Below are positions 1 through 52,042 of a stretch of 52,042 nt of DNA, piece after piece. This DNA comes from Oscillospiraceae bacterium (GTDB lineage Bacteria; Bacillota; Clostridia; Oscillospirales; CAG-272): the NCBI GenBank assembly GCA_015063485.1, contig SVUA01000010.1, positions 1-52,042 of the forward strand, read 5' to 3'. The notes beneath the pieces are model-generated. The model made no database searches and had not been told where the DNA came from. It was given only the letters and a program-made list of their open reading frames with translations. A program made the translations under genes and the position numbers. Numbering within the stretch: position 1 is the stretch's first letter; every line of letters starts with the position of its first letter.

Positions 1-70
1 GAGTGCCGAATAAGCCAGTGTTTTCAAGGGCTTTCGGCGTTTTTTGTTTTCTCGAAGAGTGTAGTCGGTG

Positions 71-115
71 TCCTGCTCCCAAACGTCGCGCGCTACCAAC
101 TGCGCCACACCCCGA
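71..115 (-). pseudogene. tRNA-Pro-like 5' fragment
   Basis: On the minus strand, from 115 downwards, the sequence begins like a tRNA-Pro: an acceptor TCGGGGT, the D-arm GGCGCAGTTGGTAGCGC and a TTTGGGA anticodon loop containing TGG. The anticodon stem does not pair properly, and no T-arm (GGTTCGA) or matching 3' acceptor strand follows. It is therefore a broken or partial tRNA gene rather than a working one. Confidence 0.55.
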
Positions 116-269
116 TTTATTCAATTTAAAATTTTTACAGCAGTTGTCCGTTGCGCTTCCTGTTGCCGTTACCGCATCGCGCATCGCAAAAAAATTTGCT
201 CGCGTTCTGCGACGGCTGCCACTCCTTATTCCTCGCTCTATCACCCACAGGGTGCGCTCGGAAACGTCC

Positions 270-289
270 CCAACTGCGCCACACCCCGA
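270..289 (-). repeat. second copy of tRNA-Pro 5' end
   Basis: These 20 bases are identical to 96-115: on the minus strand both read as the acceptor and D-arm start of a tRNA-Pro. The match then stops, before the anticodon arm. Two truncated copies 174 bp apart suggest duplication or repeated integration next to a tRNA gene. Confidence 0.5.
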
Positions 290-680
290 GATAAATGCAA
301 AATGCAAAATTGTTATTCATTTTTTCTCTAAGTGGTCAAATTTGTGGTCAAACCGCTTTTATAGAAGATTTTGCGAGAGAGCATAGTGCCGAAAAAGTCA
401 GTGTTTACAGGGGCTTTTCTTCAATGTTTGCAAGGAATTTCAAGGTTTTGCCTTTTGGCGCAAAGCGCACCTTTGCCCGCGAGAGCTACACGCCCTGTTG
501 CGTTTACGCCTCTGTCTTCGCATAAATGTATGCTCGTCAATCGGCGAACACGATATGTTTAAAATTTGCTACGACAAATATTATAACAAATTTTTTTTAG
601 TTTGTCAACAGCAAAAACAAAAGCCAATAAGTTTTTTGAATATTCAAAAAATCAAATTTAACAAATATATCTCAAAAAAA

Positions 681-726
681 CACAAAAAACCGCTTTCTCC
701 ATCATTTTCTTGATAGAAAAAGCGGT
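681..726 (-). terminator. terminator of the adhE-kinase operon
   Basis: On the minus strand an ACCGCTTT stem pairs with AAAGCGGT across a long loop and is followed by a T run. It lies about 70 bp beyond the stop codon of the kinase gene ending at 798, as expected for the end of the adhE-kinase transcript. Confidence 0.65.
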
Positions 727-797
727 CTTTTCTTTATATTTTTATTCGTGTGTTTTGTTCTGTGCTGAATGACTCAGCTCCTTGATCCGGTTTTTAA

Positions 798-1547
798 TTA
801 TTGATAATCAACAACGCTTACCCAATGAGCAAGGAACTCGCGCTCTGCCTCATTTCCCTTTACCGACTGAGAAGCGGCAACGATAGGCATCCATTTCTGA
901 ACGTACTGTCTTGCGGTATCGCTCTTCTTACAGAAGGTATCGAGATAGAACTTTGCTCCTTCAATATCTCCGTTAAGGCAGAACAACAGATAAGTACGCG
1001 CTACGTCAGCAGAAGCGTTACCCTGAGTTGCGTGAGCCCAGTCGATAACATAGGGCGTTCCGTCCTCGGTAATAACAACGTTGGAAGGGTTAAAGTCACC
1101 GTGGCATACCTTTTTATGCTTGGGCATACCCTCAAGGCGAGTGTGAAGATCGTAACGGGTAGTAGCGTCAAACTCGGTTTCGGATATCTTTCTGTTCATC
1201 TTATCCTTAAGCTTGTTAAGAAGAGGACAGGTCTTTGAGTGGACCTCCATTTGAATATCCACGAGAAGCTCGATATATTCATTCTTCTTCTCGGGATTCT
1301 CTTCCATAAGCTGTGCCAAGGTCTTTCCTTCAACGTACTCGGAAACGATAGCCCACTTGCCATCGACCATAGTGACCTCGAGGACCTTGTTGATATTAAG
1401 ACCTGTCTGTTCTACTCTTGCTTGATTAAGCGCCTCGTTAAGAACGTCTGCCTTGGAATACTCTGTGTTAAATACCTTGATACATCTGTTACCGTCACGA
1501 TAGATAGTCTTATTTTTTCTTACTGCAATTACATTGTCAAGATTCAT
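798..1547 (-). CDS. APH-fold small-molecule kinase (TIGR02172-like)
   Basis: This 249-residue protein has the aminoglycoside phosphotransferase / choline kinase fold. The catalytic loop HGDFNPSN (near residue 149) and the metal-binding VIDWAHA (near 168) are intact, and SEYVEGKTL in the N-lobe fits the hinge region. Related stand-alone proteins in anaerobes are grouped as TIGR02172; their substrate is not known to me, and resistance to aminoglycosides should not be assumed. The start is supported by GGAGG just upstream. It lies 18 bp downstream of adhE on the same strand, so the two are probably co-transcribed. Confidence 0.75.
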   Translation of the reverse strand: MNLDNVIAVRKNKTIYRDGNRCIKVFNTEYSKADVLNEALNQARVEQTGLNINKVLEVTMVDGKWAIVSEYVEGKTLAQLMEENPEKKNEYIELLVDIQMEVHSKTCPLLNKLKDKMNRKISETEFDATTRYDLHTRLEGMPKHKKVCHGDFNPSNVVITEDGTPYVIDWAHATQGNASADVARTYLLFCLNGDIEGAKFYLDTFCKKSDTARQYVQKWMPIVAASQSVKGNEAEREFLAHWVSVVDYQ

Positions 1548-1565
1548 TTTATTTTCCTCCTAAAA

Positions 1566-4238
1566 TTATGCTTTTTTAGTCTTACGAGAGGTAGTATTTA
1601 TAGAGGTAGCAGGCATATCCTGCTCAACAAAGTGCTTGCCGTAGTAAGCATTGAGGTACATCTGCTTGATCTCGCTCATAAGAGGATAACGGGGGTTAGC
1701 GCCTGTGCACTGGTCATCGAACGCCTGCTCTACCATATCGTCAAGACGTGCAAGGAAGTCAGCCTCGTCAATGCCGTAGTCCTTGATGGTCTCCTTGATG
1801 CCTACGCGAGCCTTGAGGTCGTTTATTGCCTTGATAAGATTCTCAAGCTTCTCTTCGTCATTCTTTCCGCCAAGTCCGAGGTAATCTGCGATCTCTGCGT
1901 ATCTTGCGAGAGTGTGAGGATGATCGTACTGCGAGAACGTACCCATCTTTGCAGGTGCTTCAGATGCATTGAATCTGAGAACCTCTTCTATCATAAGAGC
2001 GTTTGCTACGCCGTGAGGCAGGTGGTGGAACGCTCCGAGCTTGTGAGCCATAGAGTGACATACGCCGAGGAATGCGTTCGCGAACGCCATACCTGCGATA
2101 GTTGCCGCGTTTGCCATCTTCTCTCTTGCCTCTACGTCGGTCTGACCGTTATCGTATGCTCTGGGAAGATACTTAAAGATGTTCTTGAGTGCCTGAAGAG
2201 CAAGTCCGTCGGTATAGTCGGTTGCGAGCATAGCCGCATACGCCTCAACTGCGTGAGTTACAGCGTCGATACCCGAAGCAGCAGTCAAGCCACGGGGAGC
2301 GGACATATGGAAGTCGGTGTCGATGATTGCCATGTTGGGAAGAAGCTCATAGTCTGCAAGAGGATACTTGACGCCCGTCTTTTCGTCGGTAATTACCGCG
2401 AAAGGAGTTACCTCAGATCCCGTACCCGCGGAGGTAGGAATTGCGATGAAGTATGCCTTCTCACCCATCTTGGGGAAGGTGTAGACTCTCTTACGGATAT
2501 CGATAAATCTCATTGCCATATCCATAAAGTCTGCTTCGGGGTGCTCGTAGAGTACCCACATGATCTTTGCAGCGTCCATTGCGGAACCGCCGCCGAGAGC
2601 GATGATGGTATCGGGCTGGAATGCTCTCATCTGAGCCGCGCCTTCGGTAGCGTTTGCAAGCGTAGGATCGGGCTGAACATTAAAGAACGTGGTATGCTGA
2701 ATGCCCATCTCGTCGAGCTTATCGGTGATCGGCTTCGTGTAGCCGTTCTGATAAAGGAAGGTATCGGTTACGATGAACGCCTTCTTTGCGCCTCTTACAG
2801 TTCTCAATTCATCGAGAGCTACGGGGAGGCAACCCTTCTTAATGTATATCTTCTGCGGTGCTCTGAACCAAAGCATATTTTCTCTCCTCTCTGCTACTGT
2901 CTTAATGTTCAAGAGGTGCTTAACACCTACGTTTTCGGAAACGCTGTTACCGCCCCAAGATCCGCATCCAAGCGTGAGCGAGGGAGCGAGCTTGAAGTTA
3001 TAAAGGTCACCGATACCGCCGTGAGCGGAGGGAGTGTTAACGAGAATACGGCAGGTCCTCATTCTTGCGGAGAACTTCGCGAGCTTTTCCTGCTCGGTCA
3101 TTTCGTTAAGGTAAATGGAAGATGTGTGTCCGAATCCGCCGTCCTCTACGAGCTTATCTGCCTTGTCAAGAGCCTCGTCGAAGCTCTTTGCTTTATACAT
3201 AGCGAGTACGGGAGAGAGCTTCTCGTGAGCAAATTCCTCGGAAAGCTCAACGCTCTCGACCTCGCCCATGAGTATCTTTGTTCCTGCGGGAACGGTAACG
3301 CCTGCGAGCTCCGCGATCTTTGCCGCCTTCTGTCCGACTATCTTTGCGTTAAGACCGCCGTTGATGATGATGGTCTTTCTTACCTTCTCGGTCTCCTCTG
3401 GATCAAGGAAGTAGCAGCCCCTTGCCGCGAATTCACTTTTAACCGCGTCGTAAACGCTTTCAAGAGCGATAACCGACTGCTCGGATGCGCAGATCATACC
3501 GTTATCAAAGGTCTTGGAGTGAATGATAGAGTTTACCGCGAGAACGATATCCGCGCTATCATCGATAATTGCGGGAGTGTTACCTGCACCGACTCCGAGT
3601 GCGGGCTTTCCGCTGGAGTATGCAGCCTTGACCATTCCTGGACCGCCCGTTGCGAGAATGATATCTGCCTCTTTCATAACGGTGTTGGTCATATCGAGCG
3701 AAGGAACGTCGATCCAATCGATGATACCCTCGGGAGCGCCTGCCTCTACTGCAGCCTCAAGAATGAGCTTAGCTGCGGCTATGGTAGAGTTCTTTGCTCT
3801 GGGGTGAGGGCTTATGATTATAGCGTTTCTTGTCTTGAGCGCAAGCAAGCACTTAAATATTGCGGTCGACGTAGGGTTAGTTGTAGGAATAACTGCCGCG
3901 ATAACTCCGATAGGCTCTGCTATCTTTTTGATACCGTATGCCTTGTCCTCTTCGATAACTCCGCAGGTCTTGGTCTCTTTGTATGCGTTGTAAATGTACT
4001 CTGCAGCGTAGTGGTTCTTGATTACCTTGTCCTCGACGATACCCATTCCTGTTTCTTCAACCGCGAGCTTTGCAAGAGAGATTCTTGCCTTGTCTGCGGC
4101 GGAAGCGGCTGCAAGAAATATCTTGTCTACCTGCTCCTGCGTATAGGTTGCGAACACCTTCTGCGATGCTCTTACTCGAGCGATCGCTTCAAGAAGGCTA
4201 TCTACACTGTCAACTACCTGATACTTTTGCTTTTCCAT
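1566..4238 (-). CDS. adhE: bifunctional aldehyde-alcohol dehydrogenase
   Basis: This 890-residue protein has the usual AdhE length. It reduces acetyl-CoA to acetaldehyde and then ethanol, reoxidising two NADH in the cytoplasm; family members assemble into spirosomes. The N-terminal aldehyde dehydrogenase half carries the catalytic cysteine near residue 250 in NGMICASEQS. The C-terminal iron alcohol dehydrogenase half has the NAD motif GGGSAMDAAK (near 549) and metal ligands Asp658, His662, His728 and His742, each five residues later than in the E. coli enzyme. The ATG at 4238 was chosen because AAAGG lies 11 bp upstream; a TTG four codons earlier abuts that site. An APH-fold kinase follows in the same transcript. 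Confidence 0.97.
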   Translation of the reverse strand: MEKQKYQVVDSVDSLLEAIARVRASQKVFATYTQEQVDKIFLAAASAADKARISLAKLAVEETGMGIVEDKVIKNHYAAEYIYNAYKETKTCGVIEEDKAYGIKKIAEPIGVIAAVIPTTNPTSTAIFKCLLALKTRNAIIISPHPRAKNSTIAAAKLILEAAVEAGAPEGIIDWIDVPSLDMTNTVMKEADIILATGGPGMVKAAYSSGKPALGVGAGNTPAIIDDSADIVLAVNSIIHSKTFDNGMICASEQSVIALESVYDAVKSEFAARGCYFLDPEETEKVRKTIIINGGLNAKIVGQKAAKIAELAGVTVPAGTKILMGEVESVELSEEFAHEKLSPVLAMYKAKSFDEALDKADKLVEDGGFGHTSSIYLNEMTEQEKLAKFSARMRTCRILVNTPSAHGGIGDLYNFKLAPSLTLGCGSWGGNSVSENVGVKHLLNIKTVAERRENMLWFRAPQKIYIKKGCLPVALDELRTVRGAKKAFIVTDTFLYQNGYTKPITDKLDEMGIQHTTFFNVQPDPTLANATEGAAQMRAFQPDTIIALGGGSAMDAAKIMWVLYEHPEADFMDMAMRFIDIRKRVYTFPKMGEKAYFIAIPTSAGTGSEVTPFAVITDEKTGVKYPLADYELLPNMAIIDTDFHMSAPRGLTAASGIDAVTHAVEAYAAMLATDYTDGLALQALKNIFKYLPRAYDNGQTDVEAREKMANAATIAGMAFANAFLGVCHSMAHKLGAFHHLPHGVANALMIEEVLRFNASEAPAKMGTFSQYDHPHTLARYAEIADYLGLGGKNDEEKLENLIKAINDLKARVGIKETIKDYGIDEADFLARLDDMVEQAFDDQCTGANPRYPLMSEIKQMYLNAYYGKHFVEQDMPATSINTTSRKTKKA

Positions 4239-4327
4239 GATAAAAATCAACCTTTCATAAAAATCTTTTTGCTTTTTATTCTTGTTTTTGAATGTTCTGC
4301 TTTTTACAAGCTTTTTGGTTCATGATA

Positions 4328-4356
4328 ATTATATCATATCGTTAATTATTTGTCAA
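4328..4356 (-). promoter_or_regulatory. adhE promoter
   Basis: On the minus strand TTGACA (4356-4351) and TATAAT (4333-4328) are separated by exactly 17 bp. The expected start near 4321 gives a leader of about 83 nt before adhE. Confidence 0.8.
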
Positions 4357-4361
4357 TCACT

Positions 4362-4379
4362 TTGTTAAAAAAATATCAA
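4362..4379. promoter_or_regulatory. Rex-like operator upstream of adhE
   Basis: The 18-bp sequence TTGTTAAAAAAATATCAA resembles the Rex consensus TTGTTAAnnnnTTAACAA, with half-sites TTGTTA and TATCAA. It sits 5 bp upstream of the adhE -35 box. Rex is the redox repressor that senses the NADH/NAD ratio and commonly controls adhE in Bacillota. One half-site is imperfect, so the assignment is tentative. Confidence 0.45.
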
Positions 4380-4477
4380 TAAAAATTACAGCTCGTTTAA
4401 TAGCATTTTTGTGTATATTTGTACAATTTTCTTATTCTTTTAAATGATTCAAATATAACGCTCTCGTCAAACGAAAA

Positions 4478-4505
4478 TAAGGGGCGACAAAAAGTCAACC
4501 CCTTA
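4478..4505 (-). terminator. terminator of the ABC exporter operon
   Basis: A TAAGGGG/CCCCTTA stem with inner GAC/GTC pairing is followed on the minus strand by a T-rich stretch. It lies 26 bp past the stop of the ABC permease gene. Confidence 0.7.
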
Positions 4506-4530
4506 AAATCAGAATCTAATAGAACTTAAA

Positions 4531-5262
4531 TCACTGTCTTTTCATCTGTCGCAAAAACAACACGACGGCAAGAGCTAACGCCAAAAGTGTGTATCCGATC
4601 ACCCACCATATATGAGGAAATATGGCAGATACCTCTCCCGAAAGAAGCGCCCTCTCCATTTCTACCGCGTGAACGAACGGAAGCGCGTACGCTATCTTTT
4701 TAAATACTCCGCCCACAAGCTCGAGGTCAAACCAAGTCCCCGACAGCCACGCAGAAAGATTTGTCAAAAGCGCGCCACAGATACCGCCAACCTGCTTATC
4801 GTTCAAGATGCTTCCAAAAAGAAGTCCCAAAGCGATAAAAAGTATCGATATAAGTATAATGAAAAGAATCGCAAGCAAAATATTGACCGTAACATCAAGT
4901 CCGAGGCATATAGCAACTATATAACAGATAATGCTCTGCGCAACAGCAATAGGAATTATCGGCAACGTATATCCGAATATAAAATCAGCCGCGGTCATGG
5001 GAGTCGTGTAAAGTCTTTGCAAGAACGAGCTACCTCTGTCCTTTGATATGACAGTTGCCGAAAAAAGCGTCATAAAAGAAAGTCCGAAAACGGTTATACC
5101 CGGTGTCAGATGCGCTATCTCAAACAGTTCAACGGGAACATTCGCCTGTATCGCGCTCAAAAGCAATATCAAAACGAGGGGAAATCCGAGTCCAAAGCAA
5201 AGATTGATCGGGTCGCGAAGTATCTCCTTTGTTATTCTTTTCGCAAACGTCAAGGCTCTCAT
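4531..5262 (-). CDS. ABC-2 type exporter permease
   Basis: This 243-residue membrane protein has about six hydrophobic segments and the layout of ABC-2 (DrrB/YadH-like) permeases. It probably forms the membrane channel for the ATPase encoded immediately upstream, with which it overlaps by 4 bp (ATGA). GGGGGTGGAG precedes its ATG. The SKDRGSSFLQRLYTTPMT segment matches the conserved cytoplasmic loop of this family. The adjacent TetR gene suggests inducible export of a toxic compound, but the substrate cannot be read from sequence. Confidence 0.85.
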   Translation of the reverse strand: MRALTFAKRITKEILRDPINLCFGLGFPLVLILLLSAIQANVPVELFEIAHLTPGITVFGLSFMTLFSATVISKDRGSSFLQRLYTTPMTAADFIFGYTLPIIPIAVAQSIICYIVAICLGLDVTVNILLAILFIILISILFIALGLLFGSILNDKQVGGICGALLTNLSAWLSGTWFDLELVGGVFKKIAYALPFVHAVEMERALLSGEVSAIFPHIWWVIGYTLLALALAVVLFLRQMKRQ

Positions 5263-5987
5263 TTCTCCACCCCCTTAACTATACGCACAAAGGCTTGTTC
5301 GAAATTATCCGTTCCCGCCATCTCCTTTATTTTGTCCGCGGTGTCGCATACAAGGAGCTTTCCGTCCTTCATTATCGCGATACGGTCGGAGAGCGCTTCG
5401 GCTTCCTCCATATAGTGCGTGGTTAAAACGATAGTTACTTTTCCCTTTAGCGCGCGTATCATATCCCAAAGGTCGCTTCTCGCGATAACGTCAAGCCCCA
5501 AAGTCGGCTCGTCAAGAAAAAGTATCTTCGGCTCGCTTATCAGAGCCATCGCGATGCTGAGTCTCCTTTGATATCCGCCCGAAAGCTTCCCCGCCTTTTT
5601 ATTTACCACGCCCTCAAGTCCGAGAAGTGAGATAAGCTCGTCGGTCTTAGCGATTCTTTTGCTTTTATCAAAGCGATGGATACCGCATATAAGATCAAGA
5701 TTTTCGCGCACCGAAAGTCCCGTTGCCACGGCACTCTCCTGCGGTGACACCGCAATAAAGGATTTTACCTCGTCGGCATTCTTGCTAATACTTTTTCCGA
5801 GCAGATAGGCGTCTCCCTCCGTTGCGTCGGTAAGACACGATAGCATCTTTATCGTCGTAGTCTTTCCCGCTCCGTTCACTCCCAAAAGAGAGAAAAGCTC
5901 TCCCTCCTCAATACACAGCGACAGTCTATCTACCGCAATTACGTCGCGGTAACGTTTTGTCAGTTCTTCTGTTTTTATAGCTGTCAT
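5259..5987 (-). CDS. ABC exporter ATP-binding protein
   Basis: This 242-residue protein is a single ABC ATPase domain: Walker A GVNGAGKTT, signature LSGGYQRRLSIA, Walker B ILFLDEPTLGLD and a switch histidine in TTHYMEEAE. It would dimerise and drive the permease encoded next. The ATG at 5987 was chosen because GGAGG lies just upstream; the frame runs open for 55 further codons, but these overlap the TetR gene and do not look like an ABC protein. One base separates it from the TetR stop, so tetR, ATPase and permease form one tight operon. Confidence 0.92.
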   Translation of the reverse strand: MTAIKTEELTKRYRDVIAVDRLSLCIEEGELFSLLGVNGAGKTTTIKMLSCLTDATEGDAYLLGKSISKNADEVKSFIAVSPQESAVATGLSVRENLDLICGIHRFDKSKRIAKTDELISLLGLEGVVNKKAGKLSGGYQRRLSIAMALISEPKILFLDEPTLGLDVIARSDLWDMIRALKGKVTIVLTTHYMEEAEALSDRIAIMKDGKLLVCDTADKIKEMAGTDNFEQAFVRIVKGVEK

Positions 5988-5988
5988 T

Positions 5989-6552
5989 TCAATTTCCCTC
6001 CGAAACGTGTCTTGCGCGTATTCCCTGATATACGTCGGTGAGCATATCGCTGATGATCTCCCATTCAAGCGGCAAAAACGAGGTTGCGAGCATCGTTCCG
6101 ATACCGTGAACGAAAGCCCATGACTCCATGTGCATAAGTCTTGCCTTTTCAATGCTTACACCGTTAGCCTTCATTATCATTTGTACAGACGCTTCAAAAT
6201 CGAGTGACGGTGACATATCCTCCCCTGTTCTGTCGCGCATAAACAAAAGCTTAAACAGCTCTCTCTCCTCCTTGGCAAATCGAATATATGCCATTCCAAA
6301 CGCCTTGTATTGCGGATATTTTCCGCTTTCCACCTCTCTCTTCAAAAAATCAAGGTATAACTCATAAGCGGCGGCAAGAGCGGCTTTCTGCAACTCCTCC
6401 ATAGTCGAAAAATTAGAAAATATGGGTTGTGTCGAGCAATTAAGTGCGGAGGCAAGACTTCTCGCGTTTATAGCGGCATCTCCGTTTTTTCTAAGCAGAT
6501 CAAGCGCGGTCTGTATTATATCATCTTTCGTTATTTTTACTTTAGGCGGCAT
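5989..6552 (-). CDS. TetR-family transcriptional regulator
   Basis: This 187-residue protein has an N-terminal helix-turn-helix (KITKDDIIQTALDLLRKNG, then ARSLASALNCSTQPIFSNF) and a variable C-terminal ligand domain, as in the TetR family. It probably represses its own operon, which encodes an ABC exporter, until a ligand binds. The ATG at 6552 was preferred because AAGGAG lies 7 bp upstream; a start eight codons earlier has no such site. Confidence 0.9.
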   Translation of the reverse strand: MPPKVKITKDDIIQTALDLLRKNGDAAINARSLASALNCSTQPIFSNFSTMEELQKAALAAAYELYLDFLKREVESGKYPQYKAFGMAYIRFAKEERELFKLLFMRDRTGEDMSPSLDFEASVQMIMKANGVSIEKARLMHMESWAFVHGIGTMLATSFLPLEWEIISDMLTDVYQGIRARHVSEGN

Positions 6553-6570
6553 AACGTATCTCCTTTTAAA

Positions 6571-6624
6571 TAGCAATTGTTATATATCACTTGTTATTTT
6601 ACCATAAAAAAATATGCGTGTCAA
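6571..6624 (-). promoter_or_regulatory. tetR-ABC promoter with candidate operator
   Basis: On the minus strand TTGACA (6624-6619) and TAAAAT (6601-6596) are 17 bp apart. Directly downstream, two TAACAA direct repeats flank an AT-rich stretch (6573-6597), a plausible place for TetR to block transcription. The operator is a guess from position and repetition. Confidence 0.6.
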
Positions 6625-6644
6625 TAGGTTTATAATTACTTTTA

Positions 6645-6673
6645 TTGACAAACAAAAACTTTTGTGATAAAAT
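6645..6673 (+). promoter_or_regulatory. promoter of the MBL-fold gene
   Basis: TTGACA (6645-6650) and TAAAAT (6668-6673) are separated by 17 bp, with a TG just before the -10 box. It is divergent from the tetR promoter, the two -35 boxes being 20 bp apart, so TetR could affect both. Confidence 0.75.
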
Positions 6674-6731
6674 TTACTCGTAATTTTTCCCTTAAAAGGA
6701 CGGTAATAAAATAAAAAGAAGGAGCTTCCGT

Positions 6732-7508
6732 ATGAAAATCACTTCACTTCTTGAAAACACGACCGAGCGCGAAGACATAAAGGTCGAGCATGGCTTGTCT
6801 CTTTATATAGAGACCAACAGCCACAAAATTCTGTTCGATATGGGGCAGACAGACTATTTTTATGAAAACGCAAGAACGCTCGGCATTGATCTTGCGAACG
6901 TTGATATTGCGATCCTCTCACACGGACATTATGACCACGGCGGAGGACTTGGAAAGTTTTTGGAGATAAACGATCACGCGCCTATCTATATCAACAAAGA
7001 TGCTTTTCTTCCGCATTACAACGGAGAGGATAAATATATCGGACTTGATACGAGTCTTGCGATTAATTCCCGAATCATATTCACCTATGACGAATACAGC
7101 ATCAACGCTTCCCTTTCTCTGTTTTCATGCAACGATAGAAAGAGAAAGCACAAAATGCTTGAGTCGGGACTTACAGAAAAGGTCGGTGATTCCTTTGTCC
7201 CAGACGATTTTCGCCACGAGCAATATCTTCTGATAAAAGAAAACGGAAAGAGCATTTTGATAAGCGGTTGTTCTCACAAGGGTATTCTCGATATTACGCA
7301 TTGGGTCTGCCCCGACGTTATCATTGGCGGATTTCATTATTCAAAGCTTGCGCTTGACAGCTATCTTGAAAATGCCGCAAAGGAGCTTGCGTCCTATAAA
7401 ACCGAATTTTATACCTGTCATTGTACGGGCTGTGAGCAATTCGAATTTATGCGTCGATATTTGCCGTCGCTTCATTATCTGTCCTGCGGACAAAGTATAA
7501 CTATATAA
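6732..7508 (+). CDS. metallo-beta-lactamase-fold hydrolase (COG1237-like)
   Basis: This 258-residue cytoplasmic protein has the metal-binding motif SHGHYDHGGG near residue 63 and later ligands in SGCSHKGI and GGFHYSKL, the pattern of the COG1237 branch. Archaeal relatives include a methanopterin biosynthesis enzyme, but bacterial members are uncharacterised. AGAAGGAG lies 7 bp before the ATG. It is a single-gene unit with its own promoter and a strong terminator, divergent from a TetR-ABC operon. Confidence 0.8.
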   Translation: MKITSLLENTTEREDIKVEHGLSLYIETNSHKILFDMGQTDYFYENARTLGIDLANVDIAILSHGHYDHGGGLGKFLEINDHAPIYINKDAFLPHYNGEDKYIGLDTSLAINSRIIFTYDEYSINASLSLFSCNDRKRKHKMLESGLTEKVGDSFVPDDFRHEQYLLIKENGKSILISGCSHKGILDITHWVCPDVIIGGFHYSKLALDSYLENAAKELASYKTEFYTCHCTGCEQFEFMRRYLPSLHYLSCGQSITI

Positions 7509-7553
7509 AAATCACAGAGGGCAGTTCAAATTGAACTGCCCTCTGTGATTTTT
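7507..7553. terminator. bidirectional terminator
   Basis: A perfect inverted repeat with 23-bp arms (CACAGAGGGCAGTTCAA and its complement) and a one-base centre is flanked by A and T runs. It serves both the MBL-fold gene and the converging DeoR gene. Confidence 0.9.
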
Positions 7554-7558
7554 ATTTT

Positions 7559-8317
7559 TTACTGCAATAGCGTTACTCCCTTGGAGTTAAGCTTTTCCGC
7601 AAGCTCCTGATTTAACTGACCGTTAGTGACTATATAATCCGCTACCGAAAGGCCGCTGATCTTTGCAAACGCGCTATGTCCGAATTTTGAATGATCGGCA
7701 GCCACGATACAGCAATCAGATTGCTTTATCATGGTAGCCGCGACCGCCGCCTCTTTGTTGTAATAGGTGGTCAAGCCTTGTTGCATATCTATACCGTCTA
7801 CCGAAAGGATAAGCTTATCGGCTTTGTATTTTTCCAGCTGTTCGATAACGTCACTGCCGTAGGTAAACTGATACTTTGTATTTACCGAACCGCCCAACAG
7901 AATTACGTTATAATTGGGATTGCCCGATGCTTCAAGCGCGATAGAAATAGAATTCGTAACGATACTGAGATTATATTCGGCAGGAAAGCGACGAAATACC
8001 AAAAGAGTTGTCGTACCCGCATTAAGCATGACCGTATCGTTTGGTTGGATAAGCTCTGACACATGCTCGGCTATCGCTACCTTTGCTTGCTGGTTCGTTT
8101 CAAGTCTTTGATTTAAATTCATACTGTAATAGGGCTTATAGCTACTTACCGCCCCTCCGTGAATACGGGAAAGAAGCCCCTTTTTCTCAAGGTCTTCAAG
8201 ATAGCTGCGGATAGTTACCTCGCTGACCCCGAAAAGCCTCGAAAGACTGCTGACGCGCACGGAATCGTTTTTTTTCAGTAATTCAAGAATCTTTTGCTTT
8301 CTCTCTTCTGTTTTCAT
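7559..8317 (-). CDS. DeoR/GlpR-family sugar operon regulator
   Basis: This 252-residue protein matches the DeoR/GlpR family in length and layout. The N-terminal winged helix-turn-helix reads RKQKILELLKKNDSVRVSSL followed by FGVSEVTIRSYLEDLE, and the C-terminal sugar-phosphate sensing domain has NAGTTT and VDGID. Such proteins usually repress a neighbouring sugar operon until a phosphorylated intermediate binds. It is divergent from the catabolic operon starting at 8544, and repeated CTTTCG sites lie between them. Confidence 0.9.
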   Translation of the reverse strand: MKTEERKQKILELLKKNDSVRVSSLSRLFGVSEVTIRSYLEDLEKKGLLSRIHGGAVSSYKPYYSMNLNQRLETNQQAKVAIAEHVSELIQPNDTVMLNAGTTTLLVFRRFPAEYNLSIVTNSISIALEASGNPNYNVILLGGSVNTKYQFTYGSDVIEQLEKYKADKLILSVDGIDMQQGLTTYYNKEAAVAATMIKQSDCCIVAADHSKFGHSAFAKISGLSVADYIVTNGQLNQELAEKLNSKGVTLLQ

Positions 8318-8389
8318 TATCTTATCTCCTTGTAAAATTAAACTTCAAATAAACCGCAATTTATCGATATAGATATAACTATTACAATT

Positions 8390-8418
8390 ATTATAACATC
8401 AGCTTTCGTTTTTGTCAA
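8390..8418 (-). promoter_or_regulatory. promoter of the DeoR gene
   Basis: On the minus strand TTGACA (8418-8413) and TATAAT (8395-8390) are separated by 17 bp. The -35 box overlaps the end of the first CTTTCG repeat, which fits autorepression. Confidence 0.75.
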
Positions 8419-8459
8419 CAAAACTTTCGTTTTTGTTGTGTATTTCAAAAAATCGAAAG
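8403..8459. promoter_or_regulatory. candidate DeoR operator repeats
   Basis: CTTTCGTTTTTGT occurs at 8403-8415 and again at 8424-8436, a spacing of 21 bp or two helical turns. An inverted CGAAAG lies at 8454-8459. The set fills the space between the two divergent -35 boxes. DeoR-family repressors commonly bind repeated half-sites of this sort. Confidence 0.6.
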
Positions 8460-8475
8460 TATAAAGAAATTTTTC

Positions 8476-8504
8476 TTGACAACAGAATATGTCCATTGTA
8501 TAAT
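8476..8504 (+). promoter_or_regulatory. promoter of the sugar catabolic operon
   Basis: TTGACA (8476-8481) and TATAAT (8499-8504) are separated by 17 bp, a consensus promoter. The expected start lies about 30 bp before the first gene at 8544. Confidence 0.8.
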
Positions 8505-8543
8505 GTAACTGTATAAATTTGTAGTTAAGATAGGAGTTAAACA

Positions 8544-9245
8544 ATGGTAAAAAATTTTGACATCAAACCGCCTTTCTTTGAGGTTGGACCTAAGGCGATA
8601 ATCTGGGGAGATGCAATGCTTGCTCTTGCAAAGGTTATCGACAAGACCGCAATGAAGTACGACGTTGACGTCATTGTCACCCCCCAGTACACCGACATCA
8701 AGCTGCTTGCAGACAATACCGAAAGAATTCTTGTTTTCGCGCAGCACATGGATGCTTTAGTTCCCGGACGCGGACTCGGAAGCGTACTGCCCGAGGCAGT
8801 TAAAGCTTCGGGGGCTGTGGGCGTTATGCTCAATCATGCGGAAAAACCTCTCGACATGGAGACCTTGGAAAAAACTATCCGCCGCGCTGACGAGGTCGGT
8901 CTTGCGACTATCGTTTGCGCAGACACGGTAGAGGACGTAAAGAAGATCGCTCACATGGCGCCTAATCTTATCGTCGCAGAACCGACAGAGCTTATCGGTA
9001 CGGGAACAACGAGTGACTCGAACTACGTTATCGAGACTATCAAGACCGTAAACGAGATAAACCCCGATATAATGGTGCTTCAGGGCGCGGGTATATCCAA
9101 CGGTCAGGACGTTTACAACACAATAAAGCTCGGCGCGCAGGCTACGGGCTCTACGAGCGGTATTCTGAAAGCGGCTGATCCTTACGCAATGGTTGAGGAA
9201 ATGCTCTATAACCTTCGCAAAGCGTGGGACGAGCTTCACATTTGA
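8544..9245 (+). CDS. triose-phosphate-isomerase-like sugar-phosphate isomerase
   Basis: This 233-residue protein is a TIM barrel of the short archaeal triose-phosphate isomerase type. It has the electrophile region VFAQHMD, LGSVLPEAVKASGAVG, LNHAEKP, the catalytic glutamate region AEPTELIGTG and the phosphate loop QGAGIS. The usual NFKTY lysine segment is replaced by FFEVGPKAIIWG, so it is more likely a paralogue acting on a related triose or tetrose phosphate than the housekeeping enzyme (inference). It is the first gene of the operon, and the next gene's ribosome site overlaps its stop. Confidence 0.75.
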   Translation: MVKNFDIKPPFFEVGPKAIIWGDAMLALAKVIDKTAMKYDVDVIVTPQYTDIKLLADNTERILVFAQHMDALVPGRGLGSVLPEAVKASGAVGVMLNHAEKPLDMETLEKTIRRADEVGLATIVCADTVEDVKKIAHMAPNLIVAEPTELIGTGTTSDSNYVIETIKTVNEINPDIMVLQGAGISNGQDVYNTIKLGAQATGSTSGILKAADPYAMVEEMLYNLRKAWDELHI

Positions 9246-9253
9246 GGTGTAAC

Positions 9254-9847
9254 ATGAAAAAGGAGAGCCTTATAGCCGCACGCGCGGCGTATGAGATCGA
9301 ATACGAATGTATCAAAAGCATGGTTGAATATTTTGATGACGAGACATTCGGCAAAGCCGTAGAGCTTTTGAAGAACGCTCCCCGTATAGGAGCGAGCGGC
9401 TGCGGACATTCGGGCATTATCTGCCAACATTTCGCGCACCTTATGTGTTGCATCGAGCAACCCGCAAGATTTGTTTCCCCCGCGGAAGCGGTTCACGGCG
9501 GTATGGGATTTTTGCAAGAGGGAGACGTAATGGTTTTTGCCTCCCGCGGCGGTAAAACAAAGGAGCTTTTGCCCATTCTCGACATCTGCAAAAGAAAGGG
9601 CGTAAAGGTCATTACAATAACCGAGAATCTCGAATCGCCTCTCGCTACGGGAGCTGACGTAGTGCTCAAGCAGTATGTGAACCGCGAGACCGACAAGTAC
9701 AATTCGCAGGGCACGACCTCCTCGACTGCCCTTTGCATGATCTTCCACGCATTACAGACCGCGCTTATCGAGGAAACAGACTACAAAAACGAGCAATTTG
9801 CTCTTATCCACCCGGGCGGAGCTGTCGGCGAGCGCCTTAACAAATAA
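9254..9847 (+). CDS. SIS-domain sugar-phosphate isomerase (KpsF/GutQ-like)
   Basis: This 197-residue cytoplasmic protein is a single SIS domain. GASGCGHSG near residue 46, FASRGGKTKEL and the terminal HPGGAVGERL resemble the catalytic part of arabinose-5-phosphate isomerases (KpsF/GutQ) without their CBS domains. It presumably interconverts an aldose phosphate and ketose phosphate in this pathway; the exact sugar is unknown. The ATG at 9254 was chosen because GAGGTG lies 4 bp upstream, overlapping the stop of the previous gene. Confidence 0.8.
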   Translation: MKKESLIAARAAYEIEYECIKSMVEYFDDETFGKAVELLKNAPRIGASGCGHSGIICQHFAHLMCCIEQPARFVSPAEAVHGGMGFLQEGDVMVFASRGGKTKELLPILDICKRKGVKVITITENLESPLATGADVVLKQYVNRETDKYNSQGTTSSTALCMIFHALQTALIEETDYKNEQFALIHPGGAVGERLNK

Positions 9848-9861
9848 GACGCAGGGGACGC

Positions 9862-9895
9862 GGTTACTTTTTCTTTCGCGAAAGAAAAAGTAACC
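9862..9895. repeat. 17-bp-arm palindrome after a stop codon
   Basis: GGTTACTTTTTCTTTCG is followed directly by its perfect complement. It begins 14 bp after the stop of the SIS gene and is preceded by GGGGACGCG. Copies at 37828-37861 and 41888-41921 have different bases but equally perfect arms. No T run follows on the sense side, so it is not a textbook terminator. The rest of the 152-bp gap to the next gene is AT-rich, with no other feature seen. Confidence 0.75.
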
Positions 9896-9999
9896 AAAAA
9901 GAAAGCAATACATGGGGTTGTTTTATATCCCATACAGTAAGTAAAAATTTTTAAAAAATTAAAAATAAAAAATATTTAAATTAAAAGGAGAATTTTACT

Positions 10000-10620
10000 A
10001 TGGAATTCAAAGTTTTTCAGAAAGAGATCGAACTTCAGTCAAGAGGCTGGATCCCCACCTTCCACGACATTAGAAAAGAGATCCTCGAGATAGTTGAGGC
10101 ATCGGGCGTTAAGAACGGTACTGTTGCTATCGTATCTCACCACACCACCTGCTCCGTTATGGTACAGGAGTGCTCTCACGACATCGACTCGTTCGACCTC
10201 GAGTACCTCCAGCACGACCTTCTTGACATCATGAGAAAGATGATCCCCGACTTTGCAGAAGAGCATCAGTACCGTCACCCCGGTCCTATCCACGCTCAAT
10301 ACGGCAGATACGTTAACGAGCCCGGCGACTATTCCAGCATGAACACCGACGGTCATCTCCGTTCCGTATTCTTTGGCAGAAGCGAGACCCTCACCATCAA
10401 GGACGGCAAGCTCGACCTCGGTCTCTTCGCTCACATCTACTTCATTGACTGGGACCACGTTATCGCTCGTCGCAGACAGGTAAACGTTACCGTTATGGGT
10501 ACTACCGACGACGTTGAGGACAGAAAGTGGAACGACGGTCAGGTCATCGACACCAAGCACAAGTTTACCGACGAAGAAAAGGCTTACGATATCCACTACG
10601 AGCTCCAGCAGCAGAGATAA
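10000..10620 (+). CDS. YjbQ/UPF0047-family protein
   Basis: This 206-residue protein matches the YjbQ (UPF0047) family: SHHTTCSVMVQE near residue 45, the central YRHPGPIHAQYG, and HLRSVFFGRSETLTIKDGKL followed by the IYFIDWDH strand. The E. coli member has weak thiamine phosphate synthase activity, but the true role is unknown. At 206 residues it is longer than the usual ~140, with an insert around the HPGPIHAQ region and a charged C-terminal tail. AAAAGGAG precedes its ATG. Its place inside a sugar operon suggests a sugar-phosphate substrate (inference). Confidence 0.8.
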   Translation: MEFKVFQKEIELQSRGWIPTFHDIRKEILEIVEASGVKNGTVAIVSHHTTCSVMVQECSHDIDSFDLEYLQHDLLDIMRKMIPDFAEEHQYRHPGPIHAQYGRYVNEPGDYSSMNTDGHLRSVFFGRSETLTIKDGKLDLGLFAHIYFIDWDHVIARRRQVNVTVMGTTDDVEDRKWNDGQVIDTKHKFTDEEKAYDIHYELQQQR

Positions 10621-10651
10621 TTATTTTTGTTGCGATAACAAAGGAACTCTT

Positions 10652-12055
10652 ATGAATTTTTTAGGAATCGATATTGGCACTACGTCTGTAAAGACGGCAG
10701 TGTTCAACGAGAAACTTGAACAAAAAATATCCTTGACCGCCGATTACACCTTGGATTCTCACGGTGACATAGTTGAATTTGACGGTGAAAAGTACTGGAC
10801 TATCGTTAAGGGCGAGATCGAAAAGATCAAGTCAGAGATGTCTGTTGACGCTTTAGCCGTTGACACACAATGCGAAACTCTGATACTTACCGACGAAAAC
10901 GGTACTCCCGTTCGTCCCGCTATCGTTTGGCTTGACAACAGAGCGGTTGAAGAAGCGGAGATAATTACGAATCATTTCGGTCACAAAAAGGTGTACGAGA
11001 TCACGGGGCAGCCCGAGATAACGGCAACGTGGCCCGCTTGTAAGCTGTTATGGGTCAAGCGTAACGAGCCTGAAGTCTGGGCAAAGACGAAGAAGGTCTT
11101 TTTGCTTGAGGACTGGATACTTTACAAAATGACGGGTAGATTCATATCCGAAAAGACGTTGCAATCCTCCACCATCTACTTTGATATACACAAGGGCGCT
11201 TGGTGGGACGAGATGCTCTCCTTTATCGGTGTTGAAAAAGAAATGCTCCCCGCCCTTTATTCGAGCGCGCAAAAGGTCGGCGAATACGAGGGCTCTGCCG
11301 TTGTTACGGGCGCTATCGACCAGATAGCAGGCGCTATCGGCGCGGGGGTTGTAAAGCAAGGCATCGTAAGCGTTATGACGGGTACGACGATGGTTATCTT
11401 TTTGCCGTCGGATAATGTCCCCGCATATGACGAAAAGAGCATAGTTCCCTGTCATTACAACTATGACGACAAATACTGTCTGCTTTCATGGACGCCCACG
11501 GCAGGTATGGCTTTGAAGTGGTTCAGAAACGCGCTATGCGAGAATTTCTCGTTCAAAGAGCTTGACGAGCTCGCGTCTGCCGTCCCCGCAGGAAGCGACG
11601 GAGTTACCTTCCTTCCCTATCTGTGCGGCTCGACCATGCCGAAGTACAATCCCGCGGCAAGAGGAAGCTTTACGGGTCTTACCACCGAGCATAACAGAGG
11701 TCACTTTGTCCGCGCGGTCATGGAATCTGTCGCTTGTATGCTGAAATCAAATCTCGACTATCTCGGTCTTGAGGTTGAGGAGATACGAGCTATGGGCGGC
11801 GGTGCTAACAGCCCTCTGTGGTGTCAGATGAAAGCGGATATGACGGGCAAAAAGCTTGTTACTCTAAAAAACAAGGAGACCGCTTGTCTCGGCTCTGCCA
11901 TTTTGGCGGCAGTCGGTGTCAGTTTCTTTGCAAACGTTGAGGAAGCTACGAAAATGATCGAGCTTGACAAAGTCTTTGAAAGCCGCGGTGTTGATTACAC
12001 CGAGTGCTACGAAAGATATACAAGCTACGACAAGCTTCTTAACATTACACAATAA
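10652..12055 (+). CDS. FGGY-family carbohydrate kinase (xylulokinase-like)
   Basis: This 467-residue kinase is close to the usual FGGY length. The N-terminal phosphate loop GIDIGTTSVKTAVF, the sugar-binding WLDNRA, the central GAIDQIAGAIGAG and MTGTT, and the C-terminal ATP-site GGGANSPLWCQMKAD are all present. It resembles xylulokinases and should phosphorylate a ketose or polyol, probably the product of the isomerase encoded next. The ATG at 10652 follows AAGGA; the frame is open further upstream, but that part overlaps the YjbQ-like gene. Confidence 0.9.
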   Translation: MNFLGIDIGTTSVKTAVFNEKLEQKISLTADYTLDSHGDIVEFDGEKYWTIVKGEIEKIKSEMSVDALAVDTQCETLILTDENGTPVRPAIVWLDNRAVEEAEIITNHFGHKKVYEITGQPEITATWPACKLLWVKRNEPEVWAKTKKVFLLEDWILYKMTGRFISEKTLQSSTIYFDIHKGAWWDEMLSFIGVEKEMLPALYSSAQKVGEYEGSAVVTGAIDQIAGAIGAGVVKQGIVSVMTGTTMVIFLPSDNVPAYDEKSIVPCHYNYDDKYCLLSWTPTAGMALKWFRNALCENFSFKELDELASAVPAGSDGVTFLPYLCGSTMPKYNPAARGSFTGLTTEHNRGHFVRAVMESVACMLKSNLDYLGLEVEEIRAMGGGANSPLWCQMKADMTGKKLVTLKNKETACLGSAILAAVGVSFFANVEEATKMIELDKVFESRGVDYTECYERYTSYDKLLNITQ

Positions 12056-12079
12056 TACGTAATCAAGAAAGGTAAAATT

Positions 12080-13435
12080 ATGGCTAAAATAGGATTTGTT
12101 GGCTTTGGCGAGGTTAATACCCCCGTTGACGTCATCATCAGAAAATGCGCTGCTGCGGAAAAAGCATTGAAGGAAGAGGGGCTTGACCTCGTTTCCGTAT
12201 ATCCCGTTGCGGACGATTACGAGGAAACTCAGGTAAACGGCGCAGTCGCTGCTCTCGCAAAAGAAAGCTTTGACGCGCTCGTAGTTTGCGTTGCGGGTTG
12301 GATACCCACTCACGCTGTCGTTAAGGTCACCGAGCATTACAGACATCTTCCTATGGTGCTTTGGGGGCTTTGCGGCTGGTATGAGGGAGACAGACTCGTT
12401 ACTACCGCCGATCAGGCAGGTACTACGGGACTTCGCGCTACCTTTGAGGGCCTTGGCTACAAGTTTAAGTACGTATACGATATAATCGGCAAAAAGACGA
12501 GAAGCGACGTAGTTGCGGATTACTGCAAAGCAGCTATTGCCGCAAAGCAACTCATCACCGACAAGGTAGGTATGGCTGGATACCGTGACATGAATCTTTA
12601 CGGTACGCTTTACGACGGAATGTCACTCAAAAAGACTACGGGCGTTGAGATCGAGACCTTTGAGATGCTTGAGATACAGCAGAGATACGAAGCTCTTGAC
12701 GAAGCGGCAAAGCGCGATGTAGTCAACAACAGAATTTTGAAGTGGAACTTCCTAAAGCCCGCAAAGGACGAGGGAATGATGATGGCTGCGGGATATTATC
12801 TTGCGGTCAAGCAGATAGCGGACGAGAGAGGATACAAGTCCATTTCGCTCAAGGACGTTGACGGTATGAAGAAGCTCTGCGGCTTCCCACCAGCACCCAT
12901 ATTCATGCTTTTGTCCGAGGACGGATATACCACAATTCCCGAGAACGACTCTTTGGGAGCTGTTACCCAGCTTATGATGAATAGACTTACGGGTCAGCTC
13001 GCAGGCTATCTTGAATTCTACGAATTCTTTGACAACAGCGTTCTTGCGGGTGTTCCCGACTTTGTTGCATCTGATATGATCGACGGCGACACATATACCG
13101 TGCTTCCCGCGGCATTCGGATTGCTCACTCAGGGTATACTCAACATTTCAAAGGTAAAGACGGGTACTGTAACAATGAGCCGTCTCGTTTATGCTGACGG
13201 CAAGTACACCATGCAGGTGATTCTCGGCAACGGCAAGAATCCTCCTAAGTGGGAAGAGTGCGGTTGGGATCAGCCCGCGCCTCAGCTTTCCGCTCTTGAG
13301 ATAGAGATCGGCAACGTTGAGACCTTTGCCGACAACGTAGCTTGCCAGCACTATATCATTACCTACGGAGACAACAGAGCAAAGATAAAGAACCTCTGCT
13401 CTATCCTCGGTATTGAATTTTTCGAAGTTTGTTAA
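12080..13435 (+). CDS. L-fucose/L-arabinose isomerase-like protein
   Basis: This 451-residue protein belongs to the FucI/AraA-like isomerase superfamily (COG2407 type). Features include an N-terminal Rossmann-like part (KIGFVGFGEVNTP, VVCVAGWIPTHA), the central GMAGYRDMNLYGTLYDG and a C-terminal FPPAPIFML region. It would convert an aldose to a ketose before phosphorylation by the FGGY kinase encoded just upstream (24-bp gap). Substrate specificity cannot be read from sequence. AGAAAGG precedes the ATG. Confidence 0.75.
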   Translation: MAKIGFVGFGEVNTPVDVIIRKCAAAEKALKEEGLDLVSVYPVADDYEETQVNGAVAALAKESFDALVVCVAGWIPTHAVVKVTEHYRHLPMVLWGLCGWYEGDRLVTTADQAGTTGLRATFEGLGYKFKYVYDIIGKKTRSDVVADYCKAAIAAKQLITDKVGMAGYRDMNLYGTLYDGMSLKKTTGVEIETFEMLEIQQRYEALDEAAKRDVVNNRILKWNFLKPAKDEGMMMAAGYYLAVKQIADERGYKSISLKDVDGMKKLCGFPPAPIFMLLSEDGYTTIPENDSLGAVTQLMMNRLTGQLAGYLEFYEFFDNSVLAGVPDFVASDMIDGDTYTVLPAAFGLLTQGILNISKVKTGTVTMSRLVYADGKYTMQVILGNGKNPPKWEECGWDQPAPQLSALEIEIGNVETFADNVACQHYIITYGDNRAKIKNLCSILGIEFFEVC

Positions 13436-13468
13436 ATACTAATTTCCTATTATATAAGGAGACTTATA

Positions 13469-14143
13469 ATGATCTACATTCTTGATACCGCAGACCTTGC
13501 GGCAATTAAACACTGTAACGAATTTTACCCCCTTGCAGGAGTAACTACGAACCCCTCTATCATCGCTAAGGCGAAAACTGATTTCTGGAAGCTCGTCAAG
13601 GACATTCGAGCTATTATCGGTGAGGATAAGATGCTTCATGTTCAGACGACCCAGACCGAAGCTGAGAAGATCGTTGAGGAAGCGAAGCTTCTTAAGAAGG
13701 AGCTTGGCGGAGAGTTTTACGTAAAGATCCCGATAGGCGAGGAAGGACTTAAGGCAACTATGATGCTCAAGGAGCTTGGCATAGGCGTAACGATGACCGC
13801 CATCTTCACTCCCGCGCAGGCTCTTATGTCCGCAATGGCGGGCGCGTCCTTCGTAGCGCCTTACGTAAACCGTCTTGATAACATTCTCGGAGACGGTTGC
13901 GAGGTTGTTGCGGAGATCGTCAGCCAGCTTGAAAACTATGGTTCGGACTGCAAGGTTCTTGCCGCAAGCTTCAAGAACGCCGAGCAGGTTCATAAGTGCG
14001 CATCCTACGGTTGTCACAGCGTTACCGTTACCGACGATATCATGAAGACACTCATTTCTCATCCTATGACAGATGCCGCAATTGCAGGATTTGAAAAAGA
14101 TTGGAAGGGCGTATACGGCGATAAGACCATTTTGGATTTTTGA
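13469..14143 (+). CDS. fsa: fructose-6-phosphate aldolase / transaldolase-like protein
   Basis: This 224-residue protein has the short transaldolase (FSA/TalC) form. It starts with MIYILDTADL, has GVTTNPSIIAK near residue 24, and the Schiff-base lysine is Lys86 in FYVKIP. FSA-type enzymes split ketose 6-phosphates into dihydroxyacetone and an aldehyde phosphate; others act as transaldolases. Here it probably cleaves the phosphorylated ketose made by the upstream kinase. AAGGAG lies upstream of the ATG. Confidence 0.88.
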   Translation: MIYILDTADLAAIKHCNEFYPLAGVTTNPSIIAKAKTDFWKLVKDIRAIIGEDKMLHVQTTQTEAEKIVEEAKLLKKELGGEFYVKIPIGEEGLKATMMLKELGIGVTMTAIFTPAQALMSAMAGASFVAPYVNRLDNILGDGCEVVAEIVSQLENYGSDCKVLAASFKNAEQVHKCASYGCHSVTVTDDIMKTLISHPMTDAAIAGFEKDWKGVYGDKTILDF

Positions 14144-14176
14144 TAATACCCGTATTCATAAAAAGAGGTAACAAAA

Positions 14177-15490
14177 ATGACAACGATCAAAATCAACACA
14201 CAGAAAAAGCTCGGCAAGATCAAACCTATGCACGCGGGCGGTCAGCCACCCATTGGCGGAAAGAATATGAATGAGTTCTTCCACTATATGACCGAAGCGG
14301 GAATCCCTTATTCCCGTTTGCACGACGTAAACGGAGCTTTTGGAAGCAACCGATTCGTTGATATCCCCAATATTTTCAGAAACTTTGACGCTGACGTTGA
14401 CGATCCCGCAAATTACGATTTTACGTTTACCGATCATTTGCTAAAGTCTATTATCGACGCGGGCGTAGAGCCTTATTACAGACTCGGTATCACTATAGAA
14501 AATCAAGCGTATATCAAGCCCTACTATACCTATCCTCCAAAGGATTATCAAAAGTGGGCGCGTATCTGCGAGCATATCATTCGCCACTATACAGAGGGCT
14601 GGGCAGACGGATTTAACTATAATATCACCTATTGGGAGATATGGAATGAGCCCGAGGTTCAGAAAGAGATGATGTGGTGCGGTACGTTCGAAGAATATTT
14701 TGAACTTTACGACGTAGCAGCAAAGCATCTTAAAGCTTGCTTTGGCGACAAGATAAAGGTCGGCGGCTATGCTTCATGCGGATTTTACGCGATAGCACCC
14801 AAGGTAAAGATAGACCCCGAGACGAATCTTGTCGGAACTATCCCGCCGAGCGAGCATGAGGAAAAGCTTATGCGTTTCTTCTACGGCTTCTTCGATTATA
14901 TAAAGAAGCATAATTCGCCCATAGATTTCTTCTCATGGCATAGCTATGCCGATGTGTCACGCGTTGCGGTAATGGACGAGTGGCTTCATAATGAGCTTGA
15001 GATCCTCGGCTACGGCGGACTTGAGACGCATCTCAATGAATGGGATCCGTATCCCAAGGAGTTTGGTACGGCGCATCACAGCGCGGAGGTAGCGGCAATG
15101 ATGTTAGCACTTCAGAACGGTCATACGGATATTTGCTGTATTTACGATATGAGGACAAATAACGCGCCGTATTGCCCGCTGTTTGATATAAAGACTCATA
15201 AGCCGATACACGCGTATTATTCGATGGTTGCGTTCAACCATCTTTATCGCGCGGGAACGCAGGTGGCTCACGAGTGTGACAACGCAAGACTCTATGCTGC
15301 CGCGGCGAGTGACGGAAAGAGAAGCTATCTCATGCTTTCCAATCTCACGGGTGAAAAGCAGGAGCTCAATATCGAAGGGGTTGACCTCACCGACGCGCGC
15401 TGGTATATTCTTGACCAAGAAAGACTTCTTTCTTGGAGCGCGCCTGTAAAGACTATGGAGAATAACGACGTTGTTCTTATAGAATTTTAA
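14177..15490 (+). CDS. GH39-like intracellular glycoside hydrolase
   Basis: This 437-residue protein looks like a clan GH-A barrel followed by a C-terminal beta domain, similar to GH39 beta-xylosidases. The acid/base is the glutamate in EIWNEPE (near residue 158) and the likely nucleophile is in ETHLNEWDP (near 288). The position of DFFSWHSYAD between them fits the fold. No signal peptide is present, so it should cleave an imported short glycoside. AAAGAGG precedes the ATG. Family placement is from motif memory only; a GH51- or GH5-like relative is possible. Confidence 0.65.
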   Translation: MTTIKINTQKKLGKIKPMHAGGQPPIGGKNMNEFFHYMTEAGIPYSRLHDVNGAFGSNRFVDIPNIFRNFDADVDDPANYDFTFTDHLLKSIIDAGVEPYYRLGITIENQAYIKPYYTYPPKDYQKWARICEHIIRHYTEGWADGFNYNITYWEIWNEPEVQKEMMWCGTFEEYFELYDVAAKHLKACFGDKIKVGGYASCGFYAIAPKVKIDPETNLVGTIPPSEHEEKLMRFFYGFFDYIKKHNSPIDFFSWHSYADVSRVAVMDEWLHNELEILGYGGLETHLNEWDPYPKEFGTAHHSAEVAAMMLALQNGHTDICCIYDMRTNNAPYCPLFDIKTHKPIHAYYSMVAFNHLYRAGTQVAHECDNARLYAAAASDGKRSYLMLSNLTGEKQELNIEGVDLTDARWYILDQERLLSWSAPVKTMENNDVVLIEF

Positions 15491-15508
15491 AAGAAAAAGG
15501 AGTAAAAA

Positions 15509-17011
15509 ATGAATAAGATAAAGATCGGTTGGAGCGAGGTAAGTATCGTTCCCGAGGGCAGAAGAGTTGACCTTGTCGGTCAGTTCTACGAAAGAATTTC
15601 AGGCGAGGTAGAAACACCCATTTCGGTTACCGCTCTTGCTATGGAGTGCGGAGACGATCATTTTATATTCGTTTCCTGCGACCTCGTTTCCATCAGCAAT
15701 GTCATGCTGCAAAAGATAAGAGCCTATATTCCCGACGATTGCGGCTTTGACAAGAGCAAGCTCATAACAAACGCTATCCATACACACACATCAATGGGTT
15801 ATACGAATCGTTCCGATGCGCTGAAGGCAAACTCGGGTGCCGGAACTTTGGCTGTGCTTAATGAAATGAAACCCGACCACATTAAATACGTTCCTCTTAC
15901 ACACGATGATTCGCCCGATATAATGAGAGACGATGAAGCAAGAGACTTCCTTATTGAGAGGATCGCGCGCGCCGCTACAGAAGCTTGGAACAACCGCGCA
16001 GAAGGCGCGTATGCCTGCGGATTCGGACGTGCGGCAGTTGGTCTTTGCCGCCGTGTTTGCTACGACGACGGCTCTGCGAAGATGTGGGGCAACGCAAATC
16101 ACGCAAACTTCACCGAGCTTGAATCGGGCAACGATTCGGGTATCGAGCTTATGTTCACATATGACACAGACAAAAAGCTGACGGGTGTTGTCGCAAACGT
16201 CGCTTGTCCCGCGCAGGTGCTTGAGCATCAGAGCTTTATTTCCTCCGACTATATGGGTAAGCTTAAGGGGCTTATCCGCGAAAAATACGGCAAGGACGTA
16301 AATCTTCTCGGACTTATCTCTCCCGCTGGCGACATGTGTCCCCGAGACCTTATCCGTTGGGTAGACTCTCCCGTTTGCAAGAACGACCCCAACATTCACC
16401 GCGATGAAGTAGTTGAAAGACGCGCAGACCCCTCAATGTTCGATATAAAGGGCTGCGAAAAGGCGGCAAAGCGTATCGCAAACGAGATCTTCTGGGCACT
16501 TGACGACGTTACGGAATACGTAACCGAAACCGAGATCACGCACAAGAATCTTACTATAGATATGCCTATCCGTAAGGTTACTATCGCGGAATATGAGAAT
16601 GCGGAAAAGATCATTCGCGACTTCTTTGCTACTTGTAAGGGCGATATTAACTACGAGGACAACGCAAGACTTCAGATATACAGCGGTATAGTTGCAAGAT
16701 ATAAGCTCCAGCAAACAAAGTCGCTCTATCCTATAGAAGTACACGTTCTTCGCGTCGGAGACGTTGCGTTTGCGACCAATCCCTATGAGCTCTTCTTGAA
16801 TTACGGTAACCAGATAAGAGCACGTAGCAAGGCAAAGCAGACCTTCCTCGTTCAGCTTTGCTGCGGTTCATTTGCTTATCTTCCTACCGAAAAGGCGGAA
16901 AAAGGAAGCCATTACTCCGCATTCGTCGGAAGCGGCAACTCGGGTCACGAGGGCGGCGAATTGCTCGTACGCAAGACTATTCAGGAGATAAACGCCCTGT
17001 TTGCCGAATAA
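15509..17011 (+). CDS. neutral/alkaline ceramidase-like hydrolase
   Basis: This 500-residue protein resembles the N-terminal domain of neutral/alkaline non-lysosomal ceramidases (PF04734). It begins GWSEVSIVP, has VSCDLVSIS, the metal-site histidines in NAIHTHTSMG, and SPAGDMCPRD. It lacks a signal peptide and the C-terminal domain of true ceramidases. Such proteins are common in bacterial carbohydrate gene clusters, where they may hydrolyse amide or ester groups on glycans rather than ceramide (inference). AAAAAGGAG precedes the ATG. Confidence 0.7.
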   Translation: MNKIKIGWSEVSIVPEGRRVDLVGQFYERISGEVETPISVTALAMECGDDHFIFVSCDLVSISNVMLQKIRAYIPDDCGFDKSKLITNAIHTHTSMGYTNRSDALKANSGAGTLAVLNEMKPDHIKYVPLTHDDSPDIMRDDEARDFLIERIARAATEAWNNRAEGAYACGFGRAAVGLCRRVCYDDGSAKMWGNANHANFTELESGNDSGIELMFTYDTDKKLTGVVANVACPAQVLEHQSFISSDYMGKLKGLIREKYGKDVNLLGLISPAGDMCPRDLIRWVDSPVCKNDPNIHRDEVVERRADPSMFDIKGCEKAAKRIANEIFWALDDVTEYVTETEITHKNLTIDMPIRKVTIAEYENAEKIIRDFFATCKGDINYEDNARLQIYSGIVARYKLQQTKSLYPIEVHVLRVGDVAFATNPYELFLNYGNQIRARSKAKQTFLVQLCCGSFAYLPTEKAEKGSHYSAFVGSGNSGHEGGELLVRKTIQEINALFAE

Positions 17012-17043
17012 AAGTTATTTTTAAAACTTTTTAGCATATCTAA

Positions 17044-17078
17044 AAGGCAGGTGAAGAGCTACGTCCTTTCCCTGCCTT
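17044..17078 (+). terminator. weak hairpin between enzymes and transporter
   Basis: AAGGCAGG pairs with CCTGCCTT over a 19-base loop and is followed by GAATTTT. It could cause partial termination so that the downstream carrier is made at a lower level. The T tract is poor. Confidence 0.4.
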
Positions 17079-17101
17079 GAATTTTAAGGAGTATCAATAT
17101 A

Positions 17102-18382
17102 ATGCGTCACCTTTTGTCTGATACAAATATTCATTTAGAAAACAAACGTCTTAGCCGTATATTTTTCATATTTTTATTGATAATGTACGCTTTGGTCTAT
17201 ATGACTAAAAATTGTTTTACGGGAGCACTTTCCAAGATAGTGGCAGAAGGGGCTTTGACCTTGACACAGGCAACTTGGATAAATGCCGCTTTCTACTTTG
17301 TTTATGCGCCGTTGCAAGTACTTGGAGGTATTTTTGCTGACAAATACAGTCCCGAAAAGCTTATAACCATAGGTCTTCTGGGAAGCGCTGCCGCTAATCT
17401 TGTCATATTTTTTAACCAAAGCTTTACGGTCATACTTCTTTGTTGGATATTCAACGCCATAATCCAATTTGGACTTTGGCCGGGCGTTTTTAAAGTCATG
17501 TCATCACAGCTTGTGCGAAGCGACCGACAAAAAATGGTATTTTTTATGTCATTCTCAGGTTCCGTCGGTCTGATATTCGTCTATATAGTATCGGCTTTTA
17601 CTCCAAAGTGGCAGTATAATTTTATAATCTCCTCTGTTACTTTAACCGTGTTGGCTGTTATCTTGCTGATCTTTTGCCGTATTTTAGACCCTATGATGAA
17701 AAATGACAAACTACCCGAGCCTGTAAAAAATGAAAGTGAAGAAAAAAATGAAAGATCCTCTGTGAAAATGTGGCATATTTTCCTGATAAGCGGATTTTTC
17801 GCGTTGCTTTTTGCCACGCTCCTCAGAACGATGATCGGAGAAAGCGTAAATACTCTTTCCTCCACCATGCTGAGTCAGAGCTATGAGCATATTTCTCCTA
17901 CACTCGGTAATCTTTTAAGTATACTTATCATTCTTGCGGGTATTGCAGGGTCGCTTCTCATAAAATTTGTCATTTTTCCGCGTTTGATAAAAAACGAGAT
18001 CGTCTGCTATCTGCTGATGCTGATACTATCCTTCCCTTTCGTATTCACTCTACGATTTGTAGGTAAAATGTCTGTCGGCTTGATCGTTTTTTCACTTTGT
18101 ATGATAAGTCTGTTTTTCACCGCGATTGGTCTTTTGACAAACTACTTTAATATGCATTATACGAAATTCGGCCTTAACGGTACGGCGGCGGGCATTATCA
18201 ATGCGGCATCAGCCTTGGGCTTTGCTTTGCAATACTGTCTGTTCGGTTCTATTGCCGACAGCTATGGTTGGCCCACGGTAACTACGATCTGGATAATCTT
18301 GTCGGTTATCACAATAATATGCATAGTGCTTGCTATACGCCCCTCAATACGTTTTATTAAAAACGGTCAAATCCAAAAATAA
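17102..18382 (+). CDS. MFS sugar transporter
   Basis: This 426-residue protein has about twelve hydrophobic segments, a charged central loop (near residues 200-220, rich in Lys and Glu) and the MFS loop GGIFADKYSPEK after the second segment. It resembles organophosphate/sugar carriers in layout. As the last gene of the operon, it is the probable importer of the glycoside handled by the upstream enzymes. AAGGAG lies upstream of the ATG and a strong terminator follows 3 bp after the stop. Confidence 0.8.
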   Translation: MRHLLSDTNIHLENKRLSRIFFIFLLIMYALVYMTKNCFTGALSKIVAEGALTLTQATWINAAFYFVYAPLQVLGGIFADKYSPEKLITIGLLGSAAANLVIFFNQSFTVILLCWIFNAIIQFGLWPGVFKVMSSQLVRSDRQKMVFFMSFSGSVGLIFVYIVSAFTPKWQYNFIISSVTLTVLAVILLIFCRILDPMMKNDKLPEPVKNESEEKNERSSVKMWHIFLISGFFALLFATLLRTMIGESVNTLSSTMLSQSYEHISPTLGNLLSILIILAGIAGSLLIKFVIFPRLIKNEIVCYLLMLILSFPFVFTLRFVGKMSVGLIVFSLCMISLFFTAIGLLTNYFNMHYTKFGLNGTAAGIINAASALGFALQYCLFGSIADSYGWPTVTTIWIILSVITIICIVLAIRPSIRFIKNGQIQK

Positions 18383-18384
18383 CA

Positions 18385-18433
18385 AATAAAGATCGCTTTA
18401 TCTGTCCTTTTGATGTGTAAAGCGATCTTTATT
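18385..18433. terminator. bidirectional terminator of the sugar operon
   Basis: The arms AATAAAGATCGCTTTA and TAAAGCGATCTTTATT are perfectly complementary (16 bp) with a 17-base loop. It begins right after the carrier gene and overlaps the stop of the converging minus-strand gene. Confidence 0.85.
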
Positions 18434-18794
18434 ATTTATCCGACGACTCGTTCTTCTCTTTTTTAGACTTTTCGGGTTTTTCCTTAAGCTCGAAATGTAT
18501 CAAAACGCTGAGTAATGCTCGGAGCAAAATAACCGCTCCCAATACATAAAGTTCTTCCATGCTCTGTATCAGAACAGTTTTAAGTATCTCAGCTGCCATC
18601 TTGAATTCAAGTCCCGTAGCAAGACCCTTTGCGAGATTGGTCTGAAGATCTAATCTTTTCTTCATAAAGGTATTCTGAATATATTGCCAGAAGCCGTGGA
18701 TCCCCGACCAACACACTACAAAAATACCAATTATTTCAAGAACAGATATTGCGTAAGGAAGAAATATCTCTATCACGCGATGTATGGCATTCAT
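18432..18794 (-). CDS. DUF1622-like small membrane protein
   Basis: This 120-residue protein has three hydrophobic stretches (near residues 8-30, 50-65 and 78-98) and a highly charged C-terminus rich in Lys and Glu. Length and the motif KRLDLQTNLAKGLATGLEF fit the DUF1622 family of unknown function. The ATG at 18794 was chosen for AGGAG 8 bp upstream; the frame is open for 43 more codons, but these cover the promoter. It stands alone, divergent from rnf. Confidence 0.75.
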   Translation of the reverse strand: MNAIHRVIEIFLPYAISVLEIIGIFVVCWSGIHGFWQYIQNTFMKKRLDLQTNLAKGLATGLEFKMAAEILKTVLIQSMEELYVLGAVILLRALLSVLIHFELKEKPEKSKKEKNESSDK

Positions 18795-18824
18795 ATGTCT
18801 TTCTCCTAAAAATTTATTTATTTT

Positions 18825-18853
18825 ATTATACATCACATCTATAAATTTGTCAA
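18825..18853 (-). promoter_or_regulatory. promoter of the DUF1622-like gene
   Basis: On the minus strand TTGACA (18853-18848) and TATAAT (18830-18825) are separated by 17 bp, about 25 bp before the expected leader end. Confidence 0.75.
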
Positions 18854-18911
18854 TATATATTGTTTTTTGTTGAAATATTTTACCAAATACGCTCATATAA
18901 TTAATATAATG

Positions 18912-18940
18912 TTGACAAACCAAAAAGTTTGTGATAAAAT
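18912..18940 (+). promoter_or_regulatory. rnf operon promoter with nested dyad
   Basis: TTGACA (18912-18917) and TAAAAT (18935-18940) are separated by 17 bp, with TG before the -10 box. A perfect dyad ACAAAC/GTTTGT (18915-18932) lies within the spacer, where a repressor could bind. The leader to rnfC is about 30 nt. Confidence 0.75.
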
Positions 18941-18976
18941 GGACAAGTGGTATAAAAAAGAAAGGTAGGTTTTAAA

Positions 18977-20287
18977 ATGCTTTTTTCTTTAAACGGTGTT
19001 CACGTTCCTCATAGAAAGCATACCGCAGATATGAGCGCGGTTAGAATGACCGAAGTAAAATCAGTAACTATTCCTATGTCTATGCATATAGGCGCTCCTG
19101 CCACCCCCGTCGTAAAGGTAGGAGATCTCGTTAAGGTGGGTTCTTTGATCGCGGAAGCATCGGGCTTTGTTTCTGCGCCCATTCACTCAAGCGTGTCGGG
19201 CAAGGTAACAAAAATATCCGACATAATTATTTCTACGGGCGGTACAGTACCCGCTATCACCATTGAATCGGACGGTGAATTTTCTCCGTGCGACGATATG
19301 TGCGCTCCAACGGTAAACAGCCGCGAGGAGCTTATTGAGGCTATCAAAAACAGCGGAGTAGTCGGCCTTGGCGGAGCGGGCTTCCCCACGCACGTAAAAT
19401 TTAACGTTGACCCCTCTCGTATTGAGGAGATCGTTATCAACGGCGCGGAATGCGAGCCGTACATCACGAGCGACTCTCTCACTATGACCGACAGAGTTGA
19501 CGACATGGAATACGCTTTTACCGCTTTCCAAAAGTATCTCGGAGTAAAACGTATCGTCATCGGAATCGAGAGCAACAAAAAGAATGCTATCGCTTCTATG
19601 AACGCTCTTGCTTCTCGCATGAACGGCGTTGAGGTCAAGGTCCTTCCCCAAGTTTATCCTCAAGGCGGTGAAAAGGTACTCGTCTACCACACCGTAAAGA
19701 AGGAGATACCCACGGGCAAGCTTCCCATTGACGTTGGCTGTATCGTTTGCAACTGTACCACGGTTGCCGCTATCGGTACTTATTTGAAAACTGGTATGCC
19801 TCTCGTTGAAAAATGCGTTACCGTTGACGGCGGCGCTGTAAAAAAACCTCAAAACGTAATAGCTCCTATCGGAACTTCGATGGAGGACGTATTCGCATTC
19901 TGCGGCGGTCTTACCTCTACCCCCTACAAGACCTTGTACGGCGGTCCTATGATGGGAATTACAGTTCCCGATCTCACCGCTCCGATCCTTAAGAATACAA
20001 ACGCCATTCTTGCATTGACTCAAAAGGAAGCAAGATTGCCCAAAACGACGGCTTGTATCCGTTGCGGCTCTTGTACCAACGCTTGTCCCTTTGGTATCGA
20101 CCCCGCGGCTATCGCCAGAGCGTTTGCCAAGAAAGATGCAGATGCTCTTGAAGAATTGTGCGTAAATACCTGTATGGAATGTGGCTGTTGCAGCTTTATC
20201 TGCCCTGCAAACCGTCCTTTAGTACAGAACAATAAGCTCGCAAAGCTCTTTTTGAGAGAAGAAAAAGCAAAGGAGGCGAACAAATAA
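18977..20287 (+). CDS. rnfC: Rnf electron transport complex subunit C
   Basis: This 436-residue peripheral subunit is the NADH-side part of the Rnf complex, which couples electron flow between ferredoxin and NAD to ion pumping across the membrane. GLGGAGFPTHVKF near residue 132 is the nucleotide-binding loop. Two [4Fe-4S] sites, CIRCGSCTNACP and CMECGCCSFICP, lie near the C-terminus. AAAGGTAGG precedes the ATG. Its stop overlaps the rnfD start by one base. Confidence 0.96.
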   Translation: MLFSLNGVHVPHRKHTADMSAVRMTEVKSVTIPMSMHIGAPATPVVKVGDLVKVGSLIAEASGFVSAPIHSSVSGKVTKISDIIISTGGTVPAITIESDGEFSPCDDMCAPTVNSREELIEAIKNSGVVGLGGAGFPTHVKFNVDPSRIEEIVINGAECEPYITSDSLTMTDRVDDMEYAFTAFQKYLGVKRIVIGIESNKKNAIASMNALASRMNGVEVKVLPQVYPQGGEKVLVYHTVKKEIPTGKLPIDVGCIVCNCTTVAAIGTYLKTGMPLVEKCVTVDGGAVKKPQNVIAPIGTSMEDVFAFCGGLTSTPYKTLYGGPMMGITVPDLTAPILKNTNAILALTQKEARLPKTTACIRCGSCTNACPFGIDPAAIARAFAKKDADALEELCVNTCMECGCCSFICPANRPLVQNNKLAKLFLREEKAKEANK

Positions 20288-21219
20288 TGGATAATTTGAT
20301 GCATTTGTCGGTATCACCGCATATACATAGCGGACGTTCTACCGCAACTATAATGCGTGACGTTATAATCGCGCTTTTGCCCACCGCTATCGCGGGAACG
20401 GTAATTTTCGGACTTCGTTCTCTTTTAGTCATCGCTGTAACGGTAGCATCGGCGGTATTGTTTGAAGCTCTCTTCAATATAATAACCAAAAAGCAACAGA
20501 CTATCGGTGATTTTAGTGCCGCGGTAACGGGACTTTTGTTGGCTCTCAATCTCCCCGCAGGTATTCCGATATGGCAGTGTGTAGTAGGAAGCGCGTTCGC
20601 TATCCTTCTCGTTAAGTGTATCTTCGGCGGTATCGGCTGCAACCTCGTTAACCCCGCTATCACCGCAAGAGTATTTATGCTCGTAGCTTTCGGAAGCATG
20701 ACAGTTCAGTCCTTCCCGAAGATAGTAGATACCGCGTCAAGCGCGACTCCTCTTGCCCAGATGGCAGAGAACGGTAACGCTCCCGCGCTCAAGGATCTTC
20801 TTCTCGGTACTACGGGCGGAGCTATCGGTGAGACCTGCGCTATCGCGTTGCTCGTCGGATTTGCGTATCTCCTTATCCGCCGCGTTATCACATGGCACAT
20901 TCCCGTCGCTTTTGTAGGAAGCGTTTTCGTTCTTTCTTTCCTCATGGAAGGCTTTGACGTTATGAGAGCGCTAGCGCTCGTCCTCTCGGGCGGACTTCTG
21001 ATCGGCGCTATCTTTATGGCTACCGACTACGTGACCTCTCCTCCCACGGCGGCAGGAAAGATCATTTTCGGTGTAGGCGCGGGTCTTTTGACCTTCCTTA
21101 TACGTTACTTCGGAGTTTATCCCGAGGGCGTATCCTTCGCTATCCTCTTTATGAACATACTTAACCCCTACATTGAAAAGTTAACAGCACATAATGTATT
21201 TGGAGGAAAACGAGCATGA
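20287..21219 (+). CDS. rnfD: Rnf electron transport complex subunit D
   Basis: This 310-residue integral membrane subunit has many hydrophobic segments and belongs to the NqrB/RnfD family. The predicted FMN attachment threonine is Thr154 in SSATPLAQM, matching the site used by ApbE in this family. GCNLVNPAITARVF and TDYVTSPPT are conserved. It overlaps rnfC by one base and rnfG by 4 bp. Confidence 0.95.
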   Translation: MDNLMHLSVSPHIHSGRSTATIMRDVIIALLPTAIAGTVIFGLRSLLVIAVTVASAVLFEALFNIITKKQQTIGDFSAAVTGLLLALNLPAGIPIWQCVVGSAFAILLVKCIFGGIGCNLVNPAITARVFMLVAFGSMTVQSFPKIVDTASSATPLAQMAENGNAPALKDLLLGTTGGAIGETCAIALLVGFAYLLIRRVITWHIPVAFVGSVFVLSFLMEGFDVMRALALVLSGGLLIGAIFMATDYVTSPPTAAGKIIFGVGAGLLTFLIRYFGVYPEGVSFAILFMNILNPYIEKLTAHNVFGGKRA

Positions 21220-22394
21220 AAAATCAAATTAAAAGTGTCGTAGTCCTCGTGTGCATCTGCCTTGTAGTTACAATTCTTATGGCAGTAACGAATCAATTTA
21301 CCGCACCCATTATAAAAGAAAACCAAAACGCCGCAGAAAACGCGGCTCTGCTTGAGGTAATGCCTGAAGGCGGAAGCTTTGAAAAGGTAGACCTCAGCGC
21401 ATTTACTCTTCCCGCAACTGTTTCCGAGGTCTACTGCGCAAAGAACGGAGGATACGTAGTAAAACTTACGACTACGGGTTATTCCGCGGGAATGATCCTT
21501 CTTTGCGGAATCAATGCGGACGGAACCGTTAGCGGTGTCGTTTGCCTTGAATCGACCGAAACGCTCGGCTATGAAAAGACCTACGGTGAAAACTTTGTCG
21601 GAAAGAATACCGAATCAGCTGAAGCAGTAGACGTTATCGCAGGAGCTACCAAGACGACTGCGGCTTACAAGTCGGCTATAAAGGACGCTCTTAACACCGC
21701 CATTATTTTAGGCGGCGGCTCTGTCGATATAAGAACCGAGGAGGAAATATTCCTTGACAATCTGTCAGCGACTCTTCCCTCTGCCGAGGGCAAATTCAAA
21801 CAGCACTTCTTCGTTGAAGTTGTAGAGGGCGTTGACGCTATCTACGAGGCAGAAAACAAGACGGGCTACGTTTGCATTATCGGTGAACAGTTTATCGGTG
21901 CAGACGCTGCGGGCAAGGCAACTACTCAGTGTGACGAGGCTACCGCCGCTAAAGTAAGTGCCGCAATAGATAGGATCAGCAAGACCACTACTGAAGATAT
22001 AGACCTTACGAAGTACGAAGGACTTCCGAGCCAGCTTATCTCGGCAAAGAAGACCGCGACCGAAAACTATATAATTGAAATAAAGGGCGCGGGCTACGGA
22101 ATACAGGGCGGCGACGAATACCACCCTGCGTCTAACGAATATATCGTTATCCGCGTTTCTATGACCAAAGACGGAAAGATAATCGACTGTCTGACCGTTT
22201 CTCAAGCTGAAACGAACGGAATCGGCTCTGTTTGCGCAGACGAGTCCTTCTACGGTCAGTTTGACGGAAAGACCGAAGAAAATTATCTTGATATCGATGC
22301 TATAAGCGGCGCAACGCTCACTACCAATGGATATACTAAGGCTATCGAGCGTGCGTTTAAAACAGTAAAAATTTTTGAAGGAGGATCAAACTAA
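21216..22394 (+). CDS. rnfG: Rnf subunit G with two FMN-binding domains
   Basis: One N-terminal membrane helix (about residues 7-25) is followed by an extracytoplasmic region. Typical RnfG proteins are about 180-210 residues with one FMN domain; this one is 392. Two FMN attachment motifs are seen: DVIAGATKTT with Thr145 and DAISGATLTT with Thr367. Each is preceded by an RnfG-like segment, ETLGYEKTYGENFVGK and ETNGIGSVCADESFYGQF. The simplest reading is a tandem duplication giving two covalent flavins. ApbE, which attaches such flavins, is encoded at 26647. Its stop overlaps the rnfE start (TAATG). Confidence 0.9.
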   Translation: MKNQIKSVVVLVCICLVVTILMAVTNQFTAPIIKENQNAAENAALLEVMPEGGSFEKVDLSAFTLPATVSEVYCAKNGGYVVKLTTTGYSAGMILLCGINADGTVSGVVCLESTETLGYEKTYGENFVGKNTESAEAVDVIAGATKTTAAYKSAIKDALNTAIILGGGSVDIRTEEEIFLDNLSATLPSAEGKFKQHFFVEVVEGVDAIYEAENKTGYVCIIGEQFIGADAAGKATTQCDEATAAKVSAAIDRISKTTTEDIDLTKYEGLPSQLISAKKTATENYIIEIKGAGYGIQGGDEYHPASNEYIVIRVSMTKDGKIIDCLTVSQAETNGIGSVCADESFYGQFDGKTEENYLDIDAISGATLTTNGYTKAIERAFKTVKIFEGGSN

Positions 22395-23083
22395 TGAAAA
22401 AGAATAGCTCTCTTTCGGTTTTGACAAACGGTATTCTTAAAGAAAATCCCGTTCTTGTACTGATCCTCGGAACTTGTCCCACGCTTGCAACAACAACTAA
22501 CGTTTTCGGAGCTTTCGGAATGGGAATCGCGGCTATGCTCGTTCTCATCTGCTCAAATGTTCTTATCTCCCTGCTCCGTAACATTATTCCCGATAGCGTA
22601 CGTATTCCATGCTATATAGTTATTATCGCAGGCTTCGTTACTGTCGTTCAGATGATCGTTCAGGCGTTCTTCCCCGAGCTTTACACTATGCTCGGTGTTT
22701 ACCTTGCTCTTATCGTTGTTAACTGCATCATTCTCGGAAGAGCCGAAATGTTCGCAAGTAAAAACAACGTTGGCAAGTCCGCGCTTGACGGCTTGGGCAT
22801 GGGAATCGGCTTTACTCTTGCACTCTGCGTTATCTCCACTATACGTGAGGTTCTCGGAAACGCAAGCTTTGCAGGTATTCCGATACCCTTCCTTGAGAAT
22901 TATAAAATAGCATTTCTCACAAAAGCTCCCGGCGGTATGGTCGTTTACGGACTGGTAATTGCTCTTGTATACGTTGTGACCTCGGGAAAAGCTCCGAAGA
23001 AAAAGGATTTTTCTTGCGCGGGCTGTCCCAATGCGGCAAACTGCCAGAGCGCAGATTGCACAAAAGAAAAGGAGGAGATATAA
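22394..23083 (+). CDS. rnfE: Rnf electron transport complex subunit E
   Basis: This 229-residue integral membrane subunit belongs to the RnfE/NqrD family, with about six hydrophobic segments and one of the paired motifs that hold the intramembrane iron-sulfur site (LGTCPTLATTTN). Its C-terminal tail after the last helix carries four cysteines in CAGCPNAANCQSADC, which I do not associate with the core family. rnfA starts immediately after its stop. Confidence 0.94.
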   Translation: MKKNSSLSVLTNGILKENPVLVLILGTCPTLATTTNVFGAFGMGIAAMLVLICSNVLISLLRNIIPDSVRIPCYIVIIAGFVTVVQMIVQAFFPELYTMLGVYLALIVVNCIILGRAEMFASKNNVGKSALDGLGMGIGFTLALCVISTIREVLGNASFAGIPIPFLENYKIAFLTKAPGGMVVYGLVIALVYVVTSGKAPKKKDFSCAGCPNAANCQSADCTKEKEEI

Positions 23084-23683
23084 ATGGAAACTTTCAAGAC
23101 ATTGATAGTCATTCTCTTATCCTCTGTTTTAGTTAATAACTACGTTTTAAGCCGATTCCTCGGCATCTGTCCCTTCCTCGGCGTTTCCAAAAAGCTCGAC
23201 CAAGCCGTAGGCATGGGAATCTCGGTTACCGCCGTTATGCTTCTCGCTACCGCGGTAACGTGGCCTATCCAGTATCTCGTGCTTGAACCGATGAATCTCG
23301 GCTACATGCAGACCATCGTATTTATTCTCGTGATCGCGGCGCTTGTCCAGATGCTCGAAATAATACTCAAAAAATTCTCCCCCGCTCTTCATAAGGGTCT
23401 TGGCGTATATCTGCCCCTTATCACGACAAACTGCGCGGTCCTCGGTGTTGCAATAAACAACATCACCGACGGCTACAATTTCCTTGAGTCTATGGTAAGC
23501 TCCCTTGGTTGCGGACTTGGATTTTTGTTCGCTATGTTCCTCTTCTCGGGACTTCGCTCACGTATCGATGAAACGGGCATTCCGAAATGCTTCCGCGGCG
23601 TCGCCTCCACTCTTATCGCGGCATCCTTCATCTCTCTCGCGTTCATGGGACTTGCGGGAATCGTCGATAAGATCTTTGCGTAA
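23084..23683 (+). CDS. rnfA: Rnf electron transport complex subunit A
   Basis: This 199-residue integral membrane subunit is the RnfA/NqrE partner of RnfE, with matching topology. The motifs LSRFLGICPFLGVSKK near the N-terminus and TTNCAVLGVAI hold the cysteines of the shared intramembrane cluster. It follows rnfE with no gap. Confidence 0.95.
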   Translation: METFKTLIVILLSSVLVNNYVLSRFLGICPFLGVSKKLDQAVGMGISVTAVMLLATAVTWPIQYLVLEPMNLGYMQTIVFILVIAALVQMLEIILKKFSPALHKGLGVYLPLITTNCAVLGVAINNITDGYNFLESMVSSLGCGLGFLFAMFLFSGLRSRIDETGIPKCFRGVASTLIAASFISLAFMGLAGIVDKIFA

Positions 23684-23694
23684 GGAGGAAAGAC

Positions 23695-24516
23695 ATGGTA
23701 ATTGATATTTTGATAGCAGTTGCGGTGGTTGCCGCAATAAGCTTGATACTCGGCATCCTTCTTGCAGTCTTCATTAAATTCTTTGGAATAGAAGACGACG
23801 AAAGAACAAAAGCTATAAGAGCATGCTTCCCCGGAATAAACTGCGGTTCTTGCGGATTTAAGGGTTGCGACGATTATGCCGCAGCTCTCGCGGAGGGCAA
23901 AGCAAAGCCTAATCTCTGCGTTCCCGGTGCGGAAACGACTGCTCAGAAGCTTGCAGAGGTACTTAACGTAGAGGTTGAAGCTCCTCACGACGTGGTCGCG
24001 TTCGTTCACTGTAATGGAGTTTGCGACGCGGTCGCAAAGAAATCGATATATGAGGGCGTCTCCTCTTGTAAGGCAACTTCTATGGTATATGGCGGACCTA
24101 ATGCCTGCCGATTTGGTTGTATCGGTTGCGGAGACTGCGCTAACGCTTGTCCCGCAAACGCGATCTGCGTTAAGGACGGTATTGCCCGCGTTGACACGAG
24201 CCGCTGCCTTGGTTGCGGTCTGTGCGAGGACATTTGCCCCAAGAAGATAATCTCGATGGTGCCTCAGGATACGAAAGCAGCCGTATTCTGCAGCAACAAG
24301 GATAAGGGAGCTGATGCGAGAAAGGCTTGTAAAAATGCTTGTATCGGTTGTAAAAAATGCGAAAAGACCTGTCCTAACGGTGCGATCTCGGTAGTAAACA
24401 ACTGCGCTGTAATTGATTACAGTAAGTGTAGCGGTTGCAAAGAGTGCGTAAGCGCTTGTCCTACGGGTTGCTTGAAGGCAGTATTCTTCCCCGACCTCGA
24501 AGAAGGAGTTTTATAA
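23695..24516 (+). CDS. rnfB: Rnf electron transport complex subunit B
   Basis: This 273-residue iron-sulfur subunit accepts electrons from ferredoxin. An N-terminal membrane anchor is followed by the Fe-S motif CFPGINCGSCGFKGC and a cysteine-rich linker. Ferredoxin-like sites come next: CIGCGDCANACP, CLGCGLCEDICP, CIGCKKCEKTCP and CSGCKECVSACP. The cysteines fit at least five [4Fe-4S] clusters, as in other clostridial RnfB proteins. AAGGAGG lies just before the ATG. Confidence 0.96.
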   Translation: MVIDILIAVAVVAAISLILGILLAVFIKFFGIEDDERTKAIRACFPGINCGSCGFKGCDDYAAALAEGKAKPNLCVPGAETTAQKLAEVLNVEVEAPHDVVAFVHCNGVCDAVAKKSIYEGVSSCKATSMVYGGPNACRFGCIGCGDCANACPANAICVKDGIARVDTSRCLGCGLCEDICPKKIISMVPQDTKAAVFCSNKDKGADARKACKNACIGCKKCEKTCPNGAISVVNNCAVIDYSKCSGCKECVSACPTGCLKAVFFPDLEEGVL

Positions 24517-24544
24517 AATAGTTTTCTGAATAAGGAGCATTCTC

Positions 24545-24952
24545 ATGCGTGAAACAAAAGCAAGAAAGCTTGACCAAACCAAAAAGAACAGAAAAATGAA
24601 AAACGATATAATTTTCGTTTCTGCTTTATTTGGTGTCATTCTTGTTGCCGTATTGGGAATGCTCCTTTTTAGGACCTCGGGCGATACAGTGACGGTAACG
24701 GTAGACGGTAAGACTTTCGGAGAATATTCACTCGACCAAAACTGCTCCGTTGAGATAAAGACCGAGTACGGTTTCAACCTTTTAGTCATAAAGGACGGAA
24801 AGGCTTACGTTGAGAGCGCAAGCTGTCCCGACGGAATATGCTCGAAACACAGACCTATCTCTTACGATGGCGAAAGTATTATCTGCTTACCAAACAAGGT
24901 CGTCGTCTCTATCGATAAGCAGGACGCAAGCGCGCCTGACATTATTTTATAA
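24545..24952 (+). CDS. NusG-domain-II (DUF1312-like) membrane-anchored protein
   Basis: This 135-residue protein has a basic N-terminus, one membrane helix (near residues 22-42) and an extracytoplasmic domain. The core ASCPDGICSKH followed by ICLPNKVVV is the signature of NusG domain II (PF07009) proteins. These often sit beside Rnf and Gx-transporter genes in clostridia and, as far as I recall, beside the eetA/eetB pair of flavin-based electron transfer loci. AAGGAG precedes the ATG. The next gene starts 10 bp after its stop. Confidence 0.85.
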   Translation: MRETKARKLDQTKKNRKMKNDIIFVSALFGVILVAVLGMLLFRTSGDTVTVTVDGKTFGEYSLDQNCSVEIKTEYGFNLLVIKDGKAYVESASCPDGICSKHRPISYDGESIICLPNKVVVSIDKQDASAPDIIL

Positions 24953-24962
24953 GGGGGAAACG

Positions 24963-25475
24963 GTGAAAAACAACAGTTCAAGGATCAAAAGACTTACGTT
25001 TCTTGGGATATTCGCTTCCCTTGCAATGTTGCTCTCTTACGTGGAATTTCTGCTCCCTCCCTTGTTTGCGGCAGTTCCCGGTATTAAATTAGGACTTCCG
25101 AATATAGTGATCATATTTGTGCTTTACCGCTTCGGCTTATGGGATGCCGCGACCGTATCATTTGTAAGACTTGCGTTGTCCGCGCTTTTGTTTGGAAGCG
25201 TTATAACTCTTGCGTATAGCCTTGCGGGCGCAGTCTTAAGCCTTGCCGTAATGATAATTCTAAAAAAGCTTGATATCTTTTCGACAGTTGTCGTAAGTAT
25301 AGCGGGGGGGATCTGCCACAACATCGGTCAGATACTTGTCGCCATGTTGCTTCTTGATACTCCGCAGATAGCTTATTACTTGATAGTTTTAACAGTCACG
25401 GGAACAATATCCGGCGCGTTTATCGGACTTTGCGGAGCTTTAATGATAAAGCGCATTTCTCTCAAAAAACAATAA
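24963..25475 (+). CDS. Gx transporter / heptaprenyl diphosphate synthase component I-like
   Basis: This 170-residue membrane protein has about five hydrophobic segments. KLGLPNIVIIFVLYRFG and the GGICHNIGQ segment match the Gx-transporter (HepS-like, COG4769) family, which resembles the S-subunits of ECF transporters. The GTG start at 24963 was chosen because AAGGGGG lies 5 bp upstream; the longer open frame overlaps the previous gene. It is the last gene of the rnf transcript and may help move a flavin or quinone precursor (inference). Confidence 0.82.
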   Translation: MKNNSSRIKRLTFLGIFASLAMLLSYVEFLLPPLFAAVPGIKLGLPNIVIIFVLYRFGLWDAATVSFVRLALSALLFGSVITLAYSLAGAVLSLAVMIILKKLDIFSTVVVSIAGGICHNIGQILVAMLLLDTPQIAYYLIVLTVTGTISGAFIGLCGALMIKRISLKKQ

Positions 25476-25500
25476 AAAAACAATAATTTAACAATAGGTA

Positions 25501-25529
25501 TTGACAAATATCTATTTATATGGTATTCT
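25501..25529 (+). promoter_or_regulatory. promoter of the repeat lipoprotein
   Basis: TTGACA (25501-25506) and TATTCT (25524-25529) are separated by 17 bp. The lipoprotein gene thus has its own start in addition to possible read-through from rnf. Confidence 0.65.
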
Positions 25530-25571
25530 GTTTTTAGTTTTTTACAAAATAGAATTTAAGGAGAATTTAAA

Positions 25572-26591
25572 ATGAAAAAGTTTTTAAGCATTTTACTCTG
25601 TGCGACCCTGCTTATTTCTACTCTTCTTCTCTTTGGATGCGGAGATAAGAAAAACAACTCTGAAGAAACTTCCGCACCAGCTGCCGAAGAAGCTACATTG
25701 AAGCTTGGACTTGGCGTTTACACTGCTGTTTCCGCTACTAACGCAACTGACGATAAGAACGGAAACGGTCAGGCAACTACAACTGCCGCTGCTGTTCTCG
25801 TTGATAACGACGGCAAGATCGTTAAAGCATTCGTTGACTGCGCTGACAGTAAGGTTGCTTACACTAATGAAGGCAAAGCTGTTGCAAATGAATCTTTCAA
25901 GACAAAATATGAGTCCGGTAATGACTATAACATGAAGGCTTACGGCGGCGCGGCTAAGGAGTGGTACGAGCAGGCAGACGCTTTCTGCGCTCTTATCGTT
26001 GGCAAGACCGCAACTGAGGTAAAAGCTCTCGTAGCGGAAAACAATAAGGGTACTGAAGACGTTATCAATGCCGGATGCACCATTCTTATCAATGAATTCG
26101 CAAAGGCTGTTGACAAGGCTATCGCAAATGCTGTTGAATCCAACGCTACCGCAAAGGATACCATTAAGCTTGGCGTTTCTACTAACCAGACCACTGCTGA
26201 CGCAACCGAAGATAAGGCTGGATACAATCAGGTTGAGACCACCTTCTTTGCAGCTGCGGTAAACGCAGAGGGCAAGGTAGTTGCAGCTGCCAGCGATTGC
26301 GTTCAGGTCAAGTTCACCTTTGACAACAAGGGAGCTTCTACCTTTGACGCTACCAAGGCTGTTTCTTCAAAAAAGGAAGCTGGCGATAACTACGGTATGA
26401 AGGCTTACGGTGGCGCGGCTAAAGAATGGTACGAGCAGGTGTCTGCTTTCGATGCTGCTTGTGTTGGCAAGACCGTTACCGAGATAAAGGCTCTCATGGG
26501 CGCTGACAACAAGGGTGTTGCAGATATCCAGAGCGCAGGCTGTACGATCCTTGTCGACGGATTCGTTAAGGCTGCTTCCAAGATCGGCTAA
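25572..26591 (+). CDS. tandem-repeat lipoprotein next to rnf and apbE
   Basis: This 339-residue protein has a lipoprotein signal ending LLLFGC (Cys23) and two copies of a ~140-residue domain. MKAYGGAAKEWYEQ occurs at 121-134 and 276-289, and AGCTIL at 167-172 and 322-327. It resembles single-domain lipoproteins often found beside rnf in clostridia; their function is unknown to me. The ordinary FMN attachment motif (DxxxGATxT) is absent, so it is not an obvious ApbE target. AAGGAG precedes the ATG. Very similar DNA around both WYEQ segments points to recent duplication or gene conversion. Confidence 0.75.
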   Translation: MKKFLSILLCATLLISTLLLFGCGDKKNNSEETSAPAAEEATLKLGLGVYTAVSATNATDDKNGNGQATTTAAAVLVDNDGKIVKAFVDCADSKVAYTNEGKAVANESFKTKYESGNDYNMKAYGGAAKEWYEQADAFCALIVGKTATEVKALVAENNKGTEDVINAGCTILINEFAKAVDKAIANAVESNATAKDTIKLGVSTNQTTADATEDKAGYNQVETTFFAAAVNAEGKVVAAASDCVQVKFTFDNKGASTFDATKAVSSKKEAGDNYGMKAYGGAAKEWYEQVSAFDAACVGKTVTEIKALMGADNKGVADIQSAGCTILVDGFVKAASKIG

Positions 26592-26602
26592 TTAAAAACA
26601 CC

Positions 26603-26629
26603 AAAAAGGGAGGCTTATCCTCCCTTTTT
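26603..26629 (+). terminator. terminator after the repeat lipoprotein
   Basis: AAAAAGGGAGG pairs with CCTCCCTTTTT over a 5-base loop and ends in a T run. It lies 12 bp after the stop and 17 bp before apbE, which may therefore depend on read-through. Confidence 0.85.
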
Positions 26630-26646
26630 CAGACCGTGAGGTTTTT

Positions 26647-27729
26647 ATGAAAAAAAGACGTTTTCTCTCTTTGCTTTTGCTCTTGGCTCTTTTGATTTCC
26701 TGCGTTTCTCTTTATGCTTGCAAAAAATCCGAGAATGAAGGCAACAACAAAAAAAAGACCGAAAAATTTTCGGAATATTCTCTCGATTATTTCGACACGG
26801 CAACGACTATCACGGGCTATGCCGAAACTCGCGAGGAATTTGACAAGATAAGTCAAGAAATACTTTCGAAGCTCGCAGAATATCACAAGCTGTTCACTAT
26901 TTATCATCGTTACAACGGCATTGAAAATCTTTGCACTGTAAACGAGCTCAAGGACGGTGCGCACAGAACGGTTACCGTCGATCCGCGCATTATAGACCTT
27001 CTGCTTTACGCAAAGGATGTTTACTCAAAAACGGGCGGCAAGGTAAATGTCGCCATGGGTAGCGTGTTGTCTATCTGGCACGATTACAGAACCGAGGGCA
27101 TGAATGAGCCAGCCGACGCAAAGCTGCCTCCAAACGAGCTATTGACCGAAGCCGCAAAGCATACGAACATCGACAACGTCATTATCGACAAAGAAAAAAG
27201 CACTGTTTTCCTTGCCGACCCCAAAATGAGCCTTGACGTCGGAGCTATCGCAAAGGGCTATGCCGTTGAAATGATAGCTCGATCTCTTGAAGAAAAAGAA
27301 GTCACGGGATACGTTATAAACGTTGGCGGAAACGTACGTACTGTCGGTATAAAGGGAGACGGAAAGCCGTGGGTCGCAGGAATTGAAAACCCCAACGACG
27401 ACGAAAATGAGCCTTATATAGCCTATCTGAATCTTTCGGGAGAATCTCTTGTAACGAGCGGCTCTTATCAGAGATATTACACGGTGGAGGGTAAAAATTA
27501 TCACCATATAATCGACCCCGCTACAAATATGCCCGCCGAAAGATACCTTTCTGTATCGATAGTGTGTAAGGATTCGGGGCTTGCCGACGGTCTTTCGACT
27601 GCCCTGTTTTGTATGTCTTACGAAGAAGGACTCGCAATTTTAGAAGCTATCGACGGTGCGGAGGCTATTTGGGTATTCCGCGACGGAACGAGAAAACAAT
27701 CAAGCGGATTTTTCAAATATGTAAAGTGA
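26647..27729 (+). CDS. apbE: FAD:protein FMN transferase (lipoprotein)
   Basis: This 360-residue protein belongs to the ApbE family, which transfers FMN from FAD onto threonines of RnfG, RnfD and similar proteins outside the membrane. A lipoprotein signal ends LYAC (Cys25). The family motifs SLDVGAIAKGYAVE, INVGGNVRTVG and VTSGSYQRYY followed by HHIIDP are present. GAGG lies upstream of the ATG. Its position just past rnf and the lipoprotein fits maturation of the double-FMN RnfG. Confidence 0.93.
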   Translation: MKKRRFLSLLLLLALLISCVSLYACKKSENEGNNKKKTEKFSEYSLDYFDTATTITGYAETREEFDKISQEILSKLAEYHKLFTIYHRYNGIENLCTVNELKDGAHRTVTVDPRIIDLLLYAKDVYSKTGGKVNVAMGSVLSIWHDYRTEGMNEPADAKLPPNELLTEAAKHTNIDNVIIDKEKSTVFLADPKMSLDVGAIAKGYAVEMIARSLEEKEVTGYVINVGGNVRTVGIKGDGKPWVAGIENPNDDENEPYIAYLNLSGESLVTSGSYQRYYTVEGKNYHHIIDPATNMPAERYLSVSIVCKDSGLADGLSTALFCMSYEEGLAILEAIDGAEAIWVFRDGTRKQSSGFFKYVK

Positions 27730-27758
27730 TACTTTAATTTACAACCATCATTAAAATC

Positions 27759-27792
27759 AAAAAAGCTGACCGAAAAATCGGTCAGCTTTTTT
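27759..27792 (+). terminator. terminator after apbE
   Basis: AGCTGACCGA pairs with TCGGTCAGCT over an AAAA loop, with flanking A and T runs extending the stem to 15 bp. Confidence 0.88.
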
Positions 27793-27852
27793 GTTATAAT
27801 AAGCTTATGATCGGACATACTATTTTTAAAACAATCGAAAGGATAATTTATC

Positions 27853-28287
27853 ATGATCGAGCAAGATACGATAAAACTGCTTCGCGAATGTGACGCGGGA
27901 ATCAAAATGGGTGTCGCTTCTATCGATGAGGTGTTAGATTACGTCAAATCCAGCGAGCTGAAAGAACTTTTAAGTGAGTGTAAACGCGAACATGACAATT
28001 TAAACGAGGAGGTTCAAAAGCTTCTCGATAAATATAAGGACGAGGGAAAAGACCCCAATCCCATCGCCAAAGGTATGTCTTGGATAAAAACAAATATGAA
28101 GCTTGGCATGCACGAATCCGATCATACCATCGCTGACCTTATAACAGACGGCTGTAATATGGGCGTAAAGTCCTTAAACCGTTATCTCAATCAATATAAA
28201 GCAGCAGACGAGATATCAAAGGATATCGCCAAGCGTTTGATAAATCTTGAAGAAAAATTAGCCGTCGACATCCGCAGTTTTCTTTAA
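27853..28287 (+). CDS. uncharacterised helical-bundle protein
   Basis: I do not recognise a named family with certainty. This 144-residue protein has no signal or membrane segment, is rich in Lys, Glu and Asp, and looks all-helical. The pattern of spaced acidic and histidine residues (ECKREHDNLNEE, MHESDHTIADL) recalls ferritin-like DUF2383/DUF892 bundles, but no full metal site is evident. GAAAGGA lies upstream of the ATG. It stands alone between two terminators. Confidence 0.7.
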   Translation: MIEQDTIKLLRECDAGIKMGVASIDEVLDYVKSSELKELLSECKREHDNLNEEVQKLLDKYKDEGKDPNPIAKGMSWIKTNMKLGMHESDHTIADLITDGCNMGVKSLNRYLNQYKAADEISKDIAKRLINLEEKLAVDIRSFL

Positions 28288-28311
28288 TTAAATTCAGATG
28301 CGTTCAAAAAC

Positions 28312-28361
28312 TAATAACAAAGGAACAGGTTCTAACACATATAGCTGTTCCTTTGTTATTA
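28312..28361 (+). terminator. terminator after the helical protein gene
   Basis: Arms TAATAACAAAGGAACAG and CTGTTCCTTTGTTATTA are perfectly complementary (17 bp) around a 16-base loop. The next promoter begins 5 bp further on. Confidence 0.8.
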
Positions 28362-28365
28362 AACC

Positions 28366-28394
28366 TTGACAACCTTGAAGTTTTATGATAAAAT
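28366..28394 (+). promoter_or_regulatory. promoter of the isomerase/epimerase gene
   Basis: TTGACA (28366-28371) and TAAAAT (28389-28394) are separated by 17 bp, with TG before the -10 box. Confidence 0.75.
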
Positions 28395-28431
28395 AATAAA
28401 AACAAGTAAAAAAGCTCAAAGGAGAACACAA

Positions 28432-29214
28432 ATGAAAATCGCTCGTACCGATGGTGGTATATTTAAAAATGGTATTAAAGGATTTACCGATGAGAGCTTA
28501 AATTGTGGCTTTTCGTATATGGAAATTGCGGTCAGCAAGCTTCCCGAGGACGAAAAAGAGCAGGATGAGATAATTACATACGCGCTTTCTCATGGATTAA
28601 CACTCAATCTGCATGCACCTTACGGTATAAATAACATCTCATCATCCGATCCCGACCGCCGCGCTTCCTCGATTGCAAACGTAAAACACTCCATTGATCT
28701 TGCGGCAAGACATGGTCTTGGTGTTGTCGCTTTTCATCCCGGCAGACTTTCGGACGATACTGAATCACCCGAGGAAAACTGGGAGAGAATGATGGAGATC
28801 GTCTCCGAAATTGCACAGTATGCAAAGGAAAAGAAAGTTTTTGTCGCTATTGAAAACATGGAGCTCCGTCCTTATGAGCTCGTCTACACAATAGATGATC
28901 TCAATCGCTTTGCTCATCTTGCGGAAAACAATCAATACTTCGGTGTGACCATAGATTTTGCGCATTACTCGTCTCACGGTATCGGTCTGCCCGACCTTAG
29001 CAAACTCAAGCTCCCTCTCTTCGACGTACATCTTAGCCAAAACGTTAACCAAAAAATGCATTGCCCTCTGTCAAGCGAAAACGGCTCTCTTGATGTTGCC
29101 GCAGTCTGCCGTCTGCTTTTTGAGCACGGCTATGACGGTCTTGTCGTTCTCGAAGTCTCAGGTGATCCTTTGGAGAGCAAAAAAATACTTGAGGAAATAT
29201 TAGAGACTCTGTAA
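28432..29214 (+). CDS. xylose-isomerase-like TIM-barrel epimerase/isomerase
   Basis: This 260-residue cytoplasmic protein has the sugar phosphate isomerase/epimerase fold (PF01261). Likely metal ligands lie in LNLHAPYG, VAFHPGRL, VAIENME, TIDFAHYSSH and the terminal VLEVSGD. The ATG at 28432 was chosen for AAAGGAG 7 bp upstream; the longer frame runs back into the promoter. It is a single-gene unit, so its substrate cannot be inferred from neighbours. Confidence 0.82.
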   Translation: MKIARTDGGIFKNGIKGFTDESLNCGFSYMEIAVSKLPEDEKEQDEIITYALSHGLTLNLHAPYGINNISSSDPDRRASSIANVKHSIDLAARHGLGVVAFHPGRLSDDTESPEENWERMMEIVSEIAQYAKEKKVFVAIENMELRPYELVYTIDDLNRFAHLAENNQYFGVTIDFAHYSSHGIGLPDLSKLKLPLFDVHLSQNVNQKMHCPLSSENGSLDVAAVCRLLFEHGYDGLVVLEVSGDPLESKKILEEILETL

Positions 29215-29231
29215 GATAATTAATAATACAT

Positions 29232-29269
29232 AGGACGGTTCTGTGTGCTAAAGCACACAGAACCGTCCT
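29232..29269. terminator. bidirectional terminator
   Basis: AGGACGGTTCTGTGTGC and its perfect complement (17 bp) flank a 4-base loop, with TTGTTTTT on the plus side. It separates the epimerase gene from the converging membrane fusion gene. Confidence 0.88.
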
Positions 29270-29274
29270 TGTTT

Positions 29275-31917
29275 TTATTTATTCTTTGCCGCCTTGTAAA
29301 TGATATCCGCGATCATATCCTCGCCCGATATACCGTAAAGCACAGATATATTGTCTTTATAAGGCTTTAGAAGCTCGGGAGATTTTGCAAACCGCTCTAT
29401 CTTCCTTGCGGCAAGATACGCCGACGGAACGTATAACGCTCCCTTGACCTTTCTCACGTAATAATTTTTATTATGCTTTTCTATATAAGTAATGCATTTA
29501 TTGACCATTATCGGCACGCCGAAATACGCCGCCTCGGCAAGTGAATTCGCGCCCGACTTTCCGCAAAACAGATCGGCAAGCGCAATGTATTCAAAGATAT
29601 CGGGGCAATAACCTACCGACATAAGCTTTATATTCTCGGGAGCTTCAAGGCTATCCAAATCCTCCTTAAGCTTGTCGTTAGTACCGCACAAAGCGATAAT
29701 CGTTATATCCGATTTAGACTTCAAAAGACGTTTTATAGTATTTTCAAGTCTTGCCATACCGTATCCGCCGTCAAGCAGTACGACTGTAAACGAATCTTTT
29801 GAGATACCGTGCTTAAGACGAAGCTCGTCTCGCTTTCCAAGGTACTTTCTTGCCCCGCTGCGTATCGGAAGAGGAACTGCGTTTACGTTTCCTCCCGCAT
29901 ACATTCTTCTGCGGTCTACCTGCTTTTTCCCTGCCTCTGACGTTATGAGAAAATTATTAACGTCAACATTAAACATTCCGTTTGAATAAGGGTCGGGGCA
30001 AAGAAGAACGGTATACGGTGCGTTTTTCATATGAGCCGCATAATAGGCTACCGACCAATGCGTCGTGAACAAAACGTCGCAATCAAGCTCACAGAGATGC
30101 TTTTTAGCACGCTTATACGAGCTTATTCCGCTCGGAGTACAAGCCATTACCCAACTCAAAGAAAGAGCGTCTCCGCAAAACCAAGTGCCTATTCGGCACA
30201 TCATACCCGCAATAAAGCTCTTATTTTGATTTTTGACGGTCTTTATAAATAGTGTTTCGGTCTTTTTAAGCTTTTTATCGTTTGTCTCGTTATAAAAGCT
30301 CGATTCTACTATCTCGGCTTCGTTACCGTACTTCTCTTCAAAGCGTTTATGGACCGCCTCCTCGGGAACGATATGCCCTTTTCCCGCCTCCACGTATGTA
30401 AACGCTACTCTCGGCTTTCGTCCTTCCTCCGAGGCTCTATGCTCCGAAAGCTTTTTTGCCCTCGACTGTTCGAGAGAGATCTCAGCTATCGCTAAAAATA
30501 CGCTGTAAATTATCTGGAAATTCGCATAAAAGAAGAAATTATCGACCATCGACATACCGATTATCATAAACGGCACGAACACAAGCAAAAGCTTATCGAG
30601 TGAAAAGCGTCTTACAGTAGCTTCTCCCAAATGCTTTATATGCACGAAAAACGCCGCTATACCGACTATTCCCATAGAGCCAAGGAACTGTATTATAATG
30701 TTGTGATACATTCGGCTGTAAACGTTATTCTTAACGATATCCGCAGTATATCCGCCGTCGTTAAAGCCAACACCGAACAGCCACGACGATCTGAAATCCT
30801 CCATTCCGTTTTTGAAGAGAGGAATTCTTGAGTCGTTTTCAATTTCGTCCAAACGAAGTATATCACGTATCTTGCCAAAAAACTCGTTTAACGGAATAAC
30901 ATTTTTATCTATATATAGCAAAGCTCCGCAAATAATTGCTATCAAAAATATCGTGTAAATACGGTTGAGCCATCTGTTTTTTCCTTTTACACAGCATATG
31001 ATCACGCAAATAAGGAAGAACACCGTTCCCACTATCATAGCCGAGCGCGTATTTACGAGCACTGTTCCTGCCAAGAATAAAAGTGCCGATACGTAAGCCA
31101 CGATAGAAAATTTACAGTTTTTAGCCAAATACATAGCCGCGGGTATCCCCACGGCAACAACTGCGCCGACGATAGTTGCAACGCCCCACGCAAGTGTCTG
31201 ACGGTTTATTCCGATTATCTCAAGATTCTCGCCGTACATAAATAAGCTTCCCGCCTTATGCATTTTAAATGCCGACACAGAAAGCTGACAAAGCGCAACG
31301 TACGACGCACACACAAGACATTTACAAGCATACGTTATTGCGTTTTCCGAACGGTCGAGCATGGCAAGAACTATAAAGTAGACCACTGTGAGCGTCAAGA
31401 CAAACAAAGCTCCGTAACCAAGATTTTTGATCTCGTAATTCGGGCTGAATATACCGTTTATAAGAAATACGGCGTCAAGCAAAAGAATTCCAAGAGTAAA
31501 CAAGCCTTTCTTTTTAAATGCTCTCGCTATCGAGCCGTCAGCGATCAAGCGTATGATAATGGCAAGAACCATGACCGCGCCGCAAAGACATATCTGCTTA
31601 AAAGCCTCGGTATCAAAGGATTGCAAATACGTGTGCGAACCATCATCGTTGAACACAAAAGTCTCCGAATCGCTTCCCAAGGAGTAGTACGCCATGAGCA
31701 TAGGGGCAAGAAAGACCTTGTTGTCCGTTGAGAATATGGCAGACAGTATCACTAACGCGCACATCGTCCACATAATAGGCAGATATACAGTTTTATCGTT
31801 AAGCCCCGCAAAGATACAAAGCACAGCAATGATGATCGGATATAAGACCGAGTTCTGAGCTTTTACAAAGGCACGTATTATTCTACTGCGCTCATACGCC
31901 TTATTTGCAAATGCCAT
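29275..31917 (-). CDS. O-antigen ligase-like membrane protein fused to MurG/MGDG-synthase-like glycosyltransferase
   Basis: This 880-residue protein has two parts. Residues ~25-480 hold ten or more hydrophobic segments and a Wzy/WaaL-like region (SRIPLFKNGMEDFR, WLFGVGFND, RMYHNIIIQFLGSMGIVG), as in O-antigen ligases and polymerases. Residues ~500-880 form a GT28-type transferase like MurG and diacylglycerol glucosyltransferase: EAGKGHIVPEEAV for the acceptor side and CGKSGANSLAEAAYFGVP for the donor side. One polypeptide could thus both transfer sugars and ligate or polymerise them at the membrane (inference). The ATG at 31917 follows GGAGGGG; an upstream TTG lies inside that site. A sequencing frameshift is not needed, since the frame is continuous. 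Confidence 0.82.
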   Translation of the reverse strand: MAFANKAYERSRIIRAFVKAQNSVLYPIIIAVLCIFAGLNDKTVYLPIMWTMCALVILSAIFSTDNKVFLAPMLMAYYSLGSDSETFVFNDDGSHTYLQSFDTEAFKQICLCGAVMVLAIIIRLIADGSIARAFKKKGLFTLGILLLDAVFLINGIFSPNYEIKNLGYGALFVLTLTVVYFIVLAMLDRSENAITYACKCLVCASYVALCQLSVSAFKMHKAGSLFMYGENLEIIGINRQTLAWGVATIVGAVVAVGIPAAMYLAKNCKFSIVAYVSALLFLAGTVLVNTRSAMIVGTVFFLICVIICCVKGKNRWLNRIYTIFLIAIICGALLYIDKNVIPLNEFFGKIRDILRLDEIENDSRIPLFKNGMEDFRSSWLFGVGFNDGGYTADIVKNNVYSRMYHNIIIQFLGSMGIVGIAAFFVHIKHLGEATVRRFSLDKLLLVFVPFMIIGMSMVDNFFFYANFQIIYSVFLAIAEISLEQSRAKKLSEHRASEEGRKPRVAFTYVEAGKGHIVPEEAVHKRFEEKYGNEAEIVESSFYNETNDKKLKKTETLFIKTVKNQNKSFIAGMMCRIGTWFCGDALSLSWVMACTPSGISSYKRAKKHLCELDCDVLFTTHWSVAYYAAHMKNAPYTVLLCPDPYSNGMFNVDVNNFLITSEAGKKQVDRRRMYAGGNVNAVPLPIRSGARKYLGKRDELRLKHGISKDSFTVVLLDGGYGMARLENTIKRLLKSKSDITIIALCGTNDKLKEDLDSLEAPENIKLMSVGYCPDIFEYIALADLFCGKSGANSLAEAAYFGVPIMVNKCITYIEKHNKNYYVRKVKGALYVPSAYLAARKIERFAKSPELLKPYKDNISVLYGISGEDMIADIIYKAAKNK

Positions 31918-31963
31918 TATTCTCACCCCTCCTCTCAAAAACTATACGAATATACTGTTTATT

Positions 31964-31992
31964 AGTATATCATATTTTTCACATAAAAACAA
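31964..31992 (-). promoter_or_regulatory. promoter of the fusion gene
   Basis: On the minus strand TTGTTT (31992-31987) and TATACT (31969-31964) are separated by 17 bp. The -35 box is weak. Confidence 0.5.
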
Positions 31993-32018
31993 GAGCTATG
32001 TATAAACAAAATTATATC

Positions 32019-32047
32019 TTGACAAATTTTATAATATAGTATATAAT
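32019..32047 (+). promoter_or_regulatory. promoter of the YczE-like gene
   Basis: TTGACA (32019-32024) and TATAAT (32042-32047) are separated by 17 bp, about 60 bp before the gene. Confidence 0.75.
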
Positions 32048-32114
32048 ACTATCGTACAATTTTCCGTGTTTCTATATCAAATACGGTGAGTTGTTTTCAT
32101 TTTAAGGAGAGCTT

Positions 32115-32795
32115 ATGAAAAAAAGAGTATTTTACTCCGAGCTTGCATACGTTTTCGGCATATTGATCTTAGCCATAGGAACAGCGTTTATAGAACGCGC
32201 CGATTTCGGTGTCTCCATGGTAGTCGCGCCCGCCTACATTCTTCATTTAAAAATATCGCAGTTCCTTCCGTTTTTCAGCTTCGGTATGGCTGAATACACA
32301 CTTCAGGCGATAATTCTTCTATGTATGGTGATATTCTTACGCAAAGCTAAGCTATCTTACCTTTTCTCACTTGTAACAGCAGTAATATACGGTCTTTTGT
32401 TAGATTGCTCTATCGCACTTATTTCCTTCGTTCCCTTTGATACGATGCTCATGAGGATACTTTTCTATGTCTTTGGCATGCTGTTATGCTCTTGCGGTGT
32501 TGCTCTGCTCTTCCACACCTACATCTCACCCGAAGCATACGAGCTTTTCGTAAAGGAGATCTCCGCAAAATACAATATCAATATACATAAATTTAAAACG
32601 ATATACGATTGCGCAAGCTGTCTTATTGCAATAGCTCTTTCCTTTGCGTTTTTCGGATTCTGGCATTTTGAGGGCATCAATGTAGGCACTGTCATCTGCG
32701 CGCTGTTGAACGGTACGCTCATTAAAATGTTCACAAAAATACTCGAAAAAATATGGACGTTTGGCGATGCCTTGCCTTTTAAAAAATACTTTTGA
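32115..32795 (+). CDS. YczE/DUF6198-like integral membrane protein
   Basis: This 226-residue protein has about five hydrophobic segments. The N-terminal IERADFGVSMVVAPAYIL and the GTVICALLNGTLIKMF segment resemble the YczE/YitT-related membrane family, whose function is unknown. AAGGAG precedes the ATG. A flavoprotein gene follows 57 bp downstream with its own ribosome site, so the two may share a transcript. Confidence 0.65.
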   Translation: MKKRVFYSELAYVFGILILAIGTAFIERADFGVSMVVAPAYILHLKISQFLPFFSFGMAEYTLQAIILLCMVIFLRKAKLSYLFSLVTAVIYGLLLDCSIALISFVPFDTMLMRILFYVFGMLLCSCGVALLFHTYISPEAYELFVKEISAKYNINIHKFKTIYDCASCLIAIALSFAFFGFWHFEGINVGTVICALLNGTLIKMFTKILEKIWTFGDALPFKKYF

Positions 32796-32852
32796 CAAAA
32801 TACGATTTTTAAAAATAAAAAGCTCAATTTCTTTCTTTTGGAGGATATCAAA

Positions 32853-34223
32853 ATGAATTATGACGTAATAATTATAGGCGCTGGCCCCGGTGGTATTTTC
32901 TCGGCTTATGAGCTAACGAAAAAAGATACAAATATCAAAGTTGGCGTTTTTGAAGCGGGACACGCGCTCGACAAACGCCGTTGTCCTATTGACGGAGATA
33001 AAGTAAAAAGCTGCATAACCTGCAAAAACTGTTCTATTATGAGCGGATTTGGTGGTGCGGGAGCTTTTTCCGATGGCAAATATAATATCACAAACGACTT
33101 TGGCGGTACGTTGCACGAATATATAGGTAAGACCTGCGCTATCGAACTTATGAAGTACGTTGACGACATAAATATGGCTTACGGCGGTGAGGGCACAAAG
33201 CTCTACTCTACCGCGGGTTCATCCTTCAAAAAAGAGTGCATCACGCATGACCTTCACCTTTTGAACGCATCTGTACGTCATCTGGGAACGGATATCAACT
33301 ACGTTGTGCTCGAAAACCTATACAATTACCTGGCTAACAAAGTCGATTTCTTCTTTGATTCCCCCGTTGACTCGGTAGAGATCATAGACGGCGGTTACCG
33401 TATCAACTGCAAGGATAGCTCCTACACCTGCAAGAAATGTATCATTTCAGTTGGAAGGATAGGAAGCAAGTGGATGGAAAAGATATGCAACGACCTTGCC
33501 ATTCCAACTCGCTCGAACCGTGTCGATATCGGAGTTCGCGTAGAGCTTCCCTACGAGGTCTTTTCCCACATCACAGACGAGCTTTACGAAAGCAAGATAG
33601 TTTACCGCACCCAGAAATACGGCGACAGAGTCCGTACATTCTGCATGAATCCGAAGGGCGCTGTCGTAAATGAGAATACAAACGGCATAATCACGGTCAA
33701 CGGACATAGCTATGAAGACCCTTCAAAGCAGACAAATAACACGAACTTTGCGCTTCTCGTTGCAAAGCATTTTTCCGAGCCATTTAAGGATTCAAACGGC
33801 TACGGAGAATCTATCGCGAGACTTAGCAATATGCTTGGCGGCGGAGTTATAGTTCAGCGATTCGGCGACCTTATCAGAGGTCAGCGCTCAACACAGAGCC
33901 GTATAGACGAGGCATTTATAACACCCACTCTTAAAGCGACCGCAGGTGACCTGAGCCTCGTGCTTCCCAAGAGAATACTTGACGGCATAATCGAAATGAT
34001 ATATGCGCTTGACAAGGTCGCGCCCGGAACGGCAAACGATGACACGCTTCTTTACGGCGTTGAGGTCAAGTTCTATAACATGGAGGTAGACGTCAACGAA
34101 AAGCTTGAATCCTGCCATAAGGGACTTTATATAATCGGTGACGGAAGCGGTATCACACATTCGCTCTCTCACGCCTCGGCAAGCGGTATCCACGTTGCGA
34201 GAAATATTATAAATGAACTTTAA
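32853..34223 (+). CDS. FAD-dependent oxidoreductase (COG2509-like)
   Basis: This 456-residue cytoplasmic protein has an N-terminal FAD-binding loop (DVIIIGAGPGGIFSAYEL), a cysteine-containing segment CITCKNCSIMSGFGGAGAFSDG and a C-terminal FAD motif GLYIIGDGSGITHSLSHAS. It matches the COG2509 group of uncharacterised flavoprotein dehydrogenases. The ATG at 32853 was chosen because GGAGG lies 8 bp upstream; an upstream TTG overlaps that site. A terminator follows. Confidence 0.85.
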   Translation: MNYDVIIIGAGPGGIFSAYELTKKDTNIKVGVFEAGHALDKRRCPIDGDKVKSCITCKNCSIMSGFGGAGAFSDGKYNITNDFGGTLHEYIGKTCAIELMKYVDDINMAYGGEGTKLYSTAGSSFKKECITHDLHLLNASVRHLGTDINYVVLENLYNYLANKVDFFFDSPVDSVEIIDGGYRINCKDSSYTCKKCIISVGRIGSKWMEKICNDLAIPTRSNRVDIGVRVELPYEVFSHITDELYESKIVYRTQKYGDRVRTFCMNPKGAVVNENTNGIITVNGHSYEDPSKQTNNTNFALLVAKHFSEPFKDSNGYGESIARLSNMLGGGVIVQRFGDLIRGQRSTQSRIDEAFITPTLKATAGDLSLVLPKRILDGIIEMIYALDKVAPGTANDDTLLYGVEVKFYNMEVDVNEKLESCHKGLYIIGDGSGITHSLSHASASGIHVARNIINEL

Positions 34224-34226
34224 AAC

Positions 34227-34258
34227 AAAAAGACGAGTTGTTCACAGCTCGTCTTTTT
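34227..34258 (+). terminator. terminator after the flavoprotein gene
   Basis: AAAAAGACGAG pairs with CTCGTCTTTTT over a 10-base loop and ends in a T run, 3 bp after the stop codon. Confidence 0.85.
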
Positions 34259-34343
34259 TGATAACATTTAAATGTAGGTTGATTTCAAATTTTGATTTGT
34301 CGGTGGGTTTGATTTGACGAAATGTATGAATCAACAACACAAC

Positions 34344-35111
34344 TCAATCAAATGCAAGTCCGAAATATTTAGGCAGGGCAATATCTTTTTCGCAAAGAGA
34401 AAAACACATGGAAAACTCTTTTTCCTCTCCTTGTGTGCGCACGATAGCCTTTTCATATCCAAGCGTTCCGATAATACTCGGCGCAATTGACTTATCTCCG
34501 AGAAGCTCGACTACACGTAAAGTCTCGGTATCATTTCCCTTTTGAAGCGCAAATATAGCACCGTCACATTTATAAAGGTCGGCTAAAATATTCAAAAACG
34601 CAAGATTTTCTGCTTCCTGAATGACACTGCCGTCAGGAAGCATCTGTTTTCTTAACGCCCCATACTCCTTTGAGCCTATACGCTCAAGCTCTATCTTATC
34701 ATAAGACGCGCAGACAAGCGTTTCCGACACCGAAGTACACGTAACGTATCCGAGTCTTTCATAAAATGAAAACAGAGGATTCGTAGCGGGAACGAGAATC
34801 GACATGGCGTATCCTTGACTTTCAAGATAAGCGTGCGTATCCCTCATAAGCTCGGAGCATATTCCCTTTCCTCTTTGTGAAACGGACGTCGAGATAGCGT
34901 ACAGATACGCCACGCGTTTGCCGTCATACTCACAATCAAACCAATAAAGAGAGGCAACTGTTTTGCCGTCAATGCTCACGCAACGACAACGGTCTTTTGA
35001 AAACGCCATGCCAAAAAAGAGATCTAAAAATTCATCGGTATCTCCGAAATTTTCTTTCCAAAGTTCTCGCAATTCCGATATCTGCTCGTTATTTGGCGTA
35101 TCAATAATCAT
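34344..35111 (-). CDS. GNAT-family N-acetyltransferase
   Basis: This 255-residue protein has an N-terminal GNAT domain with the acetyl-CoA loop ISTSVSQRGKGICSELM near residue 73 and the FYERLGYV strand near 115. A C-terminal extension of about 120 residues is not typical of small GNATs and resembles two-domain Eis-like acetyltransferases. Its substrate is unknown. It overlaps the upstream DUF2156 gene by 11 bp, so the two are translationally linked. Confidence 0.8.
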   Translation of the reverse strand: MIIDTPNNEQISELRELWKENFGDTDEFLDLFFGMAFSKDRCRCVSIDGKTVASLYWFDCEYDGKRVAYLYAISTSVSQRGKGICSELMRDTHAYLESQGYAMSILVPATNPLFSFYERLGYVTCTSVSETLVCASYDKIELERIGSKEYGALRKQMLPDGSVIQEAENLAFLNILADLYKCDGAIFALQKGNDTETLRVVELLGDKSIAPSIIGTLGYEKAIVRTQGEEKEFSMCFSLCEKDIALPKYFGLAFD

Positions 35112-36030
35112 AGCCGTCCTCCAAAAGACACGCCCAGCATTTTTCTGTCATGTGGTGAGGATAATAACTTCTTTTTGCCTTGCGCAACCCCTCAAGCCCC
35201 ATGTCTTCCTCTCGGTCGAGATATTTGATATTCGGATATTTTTTTCTTATATATTTAGCAAACTCGTTGTTTATAGCCGCATACGCGCCGTTCACACCCG
35301 CACGCGCCTTTTCAAAATTTACGTCAAAGGTATCCGATGAAAGCTTACCGCCAAGCGTTACAGCCAGAACCGTCTCTCCATCAAGCAAAACAAGTCCGTC
35401 CATGTGGAGAGCCTTGTAGTCTCGGAACGCCCTCTCTATTGCCGCCTTTTCCATATAGTAGTCACCGTTAGGGTCTGCCGCAAGCTTGTCCTCGTACCAT
35501 TCACTGACCATTTTTTTAACTTTTTCTATATTTGTGTCACATAGCGGCTCGACGAAATAGTTAGGGTAGCTCTCGTAAAAGCGATTTAAATGATTTCTCT
35601 TTGCGTGATATTTCTTGCCTACAAGCTCGGCAAGATCGTCTATCGAATAAACGTAATCGAACGCGCCCTCATCACAATGAAAACGAAATCTTTCGGGATA
35701 AAGCTCCTCTATTGTACGTCTGCCCTCCGCGTTAACTCCCGTGATGCGACACGGTATCCCTCTCGCCTTTGAGTCCTCGATTATAGCGTCAAGGACCGCC
35801 TTTTTGTCACCGCTTCCAAGCGGATAAGGATAAACGCTCCGTCTGTTAAACTGCGAGAATATCACGATATGTCCGTGTACCTCCGCAAAGCTCTGTCTTC
35901 CCCATAAATAAAGATTCGCAAATGAGAACTCACAGCCGCGCCCCGTCTCTTTCTCAAGATAACTGTCGTAAAGCGGCTTGTCCGAAAGCTCTATTCTCTT
36001 GAAATCTATCATTGTTTTCGTCTGTGTCAT
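35101..36030 (-). CDS. DUF2156 (phosphatidylglycerol lysyltransferase-like) protein
   Basis: This 309-residue protein resembles the soluble DUF2156 domain, the GNAT-like catalytic part of lysyl-phosphatidylglycerol synthases, without the membrane part. Matching segments are GCEFSFANLYLWG, AKRNHLNRF, the central GLVLLDGETVLAVTLG and YPNIKYLDREEDMGLEGLRKAK. Its donor and acceptor are unknown. AAGGAG lies 13 bp upstream of the ATG. The GNAT gene downstream overlaps it. Confidence 0.8.
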   Translation of the reverse strand: MTQTKTMIDFKRIELSDKPLYDSYLEKETGRGCEFSFANLYLWGRQSFAEVHGHIVIFSQFNRRSVYPYPLGSGDKKAVLDAIIEDSKARGIPCRITGVNAEGRRTIEELYPERFRFHCDEGAFDYVYSIDDLAELVGKKYHAKRNHLNRFYESYPNYFVEPLCDTNIEKVKKMVSEWYEDKLAADPNGDYYMEKAAIERAFRDYKALHMDGLVLLDGETVLAVTLGGKLSSDTFDVNFEKARAGVNGAYAAINNEFAKYIRKKYPNIKYLDREEDMGLEGLRKAKRSYYPHHMTEKCWACLLEDGYDY

Positions 36031-36064
36031 ATAATTAAGAAAGCTCCTTTTTTCTATTTATTTA

Positions 36065-36093
36065 AGAATACACCATATCCTTTATTTTGTCAA
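36065..36093 (-). promoter_or_regulatory. promoter of the DUF2156-GNAT operon
   Basis: On the minus strand TTGACA (36093-36088) and TATTCT (36070-36065) are separated by 17 bp. Confidence 0.65.
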
Positions 36094-36192
36094 CACAAAA
36101 ACGATTTTTATGCGCCAATAAAATTTCTGAATAACTTTTCTCATATCTGCCACAATATTGGTATGAAGAAATATCCTCAAAAGGAGAAACTT

Positions 36193-37821
36193 ATGTCAGA
36201 AGCTGTTAAAAACAAAAAAACAAAAAAAGAACGCAAGGGTGATTCCTTTGGCGTACTTCAGCGCGTTGGACGCGCATTTATGCTTCCTATCGCGCTCCTA
36301 CCCATAGCGGGACTTTTGCTTGGAGTGGGCGCGTCGCTTACTAATGCGTCAATGCTTGAAGCCTACGGTCTTACGGGTATAATGGGCGAGGGTACTCTGC
36401 TTTATTCCATCTTTACCGTTCTATCCTCTGTCGGAAGCGTTATCTTCGACAACCTTCCTCTTCTCTTTGCCTTGGGCGTAGCGCTCGGTATGGCGCAAGC
36501 GGAAAAGGGTACGGCAACGCTGTCCGCCGCTATCGCGTTCTTCGTTATGCACAAAACGATAAGCGCGCTTCTCTCCATAAGCGGAAAGTTTGAAGAAGGC
36601 GTTATGCAGGAAGGAACTATTGCGAACGTCGTAGGCATCGAATCCTTGCAGATGGGCGTTTTCGGCGGTATCATCGTCGGTCTTGGCGTTGCGTTTTTGC
36701 ATAACAGGACTTACAAGATAAAGCTTCCAAACGTCATTTCATTCTTTGGCGGTACGCGCTTTGTTCCAATCATTTCAACGACTGTATATATTCTCGTCGG
36801 TGTTCTCATGTTCTTTATCTGGCCCTTGGTGCAGAACGGTATCTATGCGCTCGGCGACCTCGTACTGAAATCGGGCTACGCGGGAACGCTTATATACGGT
36901 TTTATCGAGCGAATACTCATTCCTTTTGGACTTCATCACGTATTCTATCTTCCGTTTTGGCAAACGGGAGTCGGCGGCTCTGCTATAATCGAGGGAGTTC
37001 GCATATTCGGCGCGCAAAACATCTTCTTTGCCGAACTTGCGTCAAGTACAACGACACAGTTCTCGGTATCGGCGACGAGATTCATGAGCGGAAAGTTCCC
37101 ATTTATGATATTCGGTCTACCCGCCGCAGCTCTTGCTATGTATAGCTGCGCCAAGGATACAAAGAAAAAGGTTGCGGGAGGTCTTCTTCTCTCGGCGGCG
37201 CTGACCGCTATGCTCACGGGTATTACCGAGCCTATCGAGTTTACCTTCCTTTTCGTTGCGCCCGTGCTTTACGTCATTCACTCGATACTCGCGGGACTTT
37301 CCTATATGCTCATGCACGCCTTGAACGTTGGCGTCGGCATGACTTTTTCGGGCGGACTTATTGACTTCTTCCTCTTCGGTGTGCTTCAGGGCAACGAAAA
37401 AACAAATTGGATAATGATTCCCCTCGTCGGTATAGTCTACTTCATTATTTATTTCTTCCTTTTCAGATTTATGATAAGAAAGCTTGACTACGTTACCCCC
37501 GGACGTGAGGACGACCTTGAGGAAACCAAACTCTATACCCGTGCCGATTATAATGAAAAGAAGGCTTCGGAAGCCGCGGGCGGCGACCAGATCAGCGCGA
37601 TGATACTCGACGGTCTGGGCGGCAAGGACAATGTCGTGAGCGTTGACTGCTGCGCAACACGATTGCGCGTGACCGTAAAGGATATCGAAAAGGTGTCCGA
37701 CGCAACACTCAAAGCAAGCGGCGCGGCGGGCGTTATCAAGAGCGGCAGCGGCGTTCAGGTCATCTACGGTCCTAGAGTCTCGGTAATTAAGAGCGAACTT
37801 GAGGAATATATGGGTATTTAA
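36193..37821 (+). CDS. PTS sugar transporter EIICB (glucose/maltose family)
   Basis: This 542-residue permease imports and phosphorylates a sugar. The EIIC membrane domain (residues ~20-430) has LQRVGRAFMLPIALLPIAG, the GITEPIEF signature and about ten hydrophobic segments. The C-terminal EIIB domain carries the phosphorylated cysteine near residue 487 in CCATRLRV. There is no EIIA domain, so phosphate must come from an EIIA encoded elsewhere. The ATG at 36193 follows AAAAGGAG; an ATG ten codons earlier has no ribosome site. Sequence fits the maltose/glucose EIICB group, but specificity is uncertain. Confidence 0.88.
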   Translation: MSEAVKNKKTKKERKGDSFGVLQRVGRAFMLPIALLPIAGLLLGVGASLTNASMLEAYGLTGIMGEGTLLYSIFTVLSSVGSVIFDNLPLLFALGVALGMAQAEKGTATLSAAIAFFVMHKTISALLSISGKFEEGVMQEGTIANVVGIESLQMGVFGGIIVGLGVAFLHNRTYKIKLPNVISFFGGTRFVPIISTTVYILVGVLMFFIWPLVQNGIYALGDLVLKSGYAGTLIYGFIERILIPFGLHHVFYLPFWQTGVGGSAIIEGVRIFGAQNIFFAELASSTTTQFSVSATRFMSGKFPFMIFGLPAAALAMYSCAKDTKKKVAGGLLLSAALTAMLTGITEPIEFTFLFVAPVLYVIHSILAGLSYMLMHALNVGVGMTFSGGLIDFFLFGVLQGNEKTNWIMIPLVGIVYFIIYFFLFRFMIRKLDYVTPGREDDLEETKLYTRADYNEKKASEAAGGDQISAMILDGLGGKDNVVSVDCCATRLRVTVKDIEKVSDATLKASGAAGVIKSGSGVQVIYGPRVSVIKSELEEYMGI

Positions 37822-37827
37822 GGACGC

Positions 37828-37861
37828 GGTTACTTTCTTTTTCGCGAAAAAGAAAGTAACC
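37828..37861. repeat. 17-bp-arm palindrome after a stop codon
   Basis: GGTTACTTTCTTTTTCG is followed by its perfect complement, 7 bp after the PTS gene and preceded by GGACGCG. Compared with the copy at 9862-9895, the T and C order differs in both arms together, so pairing is kept. Confidence 0.75.
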
Positions 37862-37921
37862 AAAGAAAAAGCATGAGCAGGGTATAGTCTATTTACTGTT
37901 AAGTTAAAACTCGCTTTTTTA

Positions 37922-37956
37922 AAGAAAGGGTCGAGCCCCAAAGAACTTCACTAAAA
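37922..37956 (+). repeat. 35-bp dispersed segment, copy 1
   Basis: This segment starts AAGAAAGGGTCGAGCCCCAA and ends CTTCACTAAAA. An identical copy lies inverted at 42159-42193. It sits between a post-stop palindrome and a REPIN-like element in both places. Confidence 0.7.
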
Positions 37957-37998
37957 AGGTTTTATGTGTCGCCGTTTTGTATTGTTTTAATTGAATGA

Positions 37999-38126
37999 AA
38001 CGGACAGTCGACGCCTGTCACTACAGAGTTAAATGAAAGATGAATCGTTTTTTGTCGCCTTACTGCGAGGGACATACAAACGATTTTCTCAAATCTTGTA
38101 GGGACCGGCGTCCTCGACGGTCCGTT
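37999..38126. repeat. REPIN-like palindromic element 1
   Basis: The right end reads GTAG followed by a GGACCG/CGGTCC hairpin (38098-38123). The left end (38001-38024) is the inverted unit, decayed, with a GGACAG/CTGTC stem. An inner ATCGTTT/AAACGAT pair and a central GTCGCC hairpin complete the symmetric element of about 128 bp. The surrounding gap from 37822 to 38273 holds no gene, only this element, the palindrome, the 35-bp segment and the next promoter. Confidence 0.7.
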
Positions 38127-38168
38127 ATAAAAAAGCAAAAATCAACACTGTAAAATTTCATTTATCAA

Positions 38169-38197
38169 TTGACAAATATCGACATATATGATACAAT
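38169..38197 (+). promoter_or_regulatory. promoter of the AraC-type gene
   Basis: TTGACA (38169-38174) and TACAAT (38192-38197) are separated by 17 bp, with TG before the -10 box. Confidence 0.7.
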
Positions 38198-38273
38198 ATC
38201 CTTGTTAAATAAGGATTTTTTTAATATATCTATGTGTTGAAAAATAAAATACGTATCGGAGGCTTTTAAAGTA

Positions 38274-39059
38274 ATGAAAAAATTTGACATATCCAATCTT
38301 ATCATCACACAGATCTGCGACGCGTACAGTTATACCTTGGAAGAGGAGACCGTAACCAAATCCGTCTGTGAGCATTGTGTCCTCATTATAAAACGCCGAG
38401 GCGCTACTAAATACACGGTAGGAAGCAAGAGCTTTACCGCCGATGCGGAACGCGTTCTTTTTCTCCCCGCAAACTGCGAATACGAGATGCAGATAGAGGA
38501 AGAGGGCGAGTGCACGGTAATTGAATTTGACGTTATAGACGCGGAAGCTCTTTATCCTTGCGAATTTTACTCGGACAGCGAGGGAGATATTGCCGCTTCT
38601 GCTAAAAATCTGTTGCTTTATTGGAAGCTTCAAGGTCCTGCGTACCGCTCAAAATGTCTCTCCGAGCTTTACGACCTCATAACCCAGCTTTCAAACATCA
38701 TGTCAAGCGCGGATTCTTTAGTTGGAAAATATCCGCTTATTCACCGCTCTGTAAAATACATAGAAAAGAATTATCACAAAATAGACCTCTACACGCCCGC
38801 ACTTGCCAAAATGTCGGGCATCGGCGAGACCTATTACCGCAGTATATTCCTTGCGGTATTCCATATGCCCCCCGCACGCTACATACAAAAATTCAGAATA
38901 GATAAGGCAAAGGAGCTTCTCGTTTCCTCGGGCGGTTCTATTGAGGATATCGCTGTTTCTACGGGCTTTGCAAACGCATCTTATTTTTGCAAGGTATTCA
39001 AATCGGTAGTTGGTATAACTCCCACCGAATTCGCGCAAAAGAGCCGCCGCTTCGGTTAA
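38274..39059 (+). CDS. AraC-family transcriptional regulator
   Basis: This 261-residue protein has an N-terminal cupin-like sensing domain (GSKSFTADAERVLFLPANCE) and a C-terminal double helix-turn-helix. DLYTPALAKMSGIGETYYRS is followed by SIEDIAVSTGFANASYFCKV and ending FKSVVGITPTEF, the AraC signature. It probably controls sugar genes; the adjacent PTS permease and HAD phosphatase are candidates. GGAGG lies upstream of the ATG with about 11 bp spacing. Confidence 0.9.
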   Translation: MKKFDISNLIITQICDAYSYTLEEETVTKSVCEHCVLIIKRRGATKYTVGSKSFTADAERVLFLPANCEYEMQIEEEGECTVIEFDVIDAEALYPCEFYSDSEGDIAASAKNLLLYWKLQGPAYRSKCLSELYDLITQLSNIMSSADSLVGKYPLIHRSVKYIEKNYHKIDLYTPALAKMSGIGETYYRSIFLAVFHMPPARYIQKFRIDKAKELLVSSGGSIEDIAVSTGFANASYFCKVFKSVVGITPTEFAQKSRRFG

Positions 39060-39074
39060 CATGAAAGGACAAAA

Positions 39075-39842
39075 ATGAAAGATTTCTCGGATATTCTCAT
39101 ATGTTCGGATTTTGACGGAACGCTTTATCACGGCAAGCGACTATGTGTCTCCGATACAGATGCAGAGGCGATCCGCTATTTTCAAGAACACGGCGGAGCG
39201 TTCACACTTTGCACAGGACGTTTCCCATCTGTTTTGAGAGACAAAAATATTACCAACGTAACCCTAAACGCGCCTATGATATGCATGAACGGTGCGCTTA
39301 TATACGATTTGAAAAGCGAAAAAAAGCTCTTTGAAGAAATTATGAGTGTCGATGTTACCGAAGTTATCCTTAAAATATGCGAAAAGAACGAGCATATAGA
39401 AAAAATATTTTTACCTATACACAACAACATCTCAGAAACAAATTATTGCTCCCCATATGAAACAGATCAAATAAAAGACTTTATAGAACAAGGCGTATAT
39501 AAGATAGTATTTCACATAGTTCCCGAGCATTGTGACGAAGCGCTTGAACGTATAATTGCGCTGACACCCGAAAAATTTGCGCTCTCACGCAGTTGGAAAA
39601 CGGGGTTTGAGATCCAACAGGCTGCCGCATCTAAAGGTCTATCTGCCCGTAAGGTCGCAAATATGTTAGGAAGAAAAAAACTTATTTGCGTAGGAGACTA
39701 CGAAAACGATGTCTCTATGATAAAAGAAGCCGATATCGGCTACGCCGTCGCAAATGCCTGCGAGCCTCTGAAAAAAATAGCCGACCGCATTACAGAAGCA
39801 AAGGTCGGCGGCGCTATCGCGGAGATAATATACTCGCTTTGA
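39075..39842 (+). CDS. Cof-type HAD phosphatase
   Basis: This 255-residue protein is a HAD hydrolase of the Cof type, which dephosphorylates sugar phosphates or related compounds. Motif I is SDFDGTL with Asp12 and Asp14, motif II is TLCTGR, and motif IV is ICVGDYENDVSMI. The cap domain lies between motifs II and III. It starts 15 bp after the AraC stop, so the two are probably co-transcribed. Confidence 0.88.
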   Translation: MKDFSDILICSDFDGTLYHGKRLCVSDTDAEAIRYFQEHGGAFTLCTGRFPSVLRDKNITNVTLNAPMICMNGALIYDLKSEKKLFEEIMSVDVTEVILKICEKNEHIEKIFLPIHNNISETNYCSPYETDQIKDFIEQGVYKIVFHIVPEHCDEALERIIALTPEKFALSRSWKTGFEIQQAAASKGLSARKVANMLGRKKLICVGDYENDVSMIKEADIGYAVANACEPLKKIADRITEAKVGGAIAEIIYSL

Positions 39843-39933
39843 TAGAACTCTCTTTTTCCTAAATAATTCAAACAAATTGCAGTTTGTCGGGGAGATCGTT
39901 ATATCGATTGATTGGTTAAAATCGTTTGTATTA

Positions 39934-40056
39934 GGACCGTCGAGGACGCCGGTCCCTACAAAATAAATTATGATCGTTAGAGTTTCCCATCGCCTCACGG
40001 CGAGGTATATGTGTACAATTTTTACACACTGTAGGGACCGGCGTCCTCGACGGTCC
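39934..40056. repeat. REPIN-like palindromic element 2
   Basis: Perfect 26-bp terminal inverted repeats (39934-39959 and 40031-40056) each consist of GTAG plus a GGACCG/CGGTCC hairpin, GTAG facing inward. TCGCC/GGCGA forms a small hairpin exactly at the centre (39990-40003). It fills most of the 312-bp gap between the HAD gene and ymdB; nothing else was seen there. Confidence 0.8.
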
Positions 40057-40154
40057 ATTGCCGTTCGGTTAAATTTATGCGAACATAACACACCGACAAA
40101 TCAAAATTTAACAACAAAAAAAACAACTAACAACCTGATAGAAAGAAAATACCC

Positions 40155-40928
40155 ATGATAAAAATTCTTACCCTTGGCGACGTCGTCGGCACTTCTGCCG
40201 TCGAATACTTAAAAAACAATCTTTGGAGCTTTCGTAGCTCCGTAGGCGCTGACTTCGTCGTTGCAAACGGAGAAAACGCCGCAGACATACACGGCATATC
40301 GGCAGTCAATGCTCAAGACCTGTTTGACTCGGGCGTTGACCTCATCACACTTGGAAACCACACTTACGGCAGACGAGATATCTGTACCCTGCTATCCGAT
40401 TCGCAAAACATTATAAGACCCGCAAACTATCCTCCGCTTGCCCCCGGTAGCGGTTATACTATCCTTAACATCTGCGGTTGGCGCATACTCGGAATAAATA
40501 TTCTCGGAACGGCGCTCATGGATTCCATGGCGTGTCCTTTTGCAACGGTAGACAGAATACTTGAACGCGAAAGAGGAAGCTACGATATTGCTCTACTTGA
40601 TATCCACGCCGAAGCAACGAGTGAAAAAAATGCGCTCGGCAGATATTTTGACGGCCGCATACACGTTATTTTCGGTACGCATACACACGTCCCCACCGCC
40701 GACGAGCAGATTTTGCCAAAAGGAAGCGGATACATAACAGATATCGGTATGACAGGACCTGTCAATAGCGTTATAGGAACGGATATTGATGCTGTAATCG
40801 AAAAAATGCGGACAAAAATGCCCGTAAGATTCACCGTCGCGGGCGGAGACGTCCGAGCTCAAGGCGCACTATTTACTCTTGACACCGACAGTATGAAAGT
40901 CATACACGTCGAGCGGGTAACTTTTTGA
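40155..40928 (+). CDS. ymdB: YmdB-family metallophosphodiesterase
   Basis: This 257-residue enzyme belongs to the YmdB/TIGR00282 family, which in Bacillus hydrolyses 2',3'-cyclic nucleotides and affects motility versus biofilm choice. Metal-site motifs are ILTLGDVVG, VANGENAA, TLGNHTYGR, LDIHAEATSEK and FGTHTHVPTADE. No strong ribosome site is seen; GAAAGAAAA is the best match. mrnC follows 22 bp downstream. Confidence 0.92.
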   Translation: MIKILTLGDVVGTSAVEYLKNNLWSFRSSVGADFVVANGENAADIHGISAVNAQDLFDSGVDLITLGNHTYGRRDICTLLSDSQNIIRPANYPPLAPGSGYTILNICGWRILGINILGTALMDSMACPFATVDRILERERGSYDIALLDIHAEATSEKNALGRYFDGRIHVIFGTHTHVPTADEQILPKGSGYITDIGMTGPVNSVIGTDIDAVIEKMRTKMPVRFTVAGGDVRAQGALFTLDTDSMKVIHVERVTF

Positions 40929-40949
40929 CAAGAAAGGCTTTGTTTATCT

Positions 40950-41342
40950 ATGGAGCAATTACTTAACACCTACTCTACTCACGCGCTTGCCTATCTTGGC
41001 GACAGTGTGATAGAAATATGCGTTCGCGAATATCTCGTGAAATCGGGTATATCTTCGTCCGCAAAGCTAAACAAAACGGCTCTCGATTTCGTTCGTGCGC
41101 CCATGCAAGCAGAAGCCATGAAAAGACTTTTACCTTATCTTACCGAGGAAGAGGAAGCCGTATTCAAGCGCGGAAGAAATCTCGGACACTCAAGTACCCC
41201 AAAGTCCGCGACTGTTGCCGAGTACAGAGCCGCTACGGGTATGGAAGTACTTTTCGGATATCTGTATCTCGCAAAAAAACAAGAGAGAATAAACGAGCTT
41301 TTCTCGCTCGCTTATCCTCAAATCACAGAAGAAATCAATTAA
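40950..41342 (+). CDS. mrnC: ribonuclease Mini-III
   Basis: This 130-residue protein is a catalytic RNase III domain without a double-stranded RNA-binding domain, the Mini-III form that matures 23S rRNA ends. The conserved AYLGDSVIEICVREYL near residue 14 and STPKSATVAEYRAATGMEVL near residue 80 hold the acidic metal ligands. Length matches the family. It lies between ymdB and a cyclophilin gene on the same strand. Confidence 0.93.
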   Translation: MEQLLNTYSTHALAYLGDSVIEICVREYLVKSGISSSAKLNKTALDFVRAPMQAEAMKRLLPYLTEEEEAVFKRGRNLGHSSTPKSATVAEYRAATGMEVLFGYLYLAKKQERINELFSLAYPQITEEIN

Positions 41343-41369
41343 ATTTTATACATCGAAAGGAATAACAAA

Positions 41370-41876
41370 ATGAACAACCCTATTATTAAGATCAACGTAC
41401 GCGATTTTGGCACTATGACCGCAGAGCTCTATCCCGAAAAAGCTCCTAAAACAGTCGCCAATTTCGTAAAGCTCGCAGAAGAAGGCTTCTTCTCGGGTCT
41501 TATCTTTCACCGTATCATTAAGGGATTTATGATCCAAGGCGGCGGTTACGACGAGAATATGGAGCACAAGGAAGCTGAAGCTATCAAAGGCGAATTTAAG
41601 GCTAACGGCTTTATGCAGAACGACCTTAAGCATACTCGCGGAGTTCTCTCTATGGCTCGTACTCAAGACCCCGATTCCGCTTCCTCGCAGTTCTTCGTTA
41701 TGCATATGGACGCTCCTCACCTCGACGCGCAGTACGCAGGCTTCGGTAAAGTCACCGAGGGTCTTGATGTCCTCGATGCTATCGCTTCCGTTAAAACGGG
41801 CAACTTCGGCTGGTATATGCAGGACGTTCCCAAAACTCCCGTTATTATCGACAGTATTGAGGTTGTTAGTAAGTAA
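41370..41876 (+). CDS. cyclophilin-type peptidyl-prolyl isomerase
   Basis: This 168-residue cytoplasmic cyclophilin speeds proline isomerisation during protein folding. The catalytic arginine is in IFHRIIKGFMIQGG, and the substrate groove is marked by SMARTQDPDSASSQFF and GFGKVTEGLDVLD. No signal peptide is present. CGAAAGGA precedes the ATG. Confidence 0.95.
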   Translation: MNNPIIKINVRDFGTMTAELYPEKAPKTVANFVKLAEEGFFSGLIFHRIIKGFMIQGGGYDENMEHKEAEAIKGEFKANGFMQNDLKHTRGVLSMARTQDPDSASSQFFVMHMDAPHLDAQYAGFGKVTEGLDVLDAIASVKTGNFGWYMQDVPKTPVIIDSIEVVSK

Positions 41877-41887
41877 GAACGAATTAT

Positions 41888-41921
41888 GCTACTTTTTTCT
41901 TTCGCGAAAGAAAAAAGTAGC
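41888..41921. repeat. 17-bp-arm palindrome after a stop codon
   Basis: GCTACTTTTTTCTTTCG is followed by its perfect complement, 11 bp after the cyclophilin gene. It differs from the other two copies at paired positions only (for example GCTAC/GTAGC instead of GGTTAC/GTAACC). Confidence 0.75.
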
Positions 41922-41990
41922 AAAAAAAGAAAGCAAAACAGAGGTTATATAAATATAACCGTTTGTAAAATTTATATTTGTTTGTTTTTA

Positions 41991-42114
41991 GGACAGTCGA
42001 GGACGCCTGTCCCTACAAGATGTGAAAAAATCGTTTGCATATTTCTCGCCGCAAGGCGATAGAAAAACTTTCGATTTTATATAGCTTCGTAGGGACAGGC
42101 GTCCTCGACTGTCC
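41991..42114. repeat. REPIN-like palindromic element 3
   Basis: Perfect 26-bp terminal inverted repeats (41991-42016 and 42089-42114) consist of GTAG plus a GGACAG/CTGTCC hairpin. Relative to element 2 both stem strands changed together (CG to AG and CG to CT), keeping the pairing. A central TCGCC/GGCGA hairpin is present. With the palindrome and the 35-bp segment it fills the 352-bp gap between the cyclophilin gene and hisIE. Confidence 0.8.
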
Positions 42115-42158
42115 GTTTCATTCAATCAAAACAAAACAAATGGCTACATATAAAGCTG

Positions 42159-42208
42159 TTTTAGTGAAGTTCTTTGGGGCTCGACCCTTTCTTGCGGGGA
42201 AAGGGTCG
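42159..42208 (-). repeat. 35-bp dispersed segment, inverted copy, with hairpin
   Basis: 42159-42193 is the exact reverse complement of 37922-37956. Next to it CGACCCTTT and AAAGGGTCG (42182-42208) form a hairpin about 20 bp beyond the hisIE stop on the minus strand, preceded there by GGGGACGCG. It may end or stabilise the histidine operon mRNA. Confidence 0.65.
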
Positions 42209-42228
42209 AACGCGTCCCCTCGCGTCCC

Positions 42229-42879
42229 TCACTTCGTCATCTTTTCCTGCTTGACCTTGTGGTCGATAACGTGGCGGGAGGCGAGCTCCTTGTGGATATC
42301 CTCCAGAGAGATGCCCATTTGTATCATAAGCACCATAAGGTGATAGGTAAGGTCTGCAATTTCGTAGACCGTTTCGGCTTTATCGTCTGCTTTACCCGCA
42401 ATAATGACCTCTGTAGATTCCTCGCCGACTTTTTTAAGTATCTTATCTATTCCCTTTTCAAAGAGATAGGTGGTATAAGAGCCTTCCTTTTTCTCGGTCT
42501 TTCTGCCTTCGATAAGGCTCATAAGGCTCTGCAAGGAGAACTCATGTCTTTCGTCGCTCTGCCACAGAGGGTTTTCAAAGCAAGACGTAGTTCCAAGATG
42601 GCAAGCAGGTCCGTCAGGCTCAACGACAACGACAAGAGCATCCTTGTCGCAATCGGCTGTGATGCTTACGATATGCTGATAATTTCCGCTCGTCTCACCT
42701 TTAAGCCAAAGCTCCTGACGGGAGCGGCTAAAGAAGCAGGTAAGTCCCTTCTCCATAGATATTTCAAGACTTTCACGGTTCATGTAAGCGAGTGTCAGAA
42801 CACGCTTCGTAATAGAATCGACTACTATTGCGGGAATAAGTCCCTTTTCATCAAATTTAAGTTCATTTATGTTTATCAT
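42229..42879 (-). CDS. hisIE: bifunctional phosphoribosyl-AMP cyclohydrolase / phosphoribosyl-ATP pyrophosphatase
   Basis: This 216-residue protein fuses the HisI cyclohydrolase (residues ~1-105) and HisE pyrophosphatase (~115-216), steps 3 and 2 of histidine synthesis. HisI shows [31 protein letters not shown] and the metal cysteine in [12 protein letters not shown]. HisE shows [27 protein letters not shown] precedes the ATG. It is the last gene of the operon. Confidence 0.95.
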
Positions 42880-42891
42880 TGTTTTTCTCCT

Positions 42892-43650
42892 TTATATTCT
42901 CATAGGAATTCCGTTTGCTAAAAGCTCACGCTTGAGATCGGAAATATCGACCTCATGGAAATGGAAGATAGATGCCGCAAGTCCCGCGTCCACCTTTGGA
43001 AGAGTTTTAAAGAGGGTCGTAAAGTGGTCGATACAGCCCGCGCCTCCCGATGCTATAACGGGAACGGATACCGCATTGCAGACAGCGTCAAGCATTTCAA
43101 GGTCAAAGCCCTGCTTTACGCCGTCGGTATCGATAGAATTGAGTACGACCTCACCTGCGCCCATATCAACGCAACGCTTTATCCACGAGATAGCCTCCAT
43201 ACCCGTGTTCTCGCGTCCGCCCTTTGCAAACACGCGGAACACACCGTCAACGCGCTTGACGTCTGCCGAAATAACGACGCATTGGTCGCCGTAACGCTTT
43301 GCCGCCTCGCGCACAAGCTCGGGATTGCGGATAGCTCCCGAATTAACGCTTACCTTGTCCGCACCGCATTTGAGAACTCTGTCGAAGTCGTCAAGCGTAT
43401 TGATACCTCCGCCGACTGTGAGCGGAATAAATATCTGACTTGCCACCTCGCAAAGAATATCGGTAAAGAGAGCTCGTCCCTCGGAAGAAGCCGTAATATC
43501 GTAAAACACAAGCTCGTCCGCACCGTTGTCACTGTAATATTTCGCAAGTTCGACGGGAGAGGAAACATCGTTAAGTCCTAAAAAATTAACACCTTTAACG
43601 ACTCTGCCGTTTTTAACGTCAAGGCAAGGAATAATACGTTTAGTTATCAT
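42892..43650 (-). CDS. hisF: imidazole glycerol phosphate synthase subunit HisF
   Basis: This 252-residue TIM-barrel subunit forms imidazole glycerol phosphate and AICAR using ammonia passed from HisH. It begins MITKRIIPCLDVKNGRVVKG, the conserved start with the catalytic aspartate. Other landmarks are TVGGGINTLDDFDR, GADKVSVNSGA and VIASGGAGCIDHF. Its ATG overlaps the hisA stop (ATGA). Confidence 0.96.
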   Translation of the reverse strand: MITKRIIPCLDVKNGRVVKGVNFLGLNDVSSPVELAKYYSDNGADELVFYDITASSEGRALFTDILCEVASQIFIPLTVGGGINTLDDFDRVLKCGADKVSVNSGAIRNPELVREAAKRYGDQCVVISADVKRVDGVFRVFAKGGRENTGMEAISWIKRCVDMGAGEVVLNSIDTDGVKQGFDLEMLDAVCNAVSVPVIASGGAGCIDHFTTLFKTLPKVDAGLAASIFHFHEVDISDLKRELLANGIPMRI

Positions 43651-44360
43651 TTTGCCACCTCGATAGCCTCACGGAGCGAAATAGCTCCCGTGTAATACGC
43701 CTTGCCGATTATCGCGCCGTAAAGTCCGCGAGCGGCAAGCTTTTTTACGTCCTCGATAGACGAAACTCCGCCAGACGCCACTATCTGCATATCGAATTTC
43801 TCGGACAGTTCTCGGTAAAGCTCGTGGTTCGTTCCCATCATCGCACCGTCCTTTGATATATCGGTGCAAATGATAGTACGTACGTGGAGACTCTGCATCT
43901 TCGCAAAGAAGGCTTCTGCCGTAAGGTCGCTCGTCTCGGTCCAACCCTTGATAGCTACCTTTCCGTCCTTTATATCAGCGCCAACGGCAATACGCTCGCC
44001 GTATTCCGAGGTAGCTTTTGCCACAAAATCGGGGTCGGTCACCGCCGCTGTTCCGAGTATTACGCGGTCAACCCCCGCATCGAGATAGGTCTTAACGGTC
44101 TCTATATTTCGAATACCGCCTCCGACCTCGCAAAACAGGTCGGTGTTTTCAACTATCTCCTTTATCGTTTCAAGATTCGGAGTTAGTCCGCTTTTCGCGC
44201 CCTCAAGGTCAACGAGATGCAAAAACTTCGCGCCCTCGCGCTCAAAATCCTTTGCCACCTCAAGCGGACGGTCGTTATAGACCGTCATCTGCGCGTAGTC
44301 TCCCTTGTAAAGACGGACCGCCTTACCTCCGAAAAGGTCTATTGCAGGAAAAATATTCAT
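43647..44360 (-). CDS. hisA: phosphoribosylformimino-AICAR ribotide isomerase HisA
   Basis: This 237-residue TIM barrel catalyses the fourth step of histidine synthesis. FPAIDLFGGKAVRL holds the catalytic aspartate, with VGGGIRNIETV and VASGGVSSIEDV as the phosphate loops. The ATG at 44360 was chosen because AGAGG lies 9 bp upstream; a TTG eight codons earlier overlaps the hisH stop and is a possible alternative. Confidence 0.95.
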   Translation of the reverse strand: MNIFPAIDLFGGKAVRLYKGDYAQMTVYNDRPLEVAKDFEREGAKFLHLVDLEGAKSGLTPNLETIKEIVENTDLFCEVGGGIRNIETVKTYLDAGVDRVILGTAAVTDPDFVAKATSEYGERIAVGADIKDGKVAIKGWTETSDLTAEAFFAKMQSLHVRTIICTDISKDGAMMGTNHELYRELSEKFDMQIVASGGVSSIEDVKKLAARGLYGAIIGKAYYTGAISLREAIEVAK

Positions 44361-44380
44361 GTGTGAATGCCTCTTTTTTA

Positions 44381-45001
44381 TCAATCTTTCATTTCGTTAA
44401 AGGAGCGCAAAATAGAAAGTCCTACTTTGCCGCTCTTTTCGGGGTGGAACTGACAGCCGTAAACGTTATCCATAGCGACTGCCGCCGTCAAAGGCGCGCC
44501 GTAATCAGCCGTAGCAATTACCGCCTCCTCGCAGTTTGCACCGTAATAGGAGTGTACGAAATAAACGTGCTCACCCTCGTTTACGTATTTGAAAAGCTCG
44601 TTCTTTTTCTCTCCGAAATGAAGAGCGTTCCAACCAATGTGCGGAATTTTAAGACCTTTTGGTATAACGTCGGAGATAGGTCTTATCTCGCCCTTTATAA
44701 GTCCGAGTCCGTCGTGTTCTCCGTACTCAAAGCTCTTATCGAGAAGCATCTGCATACCAAGACAGATACCGAGTATCCTTTTTCCCTTTTTCGCTTCATC
44801 AATGACTACTTCCGCAAGTCCGCAGTCGCACAGCTTCCTTGCCGCATCGCCAAACGCGCCGACACCGGGGAGAAGTATTTTATCCGCATCTCGCAAGACC
44901 TGCTTGTCCGCTGTAACTACCGTATCAGCCCCAACACATATAAGCGAGCTTTTGAGCGAAAAAAGATTTCCGACTCCGTAATCAACGATAGCTATCATCA
45001 A
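44381..45001 (-). CDS. hisH: imidazole glycerol phosphate synthase glutaminase subunit HisH
   Basis: This 206-residue class I glutamine amidotransferase supplies ammonia to HisF. The nucleophile cysteine is in GICLGMQML, the oxyanion region is LPGVGAFGDA, and the catalytic His-Glu pair is in GCQFHPEKSG. Its start overlaps the hisB stop by 4 bp. Confidence 0.96.
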   Translation of the reverse strand: MMIAIVDYGVGNLFSLKSSLICVGADTVVTADKQVLRDADKILLPGVGAFGDAARKLCDCGLAEVVIDEAKKGKRILGICLGMQMLLDKSFEYGEHDGLGLIKGEIRPISDVIPKGLKIPHIGWNALHFGEKKNELFKYVNEGEHVYFVHSYYGANCEEAVIATADYGAPLTAAVAMDNVYGCQFHPEKSGKVGLSILRSFNEMKD

Positions 45002-45585
45002 AGAGCCCCCTTGGTAGACGGTATCTCATCGGCAAAATCCTTGTCAATGGCTACCGCCTGCTTCATAGCTCTTCCGAACGCCTTGAACGCACCCTCTATT
45101 ATGTGGTGCGAGTTCTCTCCCGCGAGCTGTCTTACGTGGAGCGTACATTCCGCCGCTCTTACAAACGCAAAGAAAAATTCCTTTACAAGTTCGGTATCAA
45201 AGTCGCCAACCTTCTCACACGGGATATCGAGCGCGTATCCAAGATACGCTCTTCCCGAAAGGTCTACCGCCGCAACTACGAGCGTTTCATCCATGGGAAG
45301 CGTCATCGAGCCGTATCGAACGATACCTCTCTTTTCTCCGAGAGCCTCGGCAAAGGCTTTGCCAAGACAAATTCCCACGTCCTCTGCAGTGTGGTGGTAA
45401 TCGACCCAAGTATCTCCCTTGCAGCTAACGTCAAGGTCAAATCTGCCGTGACGCGCAAAAAGAGTTAGCATATGGTCGAGGAAGCCACAGCCCGTTGCTA
45501 TTTTGCTCTTTCCAACTCCGTCAAGGTCAAGAGTAAGCTCTATCTTCGTTTCATTAGTGTTTCTCTTTATCTCTGCTTGTCTCAT
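44998..45585 (-). CDS. hisB: imidazoleglycerol-phosphate dehydratase HisB
   Basis: This 195-residue protein is the monofunctional dehydratase (step 6). Metal-binding histidines are in GFLDHMLTLFARHG, DYHHTAEDVGI and AGENSHHIIEGAFKAF. It lacks the histidinol-phosphatase domain found in enterobacterial HisB. It overlaps the hisC stop by one base and hisH by 4 bp. Confidence 0.96.
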   Translation of the reverse strand: MRQAEIKRNTNETKIELTLDLDGVGKSKIATGCGFLDHMLTLFARHGRFDLDVSCKGDTWVDYHHTAEDVGICLGKAFAEALGEKRGIVRYGSMTLPMDETLVVAAVDLSGRAYLGYALDIPCEKVGDFDTELVKEFFFAFVRAAECTLHVRQLAGENSHHIIEGAFKAFGRAMKQAVAIDKDFADEIPSTKGAL

Positions 45586-46646
45586 TATCTCTCCTCCAGA
45601 ATACTTGCAATAGTATCAATAAGTGTCTGCATCTGTTCGCGAGTTCCTATCGTAATGCGGTTGTAATTGCTTATCGCCGCCTTATCAAAGTGGCGCACGA
45701 GAATACCTCTTTCCTTAAGCTTACGGTAAAGCTCCCCGCCCTCTATCCTGTCACTCTTGGCGAATATGAAATTCGTCGAAGATTCGGTCATGCTGAAACC
45801 TAATTTTTTAAGCTCGGAGACAGTATATTCTCTGTTTTCGACGATAGTTTTGCAGTTATTCATATTATAATCGTCATCACTTATTGAGCCGATACCCGCC
45901 GCCATAGTCATTGAGTTTATGTTGTAGGGATTTGTAGAATATTTGATAGTATTAAGGTCTGCGATAAGGTCGCGGCTTCCTATGCCGAAGCCAAGTCGTG
46001 CACCCGCCATTGAACGCGACTTTGAAAAAGTCTGCGTAACGAGAAGATTGTCGTACTTCTTTATGAGAGGCACACAACTCTCCGCTCCGAAATCGACGTA
46101 AGCTTCGTCAACGACAACTATGTTATCAGGGTTGCCCTTGACTATTTTCTCTATCTCCGTTACTGGAAGAGCTATTCCCGTCGGCGCGTTCGGGTTTGCT
46201 ATAAATATCGTACAGCCTATACCGATATAGTCGTCAACATTTATAGAAAAATCCTTGTTAAGCGGAATTATGCGATACGGCAAACGGTTTATCTCGGCAA
46301 ATACACTGTAAAAGCCGTAGGTTATATCGGCAAACGCCGCAGGCGTTTTATCGTCGCAGAACGCCATAAAAGCAAAGTTCAATATCTCGTCCGAGCCGTT
46401 TGTCATGAGTATCTCGTCGGTATTCACGCAAAAACGCTCCGCCATAGCCGCATTCAGAGCGCGGCATTCGGGGTCGGAATAAAGCTGAAGCTTCTTTGCC
46501 GCCTCTGCCGCCTTTTCCTGCGCCTTTTTCGACGGCGGAAAGGGTGACTCATTCGTATTGAGCTTTATGTATTGCATCTCCTTCGGTTGCTCACCCGGTG
46601 TGTAAGGCACTAAAGATGCGTATTTGTTGCTGAAAAATCTGCTCAT
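45585..46646 (-). CDS. hisC: histidinol-phosphate aminotransferase HisC
   Basis: This 353-residue PLP enzyme (step 7) has the lysine that binds PLP in TFSKSRSMAGARLGFG. Also visible are LNTNESPFPPS at the N-terminus, NGSDEIL, NPNAPTGIAL and the VDEAYVDFG aspartate. AAGGA precedes the ATG. It is separated from hisD by a 260-bp stretch holding a REPIN-like element and a long palindrome, the only large gap in the operon. Confidence 0.95.
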   Translation of the reverse strand: MSRFFSNKYASLVPYTPGEQPKEMQYIKLNTNESPFPPSKKAQEKAAEAAKKLQLYSDPECRALNAAMAERFCVNTDEILMTNGSDEILNFAFMAFCDDKTPAAFADITYGFYSVFAEINRLPYRIIPLNKDFSINVDDYIGIGCTIFIANPNAPTGIALPVTEIEKIVKGNPDNIVVVDEAYVDFGAESCVPLIKKYDNLLVTQTFSKSRSMAGARLGFGIGSRDLIADLNTIKYSTNPYNINSMTMAAGIGSISDDDYNMNNCKTIVENREYTVSELKKLGFSMTESSTNFIFAKSDRIEGGELYRKLKERGILVRHFDKAAISNYNRITIGTREQMQTLIDTIASILEER

Positions 46647-46676
46647 GGTTTGTAGTTCCTTTTTTCTTTCGTAAAC

Positions 46677-46805
46677 GGACAGTCGAGGACGCCTGTCCCT
46701 ACAATGTAAAAATTAAAATTGTGTTGTTACACCGTCGCCTACGGCGAGAGATAATTTAACGAATTTTTCCCTTAACCATGTAGGGACAGGCGTCCTCGCT
46801 TGTCC
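46677..46805. repeat. REPIN-like palindromic element 4, inside the his operon
   Basis: Terminal inverted repeats (46677-46702 and 46780-46805) are the GTAG plus GGACAG/CTGTCC units, with a few mismatches at the right end (GGACA/TGTCC still pairs). A TCGCC/GGCGA hairpin lies near the centre. It sits between hisC and hisD, which are otherwise packed in one operon. Confidence 0.78.
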
Positions 46806-46862
46806 GTTACAAACAATTACAGCGAAACAAACACAAAAAACAACTTGCAAAAAATTCTTTGA

Positions 46863-46900
46863 GAGTTCGAGAACTTTCTTTTAAGAAAGTTCTCGAACTC
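46863..46900. repeat. 18-bp-arm palindrome after hisD
   Basis: GAGTTCGAGAACTTTCTT and its perfect complement are separated by two bases. On the minus strand it starts 6 bp after the hisD stop and is preceded by GAGGACGA, like the GGGACGCG before other post-stop palindromes in this window. A T run follows only about 10 bp later, so termination would be partial at most. Confidence 0.75.
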
Positions 46901-46906
46901 GTCCTC

Positions 46907-48181
46907 TCAATCCTCTAATCTGACCACCGCGCTCTTTGCGTGGGCGGTAAGACCTTCCTTTTCGGCAAAGAAGGCTACGTCGCGTGCGACTCTTTCGAGG
47001 GCGTCCTTTGTATAATAGGTATATTGCGTTTTCTTAACGAAGTCATCGACCGAAAGAGGACTTGAGAACTTCGCCGTTCCGCTCGTGGGAAGCGTATGGT
47101 TAGGACCTGCGAAATAATCTCCGAGAGCCTCGGGGCAATTTCTGCCCATAAATATCGAACCTGCGTGACGTATAGCATCAAGATAATCAAATGGATTGTC
47201 AACGCAAAGCTCAAGATGCTCGGGAGCTATCTCGTTTGCTATATCGATAGCCGCAAGAAGAGTATCCGCGACTATTATCTTTCCGTTTTTATCGATAGAT
47301 TCTCTTGCTATCTCGGCGCGCTCAAGCAGAGGTATCTGTCTCTCAAGCTCGGTACTTACCGCTTCCGCAAGTGCGTAAGAGTCAGTAACGAGAACTGCGC
47401 TCGCCATTCTGTCATGCTCCGCCTGTGACAAAAGGTCTGCCGCCACGTGACGCGCGTTGCTCTTGCCGTCGGCAACTATAAGTATCTCGCTCGGCCCTGC
47501 TATCATATCGATAGATACGACACCGAACACCTGCTTCTTTGCCTCGGCAACGAACGCGTTGCCCGGTCCTACTATCTTATCTACCTTCGGTACGCTTTCC
47601 GTACCGTAAGCGAGAGCCGCTACCGCTTGCGCTCCGCCGACCTTGAAGATGCGGTCGATACCCGCTATCTTTGCCGCCGCCAGAATTACGGGATTCACCT
47701 TTCCCTCTTTGTTTGGAGGAGTAACCATTACTACCTCGCGGCAGCCCGCGATCTTTGCGGGGATCGCGTCCATAAGAACAGTGGAAGGGTAAGCCGCCGT
47801 TCCGCCGGGAACGTAAAGTCCAGCCTTGTCTACGGGAATCACCTTTTGCCCTACGACGATACCGTTTTCATTGTTTATAATAAAGCTGTTGCGAACCTGC
47901 TTTTCGTGAAAGGCTCGGATATTTTTAGCCGCCTTTTCAAGTATCTCGACAAATTTCGGCTCAACTGCCGCAAAAGCCTCGTTTATCTCGTCTTCGCTTA
48001 CGACGAGAGAGGAAAGAGATGCGCCGTCAAATTTCTTGCAGTAATAAAGCAAAGCCTTATCTCCGTCCTTGCGAACGTTTGCGATAATGTCCGCAACTGT
48101 TGCCTCTACGTTTACCGTAGGCACTGCGCGGGAGAATATCTCACTGTTCGATACCTCTCCGTATTTAAGTATATTTATCAT
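46907..48181 (-). CDS. hisD: histidinol dehydrogenase HisD
   Basis: This 424-residue enzyme oxidises histidinol to histidine with two NAD (last two steps). Conserved parts include YVPGGTAAYPSTVLM, VGPGNAFVAEAKKQVFG, DMIAGPSEI, the zinc region AEHDRMASAVL and EHLELCVDNP, and AGSIFMGRNCPEALGDYFAGPNHTLPT (27-residue block at the C-terminal third). GGAGG lies upstream of the ATG, which overlaps the hisG stop by 4 bp. Confidence 0.96.
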   Translation of the reverse strand: MINILKYGEVSNSEIFSRAVPTVNVEATVADIIANVRKDGDKALLYYCKKFDGASLSSLVVSEDEINEAFAAVEPKFVEILEKAAKNIRAFHEKQVRNSFIINNENGIVVGQKVIPVDKAGLYVPGGTAAYPSTVLMDAIPAKIAGCREVVMVTPPNKEGKVNPVILAAAKIAGIDRIFKVGGAQAVAALAYGTESVPKVDKIVGPGNAFVAEAKKQVFGVVSIDMIAGPSEILIVADGKSNARHVAADLLSQAEHDRMASAVLVTDSYALAEAVSTELERQIPLLERAEIARESIDKNGKIIVADTLLAAIDIANEIAPEHLELCVDNPFDYLDAIRHAGSIFMGRNCPEALGDYFAGPNHTLPTSGTAKFSSPLSVDDFVKKTQYTYYTKDALERVARDVAFFAEKEGLTAHAKSAVVRLED

Positions 48182-48807
48182 TTCTTCTCCTCCACCTGCA
48201 TAGCAAGACTCTTTACAAGCCTCTCAATAGGCTCATTCTTGAATTTAAAGCTCGATTTGTTAGCGATGAGTCTCGCGCTTATATCAACGATAGTTTCTAT
48301 TACCTCAAGATCATTTTCCTTTAATGTAGTTCCCGTCTCGACGATATCCACGATAACGTCGGAAAGGTCGAGTATCGGTGCTATCTCGATAGAGCCGTTC
48401 AAATGGATTATATCTATATCTCTGCCTATCGACGCGTAATAGTCGCCCGCTATATTGGAAAATTTTGTGGCTACGCGAAGAGTTCTCGCCGCGTTGTCGC
48501 GAAATCCCTTTTTCGCCGCGACTGCCATACGGCACTTACCTGTGTTTAAATCAAGAAGCTCGTAGACCTCGGGCTCGTATTCGAGCAGGATATCCTTACC
48601 CGCAACACCGATATCCGCCGCTCCGCGCTCAACGTAAATAGCAACGTCGGACGGCTTTACCCAGAAGTATCTTACTCCGCATTCCTCATTTTCAAATATA
48701 AGCTTTCTGTTATTCTCGCGTATCGAGGGACACTCAAAGCCTGCTCTTTCGAACATGGAGTACACCTTTTCTCCAAGTCTTCCCTTTGGAAGCGCAACGT
48801 TAAGCAT
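48178..48807 (-). CDS. hisG: ATP phosphoribosyltransferase catalytic subunit HisG (short form)
   Basis: This 209-residue protein is the short-form HisG, which lacks the regulatory C-terminal domain and works with HisZ. It begins MLNVALPKGRLGEKV and has KPSDVAIYVERGAADIG and the PRPP loop DIVETGTTLKEN. The ATG at 48807 was chosen over a TTG three codons earlier; the ribosome site GGTGGAG does not decide clearly. It overlaps hisZ by 8 bp. Confidence 0.94.
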   Translation of the reverse strand: MLNVALPKGRLGEKVYSMFERAGFECPSIRENNRKLIFENEECGVRYFWVKPSDVAIYVERGAADIGVAGKDILLEYEPEVYELLDLNTGKCRMAVAAKKGFRDNAARTLRVATKFSNIAGDYYASIGRDIDIIHLNGSIEIAPILDLSDVIVDIVETGTTLKENDLEVIETIVDISARLIANKSSFKFKNEPIERLVKSLAMQVEEKK

Positions 48808-49924
48808 TTGTTTCAAGGATCTCCACCCCTCTTTCCTTAAATTTCAGAAGCTGTCTGTATCTCAGCTTTTCGGGTATATTTTTTTGCGCCATAACGCTTT
48901 TTCCGCTCTCGGTAAGCATACGAACGGACGCTCTCAAAGCTCCGATATCCGCGCTGTCATCGTAAAGTATAAGCGTGTCAACGTCGTAAGCTCCGCCCGT
49001 CTCTCGGTCGTTAAGCAGATCGGGATATACGGCAAAGCCGATAGCTCCCGCCTTTTTGCCCATCTTTTTCATCAAAAGATCGTACTGACCGCCCGAAAGG
49101 ATTCCCGTGGGCACTCCATTGATAAATCCGCGGAAAACGATACCGTTATAGTAGCTCATATCGTTTATTACAGAAAAGTCTATGCGTACGCTTCCCTTTT
49201 TAGCGTCATCGCCAACGGCGAGAAGCACCGCTTCAAGCTCTGCGAGAGCATTTTTTCCGTTTTCGGCGGTTATTATCTCTTTTAGCTTTGCAATAACGCT
49301 TGCAGGCTCTCCATAGGTAGCAACAAGAGCTTTAAGTTCCGATGCCGCATCGACGGATATTCCCTCCGACACACATATAGCGTCGATCCCATGCGTGTTC
49401 TTTTCGCCCACACAATGCAAAAGCTTTCCTCTTGCTTCCTCTGAAACGTTCATGGCATCAAGAACTGCCGACAATACGCCAAGGTGAGACACGTCAAGCA
49501 CGAAATCATCGGATATCTCTCTCAAGCTCTCAAGCGCGAGAGTAAGCACCTCGGACAAGCAATATCTGTCTATCTCGCCCACGCACTCAAGTCCTACCTG
49601 CATTATCTCCTTAAAGGAATCGCTTCCCTTTTGAACTCTGTAAACGTTCTCGTTATAATAGACCTTATTTACGTATCCCGAAACGTCCTTCGTATTCTTA
49701 ACGATAGAAAGCGTAACGTCGGGCTTCAATGCCATAAGCTTTCCGCTCTGGTCGTTAAAGGTGATTATATGGTCGGAAATGAGGAAGTTTTTGTTTCTGA
49801 CGTAAAGGTCGTATTCCTCAAACTTGCTCATTTTATATTGCGAATATCCGTATTTGCCGTAAAGGTCGCGAAGACGGAACACCGCTTTTTCGTCGTTCGT
49901 AAGGACCGAGTCTCCTATCTTCAT
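48800..49924 (-). CDS. hisZ: ATP phosphoribosyltransferase regulatory subunit HisZ
   Basis: This 374-residue protein resembles class II histidyl-tRNA synthetase catalytic cores but lacks the tRNA-binding domain, as HisZ does. MALKPDVTLSIV, YYNENVYR and GGQYDLLMKKMG mark the fold. It activates and regulates short-form HisG, encoded next. Its ATG overlaps the stop of the TrpR-family gene by 4 bp. Confidence 0.93.
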   Translation of the reverse strand: MKIGDSVLTNDEKAVFRLRDLYGKYGYSQYKMSKFEEYDLYVRNKNFLISDHIITFNDQSGKLMALKPDVTLSIVKNTKDVSGYVNKVYYNENVYRVQKGSDSFKEIMQVGLECVGEIDRYCLSEVLTLALESLREISDDFVLDVSHLGVLSAVLDAMNVSEEARGKLLHCVGEKNTHGIDAICVSEGISVDAASELKALVATYGEPASVIAKLKEIITAENGKNALAELEAVLLAVGDDAKKGSVRIDFSVINDMSYYNGIVFRGFINGVPTGILSGGQYDLLMKKMGKKAGAIGFAVYPDLLNDRETGGAYDVDTLILYDDSADIGALRASVRMLTESGKSVMAQKNIPEKLRYRQLLKFKERGVEILETNA

Positions 49925-50217
49925 TTTTTAGCCTCCTTTTGAGCATCGCCAAGCACCGAGCGATAACCTCCGCTTCCGTAAACGAGACACTTGTTTACTC
50001 GGCAAATAGTCGCCGTGCTCGCACCCGTTTCCTTTGATATCTCTTGATAATTCTTGCCGTTGTTGAGCATCTCTGCAACCTCAAGTCTCTGCGATATGTC
50101 TTGAAGCTCCTTTATCGTGCATATATCTTCAAAAAATGCGGCACACTCTTCTACTGTATTTAAGCGGGTCACCGCCTCAAAAAGCTTTATTTCAGCTTCG
50201 GAATAACGTTTTTCCAT
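49921..50217 (-). CDS. YerC-like TrpR-family regulator, candidate histidine repressor
   Basis: This 98-residue protein belongs to the YerC/YecD branch of the TrpR superfamily: ICTIKELQDISQRLEVAEML followed by the helix-turn-helix NYQEISKETGASTATICRVN. TrpR-type proteins bind a small ligand (an amino acid in TrpR itself) and then DNA. As first gene of the histidine operon, beneath a promoter with a perfect dyad, it is a good candidate for a histidine-responsive autorepressor (inference). The ATG at 50217 was chosen for GAGGAG 9 bp upstream. Confidence 0.88.
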   Translation of the reverse strand: MEKRYSEAEIKLFEAVTRLNTVEECAAFFEDICTIKELQDISQRLEVAEMLNNGKNYQEISKETGASTATICRVNKCLVYGSGGYRSVLGDAQKEAKK

Positions 50218-50250
50218 AATTAAACACTCCTCGCATTTATTTTGCACTAT

Positions 50251-50279
50251 ATTTTAGCACATTAAAGTGCTAAAGTCAA
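50251..50279 (-). promoter_or_regulatory. histidine operon promoter with nested operator
   Basis: On the minus strand TTGACT (50279-50274) and TAAAAT (50256-50251) are separated by 17 bp. A perfect dyad TTTAGCAC/GTGCTAAA (50253-50274), 8-bp arms with a 6-bp centre, fills the spacer and touches both boxes. No T-box or attenuator leader is seen. Confidence 0.8.
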
Positions 50280-50339
50280 TAGTATTTTTAAAGTTTTTTG
50301 ATAAATTTAAAATATTTATGCTTACGTTACAAATTATAC

Positions 50340-51527
50340 TTAAAATTTTGATTTATCGCGCCTTTTTCTTTGTCTTAATAATACAAAGTTTACAACTATT
50401 CCAAAGATCGGGAATATCATTCCCGCCAGAAGTCCGAATCTTATTCCAACCGCGTCAGAAGCTATTCCGACAAGCTGCGGTGCGACAGACGCGCCGAGGT
50501 CGCCGCCTGCCGCCATCATGGCGTACATAACTACACTTCCGTGAGGTATCCTGTCCGCAACTGCTATAAGGCTTCCGGGCCAAAGCATAGACACGCAAAA
50601 TCCCGTAAACGCGCAGGCAATAAGTCCTACAATGGCATTGTTTGAAAATACGGCTATTCCGTAACACAAGGTTGCTCCTATCGAGCCAAGGAAAAGCATC
50701 TTCTCGATATTTCTTCCGTATTTCGCGTAAAGCGAACGTCCAAGTCCGAGAGCAAAGGCAAACAGAGCCACTCCGAATATATCTCCGAATATCTTGGGTA
50801 TTCCGAGAGCCTTTTCAATATAGCTTGAGCACCACTGCGACATAGTACACTCCGCCGCGCCGCCAAAGAATATTGACAGCACACAGAGCCACAAAGCCTT
50901 TTGCTTGAAAAGGTCAATAATACCCGAAGCGCGTTCGGGCTTTTCAAGCTCGGGAAATTCCGCGCGGGAATAGAGTATGAGGGATAAAAGCGGTATAAGC
51001 GTAAGAATTGCCGTAAGTATCTGCCAATACTTTCCACCTACAAGTAGCAAAAATACCGTGCAGAATATCGCCACTCCAACACAGCCCCACGCAAATATCG
51101 AATGGAGCTTACTCATTTCCCTATCGGGATTTTTCGACGGTATAGCCGCGACGATAGGACTTATGAGCACCTCTCCAAATCCGCCCGCGATCGAAAACAG
51201 AACCGTTCCCAGAGCAAGTCCAAGATATACGTTACTCTGAAAGATCATTGGAGAAAGCGCGTATAAGATCAACCCCGCAACAGAAAAAGCAGGCATAAGC
51301 TTGACCGCAAGAGGAATATTAAATTTATATGAAAAGAATGAAAAAACAAGGTCAACTATAAGCTGCGTAAAAAAATTTATCACTACGAGCGTTCCAAGCA
51401 AGGTATAGGATATACCGTATAGCTCGCGAAATGTAATAAATAATATAGGCGGAAGCGTTCCCATTACCGCTCCGCCGATATTCGACACGTAGCACGCCGC
51501 CTTTATTCTGAAATATTTATCGGTCAT
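50340..51527 (-). CDS. MFS transporter
   Basis: This 395-residue protein has twelve hydrophobic segments in two halves with a charged central loop (SRAEFPELEKPERAS). It resembles sugar-type MFS carriers (FucP-like) in layout; no substrate is evident. The ATG at 51527 was chosen because GGAGGA lies 7 bp upstream; the frame is open 16 codons further. It lies upstream of the histidine operon on the same strand, with no terminator seen in the 60 bp between its stop and the his promoter, so some read-through is likely. Confidence 0.82.
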   Translation of the reverse strand: MTDKYFRIKAACYVSNIGGAVMGTLPPILFITFRELYGISYTLLGTLVVINFFTQLIVDLVFSFFSYKFNIPLAVKLMPAFSVAGLILYALSPMIFQSNVYLGLALGTVLFSIAGGFGEVLISPIVAAIPSKNPDREMSKLHSIFAWGCVGVAIFCTVFLLLVGGKYWQILTAILTLIPLLSLILYSRAEFPELEKPERASGIIDLFKQKALWLCVLSIFFGGAAECTMSQWCSSYIEKALGIPKIFGDIFGVALFAFALGLGRSLYAKYGRNIEKMLFLGSIGATLCYGIAVFSNNAIVGLIACAFTGFCVSMLWPGSLIAVADRIPHGSVVMYAMMAAGGDLGASVAPQLVGIASDAVGIRFGLLAGMIFPIFGIVVNFVLLRQRKRRDKSKF

Positions 51528-51565
51528 TATAAAGTCCTCCGCAATATCGGTCATTACTTCGGTAA

Positions 51566-51594
51566 AGTATACCACTTAATAGATGTAAAGTCAA
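51566..51594 (-). promoter_or_regulatory. promoter of the MFS gene
   Basis: On the minus strand TTGACT (51594-51589) and TATACT (51571-51566) are separated by 17 bp. Confidence 0.7.
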
Positions 51595-51647
51595 TACAAA
51601 AACAAAATAAAACTCAATCCGTCTTTCAAAAAATTTTAATATATATC

Positions 51648-51676
51648 TTGCAATTCTCCTTTATTTGTGATATAGT
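51648..51676 (+). promoter_or_regulatory. promoter of the candidate antisense RNA
   Basis: TTGCAA (51648-51653) and TATAGT (51671-51676) are separated by 17 bp, with TG before the -10 box. It points into the peptide gene on the opposite strand. Confidence 0.6.
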
Positions 51677-51682
51677 GTTTAT

Positions 51683-51812
51683 GAACCTCTTTCGAGGGAG
51701 GGGCTTTCGCCCCTCGTGGTGTTTACCACCATCTTATTGCGGTTATCAAAGTGGCGACTGCAATCACAGCTTCGATAACCAAACCCGCTATCTCTATGGT
51801 AGTGGGTTTTTT
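51683..51812 (+). ncRNA. candidate antisense (antitoxin) RNA
   Basis: A transcript from the promoter at 51648-51676 would start near 51683 and end at a rho-independent terminator: AAACCC with GCTA pairs with TAGT and GGGTTT, followed by six T (51781-51812). The ~130-nt RNA has hairpins at 51686-51697 (CCTC/GAGG), 51698-51715 (GAGGGGC/GCCCCTC), 51716-51729 (GTGGT/ACCAC) and 51741-51780 (GGTTATC/GATAACC). It covers almost the whole peptide gene at 51723-51827 on the other strand, apart from its start codon and ribosome site. Confidence 0.6.
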
Positions 51813-51827
51813 ATCTTGATTTTTCAT
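51723..51827 (-). CDS. 34-residue hydrophobic peptide, candidate type I toxin
   Basis: The peptide begins MKNQDKKPTT, continues as one hydrophobic helix (IEIAGLVIEAVIAVATLITA) and ends IRWW. A short charged N-terminus, one membrane helix and a tail of aromatic or basic residues is the usual form of type I toxins and holin-like toxins in Bacillota. AAGGAAG lies 8 bp upstream of the ATG. Past the stop, the minus strand has two GAAA-tetraloop hairpins (51715-51698 and 51697-51686), suggesting a structured mRNA 3' end. Family membership is not established. Confidence 0.65.
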   Translation of the reverse strand: MKNQDKKPTTIEIAGLVIEAVIAVATLITAIRWW

Positions 51828-51919
51828 TTATACAACTTCCTTTTCGGCTACGCTTTTTTAACACGGTTCGCTCCGTACGCCTTGATAGTTTTACGCCGTT
51901 CCGGGCAAAATTTTGGGGT

Positions 51920-51952
51920 AAAAGAAAAAGCACCAAGCCGTCGCTTGATGCT
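51920..51952 (-). terminator. terminator-like hairpin upstream of the peptide gene
   Basis: On the minus strand AGCATCAAGC pairs with GCTTGGTGCT (one GU pair) over a 4-base loop, followed by TTTTTCTTTT. It lies between a -10 box at 51968-51973 and the peptide gene, so it could end the leader early, or end an RNA entering from beyond the window. Confidence 0.6.
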
Positions 51953-51967
51953 TCTGTTACTGTATAC

Positions 51968-51973
51968 ATTATA
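51968..51973 (-). promoter_or_regulatory. extended -10 box for a minus-strand transcript
   Basis: On the minus strand TGATATAAT is an extended -10 box; no good -35 box is seen 17 bp upstream. A transcript from here would carry a leader of about 130 nt before the peptide gene. The remaining bases to 52042 show no gene. Confidence 0.45.
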
Positions 51974-52042
51974 TCACAAAGTTTGAACCCGTGAACGACA
52001 ACTTGAATGTGTCTTAAAATTCTTCAAAGCGTGCGTTCGCCC

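Follow-up and report, generated by a model that had tools for sequence, protein, structure and literature searches.

Four paired elements in the window

The window, that is, the whole stretch of 52,042 nt analysed here, holds four elements of about 125 bp, E1 (37999-38126), E2 (39934-40056), E3 (41991-42114) and E4 (46677-46805, between hisC and hisD), and their positions as given in a first-pass annotation were all recovered when the sequence was re-checked. All four lie in gaps between genes that are backed by Pfam or, in the case of hisD, by relatives, a location that fits REPs and REPINs. Two mechanically called frames, 141 and 102 aa long, overlap E2 and E3 and are taken as spurious, and the 8 window proteins that we scanned are no transposases.

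Each element is bounded by two inverted end units of 26 nt with GTAG at the foot of a hairpin, such as GTAGGGACCGGCGTCCTCGACGGTCC, the right unit of E1 (38098-38123, forward strand). The units are of two types, with either A/T or C/G at a variable stem pair. E2 is of the C/G type (39934-39959 on the reverse and 40031-40056 on the forward strand) and its 27-bp inverted ends are perfect. E3 (41991-42016, reverse; 42089-42114, forward) and E4 (46677-46702, reverse; 46780-46805, forward, the latter with 2 mismatches) are of the A/T type, and E1 is mixed, with a right unit of the C/G type and a left end of the A/T type. The 27-bp end pattern with up to 3 mismatches matched 7 times in the window compared to 0 expected from 100 shuffles; the eighth end, on the left of E1, carries a 3-bp deletion and one mismatch. 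The small central hairpin described earlier is present in E2 (TCGCC 39990-39994, GGCGA 39999-40003), E3 (42046-42050, 42055-42059) and E4 (46735-46739, 46743-46747), but it is damaged in E1. Folded as single-stranded DNA, each element was far better than its shuffles (z of -5.9, -10.9, -12.2 and -9.9 for E1 to E4).

Next to the elements, positions 37922-37977 are an inverted match (89%) to 42138-42193, and both belong to a larger composite repeat around A/T-type copies. An Rfam scan of window positions 37000-47500 gave four matches, all far below the gathering scores. The presence of four elements in 9 kb had been called striking, but this impression was not borne out, as four of about 48 copies fall within 8.8 kb in about 5% of random placements.

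The REPIN family and its RAYT in the source genome

In the 1.97-Mb draft genome that the window comes from we counted 97 end units (up to 3 mismatches) and none with a reversed-pattern control, so copies are not few. The units yielded 39 complete inverted pairs with lengths of 119-129 bp. Among their 77 ends, positions 9/22 were A/T in 38, C/G in 36 and something else in 3, so that 74 of the 77 keep A..T or C..G at the variable stem pair, and the covariation proposed from the window elements holds in the larger set; about half of the source-genome ends are of the A/T type. A match to the end unit was found in 48 of 118 genomes, the source genome included. The four elements are REPINs, a family of inverted GTAG-hairpin unit pairs in which two units and a spacer form one hairpin, as in the folded window copies. 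Ordinary terminators or chance inverted repeats would be intergenic and hairpin-forming as well, but shuffling and the reversed-pattern control both give 0, and identity over 26 nt extends across dozens of copies in the source genome; copy number and sequence identity together rule out this extremely improbable reading.

The source assembly contains one RAYT locus that we could find, at C16:4283-4791, located by reading a convergent unit pair and then confirmed by profile. The first-pass annotation had expected a Y1 transposase gene flanked by the unit; a Y1 RAYT is indeed there, but it carries the unit internally, in two inverted copies of the C/G type that are in frame around NHIH, with YIYENP kept. 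Over 3 kb the locus has two internal units and no further ones. The reading frame of this gene is interrupted, unless the assembly is in error, and one base of its forward unit is unpaired, and REPIN spread in the source genome may therefore have ended. A PF01797 (Y1_Tnp) search of the source genome gave no match, because this RAYT is below the cut-off and split over two frames; with NCBIfam NF047646 ('REP-associated tyrosine transposase') its fragment scored 51.2 bits, below the cut-off of 80, and this model matched all 4 proteins tested, 1 of them above cut-off. The gene is 92-94% identical to the RAYT of L120, which is of the C/G type and has an intact frame; a RAYT of the A/T type with its frame intact is that of L116. 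No RAYT of the A/T type was found in the source assembly, which is 87% complete.

The RAYTs collected here combine the HUH motif, a single Tyr with NP and similarity to TnpA-REP. Among solved structures, a profile built from 16 of them matched one, E. coli TnpArep (4er8, E 6.5e-11), and H84, H86, Y152 and N156 are invariant among 54 RAYT sequences. Of five convergent close pairs, the one enclosing part of a gene encloses the Y1 RAYT, and no DDE transposase with matching ends was met among these five pairs and the 8 scanned window proteins. With many copies, covariation and a unit-bearing Y1 RAYT in the same genome, the RAYT reading of the elements is supported. We also considered that the dispersed REPINs could be excisions from the RAYT gene and dropped this idea, since at loci other than the RAYT itself (L026) the RAYT protein gave just short weak matches (E 0.003-0.009) at or beside units.

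Unit pairs inside RAYT genes

A collection of 106 full-length RAYTs, mostly from Clostridia, contained 91 with an internal inverted unit pair; this is an upper view because the set includes best matches to a unit-bearing query; 18 of 124 distinct frames had been dropped as not full length. In a class sample of 68 near full-length places, which may overlap the first set, 40 RAYTs had the pair, many had a single unit and 6 had no hairpin unit. One unit of the pair lies before the HUH motif and the other between HUH and the catalytic Tyr. Across the 91 genes 49 different forward sequences occupy these same two places, and the forward unit is in frame 0 in all 91 (39 of 40 in the class sample). 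IS200-type TnpA, taken from strong PF01797 matches in relatives as a negative control, had no internal pair in the 18 frames that a motif recovered from 20 loci, and the E. coli rayT gene has no internal pair either. A unit outside the RAYT gene within 600 bp was seen for 9 of 82 genes; together with the purely internal units at C16, this differs from a REPtron, in which the RAYT is flanked by cognate REPs.

The stems of the in-gene units are 99.5% paired (25 distinct units). In 64 of 66 cases a codon of the hairpin is the perfect reverse complement of the codon that it faces, and the loop-1 Val-Gly codons are GTA GGG in 50 of 50 where the protein alone fixes Val-Gly; these counts were not conditioned on pairing, whereas the first count, 53/53, was. 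By the codon count CCTAC is kept in 39 of 45. Taken at the level of sequence, the GTA GGG and CCTAC counts show a lasting constraint on the DNA rather than on the protein, and the pairing of codons in the hairpin makes the amino acids at two positions change together. A pair was retained in 2 of 1820 synonymous shuffles. Unfiltered, the loop-1 and loop-2 units differ on average at 2.5 of 22 bases within a gene compared to 7.5 between genes (44 genes), with differences of at most 3 in 36 genes and of 11-14 in 5; a lower within-gene value of 0.59/22 comes from a subset conditioned on up to 3 mismatches.

REPs in frame within RAYT genes have been on record since 2018 (PMC6006769), and the genes described here resemble TnpA-REP subclass 2.4 of that work (Quentin et al. 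2018) in having in-frame REPs between HuH and Y and the motifs NHIH, WQ and a Tyr motif ending in NP. They differ in that the in-gene REPs often come as two inverted units, the first of them ahead of HuH, in that flanking units are rare (9/82), and in the HuH-Tyr distance, with a median of 65 (range 57-84) compared to 88. Neither an inverted in-gene pair nor codon covariation was met in the text consulted from that paper, although its supplementary Figures S6 and S10 could show paired insertions. Palindromic repeats read in frame within genes are also known as Rickettsia palindromic elements and intragenic REPs (PMC3733652); their hosts, however, are unrelated genes, many for DNA replication and repair, and here the host is the transposase.

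Quentin et al. read such in-gene REPs as insertions that lie at the periphery of the protein and not near its DNA site (PMC6006769). It is possible, although we would not favour it, that the in-gene units are tolerated insertions in permissive protein loops with no role, in a RAYT that moves REPINs in the ordinary way. The occurrence of REPs within unrelated genes (PMC3733652) and the class-sample RAYTs with one unit or none are in line with this, as are unit-less RAYTs of equal loop-1 length (L154, L174). However, many different sequences at the same two places, always in frame among the 91 genes, and the codon evidence for constraint on the DNA are not what tolerated insertions would lead us to expect. 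A rather unlikely alternative is that the in-gene pair mainly serves RNA control, in which RAYT synthesis would be limited by base pairing of the two units in the mRNA or by their binding to the protein, while intergenic REPINs would mainly be transcript ends or stabilisers. In the one gene folded, the L120 RAYT mRNA forms a single long stem from unit to unit (-102 kcal/mol, z -10.8), and the position of the four window copies between genes would suit this view. RAYTs with a single unit argue against it, and it leaves unexplained both the distribution of dispersed units and the absence of E4 in relatives described below.

Dispersed copies and the proposed route of mobilisation

Genomes with a read RAYT that holds a given unit have, on average, more dispersed copies of that unit. 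For four unit types, the numbers of units outside RAYTs per genome with and without such a RAYT were 22.2 and 8.3, 10.4 and 3.6, 19.3 and 1.6, and 7.3 and 1.3 (31 genomes with RAYTs read, outside counts typed from unit listings). There are many exceptions. One genome (G015) has 72 A/T-or-C/G units, yet the unit in its single RAYT match is of the VGEGLAPP type. Units with no read RAYT of the same type number 26 in G028, whose RAYT has two units, just one of which the listed dispersed units match, and 10 in G012, which has four RAYT matches; these genomes are incomplete and not every RAYT place in them was read. In the averages given above, G004 is counted on the wrong side because the motif missed its VGEGLAPP RAYT.

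Part of the copy number may stem from larger repeats, since most source-genome copies are, by eye, nested in such repeats with common flanks. The elements could be passengers of composite, MITE-like repeats whose outer ends are imperfect (AAATTKYGRTTTRTCGG) and which a different transposase moves; we consider this unlikely. In an inspection by eye, 14 copies of the C/G type had the same outer flanks on both sides for 50-60 bp and a different set of flanks recurred around many of the A/T type, but L031, L052, L011, L028 and L030 had no common flank. Abutting direct repeats, which a DDE-type MITE would leave as target duplications of fixed length, had a mean length of 2.77 compared to 1.70 with permuted flanks, and 0 of 300 permutations were as high; this signal is inflated by the common flanks, and the longest repeat is 5 bp. 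Copies without a matching RAYT would also be accounted for, whereas the tie between the unit and RAYT genes throughout the class would not. The copy between hisD and hisC, E4, is missing from every one of the 26 relatives in which the two genes could be located, and its additional DNA takes in an adjacent palindrome, which speaks for a composite.

Our preferred reading, with a probability of about 0.8, is that the elements are non-autonomous REPINs that would be moved in trans by a RAYT, a Y1 HUH enzyme of the TnpA-REP kind, whose gene in this lineage usually holds the unit as an in-frame inverted pair. E. coli RayT (4ER8) is alike by sequence profile and has a GTAG-hairpin substrate (PMC8266576); its gene lacks an internal unit and has GTAG-headed sequences on both sides. 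By analogy, the RAYT would bind GTAG and the hairpin in single-stranded DNA, cut nearby and then transfer the element to a new site (PMC8266576). The in-frame pair places transposase and substrate on one stretch of DNA, and it would be kept because the protein must go on matching the substrate carried by its own gene.

The REPINs of Pseudomonas fluorescens SBW25 (Bertels and Rainey 2011, PMC3116915) likewise consist of two inverted REPs and a spacer that form one long hairpin, with many intergenic copies and a link to a RAYT. The present family differs in its phylum, in a RAYT that has the unit within its gene and rarely next to it, and in the nesting of many copies in composites. REPs and RAYTs outside Gammaproteobacteria have been reported before (PMC3733652, PMC6006769). 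The hosts named for subclass 2.4 are Cyanobacteria, Bacteroidetes and various phyla, and being scattered in this way it may include some gut clostridia (PMC6006769). A literature search at the level of titles and abstract openings gave no description of REPINs or RAYTs in gut clostridia.

REPINs and RAYTs are now placed in gut clostridia, and the matching sequence is physically within the transposase gene, often duplicated, and conserved as DNA while the peptide varies. This bears on the question of how a RAYT and its repeat family remain matched as each of them changes. A more speculative and quite improbable extension is that the RAYT gene is both its own substrate and a record of its specificity, in which the in-frame pair would be a REPIN-like master site and the encoded peptides (e.g. 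VGTGVLDGP, NGPSRTPVPT) would help to recognise the same hairpin. If so, a compensatory stem change would alter substrate and protein at once, and each new REP family would come into being along with a transposase that matches it.

REPIN copies in the genome and their surroundings

The four REPIN copies that the first-pass annotation had placed at 37999-38126, 39934-40056, 41991-42114 and 46677-46805 (E1 to E4) were confirmed, and in the window 7 of their 8 ends matched GGACNGTCGAGGACGCCNGTCCCTACA and its reverse complement with at most three mismatches, where shuffling expects 0. Across the draft assembly, which totals 1.97 Mb in 65 contigs and is 87% complete, GTAGGGACNGGCGTCCTCGACNGTCC as the unit gave 97 matches, 49 forward and 48 reverse, and the reversed-pattern control gave 0. 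Thirty-nine complete pairs of 119-129 bp were extracted, each with the GTAG feet inward. The compensatory stem changes noted at first pass also held genome-wide: of 77 ends, 38 carried A/T at the variable pair, 36 carried C/G and 3 another combination; both ends were of equal type in 35 of the 39 pairs. Five unit pairs face the opposite way, among these the RAYT locus.

Many unpaired units were accounted for, as judged by eye, by contig ends, by a damaged partner, by a nested insert in the partner (extracted loci L040, L056 and L059) or by collapse into a single hairpin (L030, L034). This insert of about 75 bp with a AACATCACACTGTGATGTT palindrome was found at L040:1111 (contig C24), L056:1113 (C42) and around L059:1115 on the minus strand (C45), at an identical position in the three REPINs, namely the right-end hairpin loop, and in both unit types; it seems to be a nested element targeting the unit. 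The composite copies at L030:374 and L034:1001 (contig C17) have one hairpin left and lack the spacer and the other end, as if they had collapsed between short repeats.

By eye, the DNA on the outer sides of 14 C/G-type copies is alike for 50-60 bp and terminates in imperfect inverted repeats. A composite of this type of about 240 bp, with outer ends that by eye are like AAATTKYGRTTTRTCGG, lies at 39890-40110 of the window, and the same composite was seen at L006, L013, L035, L036, L039, L044, L047, L048, L053-L055, L060 and L061. Many A/T-type copies, again by eye, have another common flank set with hairpins of its own, and some copies are without any common flank. As the flanks are common to many copies, part of the copy number may belong to composites. 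A third unit type, GTAGGGTCTGACGTCCTCGACAGCCC, occurs in opposite orientation at L044:1001-1178 and L052:3948-4125, where its pairs surround more GTAGGGGAGG-like hairpins, a nested family. A separate intergenic repeat family consists of palindromes like GGTTACTTTTTCTTTCGCGAAAGAAAAAGTAACC at 9856-9907, 37822-37873 and 41882-41933 of the window, the latter two close to E1 and E3 and, respectively, 88% and 63% identical to the copy at 9856-9907.

E4 is located in the hisC-hisD gap, which measures 264 bp in this genome and 6-103 bp in all 26 relatives with both genes found (3 more loci showed no hisD), with no unit of the searched types inside. The extra DNA comprises E4 and an adjoining palindrome, so the inserted piece may exceed the REPIN; HisC is 30-64% identical to that of these relatives, and the exact empty site is therefore not readable.

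Units inside RAYT genes

A PF01797 search of this genome gave no Y1 gene. The convergent unit pair at C16:4476-4672 corresponds to a RAYT-like gene on the minus strand that reads VGSGVLDGPQIELTKYGQIADKYIHQLNDFYDDLSVESYVIMPNHIHIMLWVKGTGNGPSRTPVPT, and a profile built from 16 RAYTs identified it as the only RAYT locus in the assembly (207 bits). Its first part sits in a different frame in the same search, which points to either a disrupted gene or an assembly error in this genome. A relative, Oscillospiraceae MAG SIG685 (L120), carries a gene whose protein is 92-94% identical and whose reading frame is open over 169 aa.

Weak PF01797 matches of relatives (about 20-31 bits) also proved to be RAYTs, and 18/20 of the frames inspected contained two inverted internal GTAG-hairpin units, with L091 as one more. 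A set of 106 distinct RAYT frames, all full-length, was taken from relatives and from named contigs, mostly of Clostridia MAGs. An internal inverted pair of GT[AG]G hairpins, allowing up to 3 mismatches over 22 bases, was present in 91 of these frames. In all 91 the forward unit reads in frame 0, and its inverse partner begins in frame 1 (85 genes) or in frame 0 (6 genes). A class-wide draw gave a RAYT in 69/391 genomes, and 40 of the 68 full-length RAYTs examined had the strict pair, 39 of these with the forward unit in frame 0. The remaining 28 mostly had one unit, usually in the interval between HUH and the catalytic Tyr, or two too-dissimilar units; inspection of the list found the hairpin unit absent from 6 of the 68 (L272, L279, L301, L307, L318, L319). 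No internal pair was detected in 18 IS200-type TnpA frames or in E. coli rayT, used as controls. A cognate unit outside the gene, the usual REPtron layout, was found for only 9/82 RAYT genes. Two RAYTs, L119 (VGTGVLDCPQTVGTGVLDCPQ) and L187, have the unit-encoded peptide in tandem repeat, which suggests repeated gain of units within the gene.

Quentin et al. 2018 (PMC6006769) describe tnpA-REP subclass 2.4, with REPs in frame within its genes, generally between HuH and Y. In the text consulted, its supplement aside, there was no mention of a first unit ahead of HUH, of units paired in inverse orientation, of covarying codons or of the scarcity of flanking units.

Constraint on the in-gene units at the DNA level

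Based on the protein alignment alone, Val-Gly was present in the first loop of 50/54 RAYTs, and its codons were GTA GGG in 50/50, compared with 28% GTA and 21% GGG elsewhere in these genes. The second-loop Pro-Thr was CCTAC in 39/45, although CCT accounts for 14% of the remaining Pro codons. For units of the 26-nt class, the third and eighth codons of the encoded VGxxxxxxP were exactly reverse-complementary in 64/66 genes, with the pairs ACA/TGT, ACC/GGT, GGC/GCC, GTC/GAC, GAC/GTC, GCC/GGC, GAT/ATC, GCT/AGC, CGC/GCG, GCA/TGC, GCG/CGC and AGC/GCT observed. Across 25 distinct units, 26 stem cells were changed on both sides and 99.5% of all cells were paired, neither value being reached in any of 500 shuffles. 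The units differed at 2.5 of 22 bases within a gene versus 7.5 between genes (44 genes, unfiltered), and 2 of 1820 synonymous shuffles of RAYTs retained a pair. Kinship of the genes swells some of these counts, and hardly the codon choice. All 25 distinct units have a purine-purine mismatch in the stem (columns 11/20 of their alignment: G/A 15, A/G 7, A/A 3), which perhaps resembles the bulge required by E. coli TnpA-REP, as described in part of PMC8266576.

Dispersed copies and the possible role of the in-gene pair

With exact patterns, and this genome included, units of A/T or C/G type were found in 37, VGEGLAPP in 26, N-CGAC in 17 and VGAIHESP in 21 of 118 genomes. Across 31 genomes with read RAYTs, units outside these RAYTs were on average more numerous when a RAYT held that unit than when none did (22.2 versus 8.3, 10.4 versus 3.6, 19.3 versus 1.6 and 7.3 versus 1.3 for the four types). 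Two of the four RAYT matches of G012 hold GTAGGGGTCGACGTCCTCGGCGACCC (L090) and GTAGGGGGCGACGTCCTCGACGCCCC (L190), which together make up 27/29 dispersed copies of that class among the matches listed (33 of 40). The inverse-unit sequence of the RAYT was present in 14/15 copies outside it in G007 and in 4/4 dispersed copies among the matches listed (8 of 35) in G003, and 30/31 dispersed copies in G028 fit one of the two units of its RAYT among the matches listed (33 of 38). However, many genomes have units and no read RAYT of matching type, for example this genome for its A/T type and G015 with 72 units.

RAYTs of E. coli, Stenotrophomonas and Marinomonas are described in the part of PMC8266576 consulted as acting on a hairpin with a GTAG foot in single-stranded DNA and cleaving at C|T (or C|A) close to the hairpin. 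By analogy, the clostridial RAYT would take a single-stranded hairpin with GTAG foot as substrate and cut nearby. The in-gene pair could possibly be an RNA control element, or a tolerated insertion. A role as substrate of the RAYT is favoured on sequence grounds: conservation of the GTAG foot and stem acts at the DNA level whichever way the unit points, and dispersed units of matching sequence are over-represented.
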